From contig NZ_FNTJ01000001.1 of NCBI RefSeq assembly GCF_900105185.1, positions 2,190,501 to 2,254,500 of the forward strand: a stretch of DNA of 64,000 nt, read 5' to 3'. The position numbers were made by a program, and so were the translations under genes. Within the stretch, counting starts at the first letter, position 1; every line of letters starts with the position of its first letter. A model generated the notes under the pieces. The model was not told the origin of the DNA. It searched no databases and worked only from the letters and a program-made list of their open reading frames with translations. Origin of the DNA: Pseudomonas saponiphila. Its GTDB lineage: Bacteria > Pseudomonadota > Gammaproteobacteria > Pseudomonadales > Pseudomonadaceae. Shown piece after piece: positions 1-64,000 of this stretch.

Positions 1-1012
1 GGGCTTGCGGGCGCACGCTGTAGATCAGGCTCTGGCTGGTAACGTGGACCGCCTGCAGGCCCAGGTCGAAAGTGATCACCCCGACGAGCAGGGCCCACAG
101 GGAGGATTGGGTAAAGGCCAGGGGCAACCAGGACAGCAGCATCAGCGCCAAGGCCAGGCCACTGGTCCATTGCGCCAGCCCGCGATCCGCCAGGTGCCCG
201 GCCCGTGCCGCGCCCAGTGCGCCTGCGGCGCCGGCCAGGCCAAACAGCCCGATCTCGGTGTGTGACAGCGACAGCGGTGGGGCGCTCAGGGGCAGCACCA
301 GCGGGGTCCATAAGACCGTGCCGGCAGCGAAGATCAGCATGGCCAGGACCGCCCGGTCGCGCAGGACCTTTTCCTCCTTGAACAACAGCAGCAGCGAGCC
401 GAGCAGTTGCCCGTAGCGCTGCACCGCTGGCGGCTGTTCAGCAGTCGGCAGCACCTTCCACAGGGCCAGGGCCACCAGCAGGGTCAGCCCGGCCGACAGC
501 AGGTACACCGAGCGCCAGCCCGCCAGATCGGCCATGGTGCCGGCCACGGTACGGGCCAGGAGGATGCCCACCACGATGCCGCTGGTGACCATGCCCACCA
601 CCCGTCCGCGCTGGGCGACCGGCGTCAGGTGGGCTGCGTAGGCCACCAGCACCTGGGTCACGACCGCCAGCAGGCCGGTGCAGGCCATGCCCAGTAACAG
701 CCAGGCGCTGCTGGGGGCCAAAGCCACGGTCAACAGGGCCAGGACCGACAGCAGGGTCTGGCTGACGATCAAGCGCCGGCGATTGAGCAGGTCGCCCAGG
801 GGCACCAGCAACAGCAGGCCGAGACCGTAACCCACCTGGGTCAGGGTGATGACGATGCCCACCGTGGCCGGTGCCAGGTCGAAGGCCTGGGCCATGGCGT
901 CCAGCAGCGGTTGGGCGTAGTACACGTTGCCCACCGCCAGCCCGCAGGCCGCGGCGAACAGCAGCACCACCTTGGCTGAAAGTGGCGAGGGGGTTGAGGA
1001 TTCTGATGACAT
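1..1012 (-). CDS. MFS transporter, drug/sugar exporter type (3' end outside window)
   Basis: Inner-membrane major facilitator carrier, probably an exporter. The visible N-terminal 337 residues begin MSSESSTPSPLSAKVV and contain about ten hydrophobic helices. A GDLLNRRR loop after helix 2 matches the MFS signature between TM2 and TM3. The C-terminus lies beyond the window edge. The gene is divergent from the HxlR-type regulator, and a perfect palindrome lies 15 bases upstream of the start, so that regulator very likely controls it. The substrate cannot be read from the sequence; the closest general type is the YnfM/arabinose-efflux-like group of permeases. Confidence 0.85.
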   Translation of the reverse strand, partial: MSSESSTPSPLSAKVVLLFAAACGLAVGNVYYAQPLLDAMAQAFDLAPATVGIVITLTQVGYGLGLLLLVPLGDLLNRRRLIVSQTLLSVLALLTVALAPSSAWLLLGMACTGLLAVVTQVLVAYAAHLTPVAQRGRVVGMVTSGIVVGILLARTVAGTMADLAGWRSVYLLSAGLTLLVALALWKVLPTAEQPPAVQRYGQLLGSLLLLFKEEKVLRDRAVLAMLIFAAGTVLWTPLVLPLSAPPLSLSHTEIGLFGLAGAAGALGAARAGHLADRGLAQWTSGLALALMLLSWLPLAFTQSSLWALLVGVITFDLGLQAVHVTSQSLIYSVRPQA

Positions 1013-1026
1013 GGCGGACTCCGTAT

Positions 1027-1047
1027 CTGGTTTTGTTATAAAACCAG
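1027..1047. promoter_or_regulatory. Inverted-repeat operator between MFS gene and hxlR
   Basis: CTGGTTTT-N5-AAAACCAG, an 8-bp perfect inverted repeat, lies in the 102-bp divergent intergenic region. HxlR-family dimers typically bind such palindromes, so this is the likely operator for both genes (inference). Confidence 0.6.
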
Positions 1048-1114
1048 TTGTACGGTAGTGATCGCGGTTTTATATTGCAACCACTTTTCCGCTGCCTGTC
1101 TGGAGAATCCCAAC

Positions 1115-1561
1115 ATGGTCAAACGCACTAGCCTGCAAGATGCTGAGTGCCCGGTGGCTCGCTCCTTGGACGCCATTGGTGACTGGTGGTCGTTACTGAT
1201 CGTGCGTGATGCCTTCGACGGCATCCGCCGCTTTGGCGAATTCCAGCGCAATCTGGGCATGGCCAAGAACATCCTCGCCGCGCGCCTGCGCACCTTGGTG
1301 GAACACGGGGTGCTGGCGGTTGTGCCAGCCTCCGATGGCAGTTCCTATCAGGAGTACGTGCTGACGGAGAAGGGCAGGGGGCTGTTTCCTCTGATCATTG
1401 GTCTGCGCCAATGGGGCGAGGCGTTTTTCTACAAGGAGGGTGAGGCGCATTCGCGGATGGTCGACCGGGAAACCGGGCAACCGCTGCCGGCACTGGAACT
1501 GCGTACGGCGGATGGGCGCTTGCTGGGGCCGGACGATTGCCTGCGGGTGCCGGCGTCGTGA
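1115..1561 (+). CDS. HxlR-family transcriptional regulator
   Basis: A 148-residue winged-helix DNA-binding protein of the HxlR/YodB type. It has the family pattern of an N-terminal Cys (residue 10, in DAECPVARSLD), a GDWWSLLIVRDAF helix, an RFGEFQRNLGMAKNILAARLRTL recognition region and a wing ending in YVLTEKGR. I chose the ATG at 1115 because TGGAGA lies about 9 bases upstream and the family begins close to this point; an in-frame start at 1058 would run through the operator region. It is divergent from an MFS exporter, which it probably represses together with itself. The single N-terminal Cys could make it redox- or aldehyde-responsive, as in other HxlR proteins (inference). Confidence 0.85.
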   Translation: MVKRTSLQDAECPVARSLDAIGDWWSLLIVRDAFDGIRRFGEFQRNLGMAKNILAARLRTLVEHGVLAVVPASDGSSYQEYVLTEKGRGLFPLIIGLRQWGEAFFYKEGEAHSRMVDRETGQPLPALELRTADGRLLGPDDCLRVPAS

Positions 1562-1567
1562 GCACAT

Positions 1568-1598
1568 GACGACTGCGGGAGCGCTTCCCGCAGTCGTC
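1568..1598. terminator. Perfect 13-bp hairpin between convergent genes
   Basis: GACGACTGCGGGA, loop GCGCT, then TCCCGCAGTCGTC. It lies between the convergent hxlR and carboxypeptidase genes. No T-run follows on either strand, so it is a putative bidirectional terminator or a transcript-end stabiliser. Confidence 0.5.
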
Positions 1599-1606
1599 GG
1601 CATGGC

Positions 1607-2761
1607 TTAGCGCAGGCTGTCCACCAGATCGGCGAGGGTACTCAGCACATCCTTGCCCAGTTGCATGGAGCGCTTGCCGGACCAGCCGGTCAGCGGGTTG
1701 GGGGCATCGTCGTGATCCTTGAAGGGCATCTCCAGGGTCAATGCCAGGCAGTCGTATTTTTCCCCGACGGCGTTGCAGGCCAGGGTCATGTTGGCCTCTC
1801 CGGGATTGTCCCGGGCATAACCGTGGGTGGTCTGGAAATCCCGGGTCTGGTGCTTCAGATGGCTGCGGAAATGCTCCTCGAGTGCCGCCAGCCGTGGCGT
1901 GTAGCCCGGGTTGCCTTCGCAGCCGGCGGTGAACACGTAGGGAATCTCTTCATCGCCGTGCACATCGAGGAACAGGTCGACACCGTACCTTTCCATCTGC
2001 TGCTGGACGAACAGCACTTCGGGGCTGAGCTCCTGGCTGGCGTTCTGCCAGGCGCGATTCAGGTCCTGGCCCTTGGCGTTGGTCCGCAGGTGGCCATGGA
2101 ATGCGCCATCCGGGTTCATGTTCGGCACCAGGTACAGATCGGCCTTGGCCAGCAGTGCATTGAGTTCCGGGTCGTCCCGATGCTGCAGGCGCTCGATCAC
2201 GCCTTCCATGAACCACTCGGCCATATGCTCGCCGGGGTGCTGCTGGGCGATGATCCACAGTTTGCGCCGGCCTTGCTCGCCGCTGCCTTTGCGTAGCAGC
2301 TGGATGTCCCGGCCTTCGACGCTTTTGCCCACGGCCAGCAATTGGGTCCCGGCCTTGCTCAAGGCCTGGTCGATCAGCCAGTCGTGGCGTCCGCGGCTGT
2401 AGGGCTCGAAGTAGGCGAACCAGGCGTGGGTCTGGGTGGCTTCCAGATTGAAGCGCAGGGCGTCGCCTTCGAAGATCGTCGGTACGCGAAACCAGTTCAC
2501 ATGGTCATAGGAAGCAACAGCCTGGTAGCCGGTCCAGGCCTTGTTGTAGGAGGACTGGCTGGCATTGGTCAGGCGGAACCAGTGTTCCTGGCCGACATGC
2601 AGGCCGCTGACCTTGAAGTGAAACCACTGGAAATGCGGGCTCTGGGTATCCGGGCGGATGGCCAGCAGGGCTTGCAGTGGATTGCTGATGTCCAGCACTT
2701 TGATGTTGCCACTGTCGAAATCGGCAGTGATTTGAAACGAAGTGTGATTGCCCACGGTCAT
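1607..2761 (-). CDS. M14-family zinc carboxypeptidase, cytosolic type
   Basis: A 384-residue metallopeptidase with no signal peptide. An N-terminal beta-sandwich-like domain (about 1-120) precedes the M14 catalytic domain. Zinc ligands are H175 and E178 in the HPGE motif and H268 in DVHGDEE. NPDG lies at about 216-219, and the probable catalytic Glu is E344 in LTLEMPF. This arrangement matches bacterial cytosolic (CCP-like) carboxypeptidases, which remove C-terminal residues from peptides or proteins. The true substrate is unknown. It appears to be a single-gene transcript, convergent with hxlR. Confidence 0.85.
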   Translation of the reverse strand: MTVGNHTSFQITADFDSGNIKVLDISNPLQALLAIRPDTQSPHFQWFHFKVSGLHVGQEHWFRLTNASQSSYNKAWTGYQAVASYDHVNWFRVPTIFEGDALRFNLEATQTHAWFAYFEPYSRGRHDWLIDQALSKAGTQLLAVGKSVEGRDIQLLRKGSGEQGRRKLWIIAQQHPGEHMAEWFMEGVIERLQHRDDPELNALLAKADLYLVPNMNPDGAFHGHLRTNAKGQDLNRAWQNASQELSPEVLFVQQQMERYGVDLFLDVHGDEEIPYVFTAGCEGNPGYTPRLAALEEHFRSHLKHQTRDFQTTHGYARDNPGEANMTLACNAVGEKYDCLALTLEMPFKDHDDAPNPLTGWSGKRSMQLGKDVLSTLADLVDSLR

Positions 2762-3017
2762 GTTCGGTTCCTGTACAGGATTGTTATGACCGTCACTCTA
2801 CACACTGGAGAAGGTAATAGAAGGGGGGGGCGTCGTCCTTGACGCCGAAGCAGCTTAGTGGCTATGCGATTGATTCTCAAGCGCTACTTTTTTCTTTGCC
2901 CGGAGCGTGGCGTCTGGCGCTGACTTGCAAAAGGACATTCTTTTGCTATCATCGCCGCCATTATTTTTAGCGGCACCCACGTCTTCATTAGCCTGAAGCC
3001 AAGCCAGAAAAACTGGC
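2762..3017. other. Intergenic region upstream of the carboxypeptidase
   Basis: No convincing gene. It holds a tract of eight G (2823-2830) and a small GGCGTC/GACGCC hairpin just after it. A hairpin-forming GCCAG/CTGGC lies at 3004-3016 beyond the PrrF terminator. An open frame antisense to PrrF here has no family features. Confidence 0.4.
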
Positions 3018-3046
3018 AAAAAAAAGACCCGGCAAAAAGCCGGGTC
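3018..3046 (-). terminator. PrrF intrinsic terminator
   Basis: Eight-bp stem GACCCGGC/GCCGGGTC (3026-3033 with 3039-3046), 5-nt loop, and eight U on the minus strand from 3025 down to 3018. Confidence 0.9.
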
Positions 3047-3132
3047 AAAAACCGTGATTAGCCTGATGAGGAGATAATCCAAAGGTCCGACCTAAGGTCC
3101 TTTGGGTTATCGACCGATCTCGCGATCAGCTG
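3018..3132 (-). ncRNA. prrF: PrrF iron-responsive small RNA
   Basis: Read on the minus strand, about 115 nt. It starts near CCAGCTGATCGCGAG and contains the ATTATCTCCTCATCAGG and CTAATCACGG blocks that I recognise as the conserved target-pairing core of Pseudomonas PrrF. It ends in the GACCCGGC-AAAAA-GCCGGGTC hairpin (3026-3046) followed by eight U (3018-3025). The Fur box and promoter sit immediately upstream. In pseudomonads PrrF is made under iron starvation and, with Hfq, silences iron-using proteins such as SodB and TCA-cycle enzymes. A second, separate PrrF copy is expected elsewhere, as in non-aeruginosa pseudomonads. Confidence 0.9.
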
Positions 3133-3138
3133 GATGCA

Positions 3139-3166
3139 ATAATAATCATTATCATTTGCAAGTCAA
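3139..3166 (-). promoter_or_regulatory. prrF promoter with overlapping Fur box
   Basis: Minus-strand -35 TTGACT (3161-3166), 16-bp spacer and -10 TATTAT (3139-3144). The Fur 7-1-7 match TGATAAT-G-ATTATTA (3140-3154) lies over the -10 and spacer; it differs from the consensus at the centre base and one other. Fe-Fur binding here would block polymerase, giving the iron repression known for PrrF. Confidence 0.85.
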
Positions 3167-3252
3167 ATGATTTTCCTCGTGTCCCGGTAAATAATCCGCC
3201 CTTCTTGCCTTGCCCTCTTGCCCACCCTCCTGTCGGGAAGGGCGCAGGCCTC

Positions 3253-3600
3253 CTAGCTTGATCCACAACGCTGGCATTCCAGGCACTTGTCCACCAGGGC
3301 CTTGGCCAGGTCGATCATGTGCACCACCGAAAATGCCAGGTCACGATTGGCACCCCGCAGATTGTTGGCGGCGTCATAGGCGGTGGCCGCTGCACAGCGC
3401 AATAGATCGGATGCATGGATCATGGCTTCCTCACTGCTCAGGCTGCGTCTGATCTCGAAAAACTTTTCATCCTTGCTTGGCTCGGTAATGGCGGGTTTCA
3501 AGTAGTAGTCCATCGCTCGCCGTGCCGCATCGCTATCCTTGAGTGCGTTGAATGTGGCCTCTGTATCGAATTCCTGCACATCCTTGCTGCTTGTGTTCAT
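3253..3600 (-). CDS. Small Pseudomonas-restricted protein, DUF6124/DUF3077-like
   Basis: 115 residues, no signal peptide or membrane segment. DSDAARRAMDYYLKP near residue 22 and EEAMIHASDLLRCAAATAYDAANNL in the middle resemble the DUF6124/DUF3077 families, known almost only from Pseudomonas and without assigned function. The C-terminus carries a C-x2-C-x2-C cluster (CLECQRC) just before the end. It is divergent from the LexA-like regulator, sharing a 133-bp promoter region with repeated ACGTATTGT motifs, so it may be a target of that regulator. Function unknown; the family call is by recognition only. Confidence 0.65.
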   Translation of the reverse strand: MNTSSKDVQEFDTEATFNALKDSDAARRAMDYYLKPAITEPSKDEKFFEIRRSLSSEEAMIHASDLLRCAAATAYDAANNLRGANRDLAFSVVHMIDLAKALVDKCLECQRCGSS

Positions 3601-3653
3601 GAAGTGTTCTGCCCTGATGGTGATAAGGAGAGAGGGGTAGGAACGATGTTAAT

Positions 3654-3726
3654 ACGTATTGTAATTGTGACGAGATTTCAAATACTACAACTTGTGTGTT
3701 GAGGCGGGGAATACACAACGTATTGT
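3654..3726. promoter_or_regulatory. Candidate operator repeats for the LexA-like regulator
   Basis: ACGTATTGT occurs twice in direct orientation (3654-3662 and 3718-3726). The first lies in the palindrome AATACGTATT (3651-3660). Both are in the divergent promoter region, and the second ends 7 bases before the regulator's ATG, so autorepression is plausible. Confidence 0.4.
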
Positions 3727-3733
3727 TCGGCCC

Positions 3734-4399
3734 ATGGACAAATGGATCGAGTTGGTTAAAGCCAACATGAAAGGCCGCAAGGTCACACAGGAAAAACTCG
3801 CCGAGCGTCTGGGCATGTCTCAAGGTGGCATCGGTCATTGGTTGAGCAAGCGTCGCCAGCCGAAGATCGAAGACATGAACCGGGTGCTCGAAGAGATCGG
3901 CATGGGCTTTCTTGAAGTTGCCCTGGTGGTCCGCGAGAAACCCATGCTCGGCGATGATGGCGAACCCCTGGTGGAGGAGCCTTCCTTGCAGCACAAGTAC
4001 AACCCGTATTTCCGGTATCCGGTCAGTGATTGGCGGGAGGTCGGAGAAGTCCGGGAAAGTGGCCAGTCGGCCTATGTCCCCGAGCGTTATGAGCTTTCCG
4101 ATTATCAGGCGCAGGGGGCGGCCTTCTGGTTAGTAGTGGTCGGTGACGCGATGATCGCCCCCAGCGGCCTGAGCATCAGCCAGGGCATGCTGATCCTGGT
4201 GGACCCGGCCGTTGCTGCCGAGCCTGGGAAGTTGCTGGTCGTGCAGTGTCCCGGGAATGACGAGGCGATCTTCCGCAAGTTGGTACAAGAGGGCGGCCAG
4301 CGTTATCTGGTACCACTCAATCCCACTTATCCGAAGATGCTCTACAGCGACGAGTGCCGGGTTATTGGTGTAGTCGTACAAGCAACTGCGAAGTTTTAA
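3734..4399 (+). CDS. LexA/PrtR-like HTH regulator with inactivated S24 peptidase domain
   Basis: 221 residues: Cro/CI-type helix-turn-helix (about 1-60), linker, then an S24/LexA-type C-terminal domain (about 90-221) resembling P. aeruginosa PrtR (VGDxMxAPxGLSI, LVPLNPTYP, VIGVVV). In active family members the nucleophile is Ser in GDSM, the general base is Lys in (F/V)KKL, and the scissile bond is Ala-Gly. Here they read GDAM (Ala139), FRKL (Arg181) and V103-G104. The fold is kept but self-cleavage should be lost, so it cannot respond to RecA in the usual way. ATG 3734 fits the family N-terminus, though no good ribosome binding site is seen; an upstream TTG at 3692 is less likely. Flanked by a DUF6124-like gene and not by a prophage. 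Confidence 0.85.
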   Translation: MDKWIELVKANMKGRKVTQEKLAERLGMSQGGIGHWLSKRRQPKIEDMNRVLEEIGMGFLEVALVVREKPMLGDDGEPLVEEPSLQHKYNPYFRYPVSDWREVGEVRESGQSAYVPERYELSDYQAQGAAFWLVVVGDAMIAPSGLSISQGMLILVDPAVAAEPGKLLVVQCPGNDEAIFRKLVQEGGQRYLVPLNPTYPKMLYSDECRVIGVVVQATAKF

Positions 4400-4410
4400 C
4401 TTCTTTGAAG

Positions 4411-4446
4411 AGCCCCTTCCTACAAATAGAAAGGGGCTTTCTTATT
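4411..4446 (+). terminator. Intrinsic terminator after the LexA-like gene
   Basis: Stem AGCCCCTT (4411-4418) with AAGGGGCT (4431-4438), 12-nt loop, then TTTCTTATT. Lies 11 bases after the stop codon and just before the convergent liuD. Confidence 0.8.
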
Positions 4447-4453
4447 GATAAAG

Positions 4454-6400
4454 TTACTCCAACTCCACCAACGCACTGCCTTCGCTGACCATTTCACCTT
4501 CCTGGCAGTACAGGGCCTTGACGACTCCGGCCTGGGGCGCGCGGATGCTGTGCTCCATCTTCATTGCTTCCAGTACCACCAGTTGCGCACCGGCCTCGAC
4601 GCTTTGTCCGACGCTGACCAGCACCCGCACGATGCTGCCATTCATCGGTGCCGTGAGCCCGCCATGCTGACTGTGGCTGGCATCGGCCGCGGCGATCGGG
4701 TCGTAGGCGGTGATGGCGTGCATGTCGCCCTGCCAGTGCAGGTACAGGGTATCGCCACGACGAATGGCGCGATGTTCACGACGCAGTCCCTGTTGCTCGA
4801 CCCACAGGCGCTCGTTCTGCAACTGATAGGCGGGCGAATGGGCCCCAAGGCTGATGGCCCGGTCCTGGCCGGCACAGCTCAGGTGCAGGCTGGTCTGGGC
4901 CGGCAGGCCGCTGCGCCAGCCGTTGAGCGTCGACCAGGGCGATTGGGGATCGTCAGCGCGCGTGCGCTGCGGCTGACTTTGCGCAAAGGCCTGGGCCGCC
5001 GCCTGCCAGAAGTCCGTAGTCAATTCGCTTGGCGCTGGCAGGAGTTGCTCCTGATAGCGTGGGATAAATCCGGTATCCAGTTGCGCTTGAGCAAATGCCG
5101 GATGGGCAATGATGCGCCGCAGGAACGCCAGGTTGGTTTTCAGGCCGCCGATGGCGAACTCGTCGAGCATGCTCAATAGCCGGAGGCGGGCCTGTTCGCG
5201 GTTCTCGCCCCAGGCGATCAGTTTGCCCAGCATCGGATCGTAGAAGGGCGACACGCTGTCGCCTTCCTCGACCCCACTGTCCACCCGGCGTCCCGGTCCG
5301 GCGGCGGACTCCTGATACAAATCGAGGCGGCCGGTGGCCGGCAGAAAATCATTGCCCGGATCTTCAGCGTAGAGGCGTACTTCAATGGCATGCCCCAGCA
5401 GCGGGACCTGTTCCTGGCTGATGGGCAGGGCTTCACCCTGGGCCACGCGTATTTGCCAGGCCACCAGATCGAGCCCGGTAATGGCTTCGGTAACCGGGTG
5501 TTCCACCTGCAGCCGGGTATTCATCTCCATGAAGAAGAATTCGCCGCGGGCGTCCAGAAGAAACTCCACGGTGCCGGCGCCGACATAGCCGATGGCCTGA
5601 GCGGCACGCACCGCCGCCTCGCCCATGGCCTTGCGCAGCTCGGGGCTCAGGCCCGGAGCGGGGGCTTCCTCGACTACTTTCTGGTGGCGGCGCTGAATCG
5701 AACAGTCGCGCTCGTTGAGGTACAGGCAGTGGCCGTGTTGGTCGGCAAATACCTGGATCTCCACGTGCCGTGGCTTGAGCAGGTACTTTTCCACCAGCAT
5801 CCGCGAGTCGCCGAAGGACGACAGGGCTTCGCGCTGCGCCGAGGCCAGGGCTTCAGCCAGTTGGCTGACGTCCTCGACCACCTTCATGCCCTTGCCGCCA
5901 CCGCCGGCGGTGGCCTTGAGCAGCACCGGGTAGCCGATGCGCTCGGCGGCGCTACGGAAGGTGTCCAGGTCCTGGGCTTCGCCGTGATAACCCGGCACCA
6001 ACGGCACCCCGGCGGTTTCCATCAGCGCCTTGGCCGCTGATTTACTGCCCATGGCGTCGATGGCCGAGGCGGGCGGCCCCAGAAAGATCAGGCCCGCCGC
6101 TTCAATGGCTCGGGCAAAACCGGCGTTCTCCGAGAGAAAGCCGTAGCCAGGGTGAATGGCCTGGGCGCCGCTGGCTTTGGCGGCGGCGATGAGCTTATCG
6201 ATCTGCAGGTAGCTGTCGACGGCCTTGCTGCCGCCCAGATCGACACGGATATCCGCCTCGCGGCTGTGCCGGGCGTCACGGTCGGTGGCACTGTGCACGG
6301 CCACGGTGGTCAGGCCCAGGGCCTTGGCGGTGCGCATCACCCGGCAGGCGATTTCGCCGCGGTTGGCCACCAGCAGGGTGTCTAGAACAGGGGCGCTCAT
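4454..6400 (-). CDS. liuD: Methylcrotonyl-CoA carboxylase, biotin-carrying alpha subunit
   Basis: 648 residues. Biotin carboxylase domain (about 1-450: LLVANRGEIACRV start, GGGGKGMKVV ATP loop, ERDCSIQRRHQKVVEEAPAP, EMNTRLQVEHPVTE) followed by a linker and a C-terminal biotinyl domain with EAMKMEH (biotin-accepting Lys about 614). With LiuB it converts 3-methylcrotonyl-CoA to 3-methylglutaconyl-CoA in leucine breakdown. Last gene of liuABCD; its start overlaps the liuC stop by 4 bases, indicating translational coupling. Pairing with a LiuB-type carboxyltransferase and a crotonase separates it from acetyl- or propionyl-CoA carboxylase alpha subunits. Confidence 0.95.
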   Translation of the reverse strand: MSAPVLDTLLVANRGEIACRVMRTAKALGLTTVAVHSATDRDARHSREADIRVDLGGSKAVDSYLQIDKLIAAAKASGAQAIHPGYGFLSENAGFARAIEAAGLIFLGPPASAIDAMGSKSAAKALMETAGVPLVPGYHGEAQDLDTFRSAAERIGYPVLLKATAGGGGKGMKVVEDVSQLAEALASAQREALSSFGDSRMLVEKYLLKPRHVEIQVFADQHGHCLYLNERDCSIQRRHQKVVEEAPAPGLSPELRKAMGEAAVRAAQAIGYVGAGTVEFLLDARGEFFFMEMNTRLQVEHPVTEAITGLDLVAWQIRVAQGEALPISQEQVPLLGHAIEVRLYAEDPGNDFLPATGRLDLYQESAAGPGRRVDSGVEEGDSVSPFYDPMLGKLIAWGENREQARLRLLSMLDEFAIGGLKTNLAFLRRIIAHPAFAQAQLDTGFIPRYQEQLLPAPSELTTDFWQAAAQAFAQSQPQRTRADDPQSPWSTLNGWRSGLPAQTSLHLSCAGQDRAISLGAHSPAYQLQNERLWVEQQGLRREHRAIRRGDTLYLHWQGDMHAITAYDPIAAADASHSQHGGLTAPMNGSIVRVLVSVGQSVEAGAQLVVLEAMKMEHSIRAPQAGVVKALYCQEGEMVSEGSALVELE

Positions 6401-7215
6401 GAGCGGGGCTCCTTGGTGGTGGTCGCGGACTGCCAGCTGGGCGGGCGTTTGTCGAGAAACGCCCGCAGGCCTTCCTGGCCTTCGGCGCTGACCCGGATGC
6501 GCGCGATGGCGTTCTCACAATAGCGGCGCAGAGCTGTGGTCAGCGCGCCGTTGCCGACTTCCCGCAACAGGTCCTTGCTGGCGCGCATGGCCTGGGGACT
6601 GTTGAGCAGCAGGTTGTCGATCCATTGGCTCACTTGCTGTTCCAGCGTGTCAGCCGGGTAGCTTTCCGCCAGCAAGCCGATGTCCCGCGCGCGCTGGCCG
6701 CCAAAGCGCTCGGCGGTGAGGGCATAGCGCCGGGCAGCGCGTTCACCGATGGCCTGGACCACGAACGGGCTGATGACCGCCGGCGCCAGGCCGATACGCA
6801 CTTCCGACAGGCAGAACTGGGCATCGTCGGTGCCGATGGCCATGTCGCAGCAACTGATCAGGCCCAGGGCGCCGCCGAAGGCTGCGCCTTGCACCACGGC
6901 CAGGGTGGGGATTTTCAGTTTGGCCAGGTTGTACATCAGCTCCGCCAGTTCCCGGGCGTCGTCGAGGTTGGTCTGGTAGTCGAGTTCCGCCGACTGCTGC
7001 ATCCAGGCCAGGTCTGCGCCGGCGCTGAAGTGCTTGCCGCGTCCGCGCAGCAACAGGAAACGCAGGCTCGGGTCGGCCTGGACCTGATCCAGGGCGAGGA
7101 TCAGCTCGCGGATCATCTCGGCGTTGAAGGCGTTGTTCTTGGTTTCGCGGCTGAGCCACAGGGTGGCGAAGCCACGGGGGTCGCGCAGCAGTTCCAGGGT
7201 ATTGAAGTCGCTCAT
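6397..7215 (-). CDS. liuC: 3-methylglutaconyl-CoA hydratase (crotonase family)
   Basis: 272 residues, cytosolic enoyl-CoA hydratase fold. The oxyanion-hole segments GKHFSAGADLAWM (about residue 60) and GAAFGGALGLISCCDMAIG (about 110), and the catalytic Glu region CLSEVRIGLAPAVISPFVV (about 135), are present. It hydrates 3-methylglutaconyl-CoA to HMG-CoA, the step between LiuBD and LiuE. It sits 17 bases after liuB and overlaps liuD, so cotranscription is nearly certain. Position in the operon supports the liuC assignment over a general enoyl-CoA hydratase. Confidence 0.93.
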   Translation of the reverse strand: MSDFNTLELLRDPRGFATLWLSRETKNNAFNAEMIRELILALDQVQADPSLRFLLLRGRGKHFSAGADLAWMQQSAELDYQTNLDDARELAELMYNLAKLKIPTLAVVQGAAFGGALGLISCCDMAIGTDDAQFCLSEVRIGLAPAVISPFVVQAIGERAARRYALTAERFGGQRARDIGLLAESYPADTLEQQVSQWIDNLLLNSPQAMRASKDLLREVGNGALTTALRRYCENAIARIRVSAEGQEGLRAFLDKRPPSWQSATTTKEPRS

Positions 7216-7232
7216 GTTCTTCTCGCGCAGGA

Positions 7233-8837
<1,605 letters not shown>

Positions 8838-8850
8838 CGGAGGGCCTACG

Positions 8851-8938
8851 GCAGCTTCAAGCGACACGCTTCAAGCTGCAAAAGTAAGTCGGTATCACGG
8901 CAGCGTTGGCTTGCCGCTGGTAGCTCGCCACTTGCGGC
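8851..8938. repeat. REP-like inverted repeats in the liuA-liuB spacer
   Basis: GCAGCTTCAAGCG (8851-8863) and CGCTTCAAGCTGC (8867-8879) form a 13-bp hairpin with one mismatch. A second imperfect hairpin, GCCGCTGG...CCActtGCGGC, follows within about 8914-8938. Such GC-rich palindromes are typical Pseudomonas intergenic REPs and may stabilise or attenuate the liuA part of the message. Confidence 0.5.
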
Positions 8939-8943
8939 TGCTC

Positions 8944-10107
8944 TTACCTGGTTTCGTTGAACAGTTCGCGACCGATCAGCATGCGTCGGATCTCACTGGT
9001 GCCGGCACCGATTTCGTAGAGCTTGGCGTCGCGCAGCAGGCGGCCGGCCGGGAATTCGTTGATGTAGCCGTTGCCGCCGAGAATCTGGATCGCATCCAGG
9101 GCCATCTGGGTGGCACGTTCGGCGCTGTAGAGAATCACCCCGGCGGCGTCCTTGCGGGTGGTTTCGCCGCGTTCGCAGGCCTGGGCCACCGCGTACAGGT
9201 AGGCGCGGCTGGCGTTGAGCTGGGTGTACATGTCGGCGATCTTGCCTTGGATCAGCTGGAATTCGCCGATGCTCTGGCCGAACTGCTTGCGATCGTGGAT
9301 GTAGGGCACCACCAGGTCCATGCAGGCCTGCATGATCCCGGTCGGGCCGCCGGAGAGCACCACGCGCTCGTAGTCCAGGCCGCTCATCAGCACTTTGACG
9401 CCGCCATTGAGTACGCCGAGGATGTTTTCCTCCGGTACTTCCACGTCATCGAAGAACAGCTCGCAGGTGTTGGAGCCGCGCATGCCCAGCTTGTCGAACT
9501 TGTTGCTGCGGCTGAAGCCTTTCCAGTCGCGCTCGACGATGAAAGCGGTGATGCCGTGGGGGCCTTTTTCCAGATCGGTCTTGGCGTAGATCACATAGGT
9601 GTTGGCGTCGGGGCCGTTGGTGATCCAGGTCTTGCTGCCGTTGAGCACGAAGCGGTCGCCGCGCTTGTCGGCCCGCAGCTTCATCGACACTACGTCGGAG
9701 CCGGCGTTGGGCTCGCTCATGGCCAGGGCGCCAATGTGTTCGCCGCTGATCAGCTTGGGCAGGTACTTGCTCTTCTGCTCGTGGTTGCCGTTACGGTTGA
9801 TCTGGTTCACGCAGAGGTTGGAGTGGGCACCGTAGGACAGCGCCACCGAGGCCGAGCCTCGGCTGATCTCTTCCATGGCCACCACGTGCGCCAGGTAGCC
9901 CAGGCCGGCGCCACCGTACTCTTCCGCCACGGTGATGCCCAAGAGGCCCATGTCACCGAACTTGCGCCACATGTCGGCGGGAAACAGGTTGTCGACATCG
10001 ATCTGTGCCGCCCGCGGTGCCAGCTCGGCCTTGACGAAGGCCTGGACCTGTTGGCGCAGCATGTCGATGGTTTCACCGAGGGCGAAGTTCAGGGTCGGAT
10101 AACTCAT
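8944..10107 (-). CDS. liuA: Isovaleryl-CoA dehydrogenase
   Basis: 387-residue acyl-CoA dehydrogenase. FAD/substrate motifs [36 protein letters not shown] and [15 protein letters not shown] are present, and the catalytic Glu in [15 protein letters not shown] (about residue 250) occupies the isovaleryl-CoA dehydrogenase position. The C-terminus has [34 protein letters not shown]. It oxidises isovaleryl-CoA to 3-methylcrotonyl-CoA, passing electrons to ETF. First gene of liuABCD; two LiuR-type palindromes lie 72-130 bp upstream in the region shared with the divergent acyl-CoA synthetase. Confidence 0.95.
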
Positions 10108-10178
10108 GGCGTGGGCACCTTCACACTTGTTTTTATTGAGAGGAGGGACGTGGAGAGCGGCGCTGTCGGGCTCTCACC

Positions 10179-10194
10179 TTTACGTTAACGTAAA
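10179..10194. promoter_or_regulatory. LiuR operator 1 (liuA / acyl-CoA synthetase)
   Basis: Perfect 16-bp palindrome TTTACGTTAACGTAAA in the liuA/synthetase divergent region. Near-copies lie at 10222-10237 and upstream of liuR at 16719-16734, supporting the MerR-type LiuR as the binder. Confidence 0.75.
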
Positions 10195-10221
10195 CCTGCG
10201 ACCGAAGGCTGTCAATCGCCC

Positions 10222-10237
10222 TTTACGTAAACGTCAA
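10222..10237. promoter_or_regulatory. LiuR operator 2
   Basis: TTTACGTAAACGTCAA, an imperfect version of the palindrome, centred 43 bp (about four helical turns) from operator 1. The two could serve the two divergent promoters separately. Confidence 0.7.
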
Positions 10238-10335
10238 CTTGCGCCAGAGTAGCAGGGCTTTCGATTGGAGCCGGGCTTTTTTGCACCTTTCGCCTGGCTC
10301 CTGAACACCCACTAATAAAGACAATAGGGGTCGTC

Positions 10336-11970
10336 ATGGAACACTCGGGTTTCCAGCCGGATCGCAGTTACACCCGTGGTACGCAAGACAAGCCGTTACT
10401 CGCGCTGACCATTGGCCAGGCTTTCGACAACACTGTCGCCGCCTATCCTCAGGGCGAGGCGCTGGTGGTGCGTCATCAGCAGCTGCGTTACACCTGGCAG
10501 CAGTTGCGCGAGGCAGTGGATCTGCATGCTCGTGCGCTGCTGGCCTTGGGGCTGGATACCGGGGATCGCCTGGGAATCTGGGCGCCCAACTGCGCCCAAT
10601 GGTGCATCGCGCAACTGGCCAGCGCCAAGATCGGCGCGATCCTGGTGAACATCAACCCGGCCTATCGCAGTTCCGAGCTGGAGTATGTGCTCAAGCAGTC
10701 CGGCTGCCAGTGGCTGATCTGTGCCGGGGCGTTCAAGACTTCCGATTACCACGGCATGCTGCAGGGGCTGATCCCCGAACTGGCGGAGCAATCCATCGGC
10801 CAATTGCACTGTGAGCGCCTGCCCGAGCTGCGTGGGGTGATCAGCCTGCACGCCCAGCCACCCTCCGGCTTCCTGCCCTGGTCGCAGTTGACCGACCTGG
10901 CCGCCGGAACCACTGCCGAGCAACTGCAGGCACGCCAGGACAGCCTGGATTTCGACCAGCCGGTGAATATCCAGTACACCTCGGGTACCACGGGCTTTCC
11001 CAAGGGCGCGACCCTGAGTCACTACAACATCCTCAACAACGGTTACATGGTGGGGGAGAGCCTAGGCCTGACGGCGGCGGATCGCCTGGTGATCCCGGTG
11101 CCGCTGTACCACTGCTTCGGCATGGTCATGGGCAACCTGGGCTGTATCACCCATGGCACCACCATGATCTACCCCAACGACGCTTTCGACCCTTTGCTGA
11201 CCCTGAGCGCCGTGACCGAGGAGCGGGCGACCGGTCTGTACGGGGTGCCCACCATGTTCATTGCCCTGCTCGATCAGCCCCGGCGTGGCGAGTTCGATCT
11301 GTCGAGCCTGCGTACCGGGATCATGGCCGGCGCCACTTGCCCGATCGAGGTAATGCGTCGGGTCATCAGCGAAATGCACATGAGCGAAGTGCAGATTGCC
11401 TATGGCATGACCGAGACCAGCCCGGTGTCGTTGCAGACCGGTCCCGCCGACGACCTGGAGTTGCGGGTCACCACTGTGGGGCGTACCCAGCCCCATCTGG
11501 AGAGCAAGATCATCGACGAGGCCGGCAATGTGGTGCCGCGGGGCACTATTGGTGAACTCTGCACCCGGGGTTACAGCGTCATGCTCGGCTACTGGAACAA
11601 TCCCCAGGGCACCCTTGAATCCATCGATCAGGCGGGCTGGATGCACACCGGCGACCTGGCGACCATGAACGAGCAGGGTTATGTGTGCATCGCCGGGCGC
11701 AACAAGGACATGATCATTCGCGGTGGCGAGAACATCTACCCGCGGGAACTGGAAGAGTTCTTCTTCACCCATCCTGCCGTGGCCGATGTGCAGGTGATCG
11801 GTATTCCCTGCGCCAAGTACGGTGAGGAAATCGTCGCGTGGATCAAGTTCCATCCCGGGCATTGCGCCAATGAAGTGGAGCTGCAGGCCTGGTGCAAGGA
11901 GCGCATCGCCCATTTCAAGACGCCGCGCTACTGCGGATTTCGGAGCACCGTGACCGGCCGTTTCGGTTGA
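10336..11970 (+). pseudogene. Acyl-CoA synthetase (AMP-binding), C-terminus cut off by IS21 copy 1
   Basis: Adenylate-forming ligase. [19 protein letters not shown] (A3 P-loop, about residue 218), [10 protein letters not shown] (A5) and GWMHTGDLA...[22 protein letters not shown] (A7-A8) are intact. After Tyr532 the frame enters the IS and adds 12 foreign residues before a stop. The original last 35 codons, including the A10 motif TGKIQKFRMR with the catalytic lysine, lie beyond the IS at 14580-14687; the original protein was 567 residues. The shortened product should be unable to adenylate acids efficiently. Divergent from liuA and behind the same LiuR-type operators, so it probably activated isovalerate or related branched acids for the Liu pathway. 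Confidence 0.9.
11925..11931. repeat. Target-site duplication of IS copy 1, left
   Basis: GCGCTAC, matching 14573-14579 on the other side of the IS. Confidence 0.9.
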
Positions 11971-12156
11971 TCGTGACCGGTCATTTCGCTAACGCGTGAC
12001 CGCTCATTTCGGTAGCAACGTGACCGATTTTCCGCCTGTTCCGAAACAGGTGGTCACGGCTTACCGAAATCGCCGGTCACGACTTAGCGAAAGCCTTCCC
12101 CTTCGTTGCGCATGACCTGATGCGCCGCCATCCTCGACCGATTTCGGGAGAGGAAG

Positions 12157-13842
12157 ATGGCGGCGCCGCGAGTAGCCATGCGAAACATCAAAGAATGTCT
12201 GCGCCTCAAGTTTGAGGCCGGCTTGTCCCACGAGAAGATTGCCCGTGCCTTGCAGCTGTCCAAGGGCGTGGTTAGCAAGTACATCGCGGCGGCGCGGGTG
12301 GCCGGGCTGGACTGGCCGGCGCTGGTGGCCATGGACGAGGCCGCGCTGGCGGCCGCCTTGTTTGCACCGACGTCGACGAACAAGCCGCGCGGTGAGCGAG
12401 TGCTGCCCGATGTGCTGAGCATCCACCGCGAGTTGCGACGCAAGGGCGTGACCTTGCAGCTGCTGTGGGAGGAATATCTCGCCGCGCATGCGGGCCAGCC
12501 GACCTACCGCTACACCCAGTTCGTCGAGCACTACCGGCGCTACGCCCAGACGCTCAAACGTTCGATGCGTCAGCTGCACCGTGCGGGCGAGAAGCTATTC
12601 ATCGACTATGCCGGGCCGACGCTGCCGGTGGTCGACCCGGCCACCGGCGAAGTGCGCCGGGCGCACATCTTCGTCGCCGCCCTGGGCGCCTCGAATTACA
12701 CCTATGCCTGCGCGACGCCAGGCGAAACCCAGGTGGACTGGCTGACCTCGCTGGGCCAGGCTCTGACCTACTTTGGCGGCGTGCCGGAAATGGTTGTGCC
12801 GGACAATCCGCGCGCCCTGGTCGCCCAGCCGGATCGCTACGAGCCGGGCCTGAACCGGGCCACGCTGGAGTGCGCGCGTCATTACCAGACGGTGATCCTG
12901 CCGGCACGGCCACGCAAGCCTCAGGACAAGGCCAAGGCCGAGGTGGCGGTGCAGGTGGTCGAGCGCTGGATCATGGCGCGGCTGCGCCATCGGCAGTTCT
13001 TCAGCCTGCATGCGCTTAACCAGGCCATCGCCGAGCTGCTGGAGGATCTGAATCGGCGCCCGTTCAAGCGGCTCGATGGCTGCCGGCGCGACTGGTTCGA
13101 GCGCCTGGATCGCCCGGCCTTGCGAGCGCTGCCGGTGCATCCCTACGAGGTCGCCACCTTCAAGCGCTGCAAGGTCAGCATCGACTACCACATCGAGGTC
13201 AATGGCAGCTTCTACAGCGTGCCCTCCGCCCTGGCCCGGCAGAACGTGGACGTGCGACTGACGGCACACACCCTGGAAGTGCTGCATGGCAACCGGCGGG
13301 TGGCCAGCCACCTGCTGCTGGGGCGACGCGGCGCTTACAGTACCCAGCGCGAGCACATGCCCGCGGCGCACCAGGCGCATCGCGAATGGACGCCACAACG
13401 CCTGCTCGACTGGGGCGCGCGGATCGGCCCCTACACGCGCCAACTGATCGATCACCAACTGACCCACAAGCCGCACCCGGAGATGGGCTACCGCGCCTGC
13501 CTCGGCCTGCTCTCGCTGGCCCGGCGCTATGGCAATGCACGCCTGGAAGCCGCTGCCGAACGTGCCGTACACCTGCGCGCCTTCACCGGGCGCAGCGTGC
13601 GCAACCTGCTCCAGCAAGGCCTGGATCAACAGCCGCTGCCCCAGCGTGCCGCCGAAACGACCTTACCCGGCGACCACGAGAACGTCCGTGGCGCCGACTA
13701 CTACCAACCCCCGCAACAGGAGCTGTTCGATGATGCCGCAACACACCCTGAATCAACTGCACCAGCTACGCCTGGACGGCATGGCCCGCGCCCTGGAAGA
13801 GCAATGGACGCTGCCGGCCAGCCACAGCCTGAGCTTCGATGA
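12157..13842 (+). CDS. istA: IS21 transposase IstA, copy 1
   Basis: 561 residues. An N-terminal helix-turn-helix (about 6-45, [27 protein letters not shown]) precedes a DDE integrase core with D in KLFIDYAG (about 148), D in [10 protein letters not shown] (about 212) and E in [14 protein letters not shown] (about 265). A C-terminal beta-rich DNA-binding domain follows ([14 protein letters not shown]). It cuts and joins IS ends together with IstB. The frame runs 113 bases into istB; the last 40 or so residues, rich in Pro/Gly/Arg, look like read-through of the istB start and may not be functional. Confidence 0.95.
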
Positions 13843-14479
13843 ACGCCTCGGCCTACTGCTCGACCGCGAACTGGCCTGGCGTGACAACCAGCGCCTGGTA
13901 CGGCTGCGCAAGAAGGCCAAGCTCAAGTACGCCAACGCCTGCCTGGAAGATCTCGACCGCCGCACCGGACGCGCCCTGGACGAGCGTCTGATCGCCACCC
14001 TGGCCAGTGGCGACTGGATCCGCCAGCAGCACAACCTGCTGCTGACCGGCCCGACCGGTGCCGGCAAAACCTGGCTGGCCTGCGCCCTGGGCAACCAGGC
14101 CTGCCGCCAGGGCTATAGCACCCTGTACCTGCGCACCCCGCGCCTGCTGGAACAACTGCGCATCGCTCATGGCGACGGCAGCTTCGGCCGTACCCTGCAA
14201 CAGCTGGCAAAGGTCGACGTCCTGGTGCTGGACGACTGGGCGCTAGCCCCGCTGGAGGAAGGAGCCCGGCATGACCTGCTGGAGGTGATCGACGACCGCG
14301 CTGGCAGCCGCTCCACCATCCTGACGAGCCAACTGCCCATCGAGCACTGGCACGGCTGGATCAACGACCCGACCCTGGCCGATGCCATCCTCGACCGCCT
14401 GGTGCACAACGCCTACCGACTGACGATGAAAGGCGAGTCGCTGCGCCGAAAAAAAGCCGAGGAACAAGCCGCATCGTGA
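13730..14479 (+). CDS. istB: IS21 helper ATPase IstB, copy 1
   Basis: 249-residue AAA+ ATPase of the IstB/DnaC type. Walker [12 protein letters not shown] (about residue 105), Walker [11 protein letters not shown] (about 165), and the C-terminal [27 protein letters not shown] segment characteristic of IstB. It selects target DNA and stimulates IstA. I chose the ATG at 13730 because AGGAG sits 7 bases upstream and the MPQHTLNQL start matches the family; an earlier in-frame start would add 67 implausible residues antiparallel to nothing known. It overlaps istA by 113 bases. Confidence 0.93.
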
Positions 14480-14572
14480 CCGATGCGATTACAATCCAGA
14501 ACCCGCGCAACCGGGGTGGAAGCACCGGTCACGTATTAGCGAAACGCTCGGTCACGTTCACCGAAATCCGCA

Positions 14573-14579
14573 GCGCTAC
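14573..14579. repeat. Target-site duplication of IS copy 1, right
   Basis: GCGCTAC, identical to 11925-11931. Removing the IS and one copy restores the synthetase frame exactly. Confidence 0.9.
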
Positions 14580-14687
14580 TTCAAGTTCGTTGAGGAATTT
14601 CCGATGACGGTGACCGGCAAGATCCAGAAATTCCGCATGCGCGAGATCAGCATCGAGGAGCTGCGCGAGCAGGTGGGTAAGGTCTGA
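14580..14687 (+). pseudogene. Detached 3' end of the acyl-CoA synthetase
   Basis: Thirty-five codons in the original frame: FKFVEEFPMTVTGKIQ, then KFRMREISIEELREQVGKV and a stop. This holds the A10 lysine motif of adenylate-forming enzymes. It has no start codon or ribosome binding site of its own and is untranslated unless ribosomes reach it from the IS. Confidence 0.9.
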
Positions 14688-14764
14688 GCCTTGCTGGGGC
14701 GTGCATCTGTACCGGTGCACGCTTTTGGGGCGAGGAAGGGCGGGTAAAGTCGAATCGCGAAAAG

Positions 14765-15143
14765 CACAAAGGGGAGCCGAAGCTCCCCTTTAATGTGTCG
14801 TTGCGTGCTCTTTTTTTATTATTGAGGGGCGGTCTGTTGTTGTTTTTGGCAACCGTGGCCCTTTGCTGCTGTTTTGGGTGATCCCCATCCGGGATCAAGA
14901 GCAAACGTATTTTTTTGAGCGCTGATCCAATGTGTCGCCAGGGCGATCCAACCAGTTCGGGAGCTACCTCAGGGTAGTTTTATTGTTCTCTGACCGGTTG
15001 CGGGTGGCTCTTGCAAGCCCTCCTGCACACTACATCCTCTCCAAAAAAATCTGTTAGCTGCGTCTCTGTCGTGTTGTTTTTGTTATGTCAGAGTCGTTAC
15101 GTCTTATTTTTATTAGGTTTGCTGCTTTTTATTCTTGTTATGC
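14765..15143 (-). ncRNA. crcY: CrcY-type small RNA (Hfq/Crc-sequestering)
   Basis: About 375 nt on the minus strand between liuE and the synthetase. Read 5' to 3' it has repeated A-rich Hfq-binding (CA) motifs: AACAAGAATAAAAA, AATAAAAATAAGA, AACAAAAACAACA, GAACAATAAAA, AAAAACAACAACA and AATAATAAAAAAA. It ends in the GGGGAGC-UUCG-GCUCCCC hairpin. A sigma-54 promoter sits at its start. In P. putida crcY lies beside mvaB/liuE, is about 370 nt, and is activated by CbrB with RpoN to titrate Hfq/Crc and relieve carbon catabolite repression. Position, length, motifs and promoter all agree. Confidence 0.88.
14768..14791 (-). terminator. Terminator shared by CrcY and the synthetase
   Basis: AAAGGGGAGC-CGAA-GCTCCCCTTT, a 10-bp stem with a stable tetraloop. 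It lies 80 bases after the synthetase stop on the plus strand and ends the CrcY RNA on the minus strand. Confidence 0.8.
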
Positions 15144-15152
15144 CATAGAGAT

Positions 15153-15168
15153 AGCAGAAGCCGTGCCA
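15153..15168 (-). promoter_or_regulatory. Sigma-54 promoter of CrcY
   Basis: Minus strand TGGCACGGCTTCTGCT: GG at -24 and GC at -12 separated by exactly 10 nt, near-consensus for RpoN. Predicted start near 15143. Confidence 0.85.
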
Positions 15169-15251
15169 ACTTTTTAAAATCCTTTTAAATCAATAACTTG
15201 ATGATTTTGTAGGACAACCTGTGCTGCAAGAAAATCGACAAACTGTTTCCG

Positions 15252-15291
15252 TGTTACTCGTTCCAGCCGCGGTTCAGAGCGGCCGGTAACA
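15252..15291. promoter_or_regulatory. Candidate CbrB enhancer sites upstream of CrcY
   Basis: TGTTAC (15252-15257) and GTAACA (15286-15291) form inverted half-sites about 110-150 bp upstream of the CrcY start, a normal distance for a sigma-54 activator. I associate TGTTAC/GTAACA with CbrB from memory; treat as inference. They partly overlap the liuE downstream hairpin. Confidence 0.5.
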
Positions 15292-15300
15292 CCCGGCCGC
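15279..15300 (-). terminator. GC-rich hairpin after liuE
   Basis: GCGGCCGG-TAACAC-CCGGCCGC, an 8-bp perfect stem 9 bases after the liuE stop. There is no T-run, so it is at best a weak or Rho-linked terminator. Confidence 0.4.
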
Positions 15301-15308
15301 ACATTGGC

Positions 15309-16208
15309 TCATCCGGCGTTACGTGCCTTGGCCACCCGGGAACCGCTGGGACGCCCCAGTACCGCGCAGATCTGCCGGCCAGCGTCGATCAGGCGGTCCA
15401 TGTCGATACCCGTGTGAATGCCCAGACCGTTGAGCAGGTACAGCACGTCTTCGGTGGCAACGTTACCGCTGGCGCCATTGGCATAGGGGCAGCCGCCGAG
15501 GCCAGCGATCGAGCTGTCGAACACCGCGATGCCCTCCAGCAGGCTGGCGTAGACGTTGGCCAGGGCCTGGCCATAGGTGTCGTGAAAGTGACCGGCGAGC
15601 TTGTCCCGTGGCACCTGGGCACCCACCACGTCGAACAGGTTGCGGGTGGCGCCGGCGGTGCCGGTGCCGATGGTGTCACCCAGGGACACCTCATAGCAGC
15701 CCATGGCATAGAGTTCGCGGGCTACCAGGGCGACTTGTTCCGCAGCCACTTGGCCTTCATAAGGACAGCCCAGTACGCAGGACACGTAGCCGCGCACGCT
15801 GATCCCGTGCTGTTTGGCCGCGTCCATGATCGGTACGAAGCGCTCCAGGCTCTCGCTAATGGAGCAATTGATGTTGCGCTGGGAGAACGACTCCGACGCG
15901 GCGGCGAACACCGCGACTTCCTTGACTCCCGCTGCCAGAGCGTCCTCGAAGCCCCGTAGGTTCGGCGCCAGCGCGCCGTAGACTACCCCCGGCTTGCGCT
16001 GGATGCGGGCAAACACTTCGGCCGAGCCGGCCATCTGCGGCACCCACTTGGGCGAGACGAAACTGCCGACTTCTATATAGCCCAGGCCCGCTGCGGTCAG
16101 CGCGTCGACCAGTTGCACCTTGTCGTCGACGCTGATGCGCAGGGCTTCGTTCTGCAGGCCATCGCGGGGGCCGACTTCGATCAGGCGTACATGGCTGGGG
16201 AGTGACAT
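15309..16208 (-). CDS. liuE: Hydroxymethylglutaryl-CoA lyase
   Basis: 299 residues, TIM-barrel lyase of the HMGL-like family. N-terminal VGPRDGLQNE holds catalytic Arg and Asp. SCVLGCPYEGQV and GHFHDTYGQALAN supply metal and active-site groups, and GLGGCPYANGASGNVATEDV is the HMG-CoA lyase signature with the active-site Cys. It splits HMG-CoA into acetoacetate and acetyl-CoA, the last Liu step. It follows liuR by 63 bases on the same strand, so liuR-liuE is an operon separate from liuABCD, which lies about 5 kb away across the IS. Confidence 0.95.
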   Translation of the reverse strand: MSLPSHVRLIEVGPRDGLQNEALRISVDDKVQLVDALTAAGLGYIEVGSFVSPKWVPQMAGSAEVFARIQRKPGVVYGALAPNLRGFEDALAAGVKEVAVFAAASESFSQRNINCSISESLERFVPIMDAAKQHGISVRGYVSCVLGCPYEGQVAAEQVALVARELYAMGCYEVSLGDTIGTGTAGATRNLFDVVGAQVPRDKLAGHFHDTYGQALANVYASLLEGIAVFDSSIAGLGGCPYANGASGNVATEDVLYLLNGLGIHTGIDMDRLIDAGRQICAVLGRPSGSRVAKARNAG

Positions 16209-16271
16209 ACAGGTTCACCTTCTAATGGAGGAGGGCGGTTGCCGGCGCGAGCCGCGCAGGTGTCCCGGGGA

Positions 16272-16688
16272 TTATTGGGCAGGGTGCTTCTGGTTCTGGA
16301 GGGTCTGTTGCAGTGCCTGGGTGCAGCGCTCTTCGGCGGTGTCCAGTTCCAGCTTCATCTGTTCGATGTCGAGCAACTGCTGTTCAAGCTGCTCACGGCG
16401 CTCGCTGATCTTGGCCAGCATGCTGTGCAACTGTTTGAGGTTGCCGCTGCTGGGGTCATAGAGTTCGATCAGTTCACGGCATTCGGCCAGGGAAAAACCG
16501 ATGCGCTTGCCCCGCAGGATCAGCTTCAGGCTGACCTTGTCCCGGGGTGAGTAGATGCGTTCCTGACCGCGGCGCTCGGGGGCCAGCAGGCCTTGTTCTT
16601 CATAGAAGCGGATGGCCCGGGTGGTGATGTCGAGCTCGCGGGCGAGGTCGGAGATGCTGTAGGTCTGACTGCTCATGGAGGCGCTCAA
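16272..16688 (-). CDS. liuR: MerR-family regulator of leucine catabolism
   Basis: 138 residues: MerR-type winged HTH (about 9-75; SISDLARELDITTRAIRFYEEQGLLAPERRGQERIYSPRD) followed by a coiled-coil dimerisation helix (about 85-125, KISERREQLEQQLLDIEQMKLELD). It lacks metal-binding cysteines and fits the LiuR/AtuR-neighbour acyl-metabolism group. It precedes liuE, and a TTTACGTATACGTCAA palindrome lies 31 bp upstream of its start, matching the sites before liuA. So it probably represses itself and both liu operons. An alternative start four codons downstream (MSSQTYS) is possible. Confidence 0.92.
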   Translation of the reverse strand: MSASMSSQTYSISDLARELDITTRAIRFYEEQGLLAPERRGQERIYSPRDKVSLKLILRGKRIGFSLAECRELIELYDPSSGNLKQLHSMLAKISERREQLEQQLLDIEQMKLELDTAEERCTQALQQTLQNQKHPAQ

Positions 16689-16718
16689 GGTGGGACTTGG
16701 CGCTAAGCTAAAGGCAGG

Positions 16719-16734
16719 TTTACGTATACGTCAA
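16719..16734. promoter_or_regulatory. LiuR operator 3 (liuR-liuE promoter)
   Basis: TTTACGTATACGTCAA, same family as the two sites at 10179 and 10222; suggests autoregulation. Confidence 0.7.
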
Positions 16735-16755
16735 GCAATCCGCTCCTATCCCGTG

Positions 16756-16794
16756 CGCCGGCAAGCCGACTCCTGCTGTGAGGGCTTGCCGGCG
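16756..16794. repeat. REP element
   Basis: CGCCGGCAAGCC (16756-16767) and GGCTTGCCGGCG (16783-16794), a 12-bp inverted repeat with 15-nt loop. It carries the GGCTTGCCGGCG core typical of Pseudomonas REPs and lies between liuR and the lysR-type gene. Confidence 0.75.
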
Positions 16795-16799
16795 AGGGG

Positions 16800-17735
16800 T
16801 CAGGCGGTCTGCTGGTCGAGCTTCTTTTCGTAGGCGCTCACCTGTTGGCACAACTCGATTATCTGCTCGCGCATCCAGCGGTTGGCCGGGTCCTGGTCGG
16901 TGCTTTCGTGCCAATACAAGTGGGTTTCCACGGGCGGTACGTCATTGACCGGCAGATTGAAGGCCTGCAGGTCGTGGCGCCGGGCAAAGCGCTCCGGCAC
17001 GGTCATGACCATGTCGGTCTGTTGCAGCACTTGGGAGGCCATCAGGTAGTGCTGGGAGCGCAGGGCGATCTTGCGCTGGATGCCCATCTTGCCCAGGGCC
17101 AGGTCGACATGGCCCAGGCCGCTGCGACGGCTGGAGATATGGATGTGGGTCAGCGACAGGTAATCGTCCAGGGTGAATTTTTCCTTGCCCGCCAGGGGGT
17201 GGCCCTTGCGCATGGCGCACACGTAACGGTCTTCCATGAGCTTGACATGGCGCACTTGCGGGTCGGTGTTGAGGGGGGCATCCACGGCAAAGTCCAGGCG
17301 CCCGGCCGCCAGTTCCTTGGTGGTTTCCCGGCGCTTGGACAGGAAGCTCTCGATGATCACCGCCGGTGCCAGGCGGCGCAGGCGCTGGAACAGCGGCGGC
17401 AGGATCACTGCCTCGGTCAGGTCGGTCATGCTGATGCGGTAGGTCTTGACCGCTTGCAGTGGGTTGAAAATCCGACTTTCCTGGACTGAAACCCGCAGTA
17501 GCGACAAGGCATTGCGCACCGGACCGATGATGTTCTGTGCCATGGGAGTGGGCACCATGCCCTGGGCGGTCCTGACGAACAGCGGATCGTTGAAGGTCTC
17601 GCGCAGACGCGCCAGGGCGTTGGACACTGCCGGCTGGGTGATGCCGACGATCTGCCCGGCGCGGGTCAGGTTGGCTTCGGTGTAGATCGCGTCGAAAACG
17701 ATGAAGAGGTTGAGGTCGACCTTGCTCAGATTCAT
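16800..17735 (-). CDS. LysR-family transcriptional regulator
   Basis: 311 residues. N-terminal winged HTH (about 6-65, DLNLFIVFDAIYTEANLTRAGQIVGITQPAVSNALARLRETFNDPLFVR) and a C-terminal periplasmic-binding-like effector domain (about 95-300). DLNLFIVFDAI plus GMVPTPMAQ resembles the NodD/LeuO branch. It is divergent from an acyl-CoA dehydrogenase with a 180-bp shared region, so it most likely controls that gene. Effector unknown; an acyl-CoA or fatty acid is plausible from the neighbour. Confidence 0.88.
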   Translation of the reverse strand: MNLSKVDLNLFIVFDAIYTEANLTRAGQIVGITQPAVSNALARLRETFNDPLFVRTAQGMVPTPMAQNIIGPVRNALSLLRVSVQESRIFNPLQAVKTYRISMTDLTEAVILPPLFQRLRRLAPAVIIESFLSKRRETTKELAAGRLDFAVDAPLNTDPQVRHVKLMEDRYVCAMRKGHPLAGKEKFTLDDYLSLTHIHISSRRSGLGHVDLALGKMGIQRKIALRSQHYLMASQVLQQTDMVMTVPERFARRHDLQAFNLPVNDVPPVETHLYWHESTDQDPANRWMREQIIELCQQVSAYEKKLDQQTA

Positions 17736-17796
17736 GGCGCTGCACTCTTATTGTTAGGGCCTGTGAGGGAGGCTCGGAAGCCTTGCGGATCAGTCG

Positions 17797-17812
17797 ATCA
17801 TATATCGGTGAT
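17797..17812. promoter_or_regulatory. Possible LysR-regulator binding site
   Basis: ATCA-N8-TGAT dyad in the AT-rich divergent region between the LysR gene and the acyl-CoA dehydrogenase. It is weak and short; listed as a candidate only. Confidence 0.25.
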
Positions 17813-17915
17813 GAATGTTAATACACGCCGAGAATAGGCTAGGTAAATTTTCGTAGCTGATCTAGCATCGATTTCAGTCCCCCAACACCCGTTCTTCAAA
17901 AAGGTAGAACTGCCC

Positions 17916-19145
17916 ATGGAATTCGCCTATTCCCCCAAGGTTCAGGAGCTGCGTGAGCGCGTCACGGCGTTCATGGATGCCTATGTTTATCCGGCTGAAG
18001 CGGTTTTCGAGCGTCAGGTTGCCGAAGGCGATCGCTGGCAGCCGACCGCCATCATGGAAGAGCTCAAACTCAAGGCCAAGGCTGAAGGTCTGTGGAATTT
18101 GTTTCTGCCTGAGTCGGAACTGGGTGCCGGCCTGACCAACCTCGAATACGCACCACTGGCGGAGATCATGGGCCGTTCGCTGCTGGGCCCCGAGCCGTTC
18201 AACTGCTCGGCGCCGGATACCGGCAACATGGAAGTGCTGGTGCGCTATGCCAATGAGGAGCAGAAGCGGCGCTGGCTGGAGCCGCTGCTGCGCGGCGAGA
18301 TCCGCTCGGCATTCGCCATGACCGAGCCGGACGTAGCCTCGTCCGACGCCACCAACATGGCCGCCCGCGCGGTGCGCGACGGCGACCAGTGGCTGATCAA
18401 TGGCAAGAAGTGGTGGACCTCCGGCGCCTGTGATCCGCGTTGCAAGATCCTGATCTTCATGGGCCTGAGCAACCCCGATGCGCCACGTCACCAGCAGCAC
18501 TCGATGATCCTGGTGCCGGTGGATACCCCCGGGGTGAAGATCGTCCGTCCGCTGCCGGTGTTCGGCTACGACGATGCGCCTCACGGCCACGCCGAGGTGC
18601 TGTTCGACAACGTTCGGGTGCCCTATGAGAACGTGCTGCTGGGCGAGGGCCGCGGTTTCGAGATTGCCCAGGGCCGTCTTGGTCCAGGGCGCATCCATCA
18701 CTGCATGCGTTCGATCGGCATGGCCGAGCGTGCGCTGGAGCTGATGTGCAAGCGCGCGGTGAATCGCACCGCGTTCGGCAAGCCTCTGGCGCGCCTGGGG
18801 GGCAACATCGACAAGATCGCCGACTCGCGAATGGAAATCGACATGGCTCGGCTGTTGACCCTGAAAGCCGCGTACATGATGGACACCGTCGGTAACAAGG
18901 TAGCCAAGAGCGAGATTGCCCAGATCAAGGTGGTAGCACCGAACGTGGCCCTGCGGGTGATCGATCGGGCGATCCAGATTCACGGCGGGGCGGGCGTGTC
19001 CAATGATTTCCCCCTGGCCTACATGTACGCCATGCAGCGCACCTTGCGCCTGGCGGACGGCCCGGATGAAGTGCACCGCGCGGCCATCGGCAAGTACGAA
19101 ATCGGCAAGTACGTGCCCAGGGAGCTGCTGCGCAGCGGGCATTGA
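17916..19145 (+). CDS. Acyl-CoA dehydrogenase, ACAD10/11-like
   Basis: 409 residues with the three acyl-CoA dehydrogenase domains: helical N-terminus, middle beta domain ([31 protein letters not shown]) and C-terminal helical domain ([48 protein letters not shown]). The [10 protein letters not shown] segment and the absence of the LiuA-type YER Glu place it with ACAD10/11-type enzymes, where the base is an Asp near the C-terminus. It probably oxidises long or branched acyl-CoA. Divergent from a LysR gene. Exact substrate not readable. Confidence 0.85.
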
Positions 19146-19151
19146 TGAAAT

Positions 19152-19193
19152 CGCCGCCGGCCGTCCGGGCAAGCACCCGGCCGGTCGGCGGCG
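19152..19193. terminator. Long GC hairpin between convergent genes
   Basis: CGCCGCCGGCCG pairs with CGGTCGGCGGCG, enclosing CCGGG/CCCGG. It lies between the acyl-CoA dehydrogenase and the PstS-OmpA gene and has no T-run; a likely bidirectional transcript end. Confidence 0.5.
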
Positions 19194-19199
19194 GTGTAT

Positions 19200-20582
19200 T
19201 CAGTACACCCAGACTTCCACCCGCCGGTTCTTGATCCGGCCCTCGTCGGCCTGATTGGTCGCCACCGGCAGCTCGGCGCCAAAACCGCGGATCTCGCGCA
19301 ATACCACGCCGCTTTTCACCAGTTCCCGGCGGACTGCCATGGCTCGCAGCTTGGACAGCAGGGCGGCGCGTGCCGGGTCGCTCTTGGCATCGCCGAAGCC
19401 GGCCAGGGTCACTTGGCGCTCCAGCTTGCCGTGCTGGCGCAAGTAGTCCAGGACCCGATTCAGGTCCTGGCGCGCCTTGTTGTCCAGATTGGCGCTACCT
19501 TCCTCGAAGCGAAAGTTCACGCTCAGGCGTTGCGCGTCCCGGCTTAGTTGCTGGTAGGCCTCGGGCATCTGCAGGCTGGGCGTTACCCGCATGGCTTGCA
19601 CGGTCTGGGCGACAAAGCCGTTGGCGGCGACGATGGCCTGGCCCTTGGCGCTCTGGGCAAAATTCACCAAGGCTGCGGCCCAGGGATTCTGCTTGTTGGG
19701 GGGCAGGTACAGATACAGGCGCCGCGTTAGTGGGTAGTCCTCGGTGGCGATCAGGCTGTTGAGGGGCAGCATGGGCTGGGATTCGCCGTCGACAATCGCC
19801 ACCGCCTTGGCCTGGCGCACGTAGGGCAGGCCGATGAAACCGATGCCTTGCGGGTCGTGACTGACGGCGTCGGACAGTTGTTCGCTGGACTCGAAACGCT
19901 TGGCCGTCGGGTTCAACGTCTTGCCACGACGACTGAGGACCAGCTCTCTGAAGGTGTCGTAGGTGCCGGACTGATTATCCCGGGCATACAGATGGACTGC
20001 GCCGCCGGTGCTCCCCAGCTCTTCCCAGGTCTTGATCTCGCCGCTGAACAGGCGGGCCAGTTGCTCGGTGCTCAGTTGGTTCAGCGGGTTGTGCGGATGC
20101 AGGATGATGGCTAGGCCATCAATGGCGATGACCTGTTCGGCGCCGGGGCTCTTCAGGTCGCCCAGGCTTTCCAGGTCCACCAGTTCGCTGTCCTTGATGG
20201 GGCGGGAGGCCGCGGCCACATCGGCTTGGGCGTTCTGCAGCGCACTGAAGCCGGTGCTCGAGCCGTGGGCGGCAATCTCCACTTTGACAGTCCGGCCCTG
20301 GGGGGGCTGTCCCAGAACCTGTTGCTCATTGTCCTTGCCGCTGGCCTCGATGCGGATATCGCGCAGGCCCTGTTGCTCCAGCAAGCCCTTGACCAGCGCC
20401 GGACCGAGCCTGGCGCCAATGGTGTTGGAGCCCTGGATGCGCAGCACGGCGGTATTGTCGGTCGCCATGGGCAGGGCGGCGAACACCGACCAGGGCAGGG
20501 CGTAGCAGACGAAGCCGATCAGAAACAGGCTGATGGTCCGGCACCAGATATCTCGTTCACTGGCGGTGGAAGCGCGGGGCAT
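19200..20582 (-). CDS. PstS-like phosphate-binding domain fused to OmpA C-terminal domain
   Basis: 460 residues. Signal peptide (about 1-35, hydrophobic SLFLIGFVCYALPWSVFA). PstS-like periplasmic binding domain (about 45-330: RIQGSNTIGARLGPAL, AHGSSTGF, ASRPIKDSE, YARDNQSGTYDTFREL). Then an OmpA peptidoglycan-binding domain (about 345-460: VNFRFEEGSANLDNKARQDLNRVLDYL, LAGFGDAKSDPARAALLSKLRAMAVRREL, GFGAELPVATN, KNRRVEVWVY). It should bind a phosphate-like ligand while anchored to the cell wall. No transporter genes adjoin, which argues against classic ABC uptake; sensing or scavenging is an alternative. Convergent with the acyl-CoA dehydrogenase. Confidence 0.85.
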   Translation of the reverse strand: MPRASTASERDIWCRTISLFLIGFVCYALPWSVFAALPMATDNTAVLRIQGSNTIGARLGPALVKGLLEQQGLRDIRIEASGKDNEQQVLGQPPQGRTVKVEIAAHGSSTGFSALQNAQADVAAASRPIKDSELVDLESLGDLKSPGAEQVIAIDGLAIILHPHNPLNQLSTEQLARLFSGEIKTWEELGSTGGAVHLYARDNQSGTYDTFRELVLSRRGKTLNPTAKRFESSEQLSDAVSHDPQGIGFIGLPYVRQAKAVAIVDGESQPMLPLNSLIATEDYPLTRRLYLYLPPNKQNPWAAALVNFAQSAKGQAIVAANGFVAQTVQAMRVTPSLQMPEAYQQLSRDAQRLSVNFRFEEGSANLDNKARQDLNRVLDYLRQHGKLERQVTLAGFGDAKSDPARAALLSKLRAMAVRRELVKSGVVLREIRGFGAELPVATNQADEGRIKNRRVEVWVY

Positions 20583-20873
20583 GGCGGCACTGGCCTTCTA
20601 TATAGGAAGAGGGGAAGTGCTGGCGAGATTAAGTCAGGGAGGTGACAGGCATGTGACCGATGGCACTTTTCGGCAACAAATGGCGAAAGTCCTACATCGT
20701 AACTAGCTGTTTTCTCTAGATTTTTTGAGACTTGTCCTAAAGACCAGCCTCTGGGCGATGCGTAGAGTGGGCAACTTTGTCTGGCGGGGATTGGGGCGAC
20801 TGCCAACGCGTCGTCCCCGCGGATGCCTCGGCAGTGTTGAGCTGCCATTTCGTGGTAAGCAAAGGAGTTACAA
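20583..20873. other. Divergent intergenic region
   Basis: 291 bp between the PstS-OmpA gene and the DUF1508 gene. Moderately AT-rich around 20695-20740, so promoters for both are expected here, but I see no clear boxes, palindromes or RNA gene. Confidence 0.4.
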
Positions 20874-21206
20874 ATGAGTGCCTGGTTCGAGCTGAAGCAG
20901 TATGGCAGTGGTGCATGCAGATTCTTGCTGAAGACAAAGGAGGCGCAGACCATGCTTCAAAGCGAACGATTCCCATGCCGGGACAGTGCCGAGGCGGCTC
21001 TCGGCCTGTTCCGCGCACACTGCGCTTCTCCCGAGCGTTACGTCAAGAAAATTTCATCGGGCGGCAAACCTTATTTCAAGCTCAAGGCCGGCAAGGAAGT
21101 GATCCTGGTCAGCCATTTGTATGACTCGGAGCCCACGCTCGAGAGCGCCATCGACGCCATCGCAGCAGCCGGCACCACTGATCGGGTTGAAGTGGTCCAA
21201 ATGTAA
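20874..21206 (+). CDS. DUF1508 / YegP-family small protein
   Basis: 110 residues with two DUF1508-like units (about 3-48, FELKQYGSGACRFLLK; about 55-100, YVKKISSGGKPYFKLKAGKEVILVSHLYDSEPTLESAIDAI). Cytosolic, no signal. Ribosome binding site AAGGAG lies 9 bases before the ATG. The biochemical function of the family is unclear; members are small, often stress-related, and usually encoded alone. Followed by its own strong terminator. Confidence 0.85.
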   Translation: MSAWFELKQYGSGACRFLLKTKEAQTMLQSERFPCRDSAEAALGLFRAHCASPERYVKKISSGGKPYFKLKAGKEVILVSHLYDSEPTLESAIDAIAAAGTTDRVEVVQM

Positions 21207-21220
21207 GCGGTAGCAAGAAA

Positions 21221-21245
21221 AGCCCATCTGACGATGGGCTTTTTT
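21221..21245 (+). terminator. Intrinsic terminator after the DUF1508 gene
   Basis: AGCCCATC-TGAC-GATGGGCT then six T. It also lies just after the convergent xthA stop and could act on both strands. Confidence 0.9.
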
Positions 21246-21256
21246 GTGCCTGTCGA

Positions 21257-22069
21257 TCAGCTCAGTTCGAGCCAGATCGGCGCATGATCCGACGGCTTTT
21301 CCATGCCGCGCAGTTCATAGTCGACACCGGCATCCTTGACACGCGGCAACAGGCCCTGGGAGGCCATGATCAAGTCGATGCGCAGGCCACGCTTGGGCTC
21401 GTCCTCGAAGCCGCGGCTGCGGTAGTCGAACCAGCTGAAGCGGTCGTTCACCTCGGGGTTGAGGTGACGGAAGCTGTCCACCAGGCCCCAGTTCTTCAGG
21501 CGGGCCATCCACTCGCGTTCTTCCGGCAGGAAGCTGCATTTGCCGGTCTTGAGCCAGCGCTTGGCGTTGTCGGCGCCGATGCCGATATCGCAGTCTTCCG
21601 GGGAAATATTCACGTCGCCCATGACCACCAGGGGCTGGTCATTGCTGAAGCGACTTTCCAGCAGGTGCTGCAGATCGCTGTAGAAGCGCTGCTTGGCCGG
21701 GAACTTGGTCGGATGGTCACGGCTTTCGCCCTGGGGAAAGTAGCCATTCATGATGGTCACCGGCGTGCCATGGGCGTCGGCGAAGGTGCCCCAGATAAAG
21801 CGTCGCTGGGCGTCTTCGTCATCGCCTTCGAAACCTTTGTGCAGGGCCAGCGGCGCCTGGCGCGAGAGCAGGGCGACGCCGTAATGGCCTTTCTGGCCGT
21901 GGTAGTGCACGTGGTAGCCCAGGGCCTGGACGTCGGCGAGGGGGAACTGCTCGTCGGCGACCTTGGTTTCCTGCAGGCCGATCACGTCCGGCTGGTGTTT
22001 GTCGATCAGCGCCGCCAGCTGATGAGGGCGGGCGCGCAGCCCGTTGATATTGAACGAGACGATCTTCAT
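21257..22069 (-). CDS. xthA: Exodeoxyribonuclease III
   Basis: 270 residues, AP endonuclease / 3'-5' exonuclease of base-excision repair. Exo-endo-phosphatase motifs: FNINGLRAR (N7), GLQETKV (E34 metal ligand), [15 protein letters not shown] (Asp/Asn catalytic pair), and [10 protein letters not shown] (His/Asp). Start at [10 protein letters not shown], the usual XthA N-terminus; an upstream in-frame start would add 13 residues lacking family match. Divergent from a GNAT gene. Confidence 0.93.
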
Positions 22070-22244
22070 GGTCGGCGGTCCTGGCAAAACAGCGATGCTA
22101 GCTGACAACGCCCGGGTCGACCAGCGTGGCAGCGCCGTGGATGCACTGCTAATGTCCTTGAGCGCGGGGAACGATCAGCGCCGCGCAGGGCTCGTAATAA
22201 CAAGAGCGCGGCCACCTGAGCCGGGGCCAGGGAGAGTGACCGTC

Positions 22245-22895
22245 ATGCCTGATACCTCCAACACCATTGCCGATATCCATATGCTCGACAGCGGTTATTC
22301 CCGTGAAGCTAGGTCGCTGTTGTACCAGGCCTACCGGCATGAACCGACTTTCGCGTTCATTTTCGAGTCCGAGCGCGGCGGTTACGAACAACGGGTACGG
22401 GCTACGGTGCGCGAGTTGGTCAAGCAGCATTTTCTTCAGGAGCTGCCGGCCATTGGCCTGCTGGTCAACGACCGGTTGATCGGCATTGCCTTGATTGCCC
22501 CGCCGCAACGGCGCCTGGGGATCACCGAAAGCTGGGCCTGGCGCCTGCGCATGCTGCTCGGCACCGGCTTTCGCTGCACCCGGCGTTACCTGGAGTACCA
22601 CCAGGCGGTACAGGCCTGTCTGCCCAGTGACGCGGTCCACGTATTGCCGTTGCTGGGGGTGCATCCGCAGTTCCAGGGGCAGCATTTTGGCGAGCAGTTG
22701 CTCGCGGCGGTGCACAACTGGTGCGCGGTGGACGAGCATTCCCAAGGAGTTGTGTTGGACACCGGCAATCCCCGTTATCTGGAGTTCTACAAGCGTCAGG
22801 GGTATGCCGAAGTCGGAGAGGTGGCCGTGGGACCGGTTCGCGAGCATGTATTCTTCCATCCCAACCCCCAGCTCTTACAAAGAGCAACAGGCTGA
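22245..22895 (+). CDS. GNAT-family N-acetyltransferase
   Basis: 216 residues. Acetyl-CoA binding motif A LLGVHPQFQGQHFGEQLLAAVHNW (about 140-165) and motif B VLDTGNPRYLEFYKRQGYAEVG (about 170-195) are clear. The N-terminal half (MLDSGYSREARSLLYQAYRHEPTF) contains an unusually long acceptor region. Acceptor unknown. The ATG at 22245 follows a purine-rich GGGAGAG about 11 bases upstream; longer in-frame starts would overlap xthA. Confidence 0.8.
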   Translation: MPDTSNTIADIHMLDSGYSREARSLLYQAYRHEPTFAFIFESERGGYEQRVRATVRELVKQHFLQELPAIGLLVNDRLIGIALIAPPQRRLGITESWAWRLRMLLGTGFRCTRRYLEYHQAVQACLPSDAVHVLPLLGVHPQFQGQHFGEQLLAAVHNWCAVDEHSQGVVLDTGNPRYLEFYKRQGYAEVGEVAVGPVREHVFFHPNPQLLQRATG

Positions 22896-22960
22896 TATAG
22901 AACTTTCCGTGCGTTAGAGCGCTCTATCGCCCTCCCAAGCTCGTGATAGCATCCGCGCCT

Positions 22961-24688
22961 ATGAAGTTTTCAGGAAGATTTACCAGCGGCTTTTTGCTGT
23001 TGTTCACAAGCTGTGCGGCGCTGGCGCAGAGCGAAATGGATGTCAGGGTAAAGCCCGCCAATGACGAGCTGAAGGCCAATGTGGAGGGATACATTGGTGA
23101 TGTCGGTGATCGTGATGAGCAAGCCCTGCTGCGGTTCAGTCGGGGGGCCGAGGAGCAGGCGAAGAAAGCCGCCCAGGCTCTGGGCTACTACCAGCCCCAT
23201 ATCCAGAGCGAAGTGCGCGGTGGCGACAAACCCCGCCTGCTGCTGCGTATCGATCCCGGCGAGCCGGTGCACCTGCGCAATGTCACGATCCGCGTCGAAG
23301 GTCCGGCGGCGTCCCTCAAGTCTTTTCGCACCCCCGACAGCGAGCAGCTCAAGCCGGGCGCGGTGCTCAATCATGGCCGTTATGAAGACGCCAAGCGCCT
23401 GATCCAGAACCAGGCCTCGCGCTACGGTTTTTTTAGCGGACGCTTTACGCGCCAGCAACTCTCGGTGGACCCACAGGCCGGCATCGCCGACATCGAACTG
23501 GTGTATGACAGCGGCCCGCGCTACACCCTGGGCAAGGTCAGCTTCACCGGGGATTCGCTGTTCGACGAAGACCTGCTACGGCGCATGGTGCCCTTCAAGA
23601 GCGGTGCCCCCTATGACTCGGAGCTGATCGCCGAACTCAACCAAGCGCTGCAGTCCAGCGGCTATTTCGAAGGCGTGCGGGTGGATGCCGCACCCACGGC
23701 CGCCGAACACCAAGTGATTCCGGTGGCGGTTCAACTGGAGACTCGCAAGCCGCGGACCCTGGGGCTGGGTTTGGGGTACTCCACCGACGTCGGTCCCCGG
23801 GTCAAGGCCAACTGGACCCGGCACTGGGTCAATCCCCAGGGCCACAGTTACGGCTGGGAGGCGGAAGTCTCGGCGCCCCGGCAGAACGTCGGCCTGTGGT
23901 ACGACATTCCCCTGGATCCGCCGCTGACCGACAAGCTGCGCTTCGCCGGTGGCTACCAGAACGAAGAACTCGCCGGCACCGACACCCTGAGCAAGCTGCT
24001 CACGGTGGGCCCCGAATGGCACAGCAAGTTGCCCAGCGGCTGGCAGCGGGTGGTGTCGCTGAAGTATCAGCGTGAGGAATATCGCCTCGGGGACGACTCG
24101 GGTCTGAGTAACCTGCTGATGCCCGGTCTGACTTATTCCTACCTGCGCAGTGACAACCGCATCGATCCGCACAACGGTTATCGCATCCAGTTCGACACCA
24201 AGCTGGCCAAGGAGGGCGTGGGTTCCGATACCAATCTGTTGTACGGCACGGTGCTGCTCAAGGGCCTGACCACGGCCTGGGACAATCACCGGTTTCTCGG
24301 CCGGGTGCAGTTCGGGGGCAGCGCCACCAACGGCTACAAGTCGATTCCGCCGTCTCTGCGCTTCTTTGCCGGTGGCGACCAGAGCGTGCGCGGTTACGAC
24401 TACCAGACCCTGTCGCCGAAAAACGCCGAAGGCGATCGCATCGGTGGCCGCTACATGGTGGCTGGCAGTGTCGAGTACCAATACTCCATTGCCGAGAAGT
24501 GGCGGATCGCGACCTTCGTCGACCAGGGCAACTCCTTCAATAAACTGGAACTGCCGAACCTCAAGACCGGGGTAGGCATGGGCCTGCGCTGGGTTTCGCC
24601 GGTCGGGCCGATCCGGGTCGACCTGGCCCATGCGCTGAATGATGACGGTGGTATTCGTTTGCACTTTTCCATGGGGCCAGAGCTTTGA
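22961..24688 (+). CDS. tamA: Translocation and assembly module outer-membrane protein TamA
   Basis: 575 residues. Signal peptide (MKFSGRFTSGFLLLFTSCAALA), three POTRA domains (about 25-265) and a BamA-type 16-strand barrel with the C-terminal signature RWVSPVGPIRVDLAHAL...RLHFSMGPEL and the VRGYDYQTLSP loop motif. With TamB it forms an envelope-spanning complex for autotransporter insertion and phospholipid transport to the outer membrane. Start at M22961 gives the signal peptide directly; the ATA/upstream in-frame codons would add six residues. Its stop overlaps the tamB start by 4 bases. Confidence 0.93.
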   Translation: MKFSGRFTSGFLLLFTSCAALAQSEMDVRVKPANDELKANVEGYIGDVGDRDEQALLRFSRGAEEQAKKAAQALGYYQPHIQSEVRGGDKPRLLLRIDPGEPVHLRNVTIRVEGPAASLKSFRTPDSEQLKPGAVLNHGRYEDAKRLIQNQASRYGFFSGRFTRQQLSVDPQAGIADIELVYDSGPRYTLGKVSFTGDSLFDEDLLRRMVPFKSGAPYDSELIAELNQALQSSGYFEGVRVDAAPTAAEHQVIPVAVQLETRKPRTLGLGLGYSTDVGPRVKANWTRHWVNPQGHSYGWEAEVSAPRQNVGLWYDIPLDPPLTDKLRFAGGYQNEELAGTDTLSKLLTVGPEWHSKLPSGWQRVVSLKYQREEYRLGDDSGLSNLLMPGLTYSYLRSDNRIDPHNGYRIQFDTKLAKEGVGSDTNLLYGTVLLKGLTTAWDNHRFLGRVQFGGSATNGYKSIPPSLRFFAGGDQSVRGYDYQTLSPKNAEGDRIGGRYMVAGSVEYQYSIAEKWRIATFVDQGNSFNKLELPNLKTGVGMGLRWVSPVGPIRVDLAHALNDDGGIRLHFSMGPEL

Positions 24689-27600
24689 AGCGTGGTTTGA
24701 AGATAACGCTGCTGGCGGTCCTTGCGCTGGTGATCCTGATCCTCCTGGCCGTGGCCGCTGTGCTGGGGACCCAGGCCGGGAGTCGCTGGGCCTTGACGCG
24801 GGTGCCGGGGCTGACCCTGGTGCATTTCGATGGCCGCCTCGGCGGCCAATGGAGTGCCGATCACCTGCTCTGGCAACAGGACGACAATCGAGTCGAGCTC
24901 AGCCAGGTGAAGTTCGCCTGGTCTCCCGCCTGCCTGCTGCGCCGCACCCTGTGCATCGAGCAATTGCAGGCCGAGCAGGTCAGCCTGCAATTGCCGCCCG
25001 GTGCCGAGGATGAAACAGATTCAGCTCCCATCAGCCTGCCGGAGCTGAAACTGCCACTGGCCATCGAACTGGGCCAGGTGCAGATCGGCAGCCTGCTGTT
25101 CAACGGCAGCGAACAGCTCAAGGGCTTGCAACTGGCGGCGCACTGGACCGCGCAAGGCCTGCAGATCGACTCGCTGCAGCTGCAGCGCGATGACTTGAGC
25201 CTGAACCTTTCCGGACTGTTGCAACCCGCTGGCGATTGGCCGCTGACCGCCCAGGGCACCCTCGCTTTGCCGGCTCCCGGTGGCGGCCCCTGGTCCCTGG
25301 CGCTGAAGGTGGAAGGCGACCTGCTCAAGACCCTGAAGCTGCATGCCGACAGCAGCGGCTACCTGCAAGGGCAATTGAGCGGCCAATTGCAGCCATTGGC
25401 GGAGAATCTGCCGGCAGAGGTGCGGATCACCGCCGATGGTTTCAAGGCCAGCGCCGATCTGCCGGACACCCTGCAGCTGGATCAGTTGGAACTGAGCGGC
25501 AAGGGTGACCTGAAAAGCGGCTACCAGCTGGCGGGCAAGGCCAATCTGCCTGCAGAGCAGGGGCCGGTGGCCCTGGTGCTGCAGGGCAAGGTCGACGCCA
25601 AGGGCGCACAGATTGCCGCTCTGGACCTGAATGCCAGCGACCAGCAGCACCTCAAGCTCAGCGGGCAACTGGACTGGAGCGAAGGTTTTGCCGCCGAGGC
25701 CAAGCTCGCCTGGCTGGATTTCCCTTGGCACCGCCTGTATCCGCTGATCGATGAGCCGGCCGTGCGGGTCCGCAGCTTCGACGCCGAGGTGGCTTATCGC
25801 GACGGTCATTACCTGGGCAACTTCAAGGGCGACCTGGACGGTCCGGCCGGCGCCTTCAGCCTGAGCAGTCCGTTCAGTGGCGACCTGACGAAAATCTACC
25901 TGCCGCAGTTCAAACTGGTGGCGGGGCAAGGCAAGGCCGAAGGTCACCTGAACCTGCAATTTGCCGATGGCATCGCCTGGGACACGGCCCTGGACCTGTC
26001 GGCGATCAATCCGGCGTATTGGCTGGCGGAGTTGCCCGGGACCCTGGCCGGCCTGTTGCGCAGTCAGGGTGAACTGAAGAATGAACAGCTCAAGCTCACT
26101 GCCGATCTGGACCTCAAGGGCCGCCTGCGCGGGCAACCGGCGCTGTTGCAGGCCAAGGCCGACGGCGCGGGGGAACAGTGGCAGCTGAGTGCGCTGGACA
26201 TCCGCCTCGGCGACAACAGCATCAAGGGAACGGGCAGCCTGCAGCACAAGCTCGCCGGGCAACTGGACATCAAGCTGCCGCGCCTGGGCCAGCTCTGGCC
26301 GCAGTTGCGCGGGCAGCTCACTGGTCGGGTGGATCTGGCCGGGACACTCAAGGCGCCACAGGGCAAGGTGGATCTTGCGGGGCAACAATTGGCTTTTGCC
26401 GAGAACCACCTGCAAAACCTCAAGCTGAATGCCACGCTCGATGGTGCACAAAAAGCTCAGGTGGAGCTCAAGGGCAGCGGAATTCAGGCGGGAGACACTC
26501 AGCTGGGCACCCTGACCCTGGCCGGCCAGGGCGATATCAAGAAACAGGCACTGCAACTGGGCCTGCAAGGCCCATTGCTGAAACTGGCCCTGGGCCTGGA
26601 CGGCACCCTGGATCAGGGCAACTGGCGCGGGCGCCTGGCCAATGGCGATGTGCAGACCGGCGGCCAGGACTGGAAGTTGCAGAGTCCGGCCAAACTGGAG
26701 CGGCTGGCCAGCGGCACCCTCAACTTCGGCGCTCACTGCTGGGTCAGTGGCGATGCCAGCTTGTGCGGCGAAGACCAGCGCTTGATGCCCGATCCGAAGC
26801 TGCGTTATCACCTCAAGCGCTTCCCCATCGACAGTCTGGCCCAATGGCTGCCCAAGGATTTTGCCTGGAAAGGCCTGCTCAATGCCGAGGTGCAGCTGGA
26901 TCTGCCGGCCAGCGGCCCCAAGGGGCAGGTGGTCCTGGACGCCAGCGGTGGCACCTTGCGGGTCAAGGATCAGGATCAGTGGCTGGACTTCCCCTATCAG
27001 GCGCTGAAGCTCGATACCCGCCTCAATCCGCGGCGCATCGATACCCAGTTGCAGTTCGATGGCGGCAAGTTGGGGCAGTTGATGGTGCAGGCGCAGATCA
27101 ATCCGCTGGCGAAAAACAAGCCTTTGTCCGGGGAGTTTCGTCTCAGTGGCCTGGACCTGTCGGTGGCGCGGCCCTTCGTGCCCATGGTGGAGAAGCTTGG
27201 CGGCAACCTGAATGGCAGTGGTCGCCTGTCGGGCGGGCTGTTGGCGCCTCAGGTCAATGGCAACCTGCAGCTCAGTGACGGGCAGGTGTCCGGCTCGGAG
27301 CTGCCCACCAGCCTTGAAGACCTGCAATTGACCGCACAGATCATGGGCGAGAGCGTGCGCCTGGACGGCGGCTGGAAAAGCGGCAAGTCCGGGCAGGGCA
27401 GCCTCACTGGCAACCTGGCCTGGGGTCGGGCGCTGGTGGTGGACCTGAGTCTCAAGGGCACGCAGTTGCCGGTGACGATCGAGCCCTATGCGGCGCTGGA
27501 AGTGGAGCCGGATCTGAAGATCTCGCTGCGCGACGACAAGCTGGCGATCGATGGCAAGGTGTTGATTCCCAGGGGCCAGATCACCGTGCGTGAACTGCCG

Positions 27601-28362
27601 CCGTCCACGGTCAAGGTATCCGAGGACACGGTGATCGTCGGTCAGCAGACCGATGAGGGGCAAAAGCCCATGGCCATGGCGATGAACATCGATGTTGAGG
27701 TGGGGCGGGACAAACTCGGTTTTGCCGGCTTCGGCCTGACCGCCAACCTGCAGGGCCACGTGCATATCGGCGACAACATGGACACCCGTGGCGAGCTGTG
27801 GCTCAACGACGGCCGCTACCGAGCCTACGGCCAGCGCCTGACGGTACGTCGCGCGCGGTTGCTGTTCGCCGGTCCCATCGACCAGCCGTACCTGGATATC
27901 GAAGCGGTGCGCCAGACCGACAACGTGATCGCCGGCATCCGCCTGAGCGGCAGTGCCGAGCAGCCTGTAACGCAGATCTTCTCCGAACCGGCCATGAGCC
28001 AGGAGCAGGCGTTGTCCTATCTGGTGCTGGGGCGGCCGCTGAGCTCCACCGGCGAGGACAACAACATGCTGGCCCAGGCCGCCTTGGGGCTCGGGCTGAT
28101 GGGCAGCTCCGAACTCACCGGCGGCATTGCCAAGAACCTGGGGATCCAGGACTTCCAGCTCGATACCCAAGGCAGCGGCAACAGCACCAGCGTGGTGGCC
28201 AGCGGCAATATTTCCGAGAAGCTCAGCCTGCGCTATGGCGTCGGGGTGTTCGAGCCGGCCAGCACCATTGCCCTGCGCTACAAGCTGAGCAAGAAGGTCT
28301 ACCTGGAAGCGGCCAGCGGTTTTGCCAGCTCCCTGGACATCTTCTACAAGCGCGACTTCTAA
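24685..28362 (+). CDS. tamB: Translocation and assembly module inner-membrane protein TamB
   Basis: 1225 residues. N-terminal signal anchor (about 5-27, ITLLAVLALVILILLAVAAVLG), a long repetitive beta-rich (AsmA/beta-taco) periplasmic body with many LQLxGxLxxG repeats, and the conserved C-terminal DUF490 domain (about 870-1225) ending YLEAASGFASSLDIFYKRDF. It bridges to TamA and shuttles lipids. Start is a TTG overlapping the tamA stop (TTGA), giving tight translational coupling; the first residues MKRGLKITLL fit the family. Length is typical (E. coli 1259). Confidence 0.93.
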   Translation: MKRGLKITLLAVLALVILILLAVAAVLGTQAGSRWALTRVPGLTLVHFDGRLGGQWSADHLLWQQDDNRVELSQVKFAWSPACLLRRTLCIEQLQAEQVSLQLPPGAEDETDSAPISLPELKLPLAIELGQVQIGSLLFNGSEQLKGLQLAAHWTAQGLQIDSLQLQRDDLSLNLSGLLQPAGDWPLTAQGTLALPAPGGGPWSLALKVEGDLLKTLKLHADSSGYLQGQLSGQLQPLAENLPAEVRITADGFKASADLPDTLQLDQLELSGKGDLKSGYQLAGKANLPAEQGPVALVLQGKVDAKGAQIAALDLNASDQQHLKLSGQLDWSEGFAAEAKLAWLDFPWHRLYPLIDEPAVRVRSFDAEVAYRDGHYLGNFKGDLDGPAGAFSLSSPFSGDLTKIYLPQFKLVAGQGKAEGHLNLQFADGIAWDTALDLSAINPAYWLAELPGTLAGLLRSQGELKNEQLKLTADLDLKGRLRGQPALLQAKADGAGEQWQLSALDIRLGDNSIKGTGSLQHKLAGQLDIKLPRLGQLWPQLRGQLTGRVDLAGTLKAPQGKVDLAGQQLAFAENHLQNLKLNATLDGAQKAQVELKGSGIQAGDTQLGTLTLAGQGDIKKQALQLGLQGPLLKLALGLDGTLDQGNWRGRLANGDVQTGGQDWKLQSPAKLERLASGTLNFGAHCWVSGDASLCGEDQRLMPDPKLRYHLKRFPIDSLAQWLPKDFAWKGLLNAEVQLDLPASGPKGQVVLDASGGTLRVKDQDQWLDFPYQALKLDTRLNPRRIDTQLQFDGGKLGQLMVQAQINPLAKNKPLSGEFRLSGLDLSVARPFVPMVEKLGGNLNGSGRLSGGLLAPQVNGNLQLSDGQVSGSELPTSLEDLQLTAQIMGESVRLDGGWKSGKSGQGSLTGNLAWGRALVVDLSLKGTQLPVTIEPYAALEVEPDLKISLRDDKLAIDGKVLIPRGQITVRELPPSTVKVSEDTVIVGQQTDEGQKPMAMAMNIDVEVGRDKLGFAGFGLTANLQGHVHIGDNMDTRGELWLNDGRYRAYGQRLTVRRARLLFAGPIDQPYLDIEAVRQTDNVIAGIRLSGSAEQPVTQIFSEPAMSQEQALSYLVLGRPLSSTGEDNNMLAQAALGLGLMGSSELTGGIAKNLGIQDFQLDTQGSGNSTSVVASGNISEKLSLRYGVGVFEPASTIALRYKLSKKVYLEAASGFASSLDIFYKRDF

Positions 28363-28374
28363 CTCCTGCCGCCG

Positions 28375-28391
28375 GGAGGCGCAACGCCTCC
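28375..28391 (+). terminator. Hairpin after tamB
   Basis: GGAGGCG-CAA-CGCCTCC, 7-bp stem 12 bases after the stop, without a T-run. Possible weak terminator. Confidence 0.35.
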
Positions 28392-28490
28392 TGTTCACCT
28401 CGCGTCCTTCCTCGCTCCGGACCTGCGCCGCTCTCAAGGCGGCGTGCCGCGCCGTTTATCAAGTAAATAAAGAGCAAGCTAACTACTGCG

Positions 28491-28545
28491 TTGACATTCT
28501 CTGCCTAGGCAGTAATATCTCGACACACACTCTCTGCCTAGGCAG
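28491..28545 (+). promoter_or_regulatory. Efflux operon promoter with twin MarR operators
   Basis: -35 TTGACA (28491-28496), 16-bp spacer and -10 TAATAT (28513-28518). The perfect palindrome CTGCCTAGGCAG occurs twice: at 28501-28512 filling the spacer, and at 28534-28545 near the transcript start. Their centres are 33 bp apart (three helical turns). This fits autorepression by the adjacent MarR protein. Confidence 0.85.
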
Positions 28546-28560
28546 CTAATTGGTGGTCAG

Positions 28561-29034
28561 ATGAAGCATTTCGAACCCGACGACTTTCACAATTGCCATC
28601 TCGGCCTCTTGCTGGGGCGTGCCGCCTTGCTCAAGGACCGGATCATCGACACGCACATGGAACCCCACGGCATCACGGCGGCGCAGTTCAAGGTGCTGAT
28701 CATCATGGCCCAGTTCGGGGTCGATACCCCGGCCGAGTTGTGTCGTCACCTGTCCCTGGACAGCGGTTCGATGACCCGCATGCTCGATCGTCTGCAACAG
28801 AAGGATTTCCTTGCCCGCAAACGCTCGGAAGGCGACCGGCGCCAAGTGCGCCTGGTGCTGACCGAGGAGGGGCAGAAGCTCGCCGATCGGCTGCCCTACA
28901 TCGGCGCCAATGCAATGAACCAGTTGGCCGGCGCCATCACCCCCGATGAGTTGCGCACCCTGGAACAGATCCTCAAGAAAATCTTGCTGGCAGCCGGTGA
29001 CCCGATCACTGTCCTGCGCTTAGGTGAAAAATGA
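28561..29034 (+). CDS. MarR-family repressor of the efflux operon
   Basis: 157 residues with the MarR winged HTH: ITAAQFKVLIIMAQFG, TPAELCRHLSLDSGSMTRMLDRLQQKDFLAR recognition helix, and the wing SEGDRRQVRLVLTEEG. It is first in a four-gene operon (regulator, outer-membrane factor, EmrA, EmrB), and its ATGA stop/start overlap couples it to the next gene. It probably binds the two CTGCCTAGGCAG sites over the promoter and is released by a lipophilic or phenolic drug (known MarR/EmrR behaviour; ligand inferred). Confidence 0.93.
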   Translation: MKHFEPDDFHNCHLGLLLGRAALLKDRIIDTHMEPHGITAAQFKVLIIMAQFGVDTPAELCRHLSLDSGSMTRMLDRLQQKDFLARKRSEGDRRQVRLVLTEEGQKLADRLPYIGANAMNQLAGAITPDELRTLEQILKKILLAAGDPITVLRLGEK

Positions 29035-30500
29035 GCAGTAAAACCTTGCGTACACGTGTCAGCCTGGTGCTGTTGGCCATGAGCCTGGCCGGTTGTGCCA
29101 ATTACAGTGGCCTGGCGACTTCCGGCGCCAACCTTGAGGCGCAGAGCCTGGCAACCGGTCAGTCGCTCAATGGCGTGAAGCTGTCGCCGGCGGCCTGGCC
29201 GCAAAGCGACTGGTGGAAAAGCCTGGGCGACAGCCAGCTCAATGGCCTGATCCTGGAAGCTCTGCGGGACAGCCCGGACATGCAGATCGCCAGCGCCCGG
29301 GCCCATCAGGCCAGCGCCGCGGCCTATGCCGCCGATGCCGAGCGGATGCCGACCCTGGATGCCAGCGCCGGCGTCAGCCGTTCGCGTCTGGCCCGTGACC
29401 AGGACCCGTTGGGGCAGGGCGGTGCCTATTCCACGGTGCGCAACATCAGCGCCGCCTTCAATTACAACTTCGATCTCTGGGGCGGCCAGCGTGCAGCCTG
29501 GGAAGCCGCGCTGGGCCAGGCCCGCGCCGCCGAGATCGACCGCCAGGCCGCCAGCCTGACCCTGGCCGCCGATGTGGCCAGGGCCTACAGCGACCTGGGG
29601 CGGGCCTATATCGTCCATGACCTGGCCGACGAAGACCTCAAGCGAACCCGGCAGATGCTCGATCTGAGTCGGCGTCGCCTGGATTCCGGGATCGACAGCC
29701 AGTACCAGTACCAGCAGACCGAAAGCCTGGAAGCCAGTGCCCAGGCCAGCCTGATCGACGCCGAGAAGCAGCTGCAGAGCGCCAGGATCACCCTGGCGGT
29801 GCTGTTGGGCAAAGGCCCCGGGCGGGCCGACGACATCGCCCGGCCTAAGGTCCTGCAGGCCAGTGCCGTGGCCCTGCCTTCGACCCTGCCCGCCGAACTG
29901 TTGGGACGCCGGCCCGATCTGGTAGCGGCGCGCTGGCGGGTGGAAGCGGCGAGCAAGAACATCGATGCCAGCAAGACCCGCTTCTATCCCAACCTCAACC
30001 TGAGGGCCAGCGCCGGTGCCGAGTCGTTGCTGGGGGATGCCATGTTCGGCTCCGCCAGCCGCTTCTTCAGCATTGCGCCGACCGTATCGCTGCCGATTTT
30101 CGATGGCGGGCGCCTGCGCGCGGACCTGGATGCCCGGGACGCCGACTACGACCTGGCGGTGGCGCAGTACAACAAGACCCTGGTGACCGCTCTGGGGGAC
30201 GTCAGCGACAGCATCTCGCAGCTGCGCGATATCGGGCGGCAGATCGCCGCCCAGCAACATGCCACGGACATTGCCCGGGACTCCTACAACACCGTGGTTC
30301 AGCGCTTCGGTTCCGGTATCGGCAACTACCTGGATGTGCTGAGCATCGAGCAGCAGTTGCTCCAGGCCCAGCGTCAGCTGGCCACGCTGAATGCCCAGCA
30401 GATTGATCTGTCGATCCAACTGATGCAGGCGTTGGGGGGCGGCTTCGGCGCCCAGAACCTGGCTTCGGCCAACCCGATCCCAGCCCCGCAGACTAAATAA
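29031..30500 (+). CDS. Outer-membrane efflux lipoprotein, NodT/OprM family
   Basis: 489 residues. Lipoprotein signal with lipobox LAGC (Cys22). Two OEP repeats with the family signatures QSDWWKSLGDSQLNGL, AAFNYNFDLWGGQRAAWEAA, PAELLGRRPDLVAARWRVEAA and GIGNYLDVLSIEQQLLQAQRQLATL. It forms the TolC-like trimeric exit duct for the EmrAB pump encoded next. The start codon overlaps the marR stop by 4 bases. Confidence 0.92.
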   Translation: MSSKTLRTRVSLVLLAMSLAGCANYSGLATSGANLEAQSLATGQSLNGVKLSPAAWPQSDWWKSLGDSQLNGLILEALRDSPDMQIASARAHQASAAAYAADAERMPTLDASAGVSRSRLARDQDPLGQGGAYSTVRNISAAFNYNFDLWGGQRAAWEAALGQARAAEIDRQAASLTLAADVARAYSDLGRAYIVHDLADEDLKRTRQMLDLSRRRLDSGIDSQYQYQQTESLEASAQASLIDAEKQLQSARITLAVLLGKGPGRADDIARPKVLQASAVALPSTLPAELLGRRPDLVAARWRVEAASKNIDASKTRFYPNLNLRASAGAESLLGDAMFGSASRFFSIAPTVSLPIFDGGRLRADLDARDADYDLAVAQYNKTLVTALGDVSDSISQLRDIGRQIAAQQHATDIARDSYNTVVQRFGSGIGNYLDVLSIEQQLLQAQRQLATLNAQQIDLSIQLMQALGGGFGAQNLASANPIPAPQTK

Positions 30501-30515
30501 TTCGAGGTATTCGTC

Positions 30516-31715
30516 ATGGCCACTGCCGACAGTCAAACAACCGAAAACACCCCGGACACCGCTCAATCGCGCAAGCGCAAAGTCATGCTGCTGGGGCTTA
30601 CGGCCCTGGTCATCCTGGGCGGCCTGGGCGCGTTCGCCTGGCATGAGCTCTATGGGCGCTGGAATGAAAGCACCGACGATGCCTACGTGAACGGCAACGT
30701 GGTGGAGATCACCCCGCTGGTCACCGGTACCGTGGTCAGCATTGGTGCCGACGACGGCGATCTGGTGCATGAAGGCCAGGTGTTGATCAACTTCGACCCC
30801 AACGATGCCCAGGTCGGCCTGCAGAGTGCCGAGGCCAATCTGGCGCGCACCGTGCGCCAGGTACGCGGCTTGTACAGCAATGTCGATGGCATGCGGGCCC
30901 AGGTGGCGGCGCAGAAAGCCGAGGTGCAGAAGGCTCAGGAGAACTTCAGTCGGCGCAAGAACCTGGCGGCCAGCGGAGCGATTTCCCAGGAAGAACTGTC
31001 CCACGCTCGCGATGACCTGACCTCGGCGCAAAACGCCCTGGCCAATGCCCAGCAGCAACTCAACACCACCAACGCGCTGGTGGATGACACCGTGGTGTCC
31101 AATCATCCGGATGTGCAGGCCGCGGCGGCGCAACTGCGCCAGGCCTACCTGAACAATGCCCGCAGCACCCTGATTGCGCCGGTCACCGGCTATGTGGCCA
31201 AGCGCACCGTGCAGTTGGGGCAGCGGGTCCAGCCGGGCACGGCGCTGATGGCGGTGATTCCCCTCGACCAGCTGTGGATCGACGCCAACTTCAAGGAAAC
31301 CCAGCTGCGGGACATGCGCATCGGTCAGGCGGTGGAGATCGAGGCGGACATCTACGGCAGCGATGTGAAGTACAGCGGCACCATCGATAGCCTCGGTGCC
31401 GGCACAGGCAGCGCCTTCGCCTTGCTGCCGGCACAGAATGCCACCGGCAACTGGATCAAGATCGTGCAGCGGGTGCCGGTGCGGATCCACGTGAACGCCG
31501 AAGAGCTGGCCAAGCATCCGCTGCGGGTTGGCCTGTCGACTCTGGTGAACGTCAACCTGCGGGACCAGAGCGGCCCGGTATTGGCCCAGCAGCCACCGCA
31601 AAAGGCGTCTTTCAGTACCAATGTCTACGACCGTCAGTTGGGTGAAGCCGATACGTTGATTGCCCGCCTGATCCACGACAACAGCGCTGCCATCGGCAAG
31701 ACCGCCCAGCGCTGA
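30516..31715 (+). CDS. emrA: EmrA-type periplasmic adaptor (membrane fusion protein)
   Basis: 399 residues. One N-terminal membrane anchor (about 22-42, KVMLLGLTALVILGGLGAFAW), then STDDAYVNGNVVEITPLVTGTV biotinyl-lipoyl half, a long alpha-hairpin coiled coil (about 105-200), and the second lipoyl half IAPVTGYVAKRTVQLGQRVQPGTALMAVIPLDQLWIDANFKETQL, the HlyD/EmrA signature. It links EmrB to the outer-membrane factor. Starts 15 bases after the previous gene with GAGG upstream. Confidence 0.92.
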   Translation: MATADSQTTENTPDTAQSRKRKVMLLGLTALVILGGLGAFAWHELYGRWNESTDDAYVNGNVVEITPLVTGTVVSIGADDGDLVHEGQVLINFDPNDAQVGLQSAEANLARTVRQVRGLYSNVDGMRAQVAAQKAEVQKAQENFSRRKNLAASGAISQEELSHARDDLTSAQNALANAQQQLNTTNALVDDTVVSNHPDVQAAAAQLRQAYLNNARSTLIAPVTGYVAKRTVQLGQRVQPGTALMAVIPLDQLWIDANFKETQLRDMRIGQAVEIEADIYGSDVKYSGTIDSLGAGTGSAFALLPAQNATGNWIKIVQRVPVRIHVNAEELAKHPLRVGLSTLVNVNLRDQSGPVLAQQPPQKASFSTNVYDRQLGEADTLIARLIHDNSAAIGKTAQR

Positions 31716-31731
31716 TTCGCCAATCCGTCGA

Positions 31732-31755
31732 CCCCGGCCGGCCTGACGGCCGGGG
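31732..31755 (+). other. Intra-operon hairpin between emrA and emrB
   Basis: CCCCGGCCG-GCCTGA-CGGCCGGGG, a 9-bp GC stem with no T-run, in the 67-bp spacer. It may stabilise the upstream message or reduce pump expression relative to adaptor. Confidence 0.5.
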
Positions 31756-31782
31756 TGCCTGCCCTGTTCCAAAGGATTCGCG

Positions 31783-33312
31783 ATGAGCAATAACGCATCT
31801 TTCAAGCCGCCCAGCCTGCTGCTGAGCACCATCGGCCTGTCCCTGGCGACCTTCATGCAGGTGCTCGACACCACCATCGCCAACGTGGCGTTGCCAACCA
31901 TCTCCGGCAACCTCGGGGTGAGTTCGGAGCAGGGCACCTGGGTGATTACCTCGTTCGCCGTGAGCAACGCCATCGCCTTGCCGCTGACCGGCTGGTTGAG
32001 CCGGCGTTTCGGCGAGGTGAAGCTGTTTATCTGGGCCACGCTGCTGTTCGTGCTGGCTTCGTTCCTGTGCGGCATTTCCACCTCGATGCCCGAGCTCGTC
32101 GGCTTTCGCGTGCTGCAAGGGGTGGTGGCGGGCCCGCTGTACCCGATGACCCAGACCTTGCTGATTGCCGTCTACCCGCCGGCGAAGAGGGGCATGGCCC
32201 TGGCACTGCTGGCGATGGTCACGGTGGTGGCGCCGATTGCCGGGCCGATACTCGGTGGCTGGATCACCGACAGCTACAGCTGGCCGTGGATCTTCTTCAT
32301 CAACGTGCCGATTGGTCTGTTCGCCGCCTGGGTGGTGCAGCAGCAATTGAAGGCGCGGCCGGTGGTCACCAGTCGCCAGCCGATGGACTACATCGGTTTG
32401 CTGAGCCTGATCGTCGGGGTGGGGGCGTTGCAGATCGTCCTCGACAAGGGCAACGACCTGGACTGGTTCGAGTCCAACTTCATCATCGTCGGCACGCTGA
32501 TCTCGGTGATTGCCCTGGCAGTGTTCGTGATCTGGGAAATGACCGATCGTCATCCGGTGGTCAACCTGCGGCTGTTCGCCCATCGCAACTTCCGCATCGG
32601 CACCATTGTGCTGGTGGGCGGTTATGCCGGGTTCTTCGGGATCAACCTGATCCTGCCGCAATGGTTGCAGACCCAGATGGGCTACACCGCCACCTGGGCC
32701 GGTCTGGCGGTGGCGCCGATCGGTATTCTGCCAGTGTTGATGTCGCCCTTTGTCGGCAAGTACGCCCACAAGTTCGACTTGCGGCTGCTGGCCGGGCTGG
32801 CGTTCCTGGCCATTGGCCTGAGCTGCTTCATGCGTGCCGGCTTCACCAATGAGGTGGACTTCCAGCACATCGCCCTGGTGCAGTTGTTCATGGGCATTGG
32901 CGTGGCGCTGTTCTTCATGCCGACCCTGAGCATCCTGATGTCCGATCTACCGCCGCACCAGATCGCCGACGGCGCTGGCCTGGCGACCTTCCTGCGGACC
33001 CTGGGGGGCAGCTTCGCGGCGTCGCTGACCACCTGGATCTGGATTCGTCGGGCGGATCAGCACCATGCCTACATGAGCGAGAGCATGAGCATCTTCGATC
33101 CGGTGACCCGGGATGCGCTGAATAATCTTGGTGGTGCGAGCAGCAAGGCTTACGCGCAACTGGATCAAGTGCTGACCAGCCAGGCGTACATGCTTTCGAC
33201 GGTGGACTATTTCACCTTGCTGGGCTGGGGCTTCATGGGCCTGATTCTGCTGGTCTGGCTGGCCAAGCCACCCTTTGCCGCGAAGGCCGGCCCGGCCTCG
33301 GCGGGGCATTGA
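31783..33312 (+). CDS. emrB: EmrB-type multidrug MFS pump, DHA2 family (14 TM)
   Basis: 509 residues with about 14 membrane helices. DHA2 motifs: LDTTIANVALPTISGNLG in TM1, LSRRFGEVKLF (motif A), RVLQGVVAGPLYPMTQTLL (motif B), and GPILGGWITDSYSWPWIFFINVPIGL (motif C). It uses proton motive force to expel hydrophobic compounds through EmrA and the outer-membrane factor. AAAGGA lies 8 bases before the ATG. Last gene of the operon; REP repeats follow 11 bases later. Confidence 0.93.
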   Translation: MSNNASFKPPSLLLSTIGLSLATFMQVLDTTIANVALPTISGNLGVSSEQGTWVITSFAVSNAIALPLTGWLSRRFGEVKLFIWATLLFVLASFLCGISTSMPELVGFRVLQGVVAGPLYPMTQTLLIAVYPPAKRGMALALLAMVTVVAPIAGPILGGWITDSYSWPWIFFINVPIGLFAAWVVQQQLKARPVVTSRQPMDYIGLLSLIVGVGALQIVLDKGNDLDWFESNFIIVGTLISVIALAVFVIWEMTDRHPVVNLRLFAHRNFRIGTIVLVGGYAGFFGINLILPQWLQTQMGYTATWAGLAVAPIGILPVLMSPFVGKYAHKFDLRLLAGLAFLAIGLSCFMRAGFTNEVDFQHIALVQLFMGIGVALFFMPTLSILMSDLPPHQIADGAGLATFLRTLGGSFAASLTTWIWIRRADQHHAYMSESMSIFDPVTRDALNNLGGASSKAYAQLDQVLTSQAYMLSTVDYFTLLGWGFMGLILLVWLAKPPFAAKAGPASAGH

Positions 33313-33323
33313 TGCCCATTGTC

Positions 33324-33541
33324 GTAGGAGCTGGCTTGCCAGCGAAGGCGTCGGCAAGGGCGATGCCAGGCTTGCTGGCCTCTTCGCCGGCAAGCCGGCT
33401 CCTACGGTGGGACATTTGTTGTAGGAGCTGGCTTGCCAGCGAAGGCGTCCGCAAGGGCGATGTCAGGCTTGCTGGCCGCTTCGCCGGCCAGCCGGCTCCT
33501 ACGGTGGGACATTTGTTGTAGGAGCTGGCTTGCCAGCGAAA
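33324..33541. repeat. 97-bp tandem REP-doublet (REPIN-like) array, 2.25 units
   Basis: GTAGGAGCTGG starts at 33324, 33421 and 33518, exactly 97 bp apart. Each full unit runs from GTAGGAGCTGGCTTGCCAGC at its head to GCCGGCTCCTAC as an inverted tail, so each is a REP doublet able to fold into one long hairpin. A short GTGGGACATTTGTT linker joins the units. Unit 3 is only its 24-bp head and stops 10 bp before the lpxH stop. Located between convergent emrB and lpxH. Confidence 0.93.
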
Positions 33542-33551
33542 GAGATGCCGC

Positions 33552-34304
33552 TCAAGGCGAATCGGGCAATCCCGCCTGCGTGGCTACGAAATCGAACGCA
33601 GCCAGTTGGAAGCCTTGCTCGTCCACCTGCAATGCCCATCCCTGTCGGTCCCAATCCCCCAGCACAATGCGCTTGGCGGCCTGCTCGCCAATCTGCAACT
33701 TGTGAATCGCCGGACGGTGGGTATGGCCGTGAACCAGGGTGCCCACGCCATGTTCGCGCATGACCCGCGGCACTTCGTCCGGGGTCACGTCGACAATGTC
33801 GTTGGCTTTCATGCGGGTCTGGGCCCGGCTTTCGTTGCGCAGTTTGCGCGCCAGCTTGCGCCGGGTGCCCAGGGGCAGGTGGCGCAGAATCCACAAGCTC
33901 AGCGGGTTGCGCAGGTAGCGGCGCATGCGCATGTAGGACTCGTCACGGGTGCACAGGCTGTCGCCGTGCATCAGCAGCACCGGCTCGCCGTAGAAGTCGA
34001 CGACGCTGGGGTCCTTGAGCAGGGTGGCGCCGGCGGCCTTGCAGAAGGCCTGGCCAAGCATGAAGTCGCGATTGCCATGCATCAGGAAAACCCGCGTGCC
34101 GCTATCGCTGAGCTCGCGCAGTGCCTGGCAAATGGAAAGCTGGTAGGGGGTCATGGCATCGTCGCCGATCCATACCTCGAAGAAGTCCCCGAGGATGTAC
34201 AGCGCCTCGGCCGCGCGGGCGCGTCCACCGAGTAAATCCAGAAACGCCCGGGTAATGTCCGGGCGTTCCTCTTCCAGATGCAAATCTGAAATCAGCAGTA
34301 TCAC
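33552..34304 (-). CDS. lpxH: UDP-2,3-diacylglucosamine diphosphatase
   Basis: 250 residues, calcineurin-like metallophosphoesterase. Metal motifs SDLHLEEE (about 6-13), [11 protein letters not shown] (about 40-50), MHGNRDF (about 78-84), [11 protein letters not shown] (about 112) and HGHTHRPA (about 195). It hydrolyses UDP-2,3-diacylglucosamine to lipid X in lipid A synthesis. It overlaps the ppiB stop by 4 bases and is cotranscribed with it; the ppiB-lpxH order is common in Pseudomonas. Confidence 0.95.
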
Positions 34305-34804
34305 TCAATGATCTCGGCTTTCTCGATGATCACGTCTTCTGCGGGTACGTCCTGGTGGCCGGCTTTCATGGTGGTGGCCACGCCTTTGATCTTGTCGACC
34401 ACTTCGGTGCCGGCGATCACCTTACCGAATACTGCATAGCCCCAGCCTTGAACGGTCTTGCCGCTGTGGTTGAGGAAGCTGTTGTCGGCAACGTTGATGA
34501 AGAACTGCGCGGAAGCCGAATGCGGCTCCATGGTGCGGGCCATGGCGACGGTGTACTTGTCGTTGGAAAGGCCGTTGTCCGCTTCGTTCTGGATGCTTGG
34601 ACGCTTGTCTTTCTTTTCTTTCATGCCGGGTTCGAAGCCGCCGCCCTGGATCATGAAGTTACCGATGACGCGGTGAAATACGGTGTTTTCATAGTGACCG
34701 GCTTTCACGTATTCGACGAAGTTGGCCACGGTCAACGGGGCTTTCTCGGCGTTCAGTTCCAGCACGATCTCGCCGTGGTTGGTGGTCAGTTTGACTTGGG
34801 TCAT
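34301..34804 (-). CDS. ppiB: Peptidyl-prolyl cis-trans isomerase B (cyclophilin, cytosolic)
   Basis: 167 residues, no signal peptide, hence the cytosolic PpiB rather than periplasmic PpiA. Cyclophilin core: [22 protein letters not shown] (catalytic Arg in FHRV), [25 protein letters not shown], and [21 protein letters not shown]. It accelerates proline isomerisation in folding. Divergent from glnS; heads the ppiB-lpxH pair. Confidence 0.95.
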
Positions 34805-35074
34805 GGTCGGTACTCTTTATAAGGAAAAGCGTTTTCAAGAAAATCCAGAGTGGCGGAGCATGCATGCGCTCCGCACCGGTTTGGCCGTCCTGCAGCCAAG
34901 GAGCGCAGTTTAGCGTGACAACCGCGAAATTCGAGGCTGTTTTTTCACGGCCGGGGCATTAATCGCCGCAGTTTTAAAGCTGCGCTCTGTCAGGCGCTTG
35001 ACAGCATCGGCTATGATAGCCGTTTTGATTTATCAGGCCGCGTCCGGCCGCGCACTTGTACGTTCAAGGATCCT

Positions 35075-36775
35075 ATGAGCAAGCCCACTGTCGACCCTAC
35101 CTCGAATTCCAAGACTGGACCGGCCGTGCCGGTCAACTTCCTGCGCCCGATCATCCAGGCGGACCTGGACTCGGGTAAGCACACACAGATCGTGACCCGC
35201 TTCCCTCCGGAGCCCAACGGATACCTGCACATCGGTCACGCCAAGTCGATCTGCGTGAACTTCGGCCTGGCCCAGGAGTTTGGTGGCGTCACGCACCTGC
35301 GTTTCGACGACACCAACCCGGCCAAGGAAGACCAGGAATACATCGACGCCATTGAAAGCGACGTCAAGTGGCTGGGTTTTGAGTGGTCCGGCGAAGTGCG
35401 TTATGCCTCGCAGTATTTCGACCAGTTGCACGACTGGGCCGTGGAGCTGATCAAGGCCGGCAAAGCCTATGTCTGCGACCTGACCCCTGAACAGGCCAGG
35501 GAATACCGTGGCAGCCTCACCGAGCCGGGCAAGAACAGCCCGTTCCGCGAGCGTTCGGTGGAAGAGAACCTGGACTGGTTCGCCCGCATGCGTGCTGGCG
35601 AGTTCCCGGACGGCGCACGGGTGCTGCGGGCCAAGATCGACATGGCCTCGCCGAACATGAACCTGCGCGATCCGATCATGTATCGCATCCGCCACGCCCA
35701 TCACCACCAGACCGGTGACAAGTGGTGCATCTACCCCAACTATGACTTCACCCACGGTCAGTCGGATGCCATTGAAGGCATCACCCATTCGATCTGCACC
35801 CTGGAGTTCGAAAGCCATCGTCCGCTGTATGAGTGGTTCCTCGAGCACCTGCCGGTACCGGCGCACCCGCGTCAGTACGAATTCAGCCGCCTGAACCTGA
35901 ACTACACCATCACCAGCAAGCGCAAGCTCAAGCAACTGGTGGACGAGCAGCACGTCAATGGCTGGGACGATCCGCGCATGTCGACCCTGTCGGGCTTCCG
36001 TCGTCGTGGCTACACGCCGGCGTCGATCCGCAATTTCTGCGAGATGGTTGGCACCAACCGCTCCGACGGCGTGGTCGACTACGGCATGCTGGAATTCAGC
36101 ATCCGCCAGGATCTGGACCAGAACGCCCCGCGTGCCATGTGCGTGTTGCGTCCGTTGAAGGTGGTGATCACCAACTATCCGGAAGGTCAGGTCGAGAACC
36201 TCGAACTGCCGCGCCATCCGCAGAAAGAAGAACTGGGCGTGCGCCAGCTGCCGTTCGCCCGTGAAATCTACATCGACCGTGACGACTTCATGGAAGAGCC
36301 GCCCAAGGGCTACAAGCGCCTGGAGCCCAACGGTGAAGTGCGTCTGCGCGGCAGCTACGTGATCCGTGCCGACGAAGCGATCAAGGACGCCGAGGGCAAT
36401 ATCGTCGAGCTGCGTTGCTCCTACGACCCCGACACCCTGGGCAAGAACCCTGAAGGCCGCAAGGTCAAGGGCGTGATCCACTGGGTGCCGGCCGCCGCCA
36501 GCGTCGAGTGCGAGGTGCGTCTGTACGATCGTCTGTTCCGCTCTCCGAATCCGGAGAAGGCCGAAGACAGCGCGAGTTTCCTGGACAACATCAACCCTGA
36601 CTCCCTGCAAGTGCTCACTGGTTGTCGTGCCGAACCCTCGTTGGGCAACGCACAGCCGGAAGACCGTTTCCAGTTCGAGCGCGAAGGCTACTTCTGCGCG
36701 GATATCAAGGACTCGAAACCCGGTGCTCCGGTATTCAACCGTACCGTGACCCTGCGCGACTCCTGGGGTCAGTGA
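35075..36775 (+). CDS. glnS: Glutaminyl-tRNA synthetase
   Basis: 566 residues, class I synthetase. HIGH motif HIGH at residues 52-55 ([11 protein letters not shown]), GlnRS insertions [19 protein letters not shown] and [25 protein letters not shown], and a KMSKS variant [11 protein letters not shown] (about 273). The C-terminal anticodon-binding beta-barrels end in [13 protein letters not shown]. Charges tRNA-Gln. Follows the 270-bp divergent spacer with ppiB and precedes cysS by 18 bases, so they may be cotranscribed. Confidence 0.95.
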
Positions 36776-36793
36776 TTCAGTCAAGGAACTAAC

Positions 36794-38176
36794 GTGCTAA
36801 CGATCTACAACACGCTCACCAAGAGCAAAGAAGTCTTCAAGCCGCTGGATGGCAACAAGGTGCGCATGTACGTGTGCGGCATGACCGTGTACGACTACTG
36901 CCACCTCGGGCACGGCCGCAGCATGGTGGCCTTCGACCTGATTACTCGCTGGCTGCGTTTCAGCGGGTATGACCTGACGTATGTGCGCAACATCACCGAC
37001 ATCGAAGACAAGATCATCAATCGGGCCAAGGAGAACGGCGAGCCGTTCAATGTCCTGACCGAACGCATGATCACGGCGATGCACGAGGATGAAGCACGCC
37101 TCAACATCCTCAAGCCGGACATGGAACCGCGTGCCACGGATCATATTCCGGGCATGTTGAAGATGATCCAGACCCTGATCGACAAGGGCTACGCCTACGC
37201 CCCGGGCAATGGCGACGTGTACTATCGCGTCGGCAAGTTCATGGGCTACGGCAAGCTGTCGCGCAAGAAGATCGAAGACCTGCGCATCGGCGCGCGGATC
37301 GAAGTGGACGAGTCGAAGCAGGATCCACTGGACTTCGTCTTGTGGAAAGGCACCAAGCCGGGTGAGCCAAGCTGGCCATCGCCTTGGGGCGACGGTCGTC
37401 CGGGCTGGCACATCGAGTGCTCGGTGATGTCCACCTGCTGCCTGGGCGAGACCTTCGACATTCATGGCGGTGGCAGCGACCTGGAGTTCCCGCACCACGA
37501 GAACGAGATCGCCCAGAGCGAGGCGGCGACCGGCAAGCCCTACGCCAACGCCTGGATGCACTGCGGCATGATCCGTATCAATGGCGAGAAGATGTCCAAG
37601 TCCTTGAACAACTTCTTCACCATTCGCGACGTGCTCGACAAATACCATCCGGAAGTGGTGCGTTACCTGCTGGTGGCCAGCCACTACCGCAGCGCCATCA
37701 ACTACTCGGAAGACAACCTCAAGGACGCCAAGGGTGCGCTGGAGCGCTTCTACCATGCGCTCAAGGGGCTGCCGAAAGTGGCGCCGGCCGGTGGCGAAGC
37801 CTTTGTCGAACGTTTCACCCAGGTGATGAACGACGACTTTGGTACTCCGGAAGCCTGCGCTGTGCTGTTCGAGATGGTGCGTGAGATCAACCGCCTGCGT
37901 GAGAGCGATATCGACGCGGCGGCGGGTCTGGCAGCACGTCTGAAAGAACTGGCCAGCGTGCTGGGTGTGCTGCAACTGGAAGCCGATGACTTCCTGCAGG
38001 CCGGTGCCGAAGGTCGGGTTGATGCGGCAGAAGTCGAGGCGCTGATCCAGGCCCGTCTGGCAGCCCGCGCCAACAAGGACTGGGCCGAGTCCGACCGCAT
38101 TCGTGACCAGATCACCGCCATGGGCGTGATCCTGGAAGACGGCAAGGGCGGTACGACCTGGCGCCTTGCTGACTAA
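36794..38176 (+). CDS. cysS: Cysteinyl-tRNA synthetase
   Basis: 460 residues, class I synthetase. Zinc ligand Cys28 in [23 protein letters not shown] variant HLGH (37-40), further zinc ligands in [11 protein letters not shown] and [14 protein letters not shown], and KMSKS in [16 protein letters not shown] (about 270). C-terminal anticodon domain complete. Uses the GTG at 36794 (reads as Met; [12 protein letters not shown] follows). Followed by a clean terminator and then IS copy 2. Confidence 0.95.
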
Positions 38177-38197
38177 GTCTACGTTCGCAGTAACAAG

Positions 38198-38221
38198 AAA
38201 CCCGCCTGGTGCGGGTTTTTT
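38198..38221 (+). terminator. cysS intrinsic terminator
   Basis: AAACCCGC-CTGGT-GCGGGTTT followed by further T (to 38221). Lies between cysS and the convergent antitoxin gene, and now just left of IS copy 2. Confidence 0.9.
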
Positions 38222-38248
38222 GTTGCCCTTCGAACAGTGCCGGATCAG

Positions 38249-38254
38249 GCCAGC
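38249..38254. repeat. Target-site duplication of IS copy 2, left
   Basis: GCCAGC, matching 40873-40878. Confidence 0.85.
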
Positions 38255-38456
38255 TGCGGATTTCGGAGCACCGTGACCGGCCGTTTCGGTTGATCGTGAC
38301 CGCTCATTTCGGTAGCAACGTGACCGATTCTCCGCCTGTTCCGAAACAGGTGGTCACGGCTTACCGAAATCGCCGGTCACGACTTAGCGAAAGCCTTCCC
38401 CTTCGTTGCGCATGACCTGATGCGCCGCCATCCTCGACCGATTTCGGGAGAGGAAG

Positions 38457-40142
38457 ATGGCGGCGCCGCGAGTAGCCATGCGAAACATCAAAGAATGTCT
38501 GCGCCTCAAGTTTGAGGCCGGCTTGTCCCACGAGAAGATTGCCCGTGCCTTGCAGCTGTCCAAGGGCGTGGTTAGCAAGTACATCGCGGCGGCGCGGGTG
38601 GCCGGGCTGGACTGGCCGGCGCTGGTGGCCATGGACGAGGCCGCGCTGGCGGCCGCCTTGTTTGCACCGACGTCGACGAACAAGCCGCGCGGTGAGCGAG
38701 TGCTGCCCGATGTGCTGAGCATCCACCGCGAGTTGCGACGCAAGGGCGTGACCTTGCAGCTGCTGTGGGAGGAATATCTCGCCGCGCATGCGGGCCAGCC
38801 GACCTACCGCTACACCCAGTTCGTCGAGCACTACCGGCGCTACGCCCAGACGCTCAAACGTTCGATGCGTCAGCTGCACCGTGCGGGCGAGAAGCTATTC
38901 ATCGACTATGCCGGGCCGACGCTGCCGGTGGTCGACCCGGCCACCGGCGAAGTGCGCCGGGCGCACATCTTCGTCGCCGCCCTGGGCGCCTCGAATTACA
39001 CCTATGCCTGCGCGACGCCAGGCGAAACCCAGGTGGACTGGCTGACCTCGCTGGGCCAGGCTCTGACCTACTTTGGCGGCGTGCCGGAAATGGTTGTGCC
39101 GGACAATCCGCGCGCCCTGGTCGCCCAGCCGGATCGCTACGAGCCGGGCCTGAACCGGGCCACGCTGGAGTGCGCGCGTCATTACCAGACGGTGATCCTG
39201 CCGGCACGGCCACGCAAGCCTCAGGACAAGGCCAAGGCCGAGGTGGCGGTGCAGGTGGTCGAGCGCTGGATCATGGCGCGGCTGCGCCATCGGCAGTTCT
39301 TCAGCCTGCATGCGCTTAACCAGGCCATCGCCGAGCTGCTGGAGGATCTGAATCGGCGCCCGTTCAAGCGGCTCGATGGCTGCCGGCGCGACTGGTTCGA
39401 GCGCCTGGATCGCCCGGCCTTGCGAGCGCTGCCGGTGCATCCCTACGAGGTCGCCACCTTCAAGCGCTGCAAGGTCAGCATCGACTACCACATCGAGGTC
39501 AATGGCAGCTTCTACAGCGTGCCCTCCGCCCTGGCCCGGCAGAACGTGGACGTGCGACTGACGGCACACACCCTGGAAGTGCTGCATGGCAACCGGCGGG
39601 TGGCCAGCCACCTGCTGCTGGGGCGACGCGGCGCTTACAGTACCCAGCGCGAGCACATGCCCGCGGCGCACCAGGCGCATCGCGAATGGACGCCACAACG
39701 CCTGCTCGACTGGGGCGCGCGGATCGGCCCCTACACGCGCCAACTGATCGATCACCAACTGACCCACAAGCCGCACCCGGAGATGGGCTACCGCGCCTGC
39801 CTCGGCCTGCTCTCGCTGGCCCGGCGCTATGGCAATGCACGCCTGGAAGCCGCTGCCGAACGTGCCGTACACCTGCGCGCCTTCACCGGGCGCAGCGTGC
39901 GCAACCTGCTCCAGCAAGGCCTGGATCAACAGCCGCTGCCCCAGCGTGCCGCCGAAACGACCTTACCCGGCGACCACGAGAACGTCCGTGGCGCCGACTA
40001 CTACCAACCCCCGCAACAGGAGCTGTTCGATGATGCCGCAACACACCCTGAATCAACTGCACCAGCTACGCCTGGACGGCATGGCCCGCGCCCTGGAAGA
40101 GCAATGGACGCTGCCGGCCAGCCACAGCCTGAGCTTCGATGA
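38457..40142 (+). CDS. istA: IS21 transposase IstA, copy 2
   Basis: 561 residues, identical in protein sequence to copy 1: N-terminal HTH, DDE core ([27 protein letters not shown]), C-terminal DNA-binding region and the same 113-base run into istB. Intact, so the element is presumably still mobile. Confidence 0.95.
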
Positions 40143-40779
40143 ACGCCTCGGCCTACTGCTCGACCGCGAACTGGCCTGGCGTGACAACCAGCGCCTGGTA
40201 CGGCTGCGCAAGAAGGCCAAGCTCAAGTACGCCAACGCCTGCCTGGAAGATCTCGACCGCCGCACCGGACGCGCCCTGGACGAGCGTCTGATCGCCACCC
40301 TGGCCAGTGGCGACTGGATCCGCCAGCAGCACAACCTGCTGCTGACCGGCCCGACCGGTGCCGGCAAAACCTGGCTGGCCTGCGCCCTGGGCAACCAGGC
40401 CTGCCGCCAGGGCTATAGCACCCTGTACCTGCGCACCCCGCGCCTGCTGGAACAACTGCGCATCGCTCATGGCGACGGCAGCTTCGGCCGTACCCTGCAA
40501 CAGCTGGCAAAGGTCGACGTCCTGGTGCTGGACGACTGGGCGCTAGCCCCGCTGGAGGAAGGAGCCCGGCATGACCTGCTGGAGGTGATCGACGACCGCG
40601 CTGGCAGCCGCTCCACCATCCTGACGAGCCAACTGCCCATCGAGCACTGGCACGGCTGGATCAACGACCCGACCCTGGCCGATGCCATCCTCGACCGCCT
40701 GGTGCACAACGCCTACCGGCTGACGATGAAAGGCGAGTCGCTGCGCCGAAAAAAAGCCGAGGAACAAGCCGCATCGTGA
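40030..40779 (+). CDS. istB: IS21 helper ATPase IstB, copy 2
   Basis: 249 residues, identical in protein to copy 1 (the CGA to CGG change at 40719 is silent). Walker A GPTGAGKT and Walker [10 protein letters not shown] present; ATG preceded by AGGAG. Provides target-selection ATPase for IstA. Confidence 0.93.
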
Positions 40780-40835
40780 CCGATGCGATTACAATCCAGA
40801 ACCCGCGCAACCGGGGTGGAAGCACCGGTCACGTA

Positions 40836-41186
40836 TTAGCGAAACGCTCGGTCACGTTCACCGAAATCCGCAGCCAGCGAAGCGAGGCGCTCCACCGTGT
40901 CGGGGTAGCGTTCCACCAGGCGCATCAAGGTCGTGGCCTGGGCGTTGGGTGTGGCGCGGCCTTGTTCCCAGTTTTCCAGGGTGCGGGTGTTGGTGCGCAG
41001 GTACATGGCGAATACCGAACGCGAGAGGTTGAGTTGCTGGCGGATGTTCATCACCTCGGCGGCGGTGATGGGGGGCAACTTGTCGAGTTTCACTTTATGG
41101 CTGCGCAGAGTGATCTTGCCCTGGCGCTCCTGGGTGAGGGCATCGATGCCCTCTACCAGTTCGGAAAAGATGTCACGCTTGGTCAT
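40836..41186 (-). CDS. higA: HigA-type antitoxin, C-terminus rewritten by IS copy 2
   Basis: 116 residues. Central Xre-type HTH (about 50-100: AAEVMNIRQQLNLSRSVFAMYLRTNTRTLENWEQGRATPNAQATTLMRLVERYP) as in HigA-2 antitoxins. Before insertion the gene ended ...VERLASLA-stop, with GCC TGA at the target site. The IS replaces the stop, adding 11 residues (ADFGERDRAFR, minus the shared Ala at the joint) until TAA inside the IS end. The fold should be intact. I prefer the ATG at 41186, which overlaps the toxin stop by 14 bases; a GTG at 41207 is the alternative. It binds the toxin and the upstream palindrome. Confidence 0.88.
   Translation of the reverse strand: MTKRDIFSELVEGIDALTQERQGKITLRSHKVKLDKLPPITAAEVMNIRQQLNLSRSVFAMYLRTNTRTLENWEQGRATPNAQATTLMRLVERYPDTVERLASLAADFGERDRAFR
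40873..40878. repeat. Target-site duplication of IS copy 2, right
   Basis: GCCAGC, identical to 38249-38254. Confidence 0.85.
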
Positions 41187-41523
41187 GTCTTCTGGCCTCG
41201 ATTTCACGTTCCAGCAGTTGTTTGAGCTGTTGTCGCTGCTGCGGTAGCAGGTCGTCCATCTGCTCCTTGCCGAACAGGGTGAAGAGCCAGAACTGCGCCC
41301 CTCCGGACCACCAGTAATAAATCACCCTCAACCCGCCACGCTTGCCCTTGTTGCGTCGCTCATCGACGAAACGCATCTTGCGCAAGCCGCCAGTGCCCTG
41401 AATCAGAACACCCGCGTGCGGGTGGCGCAGCAACTCGATCTGCAGTTCGCAGAACAACTCGTCGTCAAGGAAGTCCCTTCGGTATCGTGCAAATGCCGGC
41501 AGTTCAATAAACAGAGCATTCAT
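41173..41523 (-). CDS. higB: RelE/HigB-type mRNA-interfering toxin
   Basis: 116 residues, RelE-superfamily HigB-2 type (FARYRRDFLDDELFCELQIELLRHP, GTGGLRKMRFVDERRNKGKRGGLRVIYYWW, FWLFTLFGKEQMDDL). Family members cut mRNA on the ribosome; the Arg/Lys-rich RKMRF...RRNKGKRGG segment is the expected active surface. The toxin gene precedes the antitoxin, the HigBA order, with AGGA about 10 bases before its ATG. Type II pair; being on the chromosome next to an IS, it may be acquired. Confidence 0.88.
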   Translation of the reverse strand: MNALFIELPAFARYRRDFLDDELFCELQIELLRHPHAGVLIQGTGGLRKMRFVDERRNKGKRGGLRVIYYWWSGGAQFWLFTLFGKEQMDDLLPQQRQQLKQLLEREIEARRHDQA

Positions 41524-41525
41524 TT

Positions 41526-41544
41526 TATACGCTTCCTGCGTATA
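41526..41544 (-). promoter_or_regulatory. higBA operator palindrome
   Basis: TATACGC-TTCCT-GCGTATA on the plus strand, a 7-bp perfect inverted repeat immediately upstream of higB. On the coding strand its centre is AGGAA, the ribosome binding site, so antitoxin binding covers the translation start region. Confidence 0.7.
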
Positions 41545-41710
41545 GACTGGATGACGCTACAGCTTTGGTCAAGGCCCGCTGAGCGCCGCGGTTGATCTGG
41601 CAACAGTTTATGCCCGTGGCGTCGGGCTGAATGTCGGACCGGGTCGACGTGACAGGAAGGGCGATTCCGAGTTTCGCCGGGAAGAGGGGAGGGCGGGGGC
41701 CAGAAACGCA
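41545..41710. other. Intergenic region between higB promoter and nuo terminator
   Basis: No supported gene; short open frames here lack coding features. Contains the higBA upstream promoter sequence (TTGACC at 41567-41572 on the minus strand is a possible -35 without a well-spaced -10). Confidence 0.35.
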
Positions 41711-41734
41711 AAACGGCACCCGAAGGTGCCGTTT
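41711..41734 (-). terminator. nuo operon terminator
   Basis: AAACGGCACC-CGAA-GGTGCCGTTT, 10-bp stem, 27 bases after the nuoN stop on the minus strand, ending in TTTTGCG. Confidence 0.85.
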
Positions 41735-41760
41735 TGTTTGTTGCGTTGAAACTTAAGCGA

Positions 41761-43224
41761 TCAACCGGCCAGGCCCGAGTGCTGGACCAGGGTCAGCAGC
41801 GGCTGTGGGTACACGCCGAGGAAGAACGCCAGGACCGCGATGGCCAGCAGCATGACGCCACCGGCTTTCTGTTCCCAGTGCAGCTGGGCATCGACGCGGC
41901 GCAGGTTCGGCTCGATCAGGTACAGGGTGACCATCACACGCAGGTAGTAGAAGACGCCGATGGCGCTGCCCATGACCAGGGAACCGACCAGCCACCATTG
42001 GTGCGCTTCGACACCGGTAGCGATGATGTAGAACTTGCCGATGAAGCCCGCGGTCAGCGGAATACCGGCCAGGGACAACATCATCACGGTGAGCACGGCG
42101 GTCAGGTACGGACGACGCCAGAACAGGCCGCGGTACTCGTACAGGGCGTCAGCGTCACGGCCTTTGTACGGCGAGGACATCAGGGTGATCACACCGAAGG
42201 CGCCGAGGCTGGTGATCACGTAGGTGACCAGGTACACGCCAATGGCTTCCATGGCCAGGCCCTTGCTTGCCACCAGGGCGATCAGCAGGTAACCGAAGTG
42301 AGCGATGGACGAGTAACCCAGCAAACGCTTGAGGTTGCTCTGGGTCAGCGCCAACAGGTTGCCCACCAGGATCGAGGCAATGGCGATCACGGTCAGCACG
42401 TTGCTCAACACACCGCTGCTGGCCACTGGCGAGAGCTGGAACAGGCGCACCAGCACCGCGAACACCGCCACCTTGCTGGCGGTAGCCAGGAAGGCCGCCA
42501 CCGGAGCCGGGGCGCCTTCGTAGACGTCCGGGGTCCACAGGTGGAACGGTACCAGCGACAGCTTGAAGGCCAGGCCGATCAGCATCATGCCCAGGCCCAG
42601 TTGCGCCAGTGGGCTTGGCAGCCCGGTAGCGGCCAGGGCCTGGCCGATGCCGCTGAAGCTCAGGCTGCCGGCTTCGGCGTAGAGCAGGGCCATGCCGAAC
42701 AACAGGAAGCCCGAACCGGCGGCCGACAGCACCATGTACTTGATGCCGGCTTCCAGGGAGCGCTTGTTGAAGAAGGCATAGGCCACCAGACCGTAGACCG
42801 GTACCGAGAGCAGCTCCAGGCCGATGAACAGGCCAGCCAGGTTCTGTGCGCTGACCAGCACCAGGCCACCGGCGGCGGCCAGCAGGATCAGCAGGTACAG
42901 TTCTTCACGGTTGCCCGGGTAACCGCTGCTGCCGTCGCCCAGGTAGGCGTGGGCCAGGGTGACGCAGGCCAGGGTGGCCACCAGGATCAGGGCCATGTAC
43001 AGGCAGGCGAACTGGTCGATCTGCAACAGCGGGGTGACCGCCAGGGGTGCCACTTTCAGCACCGGGAAGATCGACAGCAATGCCAGGTTCAGACCGGCCA
43101 CCGACAGCAGGAAGGTCTGTGCGTGGTTGCGCCGCCAGGCGATCGCCAACATCACCACCACAAGGGTGGCGCTGGTGATCAGCAGCGGCGCCAGGGCTAT
43201 AAAGTGTTGAATCGTAAAGTCCAT
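41761..43224 (-). CDS. nuoN: NADH-quinone oxidoreductase subunit N
   Basis: 487 residues, about 14 membrane helices; one of three antiporter-like proton-pumping subunits of complex [35 protein letters not shown] (with the key Glu) and [22 protein letters not shown] are the Mrp-antiporter signatures. Start at MDFTIQHF, with GTAAGAG upstream; a longer frame would run into nuoM. Last gene of nuoA-N, 7 bases after nuoM. Confidence 0.95.
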
Positions 43225-43231
43225 AGCGCTC

Positions 43232-44764
43232 TTACCGGGCCGAAGCGAGTTGAGTGAAGGCGGTGCTGAGCCATTGCTGCACGCCATGCATGGTGGCGGC
43301 AGAGGTATCGAGGAACGGTTGCGGGTAGACGCCGATGTAGATCAGCAGCACCGCCAGTCCCAGCACCATGATCAGTTCGCGAGCATCCATGCCGTGCAGC
43401 ACCGCGTCCGACTTGGACGGGCCGAAGTAGGCACGGTGGATCATGATCAGCGAGTAGACCGAACCGAACACCAGGCCGGAAGTCGCGATGGCGGTGATCC
43501 ATGGAGCGCTGACGAAGGTACCGATCAGGATCAGGAACTCGCCGACGAAGTTGCCGGTACCCGGCAGGCCCAGGGAAGCGGCCGCGAAGAACAGGCTGAT
43601 GGCCGGCAAGTAGGCGATGCGTGACCACAGGCCGCCCATTTCGCGCATGTCGCGGGTATGGGTGCGTTCGTACAACTGTCCGCTGAGGATAAACAGCGCG
43701 GCTGCCGAAACACCGTGGGCCAGCATCTGGATCACCGCGCCCTGCAGGGCCTGCTGGCTGCCGGAGTAGATGCCGATCAGCACGAAGCCCATGTGGGAAA
43801 CGCTGGAGAAGGCGATCAGACGCTTGATGTCGGTCTGGGCGAAGGCCAGGAAGGCACCGTAGAAGATCCCGACCAGACCCAGGGTCATGGCGATGGGTGC
43901 GAACTCTGCCGAGGCGTTGGGGAACAGTGGCAGGGCGAAACGCAGCAGGCCGTAGGCCGCGGTCTTCAACAGGATGCCCGCCAGGTCCACGGAACCGGCG
44001 GTCGGTGCCTGGGCGTGAGCGTCAGGCAGCCAGGAGTGGAACGGCACCACCGGCAGCTTCACCGCGAAGGCGATGAAGAAGCCGAGCATCAGGATGTACT
44101 CGGTGGCGGTGGACATCTTGGTCTTCAGCAACTGGGCGTAATCGAAGGTGATGACCCCGGTGTTGTTGAAGTTGACCAGCACCAGACCCAGGATCGCCAC
44201 CAGCATGATCAGGCCGGAAGCCTGAGTGAAGATGAAGAACTTGGTCGCTGCGTAGATCCGGGTTTTCTTGCCGTCTGCCGAGCTGTGACCCCAGAGCGCG
44301 ATGAGGAAGTACATCGGCACCAGCATCATTTCCCAGAAGAAGAAGAACATGAACAGGTCCAGCGCGAGGAACACGCCGACCACGCCGCCCAGGATCCACA
44401 TCAGGTTCAGGTGGAAGAAGCCCACGTGGCGCTGGATCTCTTTCCAGGAGCAGAGTACCGAGAGGATACCCAGCAGACCGGTCAGCAGAACCATCAACAG
44501 CGACAGGCCGTCGAGGGCCAGGTGCACGTTGATGCCAAAGCGCTCGATCCACTGGTGCTTGAACTCGATGGCCCAAGTCGGATCGACGCCAGGCGCCGGA
44601 GCATATGAATAGTTACCGTGGGCCCACAGCCAGAGGCCGAGGGCGAGTTCCAGGGTCATGGTCAACAGCGCAATCCAGCGGGGGAGGGTGGCGCCGAAGC
44701 GCTCACCCAGCCAGCACAGCAGGCCGCCGATGAAGGGGATCAGGATTAGCCAAGGCAGAATCAT
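43232..44764 (-). CDS. nuoM: NADH-quinone oxidoreductase subunit M
   Basis: 510 residues, about 14 membrane helices, proton-pumping antiporter-like subunit. [19 protein letters not shown] holds the essential Glu, and [38 protein letters not shown] the conserved Lys/His path. Lies 39 bases after nuoL. Confidence 0.95.
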
Positions 44765-44803
44765 GACGGGCTCAATTCCTTTCGCAAGTTCGCAAGGTTC
44801 ATA

Positions 44804-46657
44804 TCAGACCGCTACCAGCACAATGGCGCCGATGACCAGCACGGCACCGGCTGCCATCGAGGCGGCGTACCAACGCAGTTGACCGGTCTCGGTACGGCTC
44901 AGGGAGTTGTGACCCCCTTTGGCCATACGCGGGATCAAACCGATGGTCTGATCGAGCGGGTCCTTGCGCAGTACATGGCTGATGGCCAGGTATGGCTTGA
45001 CGAACAGTTTGTCGTAGATCCAGTCGAAGCCCCAGGCGGCGAACCACCAGGCCGAGAGCAGACGCCCGATGCCGCTGTTGGCGATGGCGGTCACAACACG
45101 ACGCTTGCCAAGGAACAACAGGGCGGCCAGCAGGATACCGGCCAGGGCGATGGCGCCCGAGGCGATTTCCAGGCTGTGCTTGGCTTCGCCACCCGCATGA
45201 CCGGCGCTCAGCGGCAGCACACCATGCAGGGGCGGAGTGATCATCGCGCCGATCCCGGTGGACAGCACGATCAGCACCACCAGCGGCAGCCAGTGGGAAA
45301 TCCCGTGGCCGGCGTGGGCTTCGGTCTTGGCCTCACCGTGGAAGGTGATGAAGATCAGGCGGAAGGTGTACAGCGAGGTCATGAACGCACCCACCAGGCC
45401 GGCGTACAGCAGGCCGTGGTTGCCGCTGGCGAAGGCTTCCCAGAGGATCTCGTCCTTGGAGTAGAAGCCTGCGGTCACCAGAGGCAGGGCCGCCAGGGCC
45501 GCGCCGCCGACGATGAAGCTGGCGTAGGCCAGCGGCAGTTTCTTCCACAGGCCGCCCATCTTGAAGATGTTCTGCTCGTGGTGGCAGGCAACGATCACCG
45601 CACCGGAAGCAAGGAACAGCAGGGCCTTGAAGAAGGCGTGGGTCATCAGGTGGAAGATCGCGCCGTCCCAGGCGCCAACGCCGAGGGCCATGAACATGTA
45701 GCCGATCTGGCTCATGGTGGAGTAGGCGAGGATGCGCTTGATGTCGGTCTGCACCAGCGCGGCGAAGCCGGCCAGTACCAGGGTCACACCGCCCACCAGG
45801 CCCACCAGGTGCAGGATCTCCGGCGCCAGGGTGAACAGGCCATGGGTACGAGCGATCAGGTAGACACCAGCGGTGACCATGGTCGCGGCGTGGATCAGTG
45901 CCGAAACCGGGGTCGGGCCGGCCATCGCGTCCGCCAGCCAGGTCTGCAGCGGCAGTTGCGCGGATTTACCCACGGCGCCGCCCAGCAGCATCAGGGTCGC
46001 CAGGGTGATCCAGAAGTCGCCGGCCTGGAATTTCTGCGGTGCCAGCACCAGCAGTTCCTGGACGTTCAGCGTGCCCACTTGTTGGAACAGGATGAACAGG
46101 CCGATGGCCATGAACACGTCGCCGATCCGGGTGACGATAAAGGCCTTGAGTGCGGCGTTACCATTGTTGCGGTTGCTGTAGTAGAAACCGATCAACAGGT
46201 AGCTGCACAGGCCCACGCCTTCCCAGCCGAAGTACAGGAACAGCAGGTTATCGCCCAGCACCAGGAACAGCATGCTGGCGATAAACAGGTTGGTGTAGGC
46301 GAAGAAGCGCGAGTAGCCGGCCTCACCACGCATGTACCAGGACGCGAACAGGTGGATCAGGAAGCCCACACCCACCACCACGCCCAGCATGGTCACGGAC
46401 AGACCATCCAGGTACAGGGCGAAGTTCGGCGCGAAACCGTCCACCGACATCCACTGCCACAGCACCTGGGTGTAGTGACCACCCGCTGGTGGCGCGACGT
46501 TGAATTGCCAGATCACGTAGGCGGCCACTATGGCCGACAGGCCAATGGAGCCGACGCCGATCAGGGCCGAGAGGTTTTCCGAGAGGCGTCCCCGGGAGAA
46601 CGACAGCAGCAGGAAACCGATCAGGGGAAATACGAAAGTCAGAAAGAGAAGGTTCAT
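44804..46657 (-). CDS. nuoL: NADH-quinone oxidoreductase subunit L
   Basis: 617 residues, about 16 membrane helices including the long lateral C-terminal helix of the membrane arm. [19 protein letters not shown] and [40 protein letters not shown] are diagnostic. Distal proton-pumping subunit. Its ATG overlaps the nuoK stop by 4 bases. Confidence 0.95.
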
Positions 46658-46977
46658 CCGCGCATCTCGCTGGCAGCGTCGATATCGAGAGTGTGGAAGC
46701 GGCGGTACAGCTGCAGCAGGATCGCCAGGCCAATACTGGCCTCGGCGGCTGCCAGGCTGATCACCAGAATGAACATCACTTGTCCATCCGGCTGCGCCCA
46801 GCGGGCGCCCGCAACGATGAACGCCAGTGCCGAGGCGTTCATCATCACTTCCAGGCTCATCAACACGAAGAGAATGTTACGGCGGACCATCAGGCCGACC
46901 AGACCGAGGCAGAACAGGATGCCGGCAACCGCCAGGCCATGTTCCATCGGGATAGTACCGAGAGGGATAGTAGGCAT
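46654..46977 (-). CDS. nuoK: NADH-quinone oxidoreductase subunit K
   Basis: 107 residues, three membrane helices, with the conserved membrane Glu in [13 protein letters not shown] and a second in [16 protein letters not shown], both in the proton path. I chose the ATG at 46977 (MPTIPLGTI) because AAGGAG lies 8-9 bases upstream; MEHGLAV ten codons later is a shorter alternative. Starts 4 bases after nuoJ. Confidence 0.93.
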
Positions 46978-46981
46978 CGTA

Positions 46982-47482
46982 TTACTCCTTCGCCTCGTTG
47001 CGGCCCAAGTGGAACGCCGTGACGGCTGCGGCGAGCAGCAGCATCGAGGCGAGTTCGACCACCAGCAGGTATGGACCGAACAGGCTGATGCCCACGGCCT
47101 TGGCGCTGACGGTGGTTTGACCGATACCGGCACCGCTCTGGTGGCTGAACAGTACGTACAGCAGTTCGGCCAGCAGCAGCGCGGCGAGAATCACCGGGCC
47201 GATCCAGATGCCTGGCTTGAGCCAGATGCGCTCTTGCTGAGCCGCGGCCGGGCCGAGGTTCAGCATCATGACCACGAACACGAACAGCACCATGATGGCG
47301 CCAGCGTAGGCGATCACTTCCAGGGCGCCGGCGAACGGCGCGCCAAGGCTGAAGAAGGTCATGGCCACGGCGATCAGCGAAATGATCAGGTAGAGCAGGG
47401 CGTGCACAGGGTTGGTGTTGGTGACCACGCGCAGCGTGGAAACAACGGCAACACCTGATGCGAAATAGAAAGCGAATTCCAT
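46982..47482 (-). CDS. nuoJ: NADH-quinone oxidoreductase subunit J
   Basis: 166 residues, five membrane helices; [30 protein letters not shown] and [16 protein letters not shown] are NuoJ signatures, including the TM3 region with the pi-bulge. Couples quinone reduction to the proton path. 9 bases after nuoI. Confidence 0.94.
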
Positions 47483-47491
47483 CGTTCTTCC

Positions 47492-48040
47492 TTAAGGCAG
47501 CAAGCTCTTCACGTTGATCGGTTCGGCTTCGTTCTGCGCGGTGCCTTTCGGCTTACCGGCAATGGCCATACCTGCAACACGATAGAAGTTGTAGTCAGGG
47601 TTCTTTCCGGGACCGGAGATCAAGAGATCCTCTTTCTCGTAAACCAGGTCCTGACGTTTGAACTCGGCCATCTCGAAATCCGGTGTCAGCTGGATCGCGG
47701 TGGTCGGACAGGCTTCCTCGCAGAGACCGCAGAAAATGCAGCGCGAGAAGTTGACGCGGAAGAACTCCGGGTACCAGCGACCGTCTTCCGTTTCAGCTTT
47801 CTGCAGCGAGATGCAACCCACAGGGCAGGCCACGGCGCACAGGTTGCAGGCAACGCAACGCTCTTCGCCATCGGGGTCGCGAGTCAGGACGATACGGCCA
47901 CGGTAGCGTGGCGGCAGGTACACCGGCTCTTCGGGGTATTGCAGGGTGTCGCGTTTGCGAAAGCCGTGACCGAACACCATCACCAGGCTGCGCAACTGGG
48001 TACCGGTACCCTTAACGATGTCGCCAATATATTTGAACAT
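47492..48040 (-). CDS. nuoI: NADH-quinone oxidoreductase subunit I (two 4Fe-4S clusters)
   Basis: 182 residues, ferredoxin-like peripheral subunit. Two C-x2-C-x2-C-x3-C motifs, C62-C65-C68-C72 ([12 protein letters not shown]) and C101-C104-C107-C111 ([12 protein letters not shown]), bind clusters N6a and N6b relaying electrons to NuoB. 11 bases after nuoH. Confidence 0.95.
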
Positions 48041-48051
48041 GGGTCAAATCC

Positions 48052-49059
48052 TCACTGAACCGCGCCCGCAGGCGTGTTCAACAACACAAGCGCTGCGGTC
48101 ACCAGCAGATTGATCAGGGTCAGCGGCAGGCAGAATTTCCAGCTGAAATCCATCACCTGGTCATAGCGCGGGCGCGGGATAGAGGCGCGCAGCAGGATGA
48201 ACAGCATGATGAAGAACGCGGTCTTCAGGGCGAACCAGACGAAGGACAGTTGCGGCAGGATGCCGAACGGACCGTGCCAGCCACCGAAGAACAGGGTGAC
48301 CAGCAGTGCCGAGATCAGGATGATGCCGATGTACTCGCCAACGAAGAACATGCCCCATTTCATGCCGGCGTATTCAATGTGGTAACCGTCGGCCAGTTCC
48401 TGTTCCGCTTCCGGCTGGTCGAAGGGGTGACGGTGAGTCACGGCCACGCCAGCGATGAAGAAGGTACAGAAACCGAAGAACTGCGGAATGATGAACCACA
48501 GGTTCTGCGCCTGGTACTCGACGATGTCGCGCATGTTGAACGAACCGACCTGAGCCACGATGCCCATCAGCGCCAGGCCCATGAACACTTCGTAGGACAC
48601 GGTCTGTGCCGAAGCCCGCAAGCTGCCCAGCAGGGCGAACTTGTTGTTACTCGACCAGCCGGCGAACAGCACCGCGTAGACCGAAAGACCGGCCATGGCG
48701 AAGAAGAACAGCAGGCCGATGTTCAGGTCCGCAACGCCCCAGGTCGGGGTGATCGGGATGATGGCGAAGGCGATCAGCAGGGCGGACATGGCGACCACCG
48801 GTGCCAGGGTGAAGATCACCTTGTCGGCAAACGGCGGGGTCCAGTCTTCCTTGAAGAACATCTTCAGCATGTCGGCGGCGATCTGGAACATGCCGAACGG
48901 GCCAACGCGGTTCGGACCGTAGCGGTCCTGCCACCAGCCCAGCAAGCGACGTTCGACGAAGCTCAACAGCGCGCCGGCGATGACCACCGCCAGCAGGATC
49001 ACGATGGCCTTGACGACCGTCAGGATCACGTCGATCACTTCAGGGGTAAACCAACTCAT
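48052..49059 (-). CDS. nuoH: NADH-quinone oxidoreductase subunit H
   Basis: 335 residues, eight membrane helices; forms the quinone cavity entry with NuoB and Nuo[42 protein letters not shown] and [31 protein letters not shown] (acidic loop) are diagnostic. Start overlaps the nuoG stop by 4 bases. Confidence 0.95.
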
Positions 49060-51770
49060 TGCGCCGCCTCCTGCAGACCGTCAACGGATTTGCCAAAGAA
49101 TGCCGGAGGAATGCCCGCCAGACCGGCAGGCAGGCCCACCAGGCCGGCACCCAGTTCTTCGTTGATACGCAGTGGCAGGCGCAGGGTCTGGCCAGCCAGG
49201 CTCACTGCGAGCAAGGCACCGTCGTTGACGCCCAGGCGATCGGCTTCGGACTTGGCCAGGGCCACGTAGGCAGCCGGAATGCGTTCCTGCACCGGAGCGG
49301 CTTTCGAAGAGTTCTCTTCGCTGCCGAACAGGTGATAGAACGGCACCGCTTGCCAGGTGCCCTGGGCCGGAGAGAAGGCTCGCGGAACGCTGGCGAACCA
49401 GTTCAGGCGATCGCCCTGGCTTTCGATCAGGCGTTTACCCGGATCGCCAGCACGCAGATGGCCACCGACTTCGTCCTGGAACTTGTTCCAGGCTTGCGGC
49501 GAGTTCCAGCCCGGCGACCAGGCAAACGGCACTTGCGAGCGCGGTTCGGCAGAGCCCGAGTAGCCTTCCATGGAGTAGGCGAAGGCGGTATCCGGGTCTT
49601 GCGGGGTACGCGGTTCGTGCACGCTCTGGTTGGCGCGCATGGCGGTACGGCCGCTGTAGCGCAGCGGTTCACGAGCCAGTTTCAGGCCTTTGATACGGAA
49701 TGCTGCGGAAGGGGCGGCATCGACGATGCTGGCCAGTTGCGGAGTGCTAGCGGCGCAGGCTGCGGTCACGTGGTCCAGCTGGGTCCAGTCCACCGGCTTG
49801 TTCAGCAGGGTGCTACGCAGGGCATGCAGCCAGCGCCAGCCTTCGTGGACCATGATGCTGGCGTCCAGGTAAGTCGGATCGAAGACCTGGAAGAAGCGCT
49901 GGGCGCGACCTTCCTGGCTGATCAGGGTGCCGTCGCCTTCGGCGAAGCTGGCCGCCGACAGCACCAGGTGCGCACGCTCGACGGTCGCGGTCTGTTGATG
50001 ATCGGCAACGATCACCACCTTGGCCGCGCTCAGGGCCGCATCCACCTTGGCCGCGTCGGTGCGGGTGTACAGGTCGTTTTCCAGGACCACGATGGCGTCG
50101 GCTTTACCGTCGACCACCGCTTGCAGGGCGGCGTCCACGGATTCGCCGCCGAGCATGGCCAGGCCGAGGCTGTTGGCCTCTGGCACGATCAGGCTGATGG
50201 AACCAGCTTTATCGCGCAGCTTCAGGGCCTTGGCGATGTTCGCCGCGGCTTCGATCAGCGCCTTGGAACCCAGGGAAGTACCGGAAATGATCAGTGGGCG
50301 CTTGGCCGCCAGCAGCGCGTCAGCGATGCGCTTGGCCAGTTCCAGGGCTTCGCTGTCCAGGCCTTCCACGGCAGGGGCGCTGGCGTCGATGGCGTGGGCC
50401 ACGGCGAAACCGATGCGCGCCAGGTCGTCGGGAGCGGCGTGTACACACTCCTCGGCAACGTCGTCGAGCTTGGTTTCAGCGAGGCTGGCGATGAACAGCG
50501 GGTTCAGCGCGTGCTGGCCGATGTTCTTAACCGCGGCGTCGAGCCAAGGCTGGACGCGCATGGCGTCGGCCATTTCCTCGGCCTTGCCCTTGACCGACTG
50601 GCGCAGGGCCAGGGCCATGCGAGCGGCGGTCTGGGTCAGGTCTTCGCCAAGGACGAAGATCGCGTCGTGGTCTTCGATCTCGCGCAGGTTCGGAACGGGC
50701 AGCGGGCTGTCGTTCAGCACCTGCAGGACCAGGCGGATACGCTCCAGCTCAGAGGCTTCGATACCGCTGTAGAAGTGCTCGGCACCGACCAGCTCACGCA
50801 GGGCGTAGTTGCTTTCCAGGCTGGCACGAGGCGAGCCGATACCGACGATGTTGCGACCGCGCAGCAGCTCGGCAGCCTGGTCCAGGGCCTGGTCCAGGGT
50901 CAGCTGGGTGCCGTCGGCCAGGCGTGGCTGGCGTGGACGATCCTTGCGGTTGACGTAGCCATAACCGAAGCGGCCACGGTCGCAGAGGAAGTACTGGTTC
51001 ACCGAACCGTTGTAGCGGTTCTCGATGCGTCGCAGTTCGCCGTAGCGCTCGCCCGGGGAAATGTTGCAACCGCTGGAGCAGCCATGGCAGATGCTCGGCG
51101 AGAACTGCATGTCCCACTTGCGGTTGTAGCGCTCGGAGTGGGTCTTGTCGGTGAACACGCCGGTCGGGCAGACCTCGGTGAGGTTGCCGGAGAACTCGCT
51201 TTCCAGGGTGCCGTCTTCAACGCGCCCGAAGTACACGTTGTCGTGGGCGCCGTAGACACCCAGGTCGGTGCCGCCGGCGTAGTCCTTGTAGAAGCGTACG
51301 CAGCGGTAGCAGGCGATGCAGCGGTTCATTTCGTGGGAAATGAACGGGCCGAGGTCCTGGTTCTGGTGGGTGCGCTTGGTGAAGCGATAACGGCGCTCGT
51401 TGTGGCCGGTCATCACCGTCATGTCTTGCAGGTGGCAGTGACCGCCTTCCTCGCACACCGGGCAGTCGTGCGGGTGGTTGGTCATCAGCCATTCGACAAC
51501 GCTGGCGCGAAAGGCCTTGGATTCTTCATCGTCGATGGAGATCCAGGTGTTGTCGGTGGCCGGGGTCATGCAGGACATGACGATACGACCACGGGTGTCG
51601 TTCTCGTCGGTGTACTGCTTGACCGCGCACTGGCGACAGGCACCGACGCTACCGAGAGCGGGGTGCCAGCAGAAATAAGGGATGTCGAGGCCTAGTGACA
51701 GACAAGCCTGTAACAGGTTGTCCGCCCCATCGACTTCGAGCGCTTTGCCGTCTACGTGGATAGTGGCCAT
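49056..51770 (-). CDS. nuoG: NADH-quinone oxidoreductase subunit G
   Basis: 904 residues, largest peripheral subunit. N-terminal 2Fe-2S ferredoxin ([19 protein letters not shown]), H/C-rich 4Fe-4S site ([19 protein letters not shown]), 4Fe-4S pair ([17 protein letters not shown]... CPTGVFTDK), then a molybdopterin-oxidoreductase-like body starting at the N7 cysteines ([14 protein letters not shown]) without a molybdenum cofactor role. The gammaproteobacterial N7 cluster is retained. 137 bases after nuoF. Confidence 0.95.
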
Positions 51771-51872
51771 GGTTCAAAGTTCTTCGTTGGCCCGGTGTCA
51801 GCGGGCGTGGCTAATGGAATCTTGTTATGCGTGCGAATCAACACAGCCGTTCACGGCGTCATCGCACGTCGA

Positions 51873-51894
51873 GCGCAGGGCACGGACCCTGCGC
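51873..51894 (-). other. Intra-operon hairpin between nuoF and nuoG
   Basis: GCGCAGGG-CACGGA-CCCTGCGC, 8-bp GC stem in the 137-bp nuoF-nuoG spacer, the longest gap in the operon. No T-run on either strand; may be an RNA-processing or stability element. Confidence 0.5.
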
Positions 51895-51907
51895 CCTCAT
51901 CTAAGCG

Positions 51908-53263
51908 TTACGCGCCGACTACGATCGGTCGGGCCAGAGGCGGGACGGCGGCGCTGGTGGGCGCGATGCCGGCTTCGAACTCTGGACGGAAATACTTGAT
52001 GGCGCTGCCCAAAGGCTCCACGGCACCCGGTGCGTGAGCACAGAAGGTCTTGCCCGGGCCGAGGAAACCCACCAGACCCAGCAGGGTCTCGATGTCACCC
52101 TGCTGGCCCTGGCCTTTTTCCAGGGCCATCAGCAGCTTGACGCTCCAAGGCAGGCCATCGCGGCAAGGGGTGCAGAAGCCGCAGGATTCACGGGCGAAGA
52201 ATTGCTCCATGTTGCGCAGCAGCGACACCATATTGATGCTGTCGTCCACCGCCATGGCCAGGCCGGTACCCATACGGGTGCCCACTTTGGCGATGCCGCC
52301 GGCATACATTTGCGCATCCAGGTGTTCTGGCAGCAGGAAGCCGGTACCGGCGCCGCCTGGCTGCCAGCACTTGAGCTTGAAGCCGTCGCGCATACCGCCG
52401 GCGTAGTCCTCGAACAACTCGCGCGCGGTCACGCCGAAAGGCAGCTCCCACAGGCCAGGGTTCTTCACCTTGCCGGAGAAGCCCATCAGCTTGGTGCCAT
52501 GGTCTTCACTGCCTTCGCGGGCCAGGGATTTGTACCACTCCACGCCGTCGCCGATGATCGCCGGCACGTTGCACAGGGTCTCGACGTTGTTCACGCAAGT
52601 CGGCTTGCCCCACACGCCGACGGCGGCGGGGAAGGGCGGCTTGGAGCGTGGGTTGGCGCGACGGCCTTCCAGGGAGTTGATCAGGGCGGTTTCTTCACCG
52701 CAGATGTAGCGCCCGGCGCCGGTGTGCACGAACAGTTCGAAATCGAAACCGCTGCCCAGGATGTTCTTGCCCAGCAGGCCTGCGGCCTTGGCTTCTTCCA
52801 CGGCACGACGCAGGTGCTTGGCGGCGGTGGTGTATTCACCACGCAGGAAGATGTAGCCGCGGTAGGTCTTCAGTGCACGGGCACTGATCAGCATGCCTTC
52901 GATCAGCAGATGGGGCAGTTGCTCCATCAGCATGCGGTCTTTCCAGGTGTTGGGTTCCATTTCGTCCGCGTTGCACAGCAGGTAGCGGATGTTCATGGAT
53001 TCGTCTTTGGGCATCAGGCCCCACTTCACGCCGGTGGGGAAGCCCGCACCGCCGCGACCCTTGAGGCCGGCGTCCTTGACGGTCTGGACGATGTCGTCCT
53101 GGGACAGGTCGGCGAAGGCCTTGCGGGCTGCCGCGTAGCCGTTCTTGGCCTGGTACTCGTCGAACCATACCGGCTCGCCGTCGTCACGCAGACGCCAGGT
53201 CAGGGGGTGGGTTTCTGCGGAGCGCGCAATGCGATTCGCAGGGCCGAAAGAGGTCAGGGTCAT
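51908..53263 (-). CDS. nuoF: NADH-quinone oxidoreductase subunit F (NADH/FMN)
   Basis: 451 residues. NADH-binding [19 protein letters not shown]-binding [32 protein letters not shown], and N3 4Fe-4S cysteines in [12 protein letters not shown] plus a later Cys ([10 protein letters not shown]). Site where NADH gives electrons to FMN. I use the ATG giving [14 protein letters not shown], which overlaps the nuoE stop (ATGA); the longer frame is antiparallel to nuoE coding. Confidence 0.95.
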
Positions 53264-53757
53264 ACGTAGCCCTCCAACAGTTTGGCCACGCCAGCAGGCT
53301 GCACATCGCCGAAAGTATCGTCGTCGATCATCAGCGCCGGGGCCTTGTCGCAGTTGCCCAGGCAGCACACTGGCAGCAGGGTGAAACGGCCGTCGGCGGT
53401 GGTCTGGCCGAGGCCGATGCCCAGCTCGCTCTGGATCTGGCTGACCACGGACTCATGGCCGCCGATGTAGCAGACCATGCTGTCGCAGACGCGAATGATG
53501 TGGCGGCCCACAGGCTGACGGAAGATCTGGCTGTAGAACGTCGCTACGCCTTCAACGTCGCTGGCAGGAATGCCAAGGATCTCGCCGATGGCATAGACCG
53601 CGCCGTCTGGCACCCAGCCACGTTCCTTCTGAACGATTTTCAGGGCTTCGATGGACGCCGCGCGCGGGTCTTCGTAGTGATGCATCTCGTGCTCGATGGC
53701 CGAGCGCTCGGTTTCGCTCAGGGCGAAACGGTCTGTCTGGATAAGCGTGCTGTTCAT
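53260..53757 (-). CDS. nuoE: NADH-quinone oxidoreductase subunit E (2Fe-2S)
   Basis: 165 residues, thioredoxin-like 2Fe-2S protein. Cluster N1a ligands C91 and C96 ([11 protein letters not shown]), C132 and C136 ([11 protein letters not shown]). Sits beside NuoF near FMN. Two bases after nuoCD. Confidence 0.95.
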
Positions 53758-53759
53758 GC

Positions 53760-55547
<1,788 letters not shown>

Positions 55548-55611
55548 TTATCGCTTTCGGTCAACGTAAAGAGTGAAGCCAGTGTCGTTTCTTTGTCAGA
55601 ACAGATCTGGA

Positions 55612-56286
55612 TCAGACTTCGTCAGGGCTGCGCAGGTTGGTGACCTGAATACGCTGTTCGCGGCGCTGCTCCTTTTGCGACGGCATCTCGGCGCGATACA
55701 CGCCTTGATCACCGACGACCCAGGACAGTGGGCGACGCTCCTGGCCAATGGATTCTTGCAAGAGCATCAGGCCTTGCAGGAACGCTTCGGGGCGGGGCGG
55801 GCAGCCAGGTACGTAGACGTCCACGGGCAGGAACTTGTCCACCCCCTGAACCACGGAGTAGATGTCGTACATGCCGCCGGAGTTGGCGCACGAACCCATG
55901 GAGATGACCCATTTGGGCTCGAGCATTTGCTCGTAGAGACGCTGGATGATCGGCGCCATCTTGATGAAGCAGGTACCGGCGATAACCATGAAGTCCGCCT
56001 GACGCGGCGATGCCCGGATAACCTCGGCGCCAAAGCGCGCGATGTCATGGGGCGCCGTGAAGGCGGTGGTCATTTCCACGTAGCAGCAGGACAGACCGAA
56101 GTTGTACGGCCACAGGGAGTTCTTGCGCCCCCAGTTGACCGCGCCGCTCAGCACGTCTTCCAGCTTGCCCATGAAGATGTTTTTGTGGACCTGATCCTCT
56201 AACGGATCGGAAACGGTTTCACGTTCGCCGATCGGGTACTGATCGTTAGGAGCATCGGGGTCGATCCTGGTGAGATTGTATTGCAT
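55612..56286 (-). CDS. nuoB: NADH-quinone oxidoreductase subunit B (N2 cluster)
   Basis: 224 residues. N2 4Fe-4S ligands in LSCCYVEM (two adjacent Cys), GTCFIKM and PGCPPRPEA; passes electrons to quinone. Start at [13 protein letters not shown], the family N-terminus, with GAGG 8-11 bases upstream. 70 bases upstream of nuoCD and 10 after nuoA. Confidence 0.95.
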
Positions 56287-56296
56287 CGCCAAAGCC

Positions 56297-56710
56297 TCAT
56301 TGTTTTAGCTTCGCCTGCCGCTTACGACGACCTTCCGGAGCCCAGTCAAGAGCCCCCACTCGCCAAAGGTAGACAAGACCTGCCAACAGAATTGCTATGA
56401 AAACAAGAGCTTCGACGAATCCGGTCCAGCCGCTTTCGCGGACGGACACAGACCAGGCAAAGAGAAAGAGGGCTTCGATATCGAAGATCACGAAGAGCAT
56501 CGCGACCAGATAGAATTTGGCTGAGAGCCGCAAGCGGGCGCCACCGGTAGGTAGCATGCCGGACTCGAACGGTTCATTTTTGCTGCGGCCCCAGGCTTTT
56601 GACCCGAGGAGGCTGGAGACGCCGAGCATGAAGGCGCAAAGGCCGACAACACCCAGAAGGAAAATGGCAAAGCCCCAGTTGTGGGCCATGAGTCCTGTCG
56701 CTTCGGGCAT
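56297..56710 (-). CDS. nuoA: NADH-quinone oxidoreductase subunit A
   Basis: 137 residues, three membrane helices (about 12-35, 68-88, 97-118) with [39 protein letters not shown] signature. First gene of the operon. The ATG at 56710 ([14 protein letters not shown]) has TTAAGGA 7-10 bases upstream, supporting it over longer in-frame starts. Confidence 0.95.
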
Positions 56711-56800
56711 GCTGGTAATCCTTAACAGAGAGCAAGAGTCTCTGAGCTTGATAAAGAAATAAAGCAGTGACGATATGTCGCAGCGCAATCAATCGCGCTG

Positions 56801-56829
56801 ATTTTATGGCTAAACACCGGGCAAGTAAA
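56801..56829 (-). promoter_or_regulatory. Candidate nuo operon promoter
   Basis: Minus strand -35 TTTACT (56824-56829), 17-bp spacer, -10 TAAAAT (56801-56806), predicting a start near 56794 and an 84-nt leader. Best match seen in the upstream region; unproved. Confidence 0.4.
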
Positions 56830-57205
56830 ATTTCTAAAGCGAAATTGTTTATCGTAATAAGGACATAGCTCACCCCAGTAGCCCCGTAAGCCGCAGCCTG
56901 CGGGCATTAGGGGAGGTTTTGTTAATTATGTTTTGTCACCGTTGCAACGAAAGTTACAGTGGCTAAATGATAATCAATATTATTTGTGGGCGGCTTTAAT
57001 CTACTTTCGTTCGGGGCGTGGGAAAGTTGCTTGTTATATCCCTGTTACTGCAAGTAGCAGGGGCGCACCTTTTAACCCGATTTGCCCTGTGTAACACCGC
57101 CCTGGATCAATGTTTTGCCAGCTTTTCGGCGGGAGTGGGGCGGTTGGTGAGTTTTTGCGGCGAAGGGAGGCGGGCGCGACCTGTGCTTCGCCAGCGGGCA
57201 AAAAA
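56830..57205. other. Intergenic region upstream of nuoA
   Basis: About 590 bp separate nuoA from aceA. Apart from the promoter candidate, the Fur-like site and the aceA terminator, I see an imperfect GCAGGCTGCGG hairpin near 56876-56905 and no credible coding sequence. A plus-strand frame from 57018 runs into the aceA terminator and lacks features. Confidence 0.4.
56968..56982. promoter_or_regulatory. Fur-box-like site upstream of nuo
   Basis: TGATAATCAATATTA matches the Fur 7-1-7 consensus TGATAATCATTATCA at 13 of 15 positions. It lies about 260 bp upstream of nuoA. Weak but notable, as complex I is iron-rich. Confidence 0.4.
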
Positions 57206-57228
57206 ACGCCCCGAACCAGTCGGGGCGT
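57206..57228 (-). terminator. aceA intrinsic terminator
   Basis: Stem CGCCCCGA (57207-57214) with TCGGGGCG (57220-57227), then seven U on the minus strand (57200-57206). About 70 bases after the aceA stop. Confidence 0.9.
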
Positions 57229-57299
57229 CAGCTTTACAGCAATGCAGTTGTTTTTACCGGATCTGCATTGGCCGCTCGATCAAGGCGCGAGGCCTGGAA

Positions 57300-58625
57300 T
57301 CAATGGAACTGCTCTTCTTCGGTGGAGCCGGTCAGGGCGGTTACCGAGGATGAGCCGCCCTGGATCACGGTGGTCATGTCGTCGAAGTAGCCGGTGCCCA
57401 CTTCCTGCTGGTGAGCCACGAAGGTGTAGCCCTTGGCGGCGTCAGCGAACTCCTGCTCTTGCAGTTTCACGTAGGCGGTCATGTCGTTGCGGGCATAGTC
57501 ATGCGCCAGGTTGAACATGCTGTGCCACATGTTGTGGATACCAGCCAGGGTGATGAACTGGTGCTTGTAACCCATGGCGGACAGTTCGCGCTGGAACTTG
57601 GCGATGGTCGCGTCGTCCAGGTTCTTCTTCCAGTTGAAGGAAGGCGAGCAGTTGTACGACAGGATCTGGTCCGGGTATTCCTTCTTGATCGCCTCGGCGA
57701 AACGACGGGCTTCGTCCAGGTCCGGCTTGGCGGTTTCGCACCAGATCAGGTCAGCGTAAGGCGCGTAAGCCAGGCCGCGGGCAATCGCCTGGTCCAGGCC
57801 AGCCTTCACCTTGTAGAAGCCTTCCTGGGTACGAGTGCCAGTCACGAACGGCTGGTCGTATGGGTCGCAGTCGGAAGTTAGCAAGTCGGCGGCGTTGGCG
57901 TCGGTACGGGCCAGGATGATGGTCGGTACGCCGGCAACGTCGGCCGCCAGGCGGGCAGCGGTCAGTTTCTGCACGGCTTCCTGGGTCGGAACCAGTACCT
58001 TGCCGCCCATGTGGCCGCACTTCTTCACGGAAGCCAGCTGGTCTTCGAAGTGAACGCCGGCGGCGCCTGCTTCGATCATGCTTTTCATCAGCTCGTAGGC
58101 GTTCAGCACGCCGCCGAAACCGGCTTCAGCGTCGGCCACGATTGGCGCGAAGTAGTCGATGTAGCCTTCGTCGCCCGGGTTCTTGCCGGCTTTCCATTGG
58201 ATCTGGTCGGCACGACGGAACGAGTTGTTGATGCGCTTGACCACGGTTGGAACCGAATCCACCGGGTACAGCGACTGGTCGGGGTACATGGATTCTGCGG
58301 AGTTGTTGTCCGCAGCCACTTGCCAGCCCGACAGGTAGATGGCCTGGATACCGGCTTTGACCTGTTGAACAGCCTGGCCGCCGGTCAGGGCGCCCATGCA
58401 GTTGACGAAATCTTTATCAGGACGGAAGGACGGCTTGGCACCTTGGGTGACCAGGTTCCAGAGCTTCTCGGCGCCCATGCGTGCCAGGGTGTGCTCGGGT
58501 TGAACCGAACCACGCAGACGGACCACGTCGGCAGCGGAGTAGGTGCGAGTCACGCCTTTCCAGCGCGGGTTTTCAGCCCAGTCTTTTTCAAGGGCTGCAA
58601 TTTGCTGTTCGCGTGTCAGTGCCAT
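57300..58625 (-). CDS. aceA: Isocitrate lyase
   Basis: 441 residues. Catalytic KKCGHMGGK with Cys203; metal-binding [12 protein letters not shown] (about 161-172) and [10 protein letters not shown] (190-199); [26 protein letters not shown] near 96-120. Splits isocitrate to glyoxylate and succinate, the first step of the glyoxylate shunt needed for growth on acetate, fatty acids and leucine. It has a predicted leader of about 400 nt and an RccR-like operator upstream. Stand-alone gene, not in an aceBAK operon, as usual in Pseudomonas. Confidence 0.96.
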
Positions 58626-59030
58626 GGAGATAAACCTCGTCGCGTCTTGTGTAAAAAGTCGTTCTTGGTTGGAAAATTCCGGCTCCGCCGACCACGCGTC
58701 ATAACGTTGCGTGGAAGGCTGCTCGCTGACCAGGAAGCTTAGGCGGTCGAGGGGGTATGGCGGGGATGGCGACGGGTGAACGATGGCTCGAGGGGAAAAG
58801 TGAGCAGGTGAAGGCGGTCTGCGGTGCGCATTCGGGCGTCGTGGGCCTGGGTGCGTTCCAACAGTGTGTTGCCGATCGACCTAATTACGCTTCCGTCCCT
58901 CGGGACAACTTCGTTCCAGTCGCAATCTCGTCAAACACACCTTGTGGGCAGTACAGACACGAATCGGCTCAGGTGGGTAGGTTAGAGCAGCGATCCGAAG
59001 GCCCTTGCCAGGGCCCCTGATTAGCGGGAG
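58626..59030 (-). other. Long untranslated leader of aceA
   Basis: If the promoter at 59038-59066 is right, the aceA mRNA has a leader of about 400 nt. It contains a stable GGCCCTGGCAAGGGCC-type hairpin (complement of 58999-59017) near its start. I see no leader gene with a convincing ribosome binding site. Confidence 0.45.
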
Positions 59031-59037
59031 CGAGGCC

Positions 59038-59066
59038 ATCATGCCCGCGGTTTTTTGACCCGTCAA
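59038..59066 (-). promoter_or_regulatory. aceA promoter
   Basis: Minus strand -35 TTGACG (59061-59066), 17-bp spacer, -10 CATGAT (59038-59043); predicted start near 59031. The -35 is part of the small dyad TTGAC-GG-GTCAA. Confidence 0.55.
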
Positions 59067-59072
59067 ATGTTT

Positions 59073-59098
59073 TGTAGTGCTTTTTTTGCGCCACTACA
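59073..59098. promoter_or_regulatory. RccR-like operator upstream of aceA
   Basis: TGTAGT-N14-ACTACA, extended to the 7-bp inverted repeat TGTAGTG...CACTACA, directly upstream of the aceA -35. The KDPG-responsive regulator RccR of P. fluorescens uses TGTAGT/ACTACA half-sites and controls aceA (recalled knowledge); the match here is visible, the assignment inferred. The same hairpin may also end the upstream-facing secretin-domain transcript. Confidence 0.65.
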
Positions 59099-59138
59099 TC
59101 TTTGGTCTAATACGACTAATCAGTCAGTTTTTGGTGCT

Positions 59139-59894
59139 TTAGTCCAATGCGTCGACCTTGACCCGCAAGGTCATGTCATCCCGGCCTTGGGTCGAATAGC
59201 TGCGGCCCAGAGCCTGCTTGTCGGCCTGGGTCTGGCGATTGACACCCGCCAGGGTGATCCACTCGCCAAGGCGACCGCTGACGGTTGTGTCGGTACTTTG
59301 CACGTTCACTACATCGGGACGTTCCTGGCTCATGCGGTCACGATTGGTGCTGATGCTCAGGTGTACGGTTTCGCCGGTCACGCTGGCCGTGACATAGAAG
59401 CCCTGGGTGACGTTGCGGTACTGGGTCTGGTTTTGCGGGCGACCGTAGGGATCGGTCTGGGTGGTGGTCAGGGGCACACTCTGGCCGACCTGAATCAGGG
59501 CCGGCACGCCTTCGCTGGCCTGGATCTGCTGGATGCCACCGTCGCGGCTCTCGGTGCTGCGGTTGATGATCCGGGTTTGCGGCGCACCGTTGACCGAATA
59601 CCCCTGGTTGTCCTGGAAGTTGTTTTCATTGGTGTCGACGGTGATCAGCAGGCGCTTGGCCGCCGTATCCAGTTGGGCAATGAAGGCCCGCAGTTCGGCG
59701 ATCTTGCCCGGCTCGGCGTTGACGATCAGCTGGTTGCCATAGGCGCTGACCTTGCCGTCCTTGCCAAGAAAGTTCTGTGCCACTGGCAGCAGGTCGGCGC
59801 TGGTGCGGTTGTTCAGAGGCACGATCTCGGTGGCGGCCATGACCGAGCAGCTGAAGGTCAGCAGCAGCGTCGTGAGCAAGGTGCGTAGGGACAT
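59139..59894 (-). CDS. Exported protein with secretin-type short domain
   Basis: 251 residues. Signal peptide (MSLRTLLTTLLLTFSCSVMA, cleavage after about residue 20). N-terminal secretin N-like region TEIVPLNNRTSADLLPVAQNFLGKDGKVSAYGNQLIVNAEPGKIAELRAFIAQLDTAAKRLLITV resembles the short domain of type II/III secretins and PilQ. The rest is beta-rich, without a secretin pore. Start at the Met giving the signal peptide; longer frames add 23 unlikely residues. No secretion genes adjoin. A periplasmic role is expected but unknown; synteny beside aceA is seen in other pseudomonads. Confidence 0.75.
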   Translation of the reverse strand: MSLRTLLTTLLLTFSCSVMAATEIVPLNNRTSADLLPVAQNFLGKDGKVSAYGNQLIVNAEPGKIAELRAFIAQLDTAAKRLLITVDTNENNFQDNQGYSVNGAPQTRIINRSTESRDGGIQQIQASEGVPALIQVGQSVPLTTTQTDPYGRPQNQTQYRNVTQGFYVTASVTGETVHLSISTNRDRMSQERPDVVNVQSTDTTVSGRLGEWITLAGVNRQTQADKQALGRSYSTQGRDDMTLRVKVDALD

Positions 59895-59981
59895 ATCCGT
59901 TATCTCCGGAGTAGCTGGCGTAAAGCCTTGAGTTTGACACTTTGTCGGCTTTGGGTGGGGCAAGTTGAATCCTAGACGGCA

Positions 59982-60037
59982 AAACGCCCCGGCATCCTGC
60001 TCTTGCGCCTTTTAGGTGCAAGGGGATGGCGGGGCGT
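59982..60037 (-). terminator. Long hairpin terminator of the roxA-GNAT pair
   Basis: AACGCCCCGGCATCC (59983-59997) pairs with GGATGGCGGGGCGTT (60023-60037) with one mismatch, enclosing CTTGCGCC/GGTGCAAG. On the minus strand it is followed by TTTTGCC. Confidence 0.75.
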
Positions 60038-60069
60038 TCGCTCTGGCTATTGCCGTCAGGGCATGTCGG

Positions 60070-60492
60070 TCAGGCGCCGCGAACCATGTCGACGTGAGGA
60101 ATCCCTGCTTCGAGAAACTCCTCGCTGACAATCGAGAAGCCCAGGCGCTCGTAGAACGGCGTGGCCTGGACCTGGGCGCTGAGCATCTGCTGCTTGAGGC
60201 CGCGTTTCTCGGCTTCGTCGATCACCGCATGCATCAGCGCATCGCCGACCTTCAGGCCGCGCCAGTCCTTGAGTACCGAAACCCGGCCCACATGGCCGTC
60301 GGGCAGCAGGCGCGCGGTGCCAATCGGAAAATCGCCCTCGAAGGCCAGGAAGTGCACGGCGCTGTCGTCGTCGGCATCCCACTCCAGCTCGGGCGGAACC
60401 GATTGCTCGGCAATGAACACCGCTTCACGAATGCGCCGGATCTCGGCGTTATCCTTTTGCCAGTCTGCGACACGTACGTGAATCTTATTCAT
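60070..60492 (-). CDS. GNAT-family N-acetyltransferase
   Basis: 140 residues of the ElaA/YjcF-like small GNAT type: RIREAVFIAEQSVPPELEWDADDDSAVHFLAFEGDFPIGTARLLPDG, acetyl-CoA motif A VGRVSVLKDWRGLKVGDALMHAVIDEA (about 72-98), motif B LSAQVQATPFYERLGFSIVSEEFLEAGIPHVDM. Its start overlaps the roxA-type gene by 8 bases, so it is translated with it. Acceptor unknown; the link to a ribosomal oxygenase hints at protein or ribosome modification but is not proof. Confidence 0.88.
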   Translation of the reverse strand: MNKIHVRVADWQKDNAEIRRIREAVFIAEQSVPPELEWDADDDSAVHFLAFEGDFPIGTARLLPDGHVGRVSVLKDWRGLKVGDALMHAVIDEAEKRGLKQQMLSAQVQATPFYERLGFSIVSEEFLEAGIPHVDMVRGA

Positions 60493-61651
60493 CGGCAAAC
60501 CCCAGGCTCCCTTGCTTGACCAGTTCACACAGCAGGCCGCGCCCATCTTCATCCGCCAGCCAAGGGCCGAGGTTGTCGATATGCAGGGCGTCGGCGGCGC
60601 AAATCATTTTCAGCAGCTCGCGCAGTTTACCGGGAAGCAAGCGGCTTTGGCCGCTGGCGAACAGCAGCAGGTCTTCATCCACTTCCGACCAGGCCAGGCG
60701 CGCGCTCGGGTTGCGGATCAGGATCGCGCCCTGTTCCAGGCTGCCCAGCAGGTCGTCTTCTTCCAGTTCCGGGCCGACCACCAGTTCCGGATAGCGTGGT
60801 TCGGTCATGAACTGGCCGAACCAGGTCAGCAGCAGGCGCTCGTCGCTCATGTGCTCGGCCAGCAGGCTCTTGAGACGGTCGAGGGCATCCTGCTGGATCT
60901 GGTGCGGGTCGCTGGCCGGCTGGACGTCGGCGTCGGTGTAGCGCTCTTCGTCCGGCAGGAACTGGCCGAGGAAGTCGGTGAAGTGAGTCAGGACCTCGGC
61001 GGCGCTCGGGGCGCGGAAGCCCACCGAATAGGTCATGCAGTCATTCAGCGCAACGCCGTAGTGGGCCAGGCGCGGTGGCAGGTAGAGCATGTCGCCCGGC
61101 TCCAGGACCCAGCTTTCGGTCTCTTCGAATTCGGCGAGGATGCGCAGGTCCGCGTGCTGCAGCAACGGGCTTTCGGAGTCGCACATCTGGCCGATCTTCC
61201 AGTTGCGCTTGCCGTGGCCTTGCAGCAGGAACACGTCGTAGTTGTCGAAGTGTGGGCCGACATTGCCGCCCGGTGCGGCGAAGCTGATCATCACGTCGTC
61301 GATGCGCCAGCTCGGCAGGAAGCGGAAGTGCTCCAGCAGCTCGGCGACTTCCGGGACGAATTGATCGACGGCCTGGACCAGCAGGGTCCAGTCGCGCTCC
61401 GGCAGCTTGCTGAACTCGTCTTCGGCGAACGGGCCGCGACGCAGTTCCCATGGGCGTTCGCCGTTCTCGATCACCAGGCGCGATTCGACTTCTTCTTCCA
61501 GGGCCAGGCCGGCCAGTTCATCGGGTTCGATCGGGCTTTCGAAGTCAGGCAGGGCCTGACGGATCAGCAGGGGCTTCTTCTGCCAGTAGTTACGCAGAAA
61601 TTCCCGTGCAGTGATGCCGCCCAGAAGTTGAAGAGGAATGTCAGGATTCAT
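60485..61651 (-). CDS. roxA: JmjC-type ribosomal oxygenase (YcfD/RoxA)
   Basis: 388 residues. Double-stranded beta-helix with Fe(II) ligands H134-x-D136 (GPHFDNYDVFLLQGHGKRNWKIG) and H197 (LPPRLAHYGVAL), followed by a dimerisation region and a winged-helix C-terminus. In E. coli YcfD hydroxylates Arg81 of ribosomal protein L16, needing O2 and 2-oxoglutarate. Length and motifs match. Upstream partner of the GNAT gene in a two-gene operon. Confidence 0.9.
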   Translation of the reverse strand: MNPDIPLQLLGGITAREFLRNYWQKKPLLIRQALPDFESPIEPDELAGLALEEEVESRLVIENGERPWELRRGPFAEDEFSKLPERDWTLLVQAVDQFVPEVAELLEHFRFLPSWRIDDVMISFAAPGGNVGPHFDNYDVFLLQGHGKRNWKIGQMCDSESPLLQHADLRILAEFEETESWVLEPGDMLYLPPRLAHYGVALNDCMTYSVGFRAPSAAEVLTHFTDFLGQFLPDEERYTDADVQPASDPHQIQQDALDRLKSLLAEHMSDERLLLTWFGQFMTEPRYPELVVGPELEEDDLLGSLEQGAILIRNPSARLAWSEVDEDLLLFASGQSRLLPGKLRELLKMICAADALHIDNLGPWLADEDGRGLLCELVKQGSLGFADE

Positions 61652-61689
61652 GTGTAACCTATTGAAAAAATGTACTTTTCTAGCAGGAA

Positions 61690-61715
61690 TAAAAACGCCC
61701 GGCGCGGCCGGGCGT
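61690..61715 (-). terminator. purB intrinsic terminator
   Basis: ACGCCCGGC-GCG-GCCGGGCGT with five U on the minus strand (61690-61694). 20 bases after the purB stop. Confidence 0.9.
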
Positions 61716-61734
61716 CAAAGGGTCTAGCAGTCGG

Positions 61735-63192
<1,458 letters not shown>

Positions 63193-63223
63193 TTACGCGC
63201 AGCTCTTGAAAGTCAGGCGCAGC

Positions 63224-64000
<777 letters not shown>

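Follow-up and report, generated by a model that had tools for sequence, protein, structure and literature searches.

The closest described counterparts of the protein analysed here are the immunity repressors lambda CI and C2 of phages P22 and L, in which a helix-turn-helix (HTH) domain is joined to an S24 peptidase domain with a scissile Ala-Gly pair, a nucleophilic Ser and a general-base Lys. Their genes face a divergent partner across a short control region; in the phage L record, c2 and cro are divergent and lie 118 bp apart. Natural loss of self-cleavage is already known for two kinds of regulator. According to the available excerpts, Synechocystis LexA is without the Ala-Gly site and the catalytic Ser, has a non-SOS role and is proposed to be adjusted through modification (PMC7567884), and the Gifsy repressors GfoR and GtgR, which match the N-terminal domain of CI only, are closed to self-cleavage and are accompanied by antirepressors (PMC3121763). 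Excerpts of two further papers describe IrvR, which resembles LexA and needs no RecA for its self-cleavage (PMC7101444), and small cI-inactivating proteins whose genes are divergent from that of a transcription factor (PMC10432266). New in the present case is a CI/C2-type group that sits at one place across many Pseudomonas, retains its S24 domain, has the Lys fixed as Arg and has a DUF6124 gene as partner. Literature searches among open-licence papers found no published account of this Pseudomonas locus.

The window, a stretch of 64,000 nucleotides of Pseudomonas saponiphila DNA, contains the features collected in the table. The repressor frame is unbroken over its whole length, as a sequence-only reading of the window had claimed. 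Its product matches the Pfam profiles PF01381 (HTH_3, 30.3 bits against a cut-off of 23) and PF00717 (Peptidase_S24, 69.7 bits against a cut-off of 23.3), the latter with the initial 20 of 116 profile positions unmatched, and so has the domain pair of S24 (LexA-like) self-cleaving regulators. The top solved relative is lambda CI (3bdn, best E 3.6e-24), followed by UmuD and LexA at 1.5e-5 to 3.8e-4. Matches were found in 357 phage records, 300 of which cover at least 80% of the query; among the 15 listed, C2/CI-type repressors are best at 39-41% identity, and four records whose best place has 60-80% identity fall outside those 15. Phage L C2 can be aligned with the window protein over its full length (MAFFT, 39% identity), a relationship that places the protein by descent in the lambda CI/P22 C2 lineage. 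The initial label 'LexA/PrtR-like' is loose, the nearest named families being lambda CI and P22/phage L C2. The names used in the source annotations ('LexA family protein', 'S24 family peptidase', 'SOS-response transcriptional repressor LexA') are misleading for the group of proteins found at the same place.

Table. Features of the repressor locus (positions in the window)
Feature	Position	Strand	Remarks
PrrF small RNA beside the DUF6124 gene	3018-3166	-	RF00444, 170.7 bits
Divergent partner gene, DUF6124 (115 aa)	3253..3600	-	at the position of cro in phage immunity regions
Box A	3651..3665	.	AATAC-n5-GTAAT in the window; conserved
Box B, AAATACTACAANTTGTGTNTTGA	3680..3702	.	conserved; AATAC and GTNTT arms
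Putative repressor promoter, TTGAGG, 16 bp, TATTGT	3699..3726	+	read by eye; ends 7 nt before the ATG
Palindrome AATAC-n5-GTATT	3710..3724	.	conservation does not extend to more distant orthologues
CI/C2-type repressor, predicted peptidase-dead	3734..4399	+	221 aa, frame open
HTH_3 domain, residues 9-56	3758..3901	+	Pfam profile match
Val103-Gly104, scissile Ala-Gly position	4040..4045	+	GTC GGA; variable across orthologues
Peptidase_S24 domain, residues 114-215	4073..4378	+	Pfam profile match
Ala139 codon, nucleophile Ser position	4148..4150	+	GCG
Arg181 codon, general-base Lys position	4274..4276	+	CGC
Convergent neighbour, biotin-dependent acyl-CoA carboxylase subunit (liuD)	4454..6400	-	locus anchor

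We placed the active site by HMMER alignment to lambda CI (3bdn) and by MAFFT alignment to phage L C2. Val103-Gly104 aligns with the scissile Ala-Gly, Ala139 (GDAM) with the Ser of GNSM/GDSM and Arg181 (FRKL) with the Lys of FKKL/FKKY. Both alignments thereby bear out the observation that scissile pair, nucleophile and general base are all replaced; the window protein has none of the three elements of self-cleavage. Of 690 homologues, the 120 listed were aligned with the window protein. All 121 sequences have both Ala139 and Arg181, a constancy beyond what chance or decay would leave, and positions 103-104 are variable (P/T/V/L/A/I/S, then G/A/C/V/M/S or others).

For comparison of loci, we drew on 30 of the 230 matching genus genomes and on 80 of the 169 loci of named genomes, together with 30 hand-chosen, weaker-matching genomes, family and class searches and extra stretches, a sample that is tilted to close relatives. 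A locus entered the comparison if its best ORF scored 50 bits or more with the family profile, which gave 204 loci. A locus was counted as being at the same place if it had as neighbour either DUF6124 or the carboxylase-subunit gene, which we take to be liuD; the active site plays no part in this definition. The final split is 167 same-place loci with 140 distinct proteins, the distinct counts being preferable in view of near-identical pairs among the 167, and 37 loci elsewhere. Two of the latter, L123 and L247, were considered as intact same-place orthologues and rejected: their DUF6124 matches are the antisense of the repressor gene itself. The same artefact underlies the DUF6124 flag of L061, which is kept among the 167 for its liuD.

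A search for same-locus orthologues with GDSM and KKL, the counter-case named by the sequence-only reading, found Lys in none of the 140 distinct same-place proteins. All 140 have Arg at this position, written in five different Arg codons across the 167 loci. At the Ser position, Ala is found in 121, Ser in 15, Leu in 2 and Thr in 2. All three positions are changed in 118 proteins and the intact set occurs in none; each of the 15 Ser-bearing members has Arg, and none has Ala-Gly. The 37 relatives at other places include 27 with an intact set and two with all three positions changed, with Ser (33), Met (2), Ala (1) or Leu (1) at the first catalytic position and Lys (32) or Arg (5) at the second. 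The intact Pseudomonas repressors among them (for example L122, L132-L134, L179-L187) resemble the window protein in their domains and are its relatives in the tree; they differ in having the Ala-Gly/Ser/Lys set, and DUF6124 or liuD accompanies none of the 37 in the DNA examined. A recent mutation or a sequencing error is ruled out by the 121 homologous sequences and the 140 same-place proteins.

The scissile pair behaves differently. Ala-Gly is present in 7 of the 140 distinct proteins (9 of the 167 loci: L003, L004, L031-L035, L042 and L115), including those of P. protegens FD6, of 14B2 and of the 98% identical Au-Pse12, every one with A139 and R181. Because close relatives have this combination, Val103 of the window protein looks recent and local. 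We can thus rule out one coordinated event behind the three losses, which the Ser in 15 distinct members contradicts as well. Of the motif set GDAM/FRKL/VG, whose conservation in Pseudomonas orthologues was in question, Arg is conserved and Ala mostly so, and Val-Gly is not; the description as 'three coordinated losses' has to be given up for a fixed Arg, a labile Ser position and a drifting scissile pair. Compared with C2 and CI, in which Ala-Gly, Ser and Lys are in place, the Lys here is always Arg, the Ser mostly Ala, and the site drifts. Synechocystis LexA provides the precedent of a natural LexA-type regulator minus its self-cleavage residues; as far as the excerpt of PMC7567884 goes, the items named as missing there are Ala-Gly and Ser, whereas the fixed loss in the present group is that of Lys. 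The members that still have Ser or Ala-Gly would suit a repressor turned over on demand, whether through residual activity of its own or through ClpXP or another general protease, and the available part of the IrvR paper (PMC7101444) supplies an example of self-cleavage independent of RecA. We consider such turnover very unlikely, given that Lys is missing throughout and that Ser and Ala-Gly never occur together.

Two side observations concern S24 proteins at other places. In L251, L227 and L229, Ser is combined with Arg at the Lys position, and L251 also has Ala-Gly. A second S24 protein of the host (L178, contig C2:2005456-2005713, minus strand), noticed when part of the host's S24 proteins had been inspected, reads by pattern as having GDAM for GDSM and a candidate Lys kept (MIKEL).

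We built a tree of 73 representatives, chosen at an 85% identity cut, and 200 bootstrap trees. The 43 same-place rows fall on one side of one branch, with support of 96/95 and in 94% of the bootstrap trees. They form a clade if the root lies on the other side; the outgroup is not clean, and several other rows are long-branched. A single replacement of Lys by Arg at the group's base would fit. Over the whole tree, the Ser position requires 11 changes and the Lys position 5, the latter since Arg rows occur outside the group (L135, L227, L228, L229 and L251). Within the group, the Ser position changed repeatedly: the Ser-bearing members are L126 and L237/L238/L241, which read NDSM, and L221, which reads GDSM or GNSM as do L208, L211, L212 and L216 outside the tree; every one of them has Arg and none has Ala-Gly. 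An order in which Lys was lost first and Ser and the cleavage site then drifted fits these data and is not forced by them, the base of the group being a fork without resolution.

We also asked how the protein has been constrained. Median pairwise dN/dS among 12 close orthologues comes to 0.072 for the whole protein (66 pairs); the HTH has 0.025, the linker 0.129 (63 pairs) and the S24 part, residues 113-221, 0.061 (65 pairs). The ratios are rough, having been obtained by simple Nei-Gojobori counting at a median dS near 1 with saturated-dS pairs excluded. Judged by these ratios, the HTH and the S24 domain are kept under purifying selection, the S24 domain in spite of its predicted lack of peptidase activity; dimerisation, as in CI, is the natural guess for its role. 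The Gifsy repressors, as the excerpt of PMC3121763 presents them, share the absence of self-cleavage with the window group; an S24 domain that is retained, constrained and apparently dead sets the window group apart from them. In the clade, conservation reaches 97% or more at residues Q30, G31, G34, H35, W36, L37, R41 and P43, and the recognition helix is near-invariant, as would be expected if a single operator had been conserved.

Not every genome has the gene. At 1e-10, matches were obtained in 230 of 298 genus genomes, host included, some of these matches being intact paralogues, and 68 of 298 have no match at that threshold, so the repressor gene is dispensable in some lineages. A family-wide search gave matches in 87 of 298 genomes and a class-wide search in 10 of 369, host included, the best other match there scoring 63 bits. 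With catalysis lost and the gene absent from some lineages, one might regard the locus as a decaying prophage relic without a function today. The open frame, the low whole-protein dN/dS (median 0.07), the near-invariant recognition helix and the conserved upstream boxes described below make this hardly credible. The intact frame, the old shared loss and the purifying selection on the C-terminal domain instead indicate that the protein is kept for something that has no need of self-cleavage. To this extent the suggestion of a role independent of RecA, rather than decay, stands; the RecA-independence itself we infer.

The neighbourhood of the repressor is equally stable. Of 110 loci chosen by sequence alone, all 110 have liuD and 109 have DUF6124, and by these neighbours, the only ones used to judge the matter, the location is not that of a prophage. 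By tblastn, DUF6124 is found in 166 of the 167 same-place loci, a figure that is partly a product of the same-place definition, and liuD in 165; neither is found at any of the 37 other places. Among the 30 deeper loci L111-L140, 17 have DUF6124, all of them with Arg, and 16 of these also have liuD (L130 lies on short DNA); the remaining 13 have neither neighbour. The layout, two divergent genes across a short control region, is that of c2 and cro in phage L; the locus departs from C2/CI loci in that the partner is DUF6124 rather than cro and in being chromosomal and syntenic beside liuD. Sequence resembling prrF is found in 79 of 80 named loci, at a median distance of 75 bases from DUF6124 (60 to 3052). 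Between the convergent repressor and liuD genes, at 4411-4438, we noted by eye that AGCCCCTT and AAGGGGCT form an inverted repeat followed by a T-rich tail; its loop exceeds the length allowed by the scan used.

Such close pairing raises the alternative that the two genes form a repressor and an antirepressor, the DUF6124 protein binding the uncleavable repressor and freeing it in the way known from phage antirepressors and small proteins. The conserved divergent arrangement, including the loci picked by sequence alone, speaks for this, and so do the published logic of the Gifsy antirepressors (PMC3121763) and that of the cI-inactivating small proteins (PMC10432266), both as given in excerpts. 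Genome G067, which has no repressor match, has half a DUF6124 gene directly after liuD; the remainder of that gene looks to have gone in a single deletion together with the control region and the repressor, which would be in keeping with such a pair. In Pseudomonas phage DVM-2008, moreover, a DUF6124-like gene (35% identity) is divergent from a gene named prtR (L285 2140-3797). PrtR of this phage has the HTH and S24 domains and the divergent neighbour of the window repressor, and is unlike it in having AAG, GNSM and VKQL, which by eye look intact. The P. saponiphila copy of this PrtR (L286, 86% identical) was missed in a search with the window protein at E 0.01 and is thus a distant relative. 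Against an antirepressor, locus L061 retains the repressor and its upstream boxes without DUF6124 (tblastn) and without prrF in the DNA examined, and relatives of DUF6124/DUF3077 are many and dispersed. The host has 8 matches to PF19619 and 9 to PF11275, three being common to both; by coordinates, and for 8 copies also by eye, the DUF6124 gene at 3253..3600 is the only host copy adjoined by an S24 gene, and the prtR pairing in DVM-2008 may therefore be due to chance. On balance we regard the antirepressor pair as rather unlikely.

The wider family gives few hints of function. Relatives of Orf1, the DUF6124-like protein of DVM-2008, number up to 37 per genome, dispersed over the chromosome; at 1e-12 they are matched in 38 of 99 genus genomes, and the host has none at that cut. 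The DUF6124 relatives form an amplified, so far uncharacterised family of small proteins. The DUF6124 protein has no match at E 1 among PDB sequences and matches 23 of 40 members of phrog_6327, a PHROG without an assigned function (best E 4.2e-6). A search of defence families gave nothing for DUF6124; the sole match of the repressor there (mad1, E 0.0038) is a weak one to the HTH. DUF6124 is not named in the open-licence literature searched; DUF3077 is mentioned in one paper.

The 133-bp region between the two genes contains two conserved stretches. Averaged by segment over 104 distinct upstream sequences, the commonest base has a frequency of 0.58 at 3601-3648, 0.81 at 3649-3672 (box A), 0.65 at 3673-3677, 0.90 at 3678-3703 (box B), 0.67 at 3704-3715 and 0.85 at 3716-3733, the box limits having been set after the conservation profile was viewed. 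The box A pattern RTAC-n5-GTA[TAG]T occurs in 102 of the 104 compared with 0.4 in mononucleotide shuffles, a contrast inflated by the relatedness of the sequences. Box B is found within two mismatches in 60 of 60 loci L001-L060; 55 loci of DUF6124 paralogues and 22 repressor loci elsewhere have nothing nearer than five mismatches. Conservation makes boxes A and B candidate operators, although both are imperfect palindromes with unequal arm spacing. The palindrome AATAC-n5-GTATT was tried as a regulon marker and dropped as uninformative, occurring at one place in the genome, as did its backward control.

These data bear on the possibility that the repressor is a graded regulator with targets beyond its own locus, governed by covalent modification or a ligand in the manner of Synechocystis LexA. 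The precedent is a fitting one as far as the excerpt of PMC7567884 describes it, yet that LexA is a global regulator and the window repressor a local one of CI/C2 type. With three mismatches allowed, the 7.4-Mb genome has a single copy of box B (control pattern, none), which argues for a local switch, and we think a graded regulator of this kind unlikely.

A scan for sigma-70 consensus promoters found none, with 0.7 expected in shuffles, which counts against the promoter read by eye at 3699..3726. The distance of GTATnGT from the ATG downstream of it is 14 nt in 96 of the 104 upstream sequences, 15 nt in five and 20 nt in three, and none of the 104 has any of five Shine-Dalgarno-like words sought 4-15 nt upstream of the ATG. 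Together with TTGAGG-16-TATTGT in the window, this spacing and the missing Shine-Dalgarno-like word suggest a leaderless repressor transcript. The mRNA of lambda cI from PRM is leaderless, and the start of the window gene would be of the same type.

Taken together, we find it probable that the gene encodes an immunity repressor of the lambda CI/P22 C2 type that has been domesticated and passed on vertically, is blind to RecA and controls itself and probably DUF6124. The repressor would bind the AATAC/GTATT boxes as a dimer, the dead S24 domain serving dimerisation and cooperativity only, and would repress or tune two divergent promoters, that of DUF6124 and the leaderless one from which it is itself transcribed. 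RecA would be unable to release it; release or modulation might instead come about through the amount of the protein, through a protein partner or through a small ligand. DUF6124 may accordingly be the repressor's target, its antirepressor or both. A more specific proposal, which we put forward as speculative and consider unlikely, is that Pseudomonas took over a phage switch, that the SOS input was cut in the group ancestor by the change from Lys to Arg, and that a DUF6124/DUF3077 member in the cro slot became the new input, binding the uncleavable S24 domain to release the repressor. If this were true, other DUF6124 copies might act on S24 regulators in trans.

As a clear case in which the residues for self-cleavage are lost and the peptidase domain remains under selection, the repressor offers a natural test of what S24 domains do besides proteolysis. 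Through its pairing with the repressor, the DUF6124 family would gain a first functional foothold.
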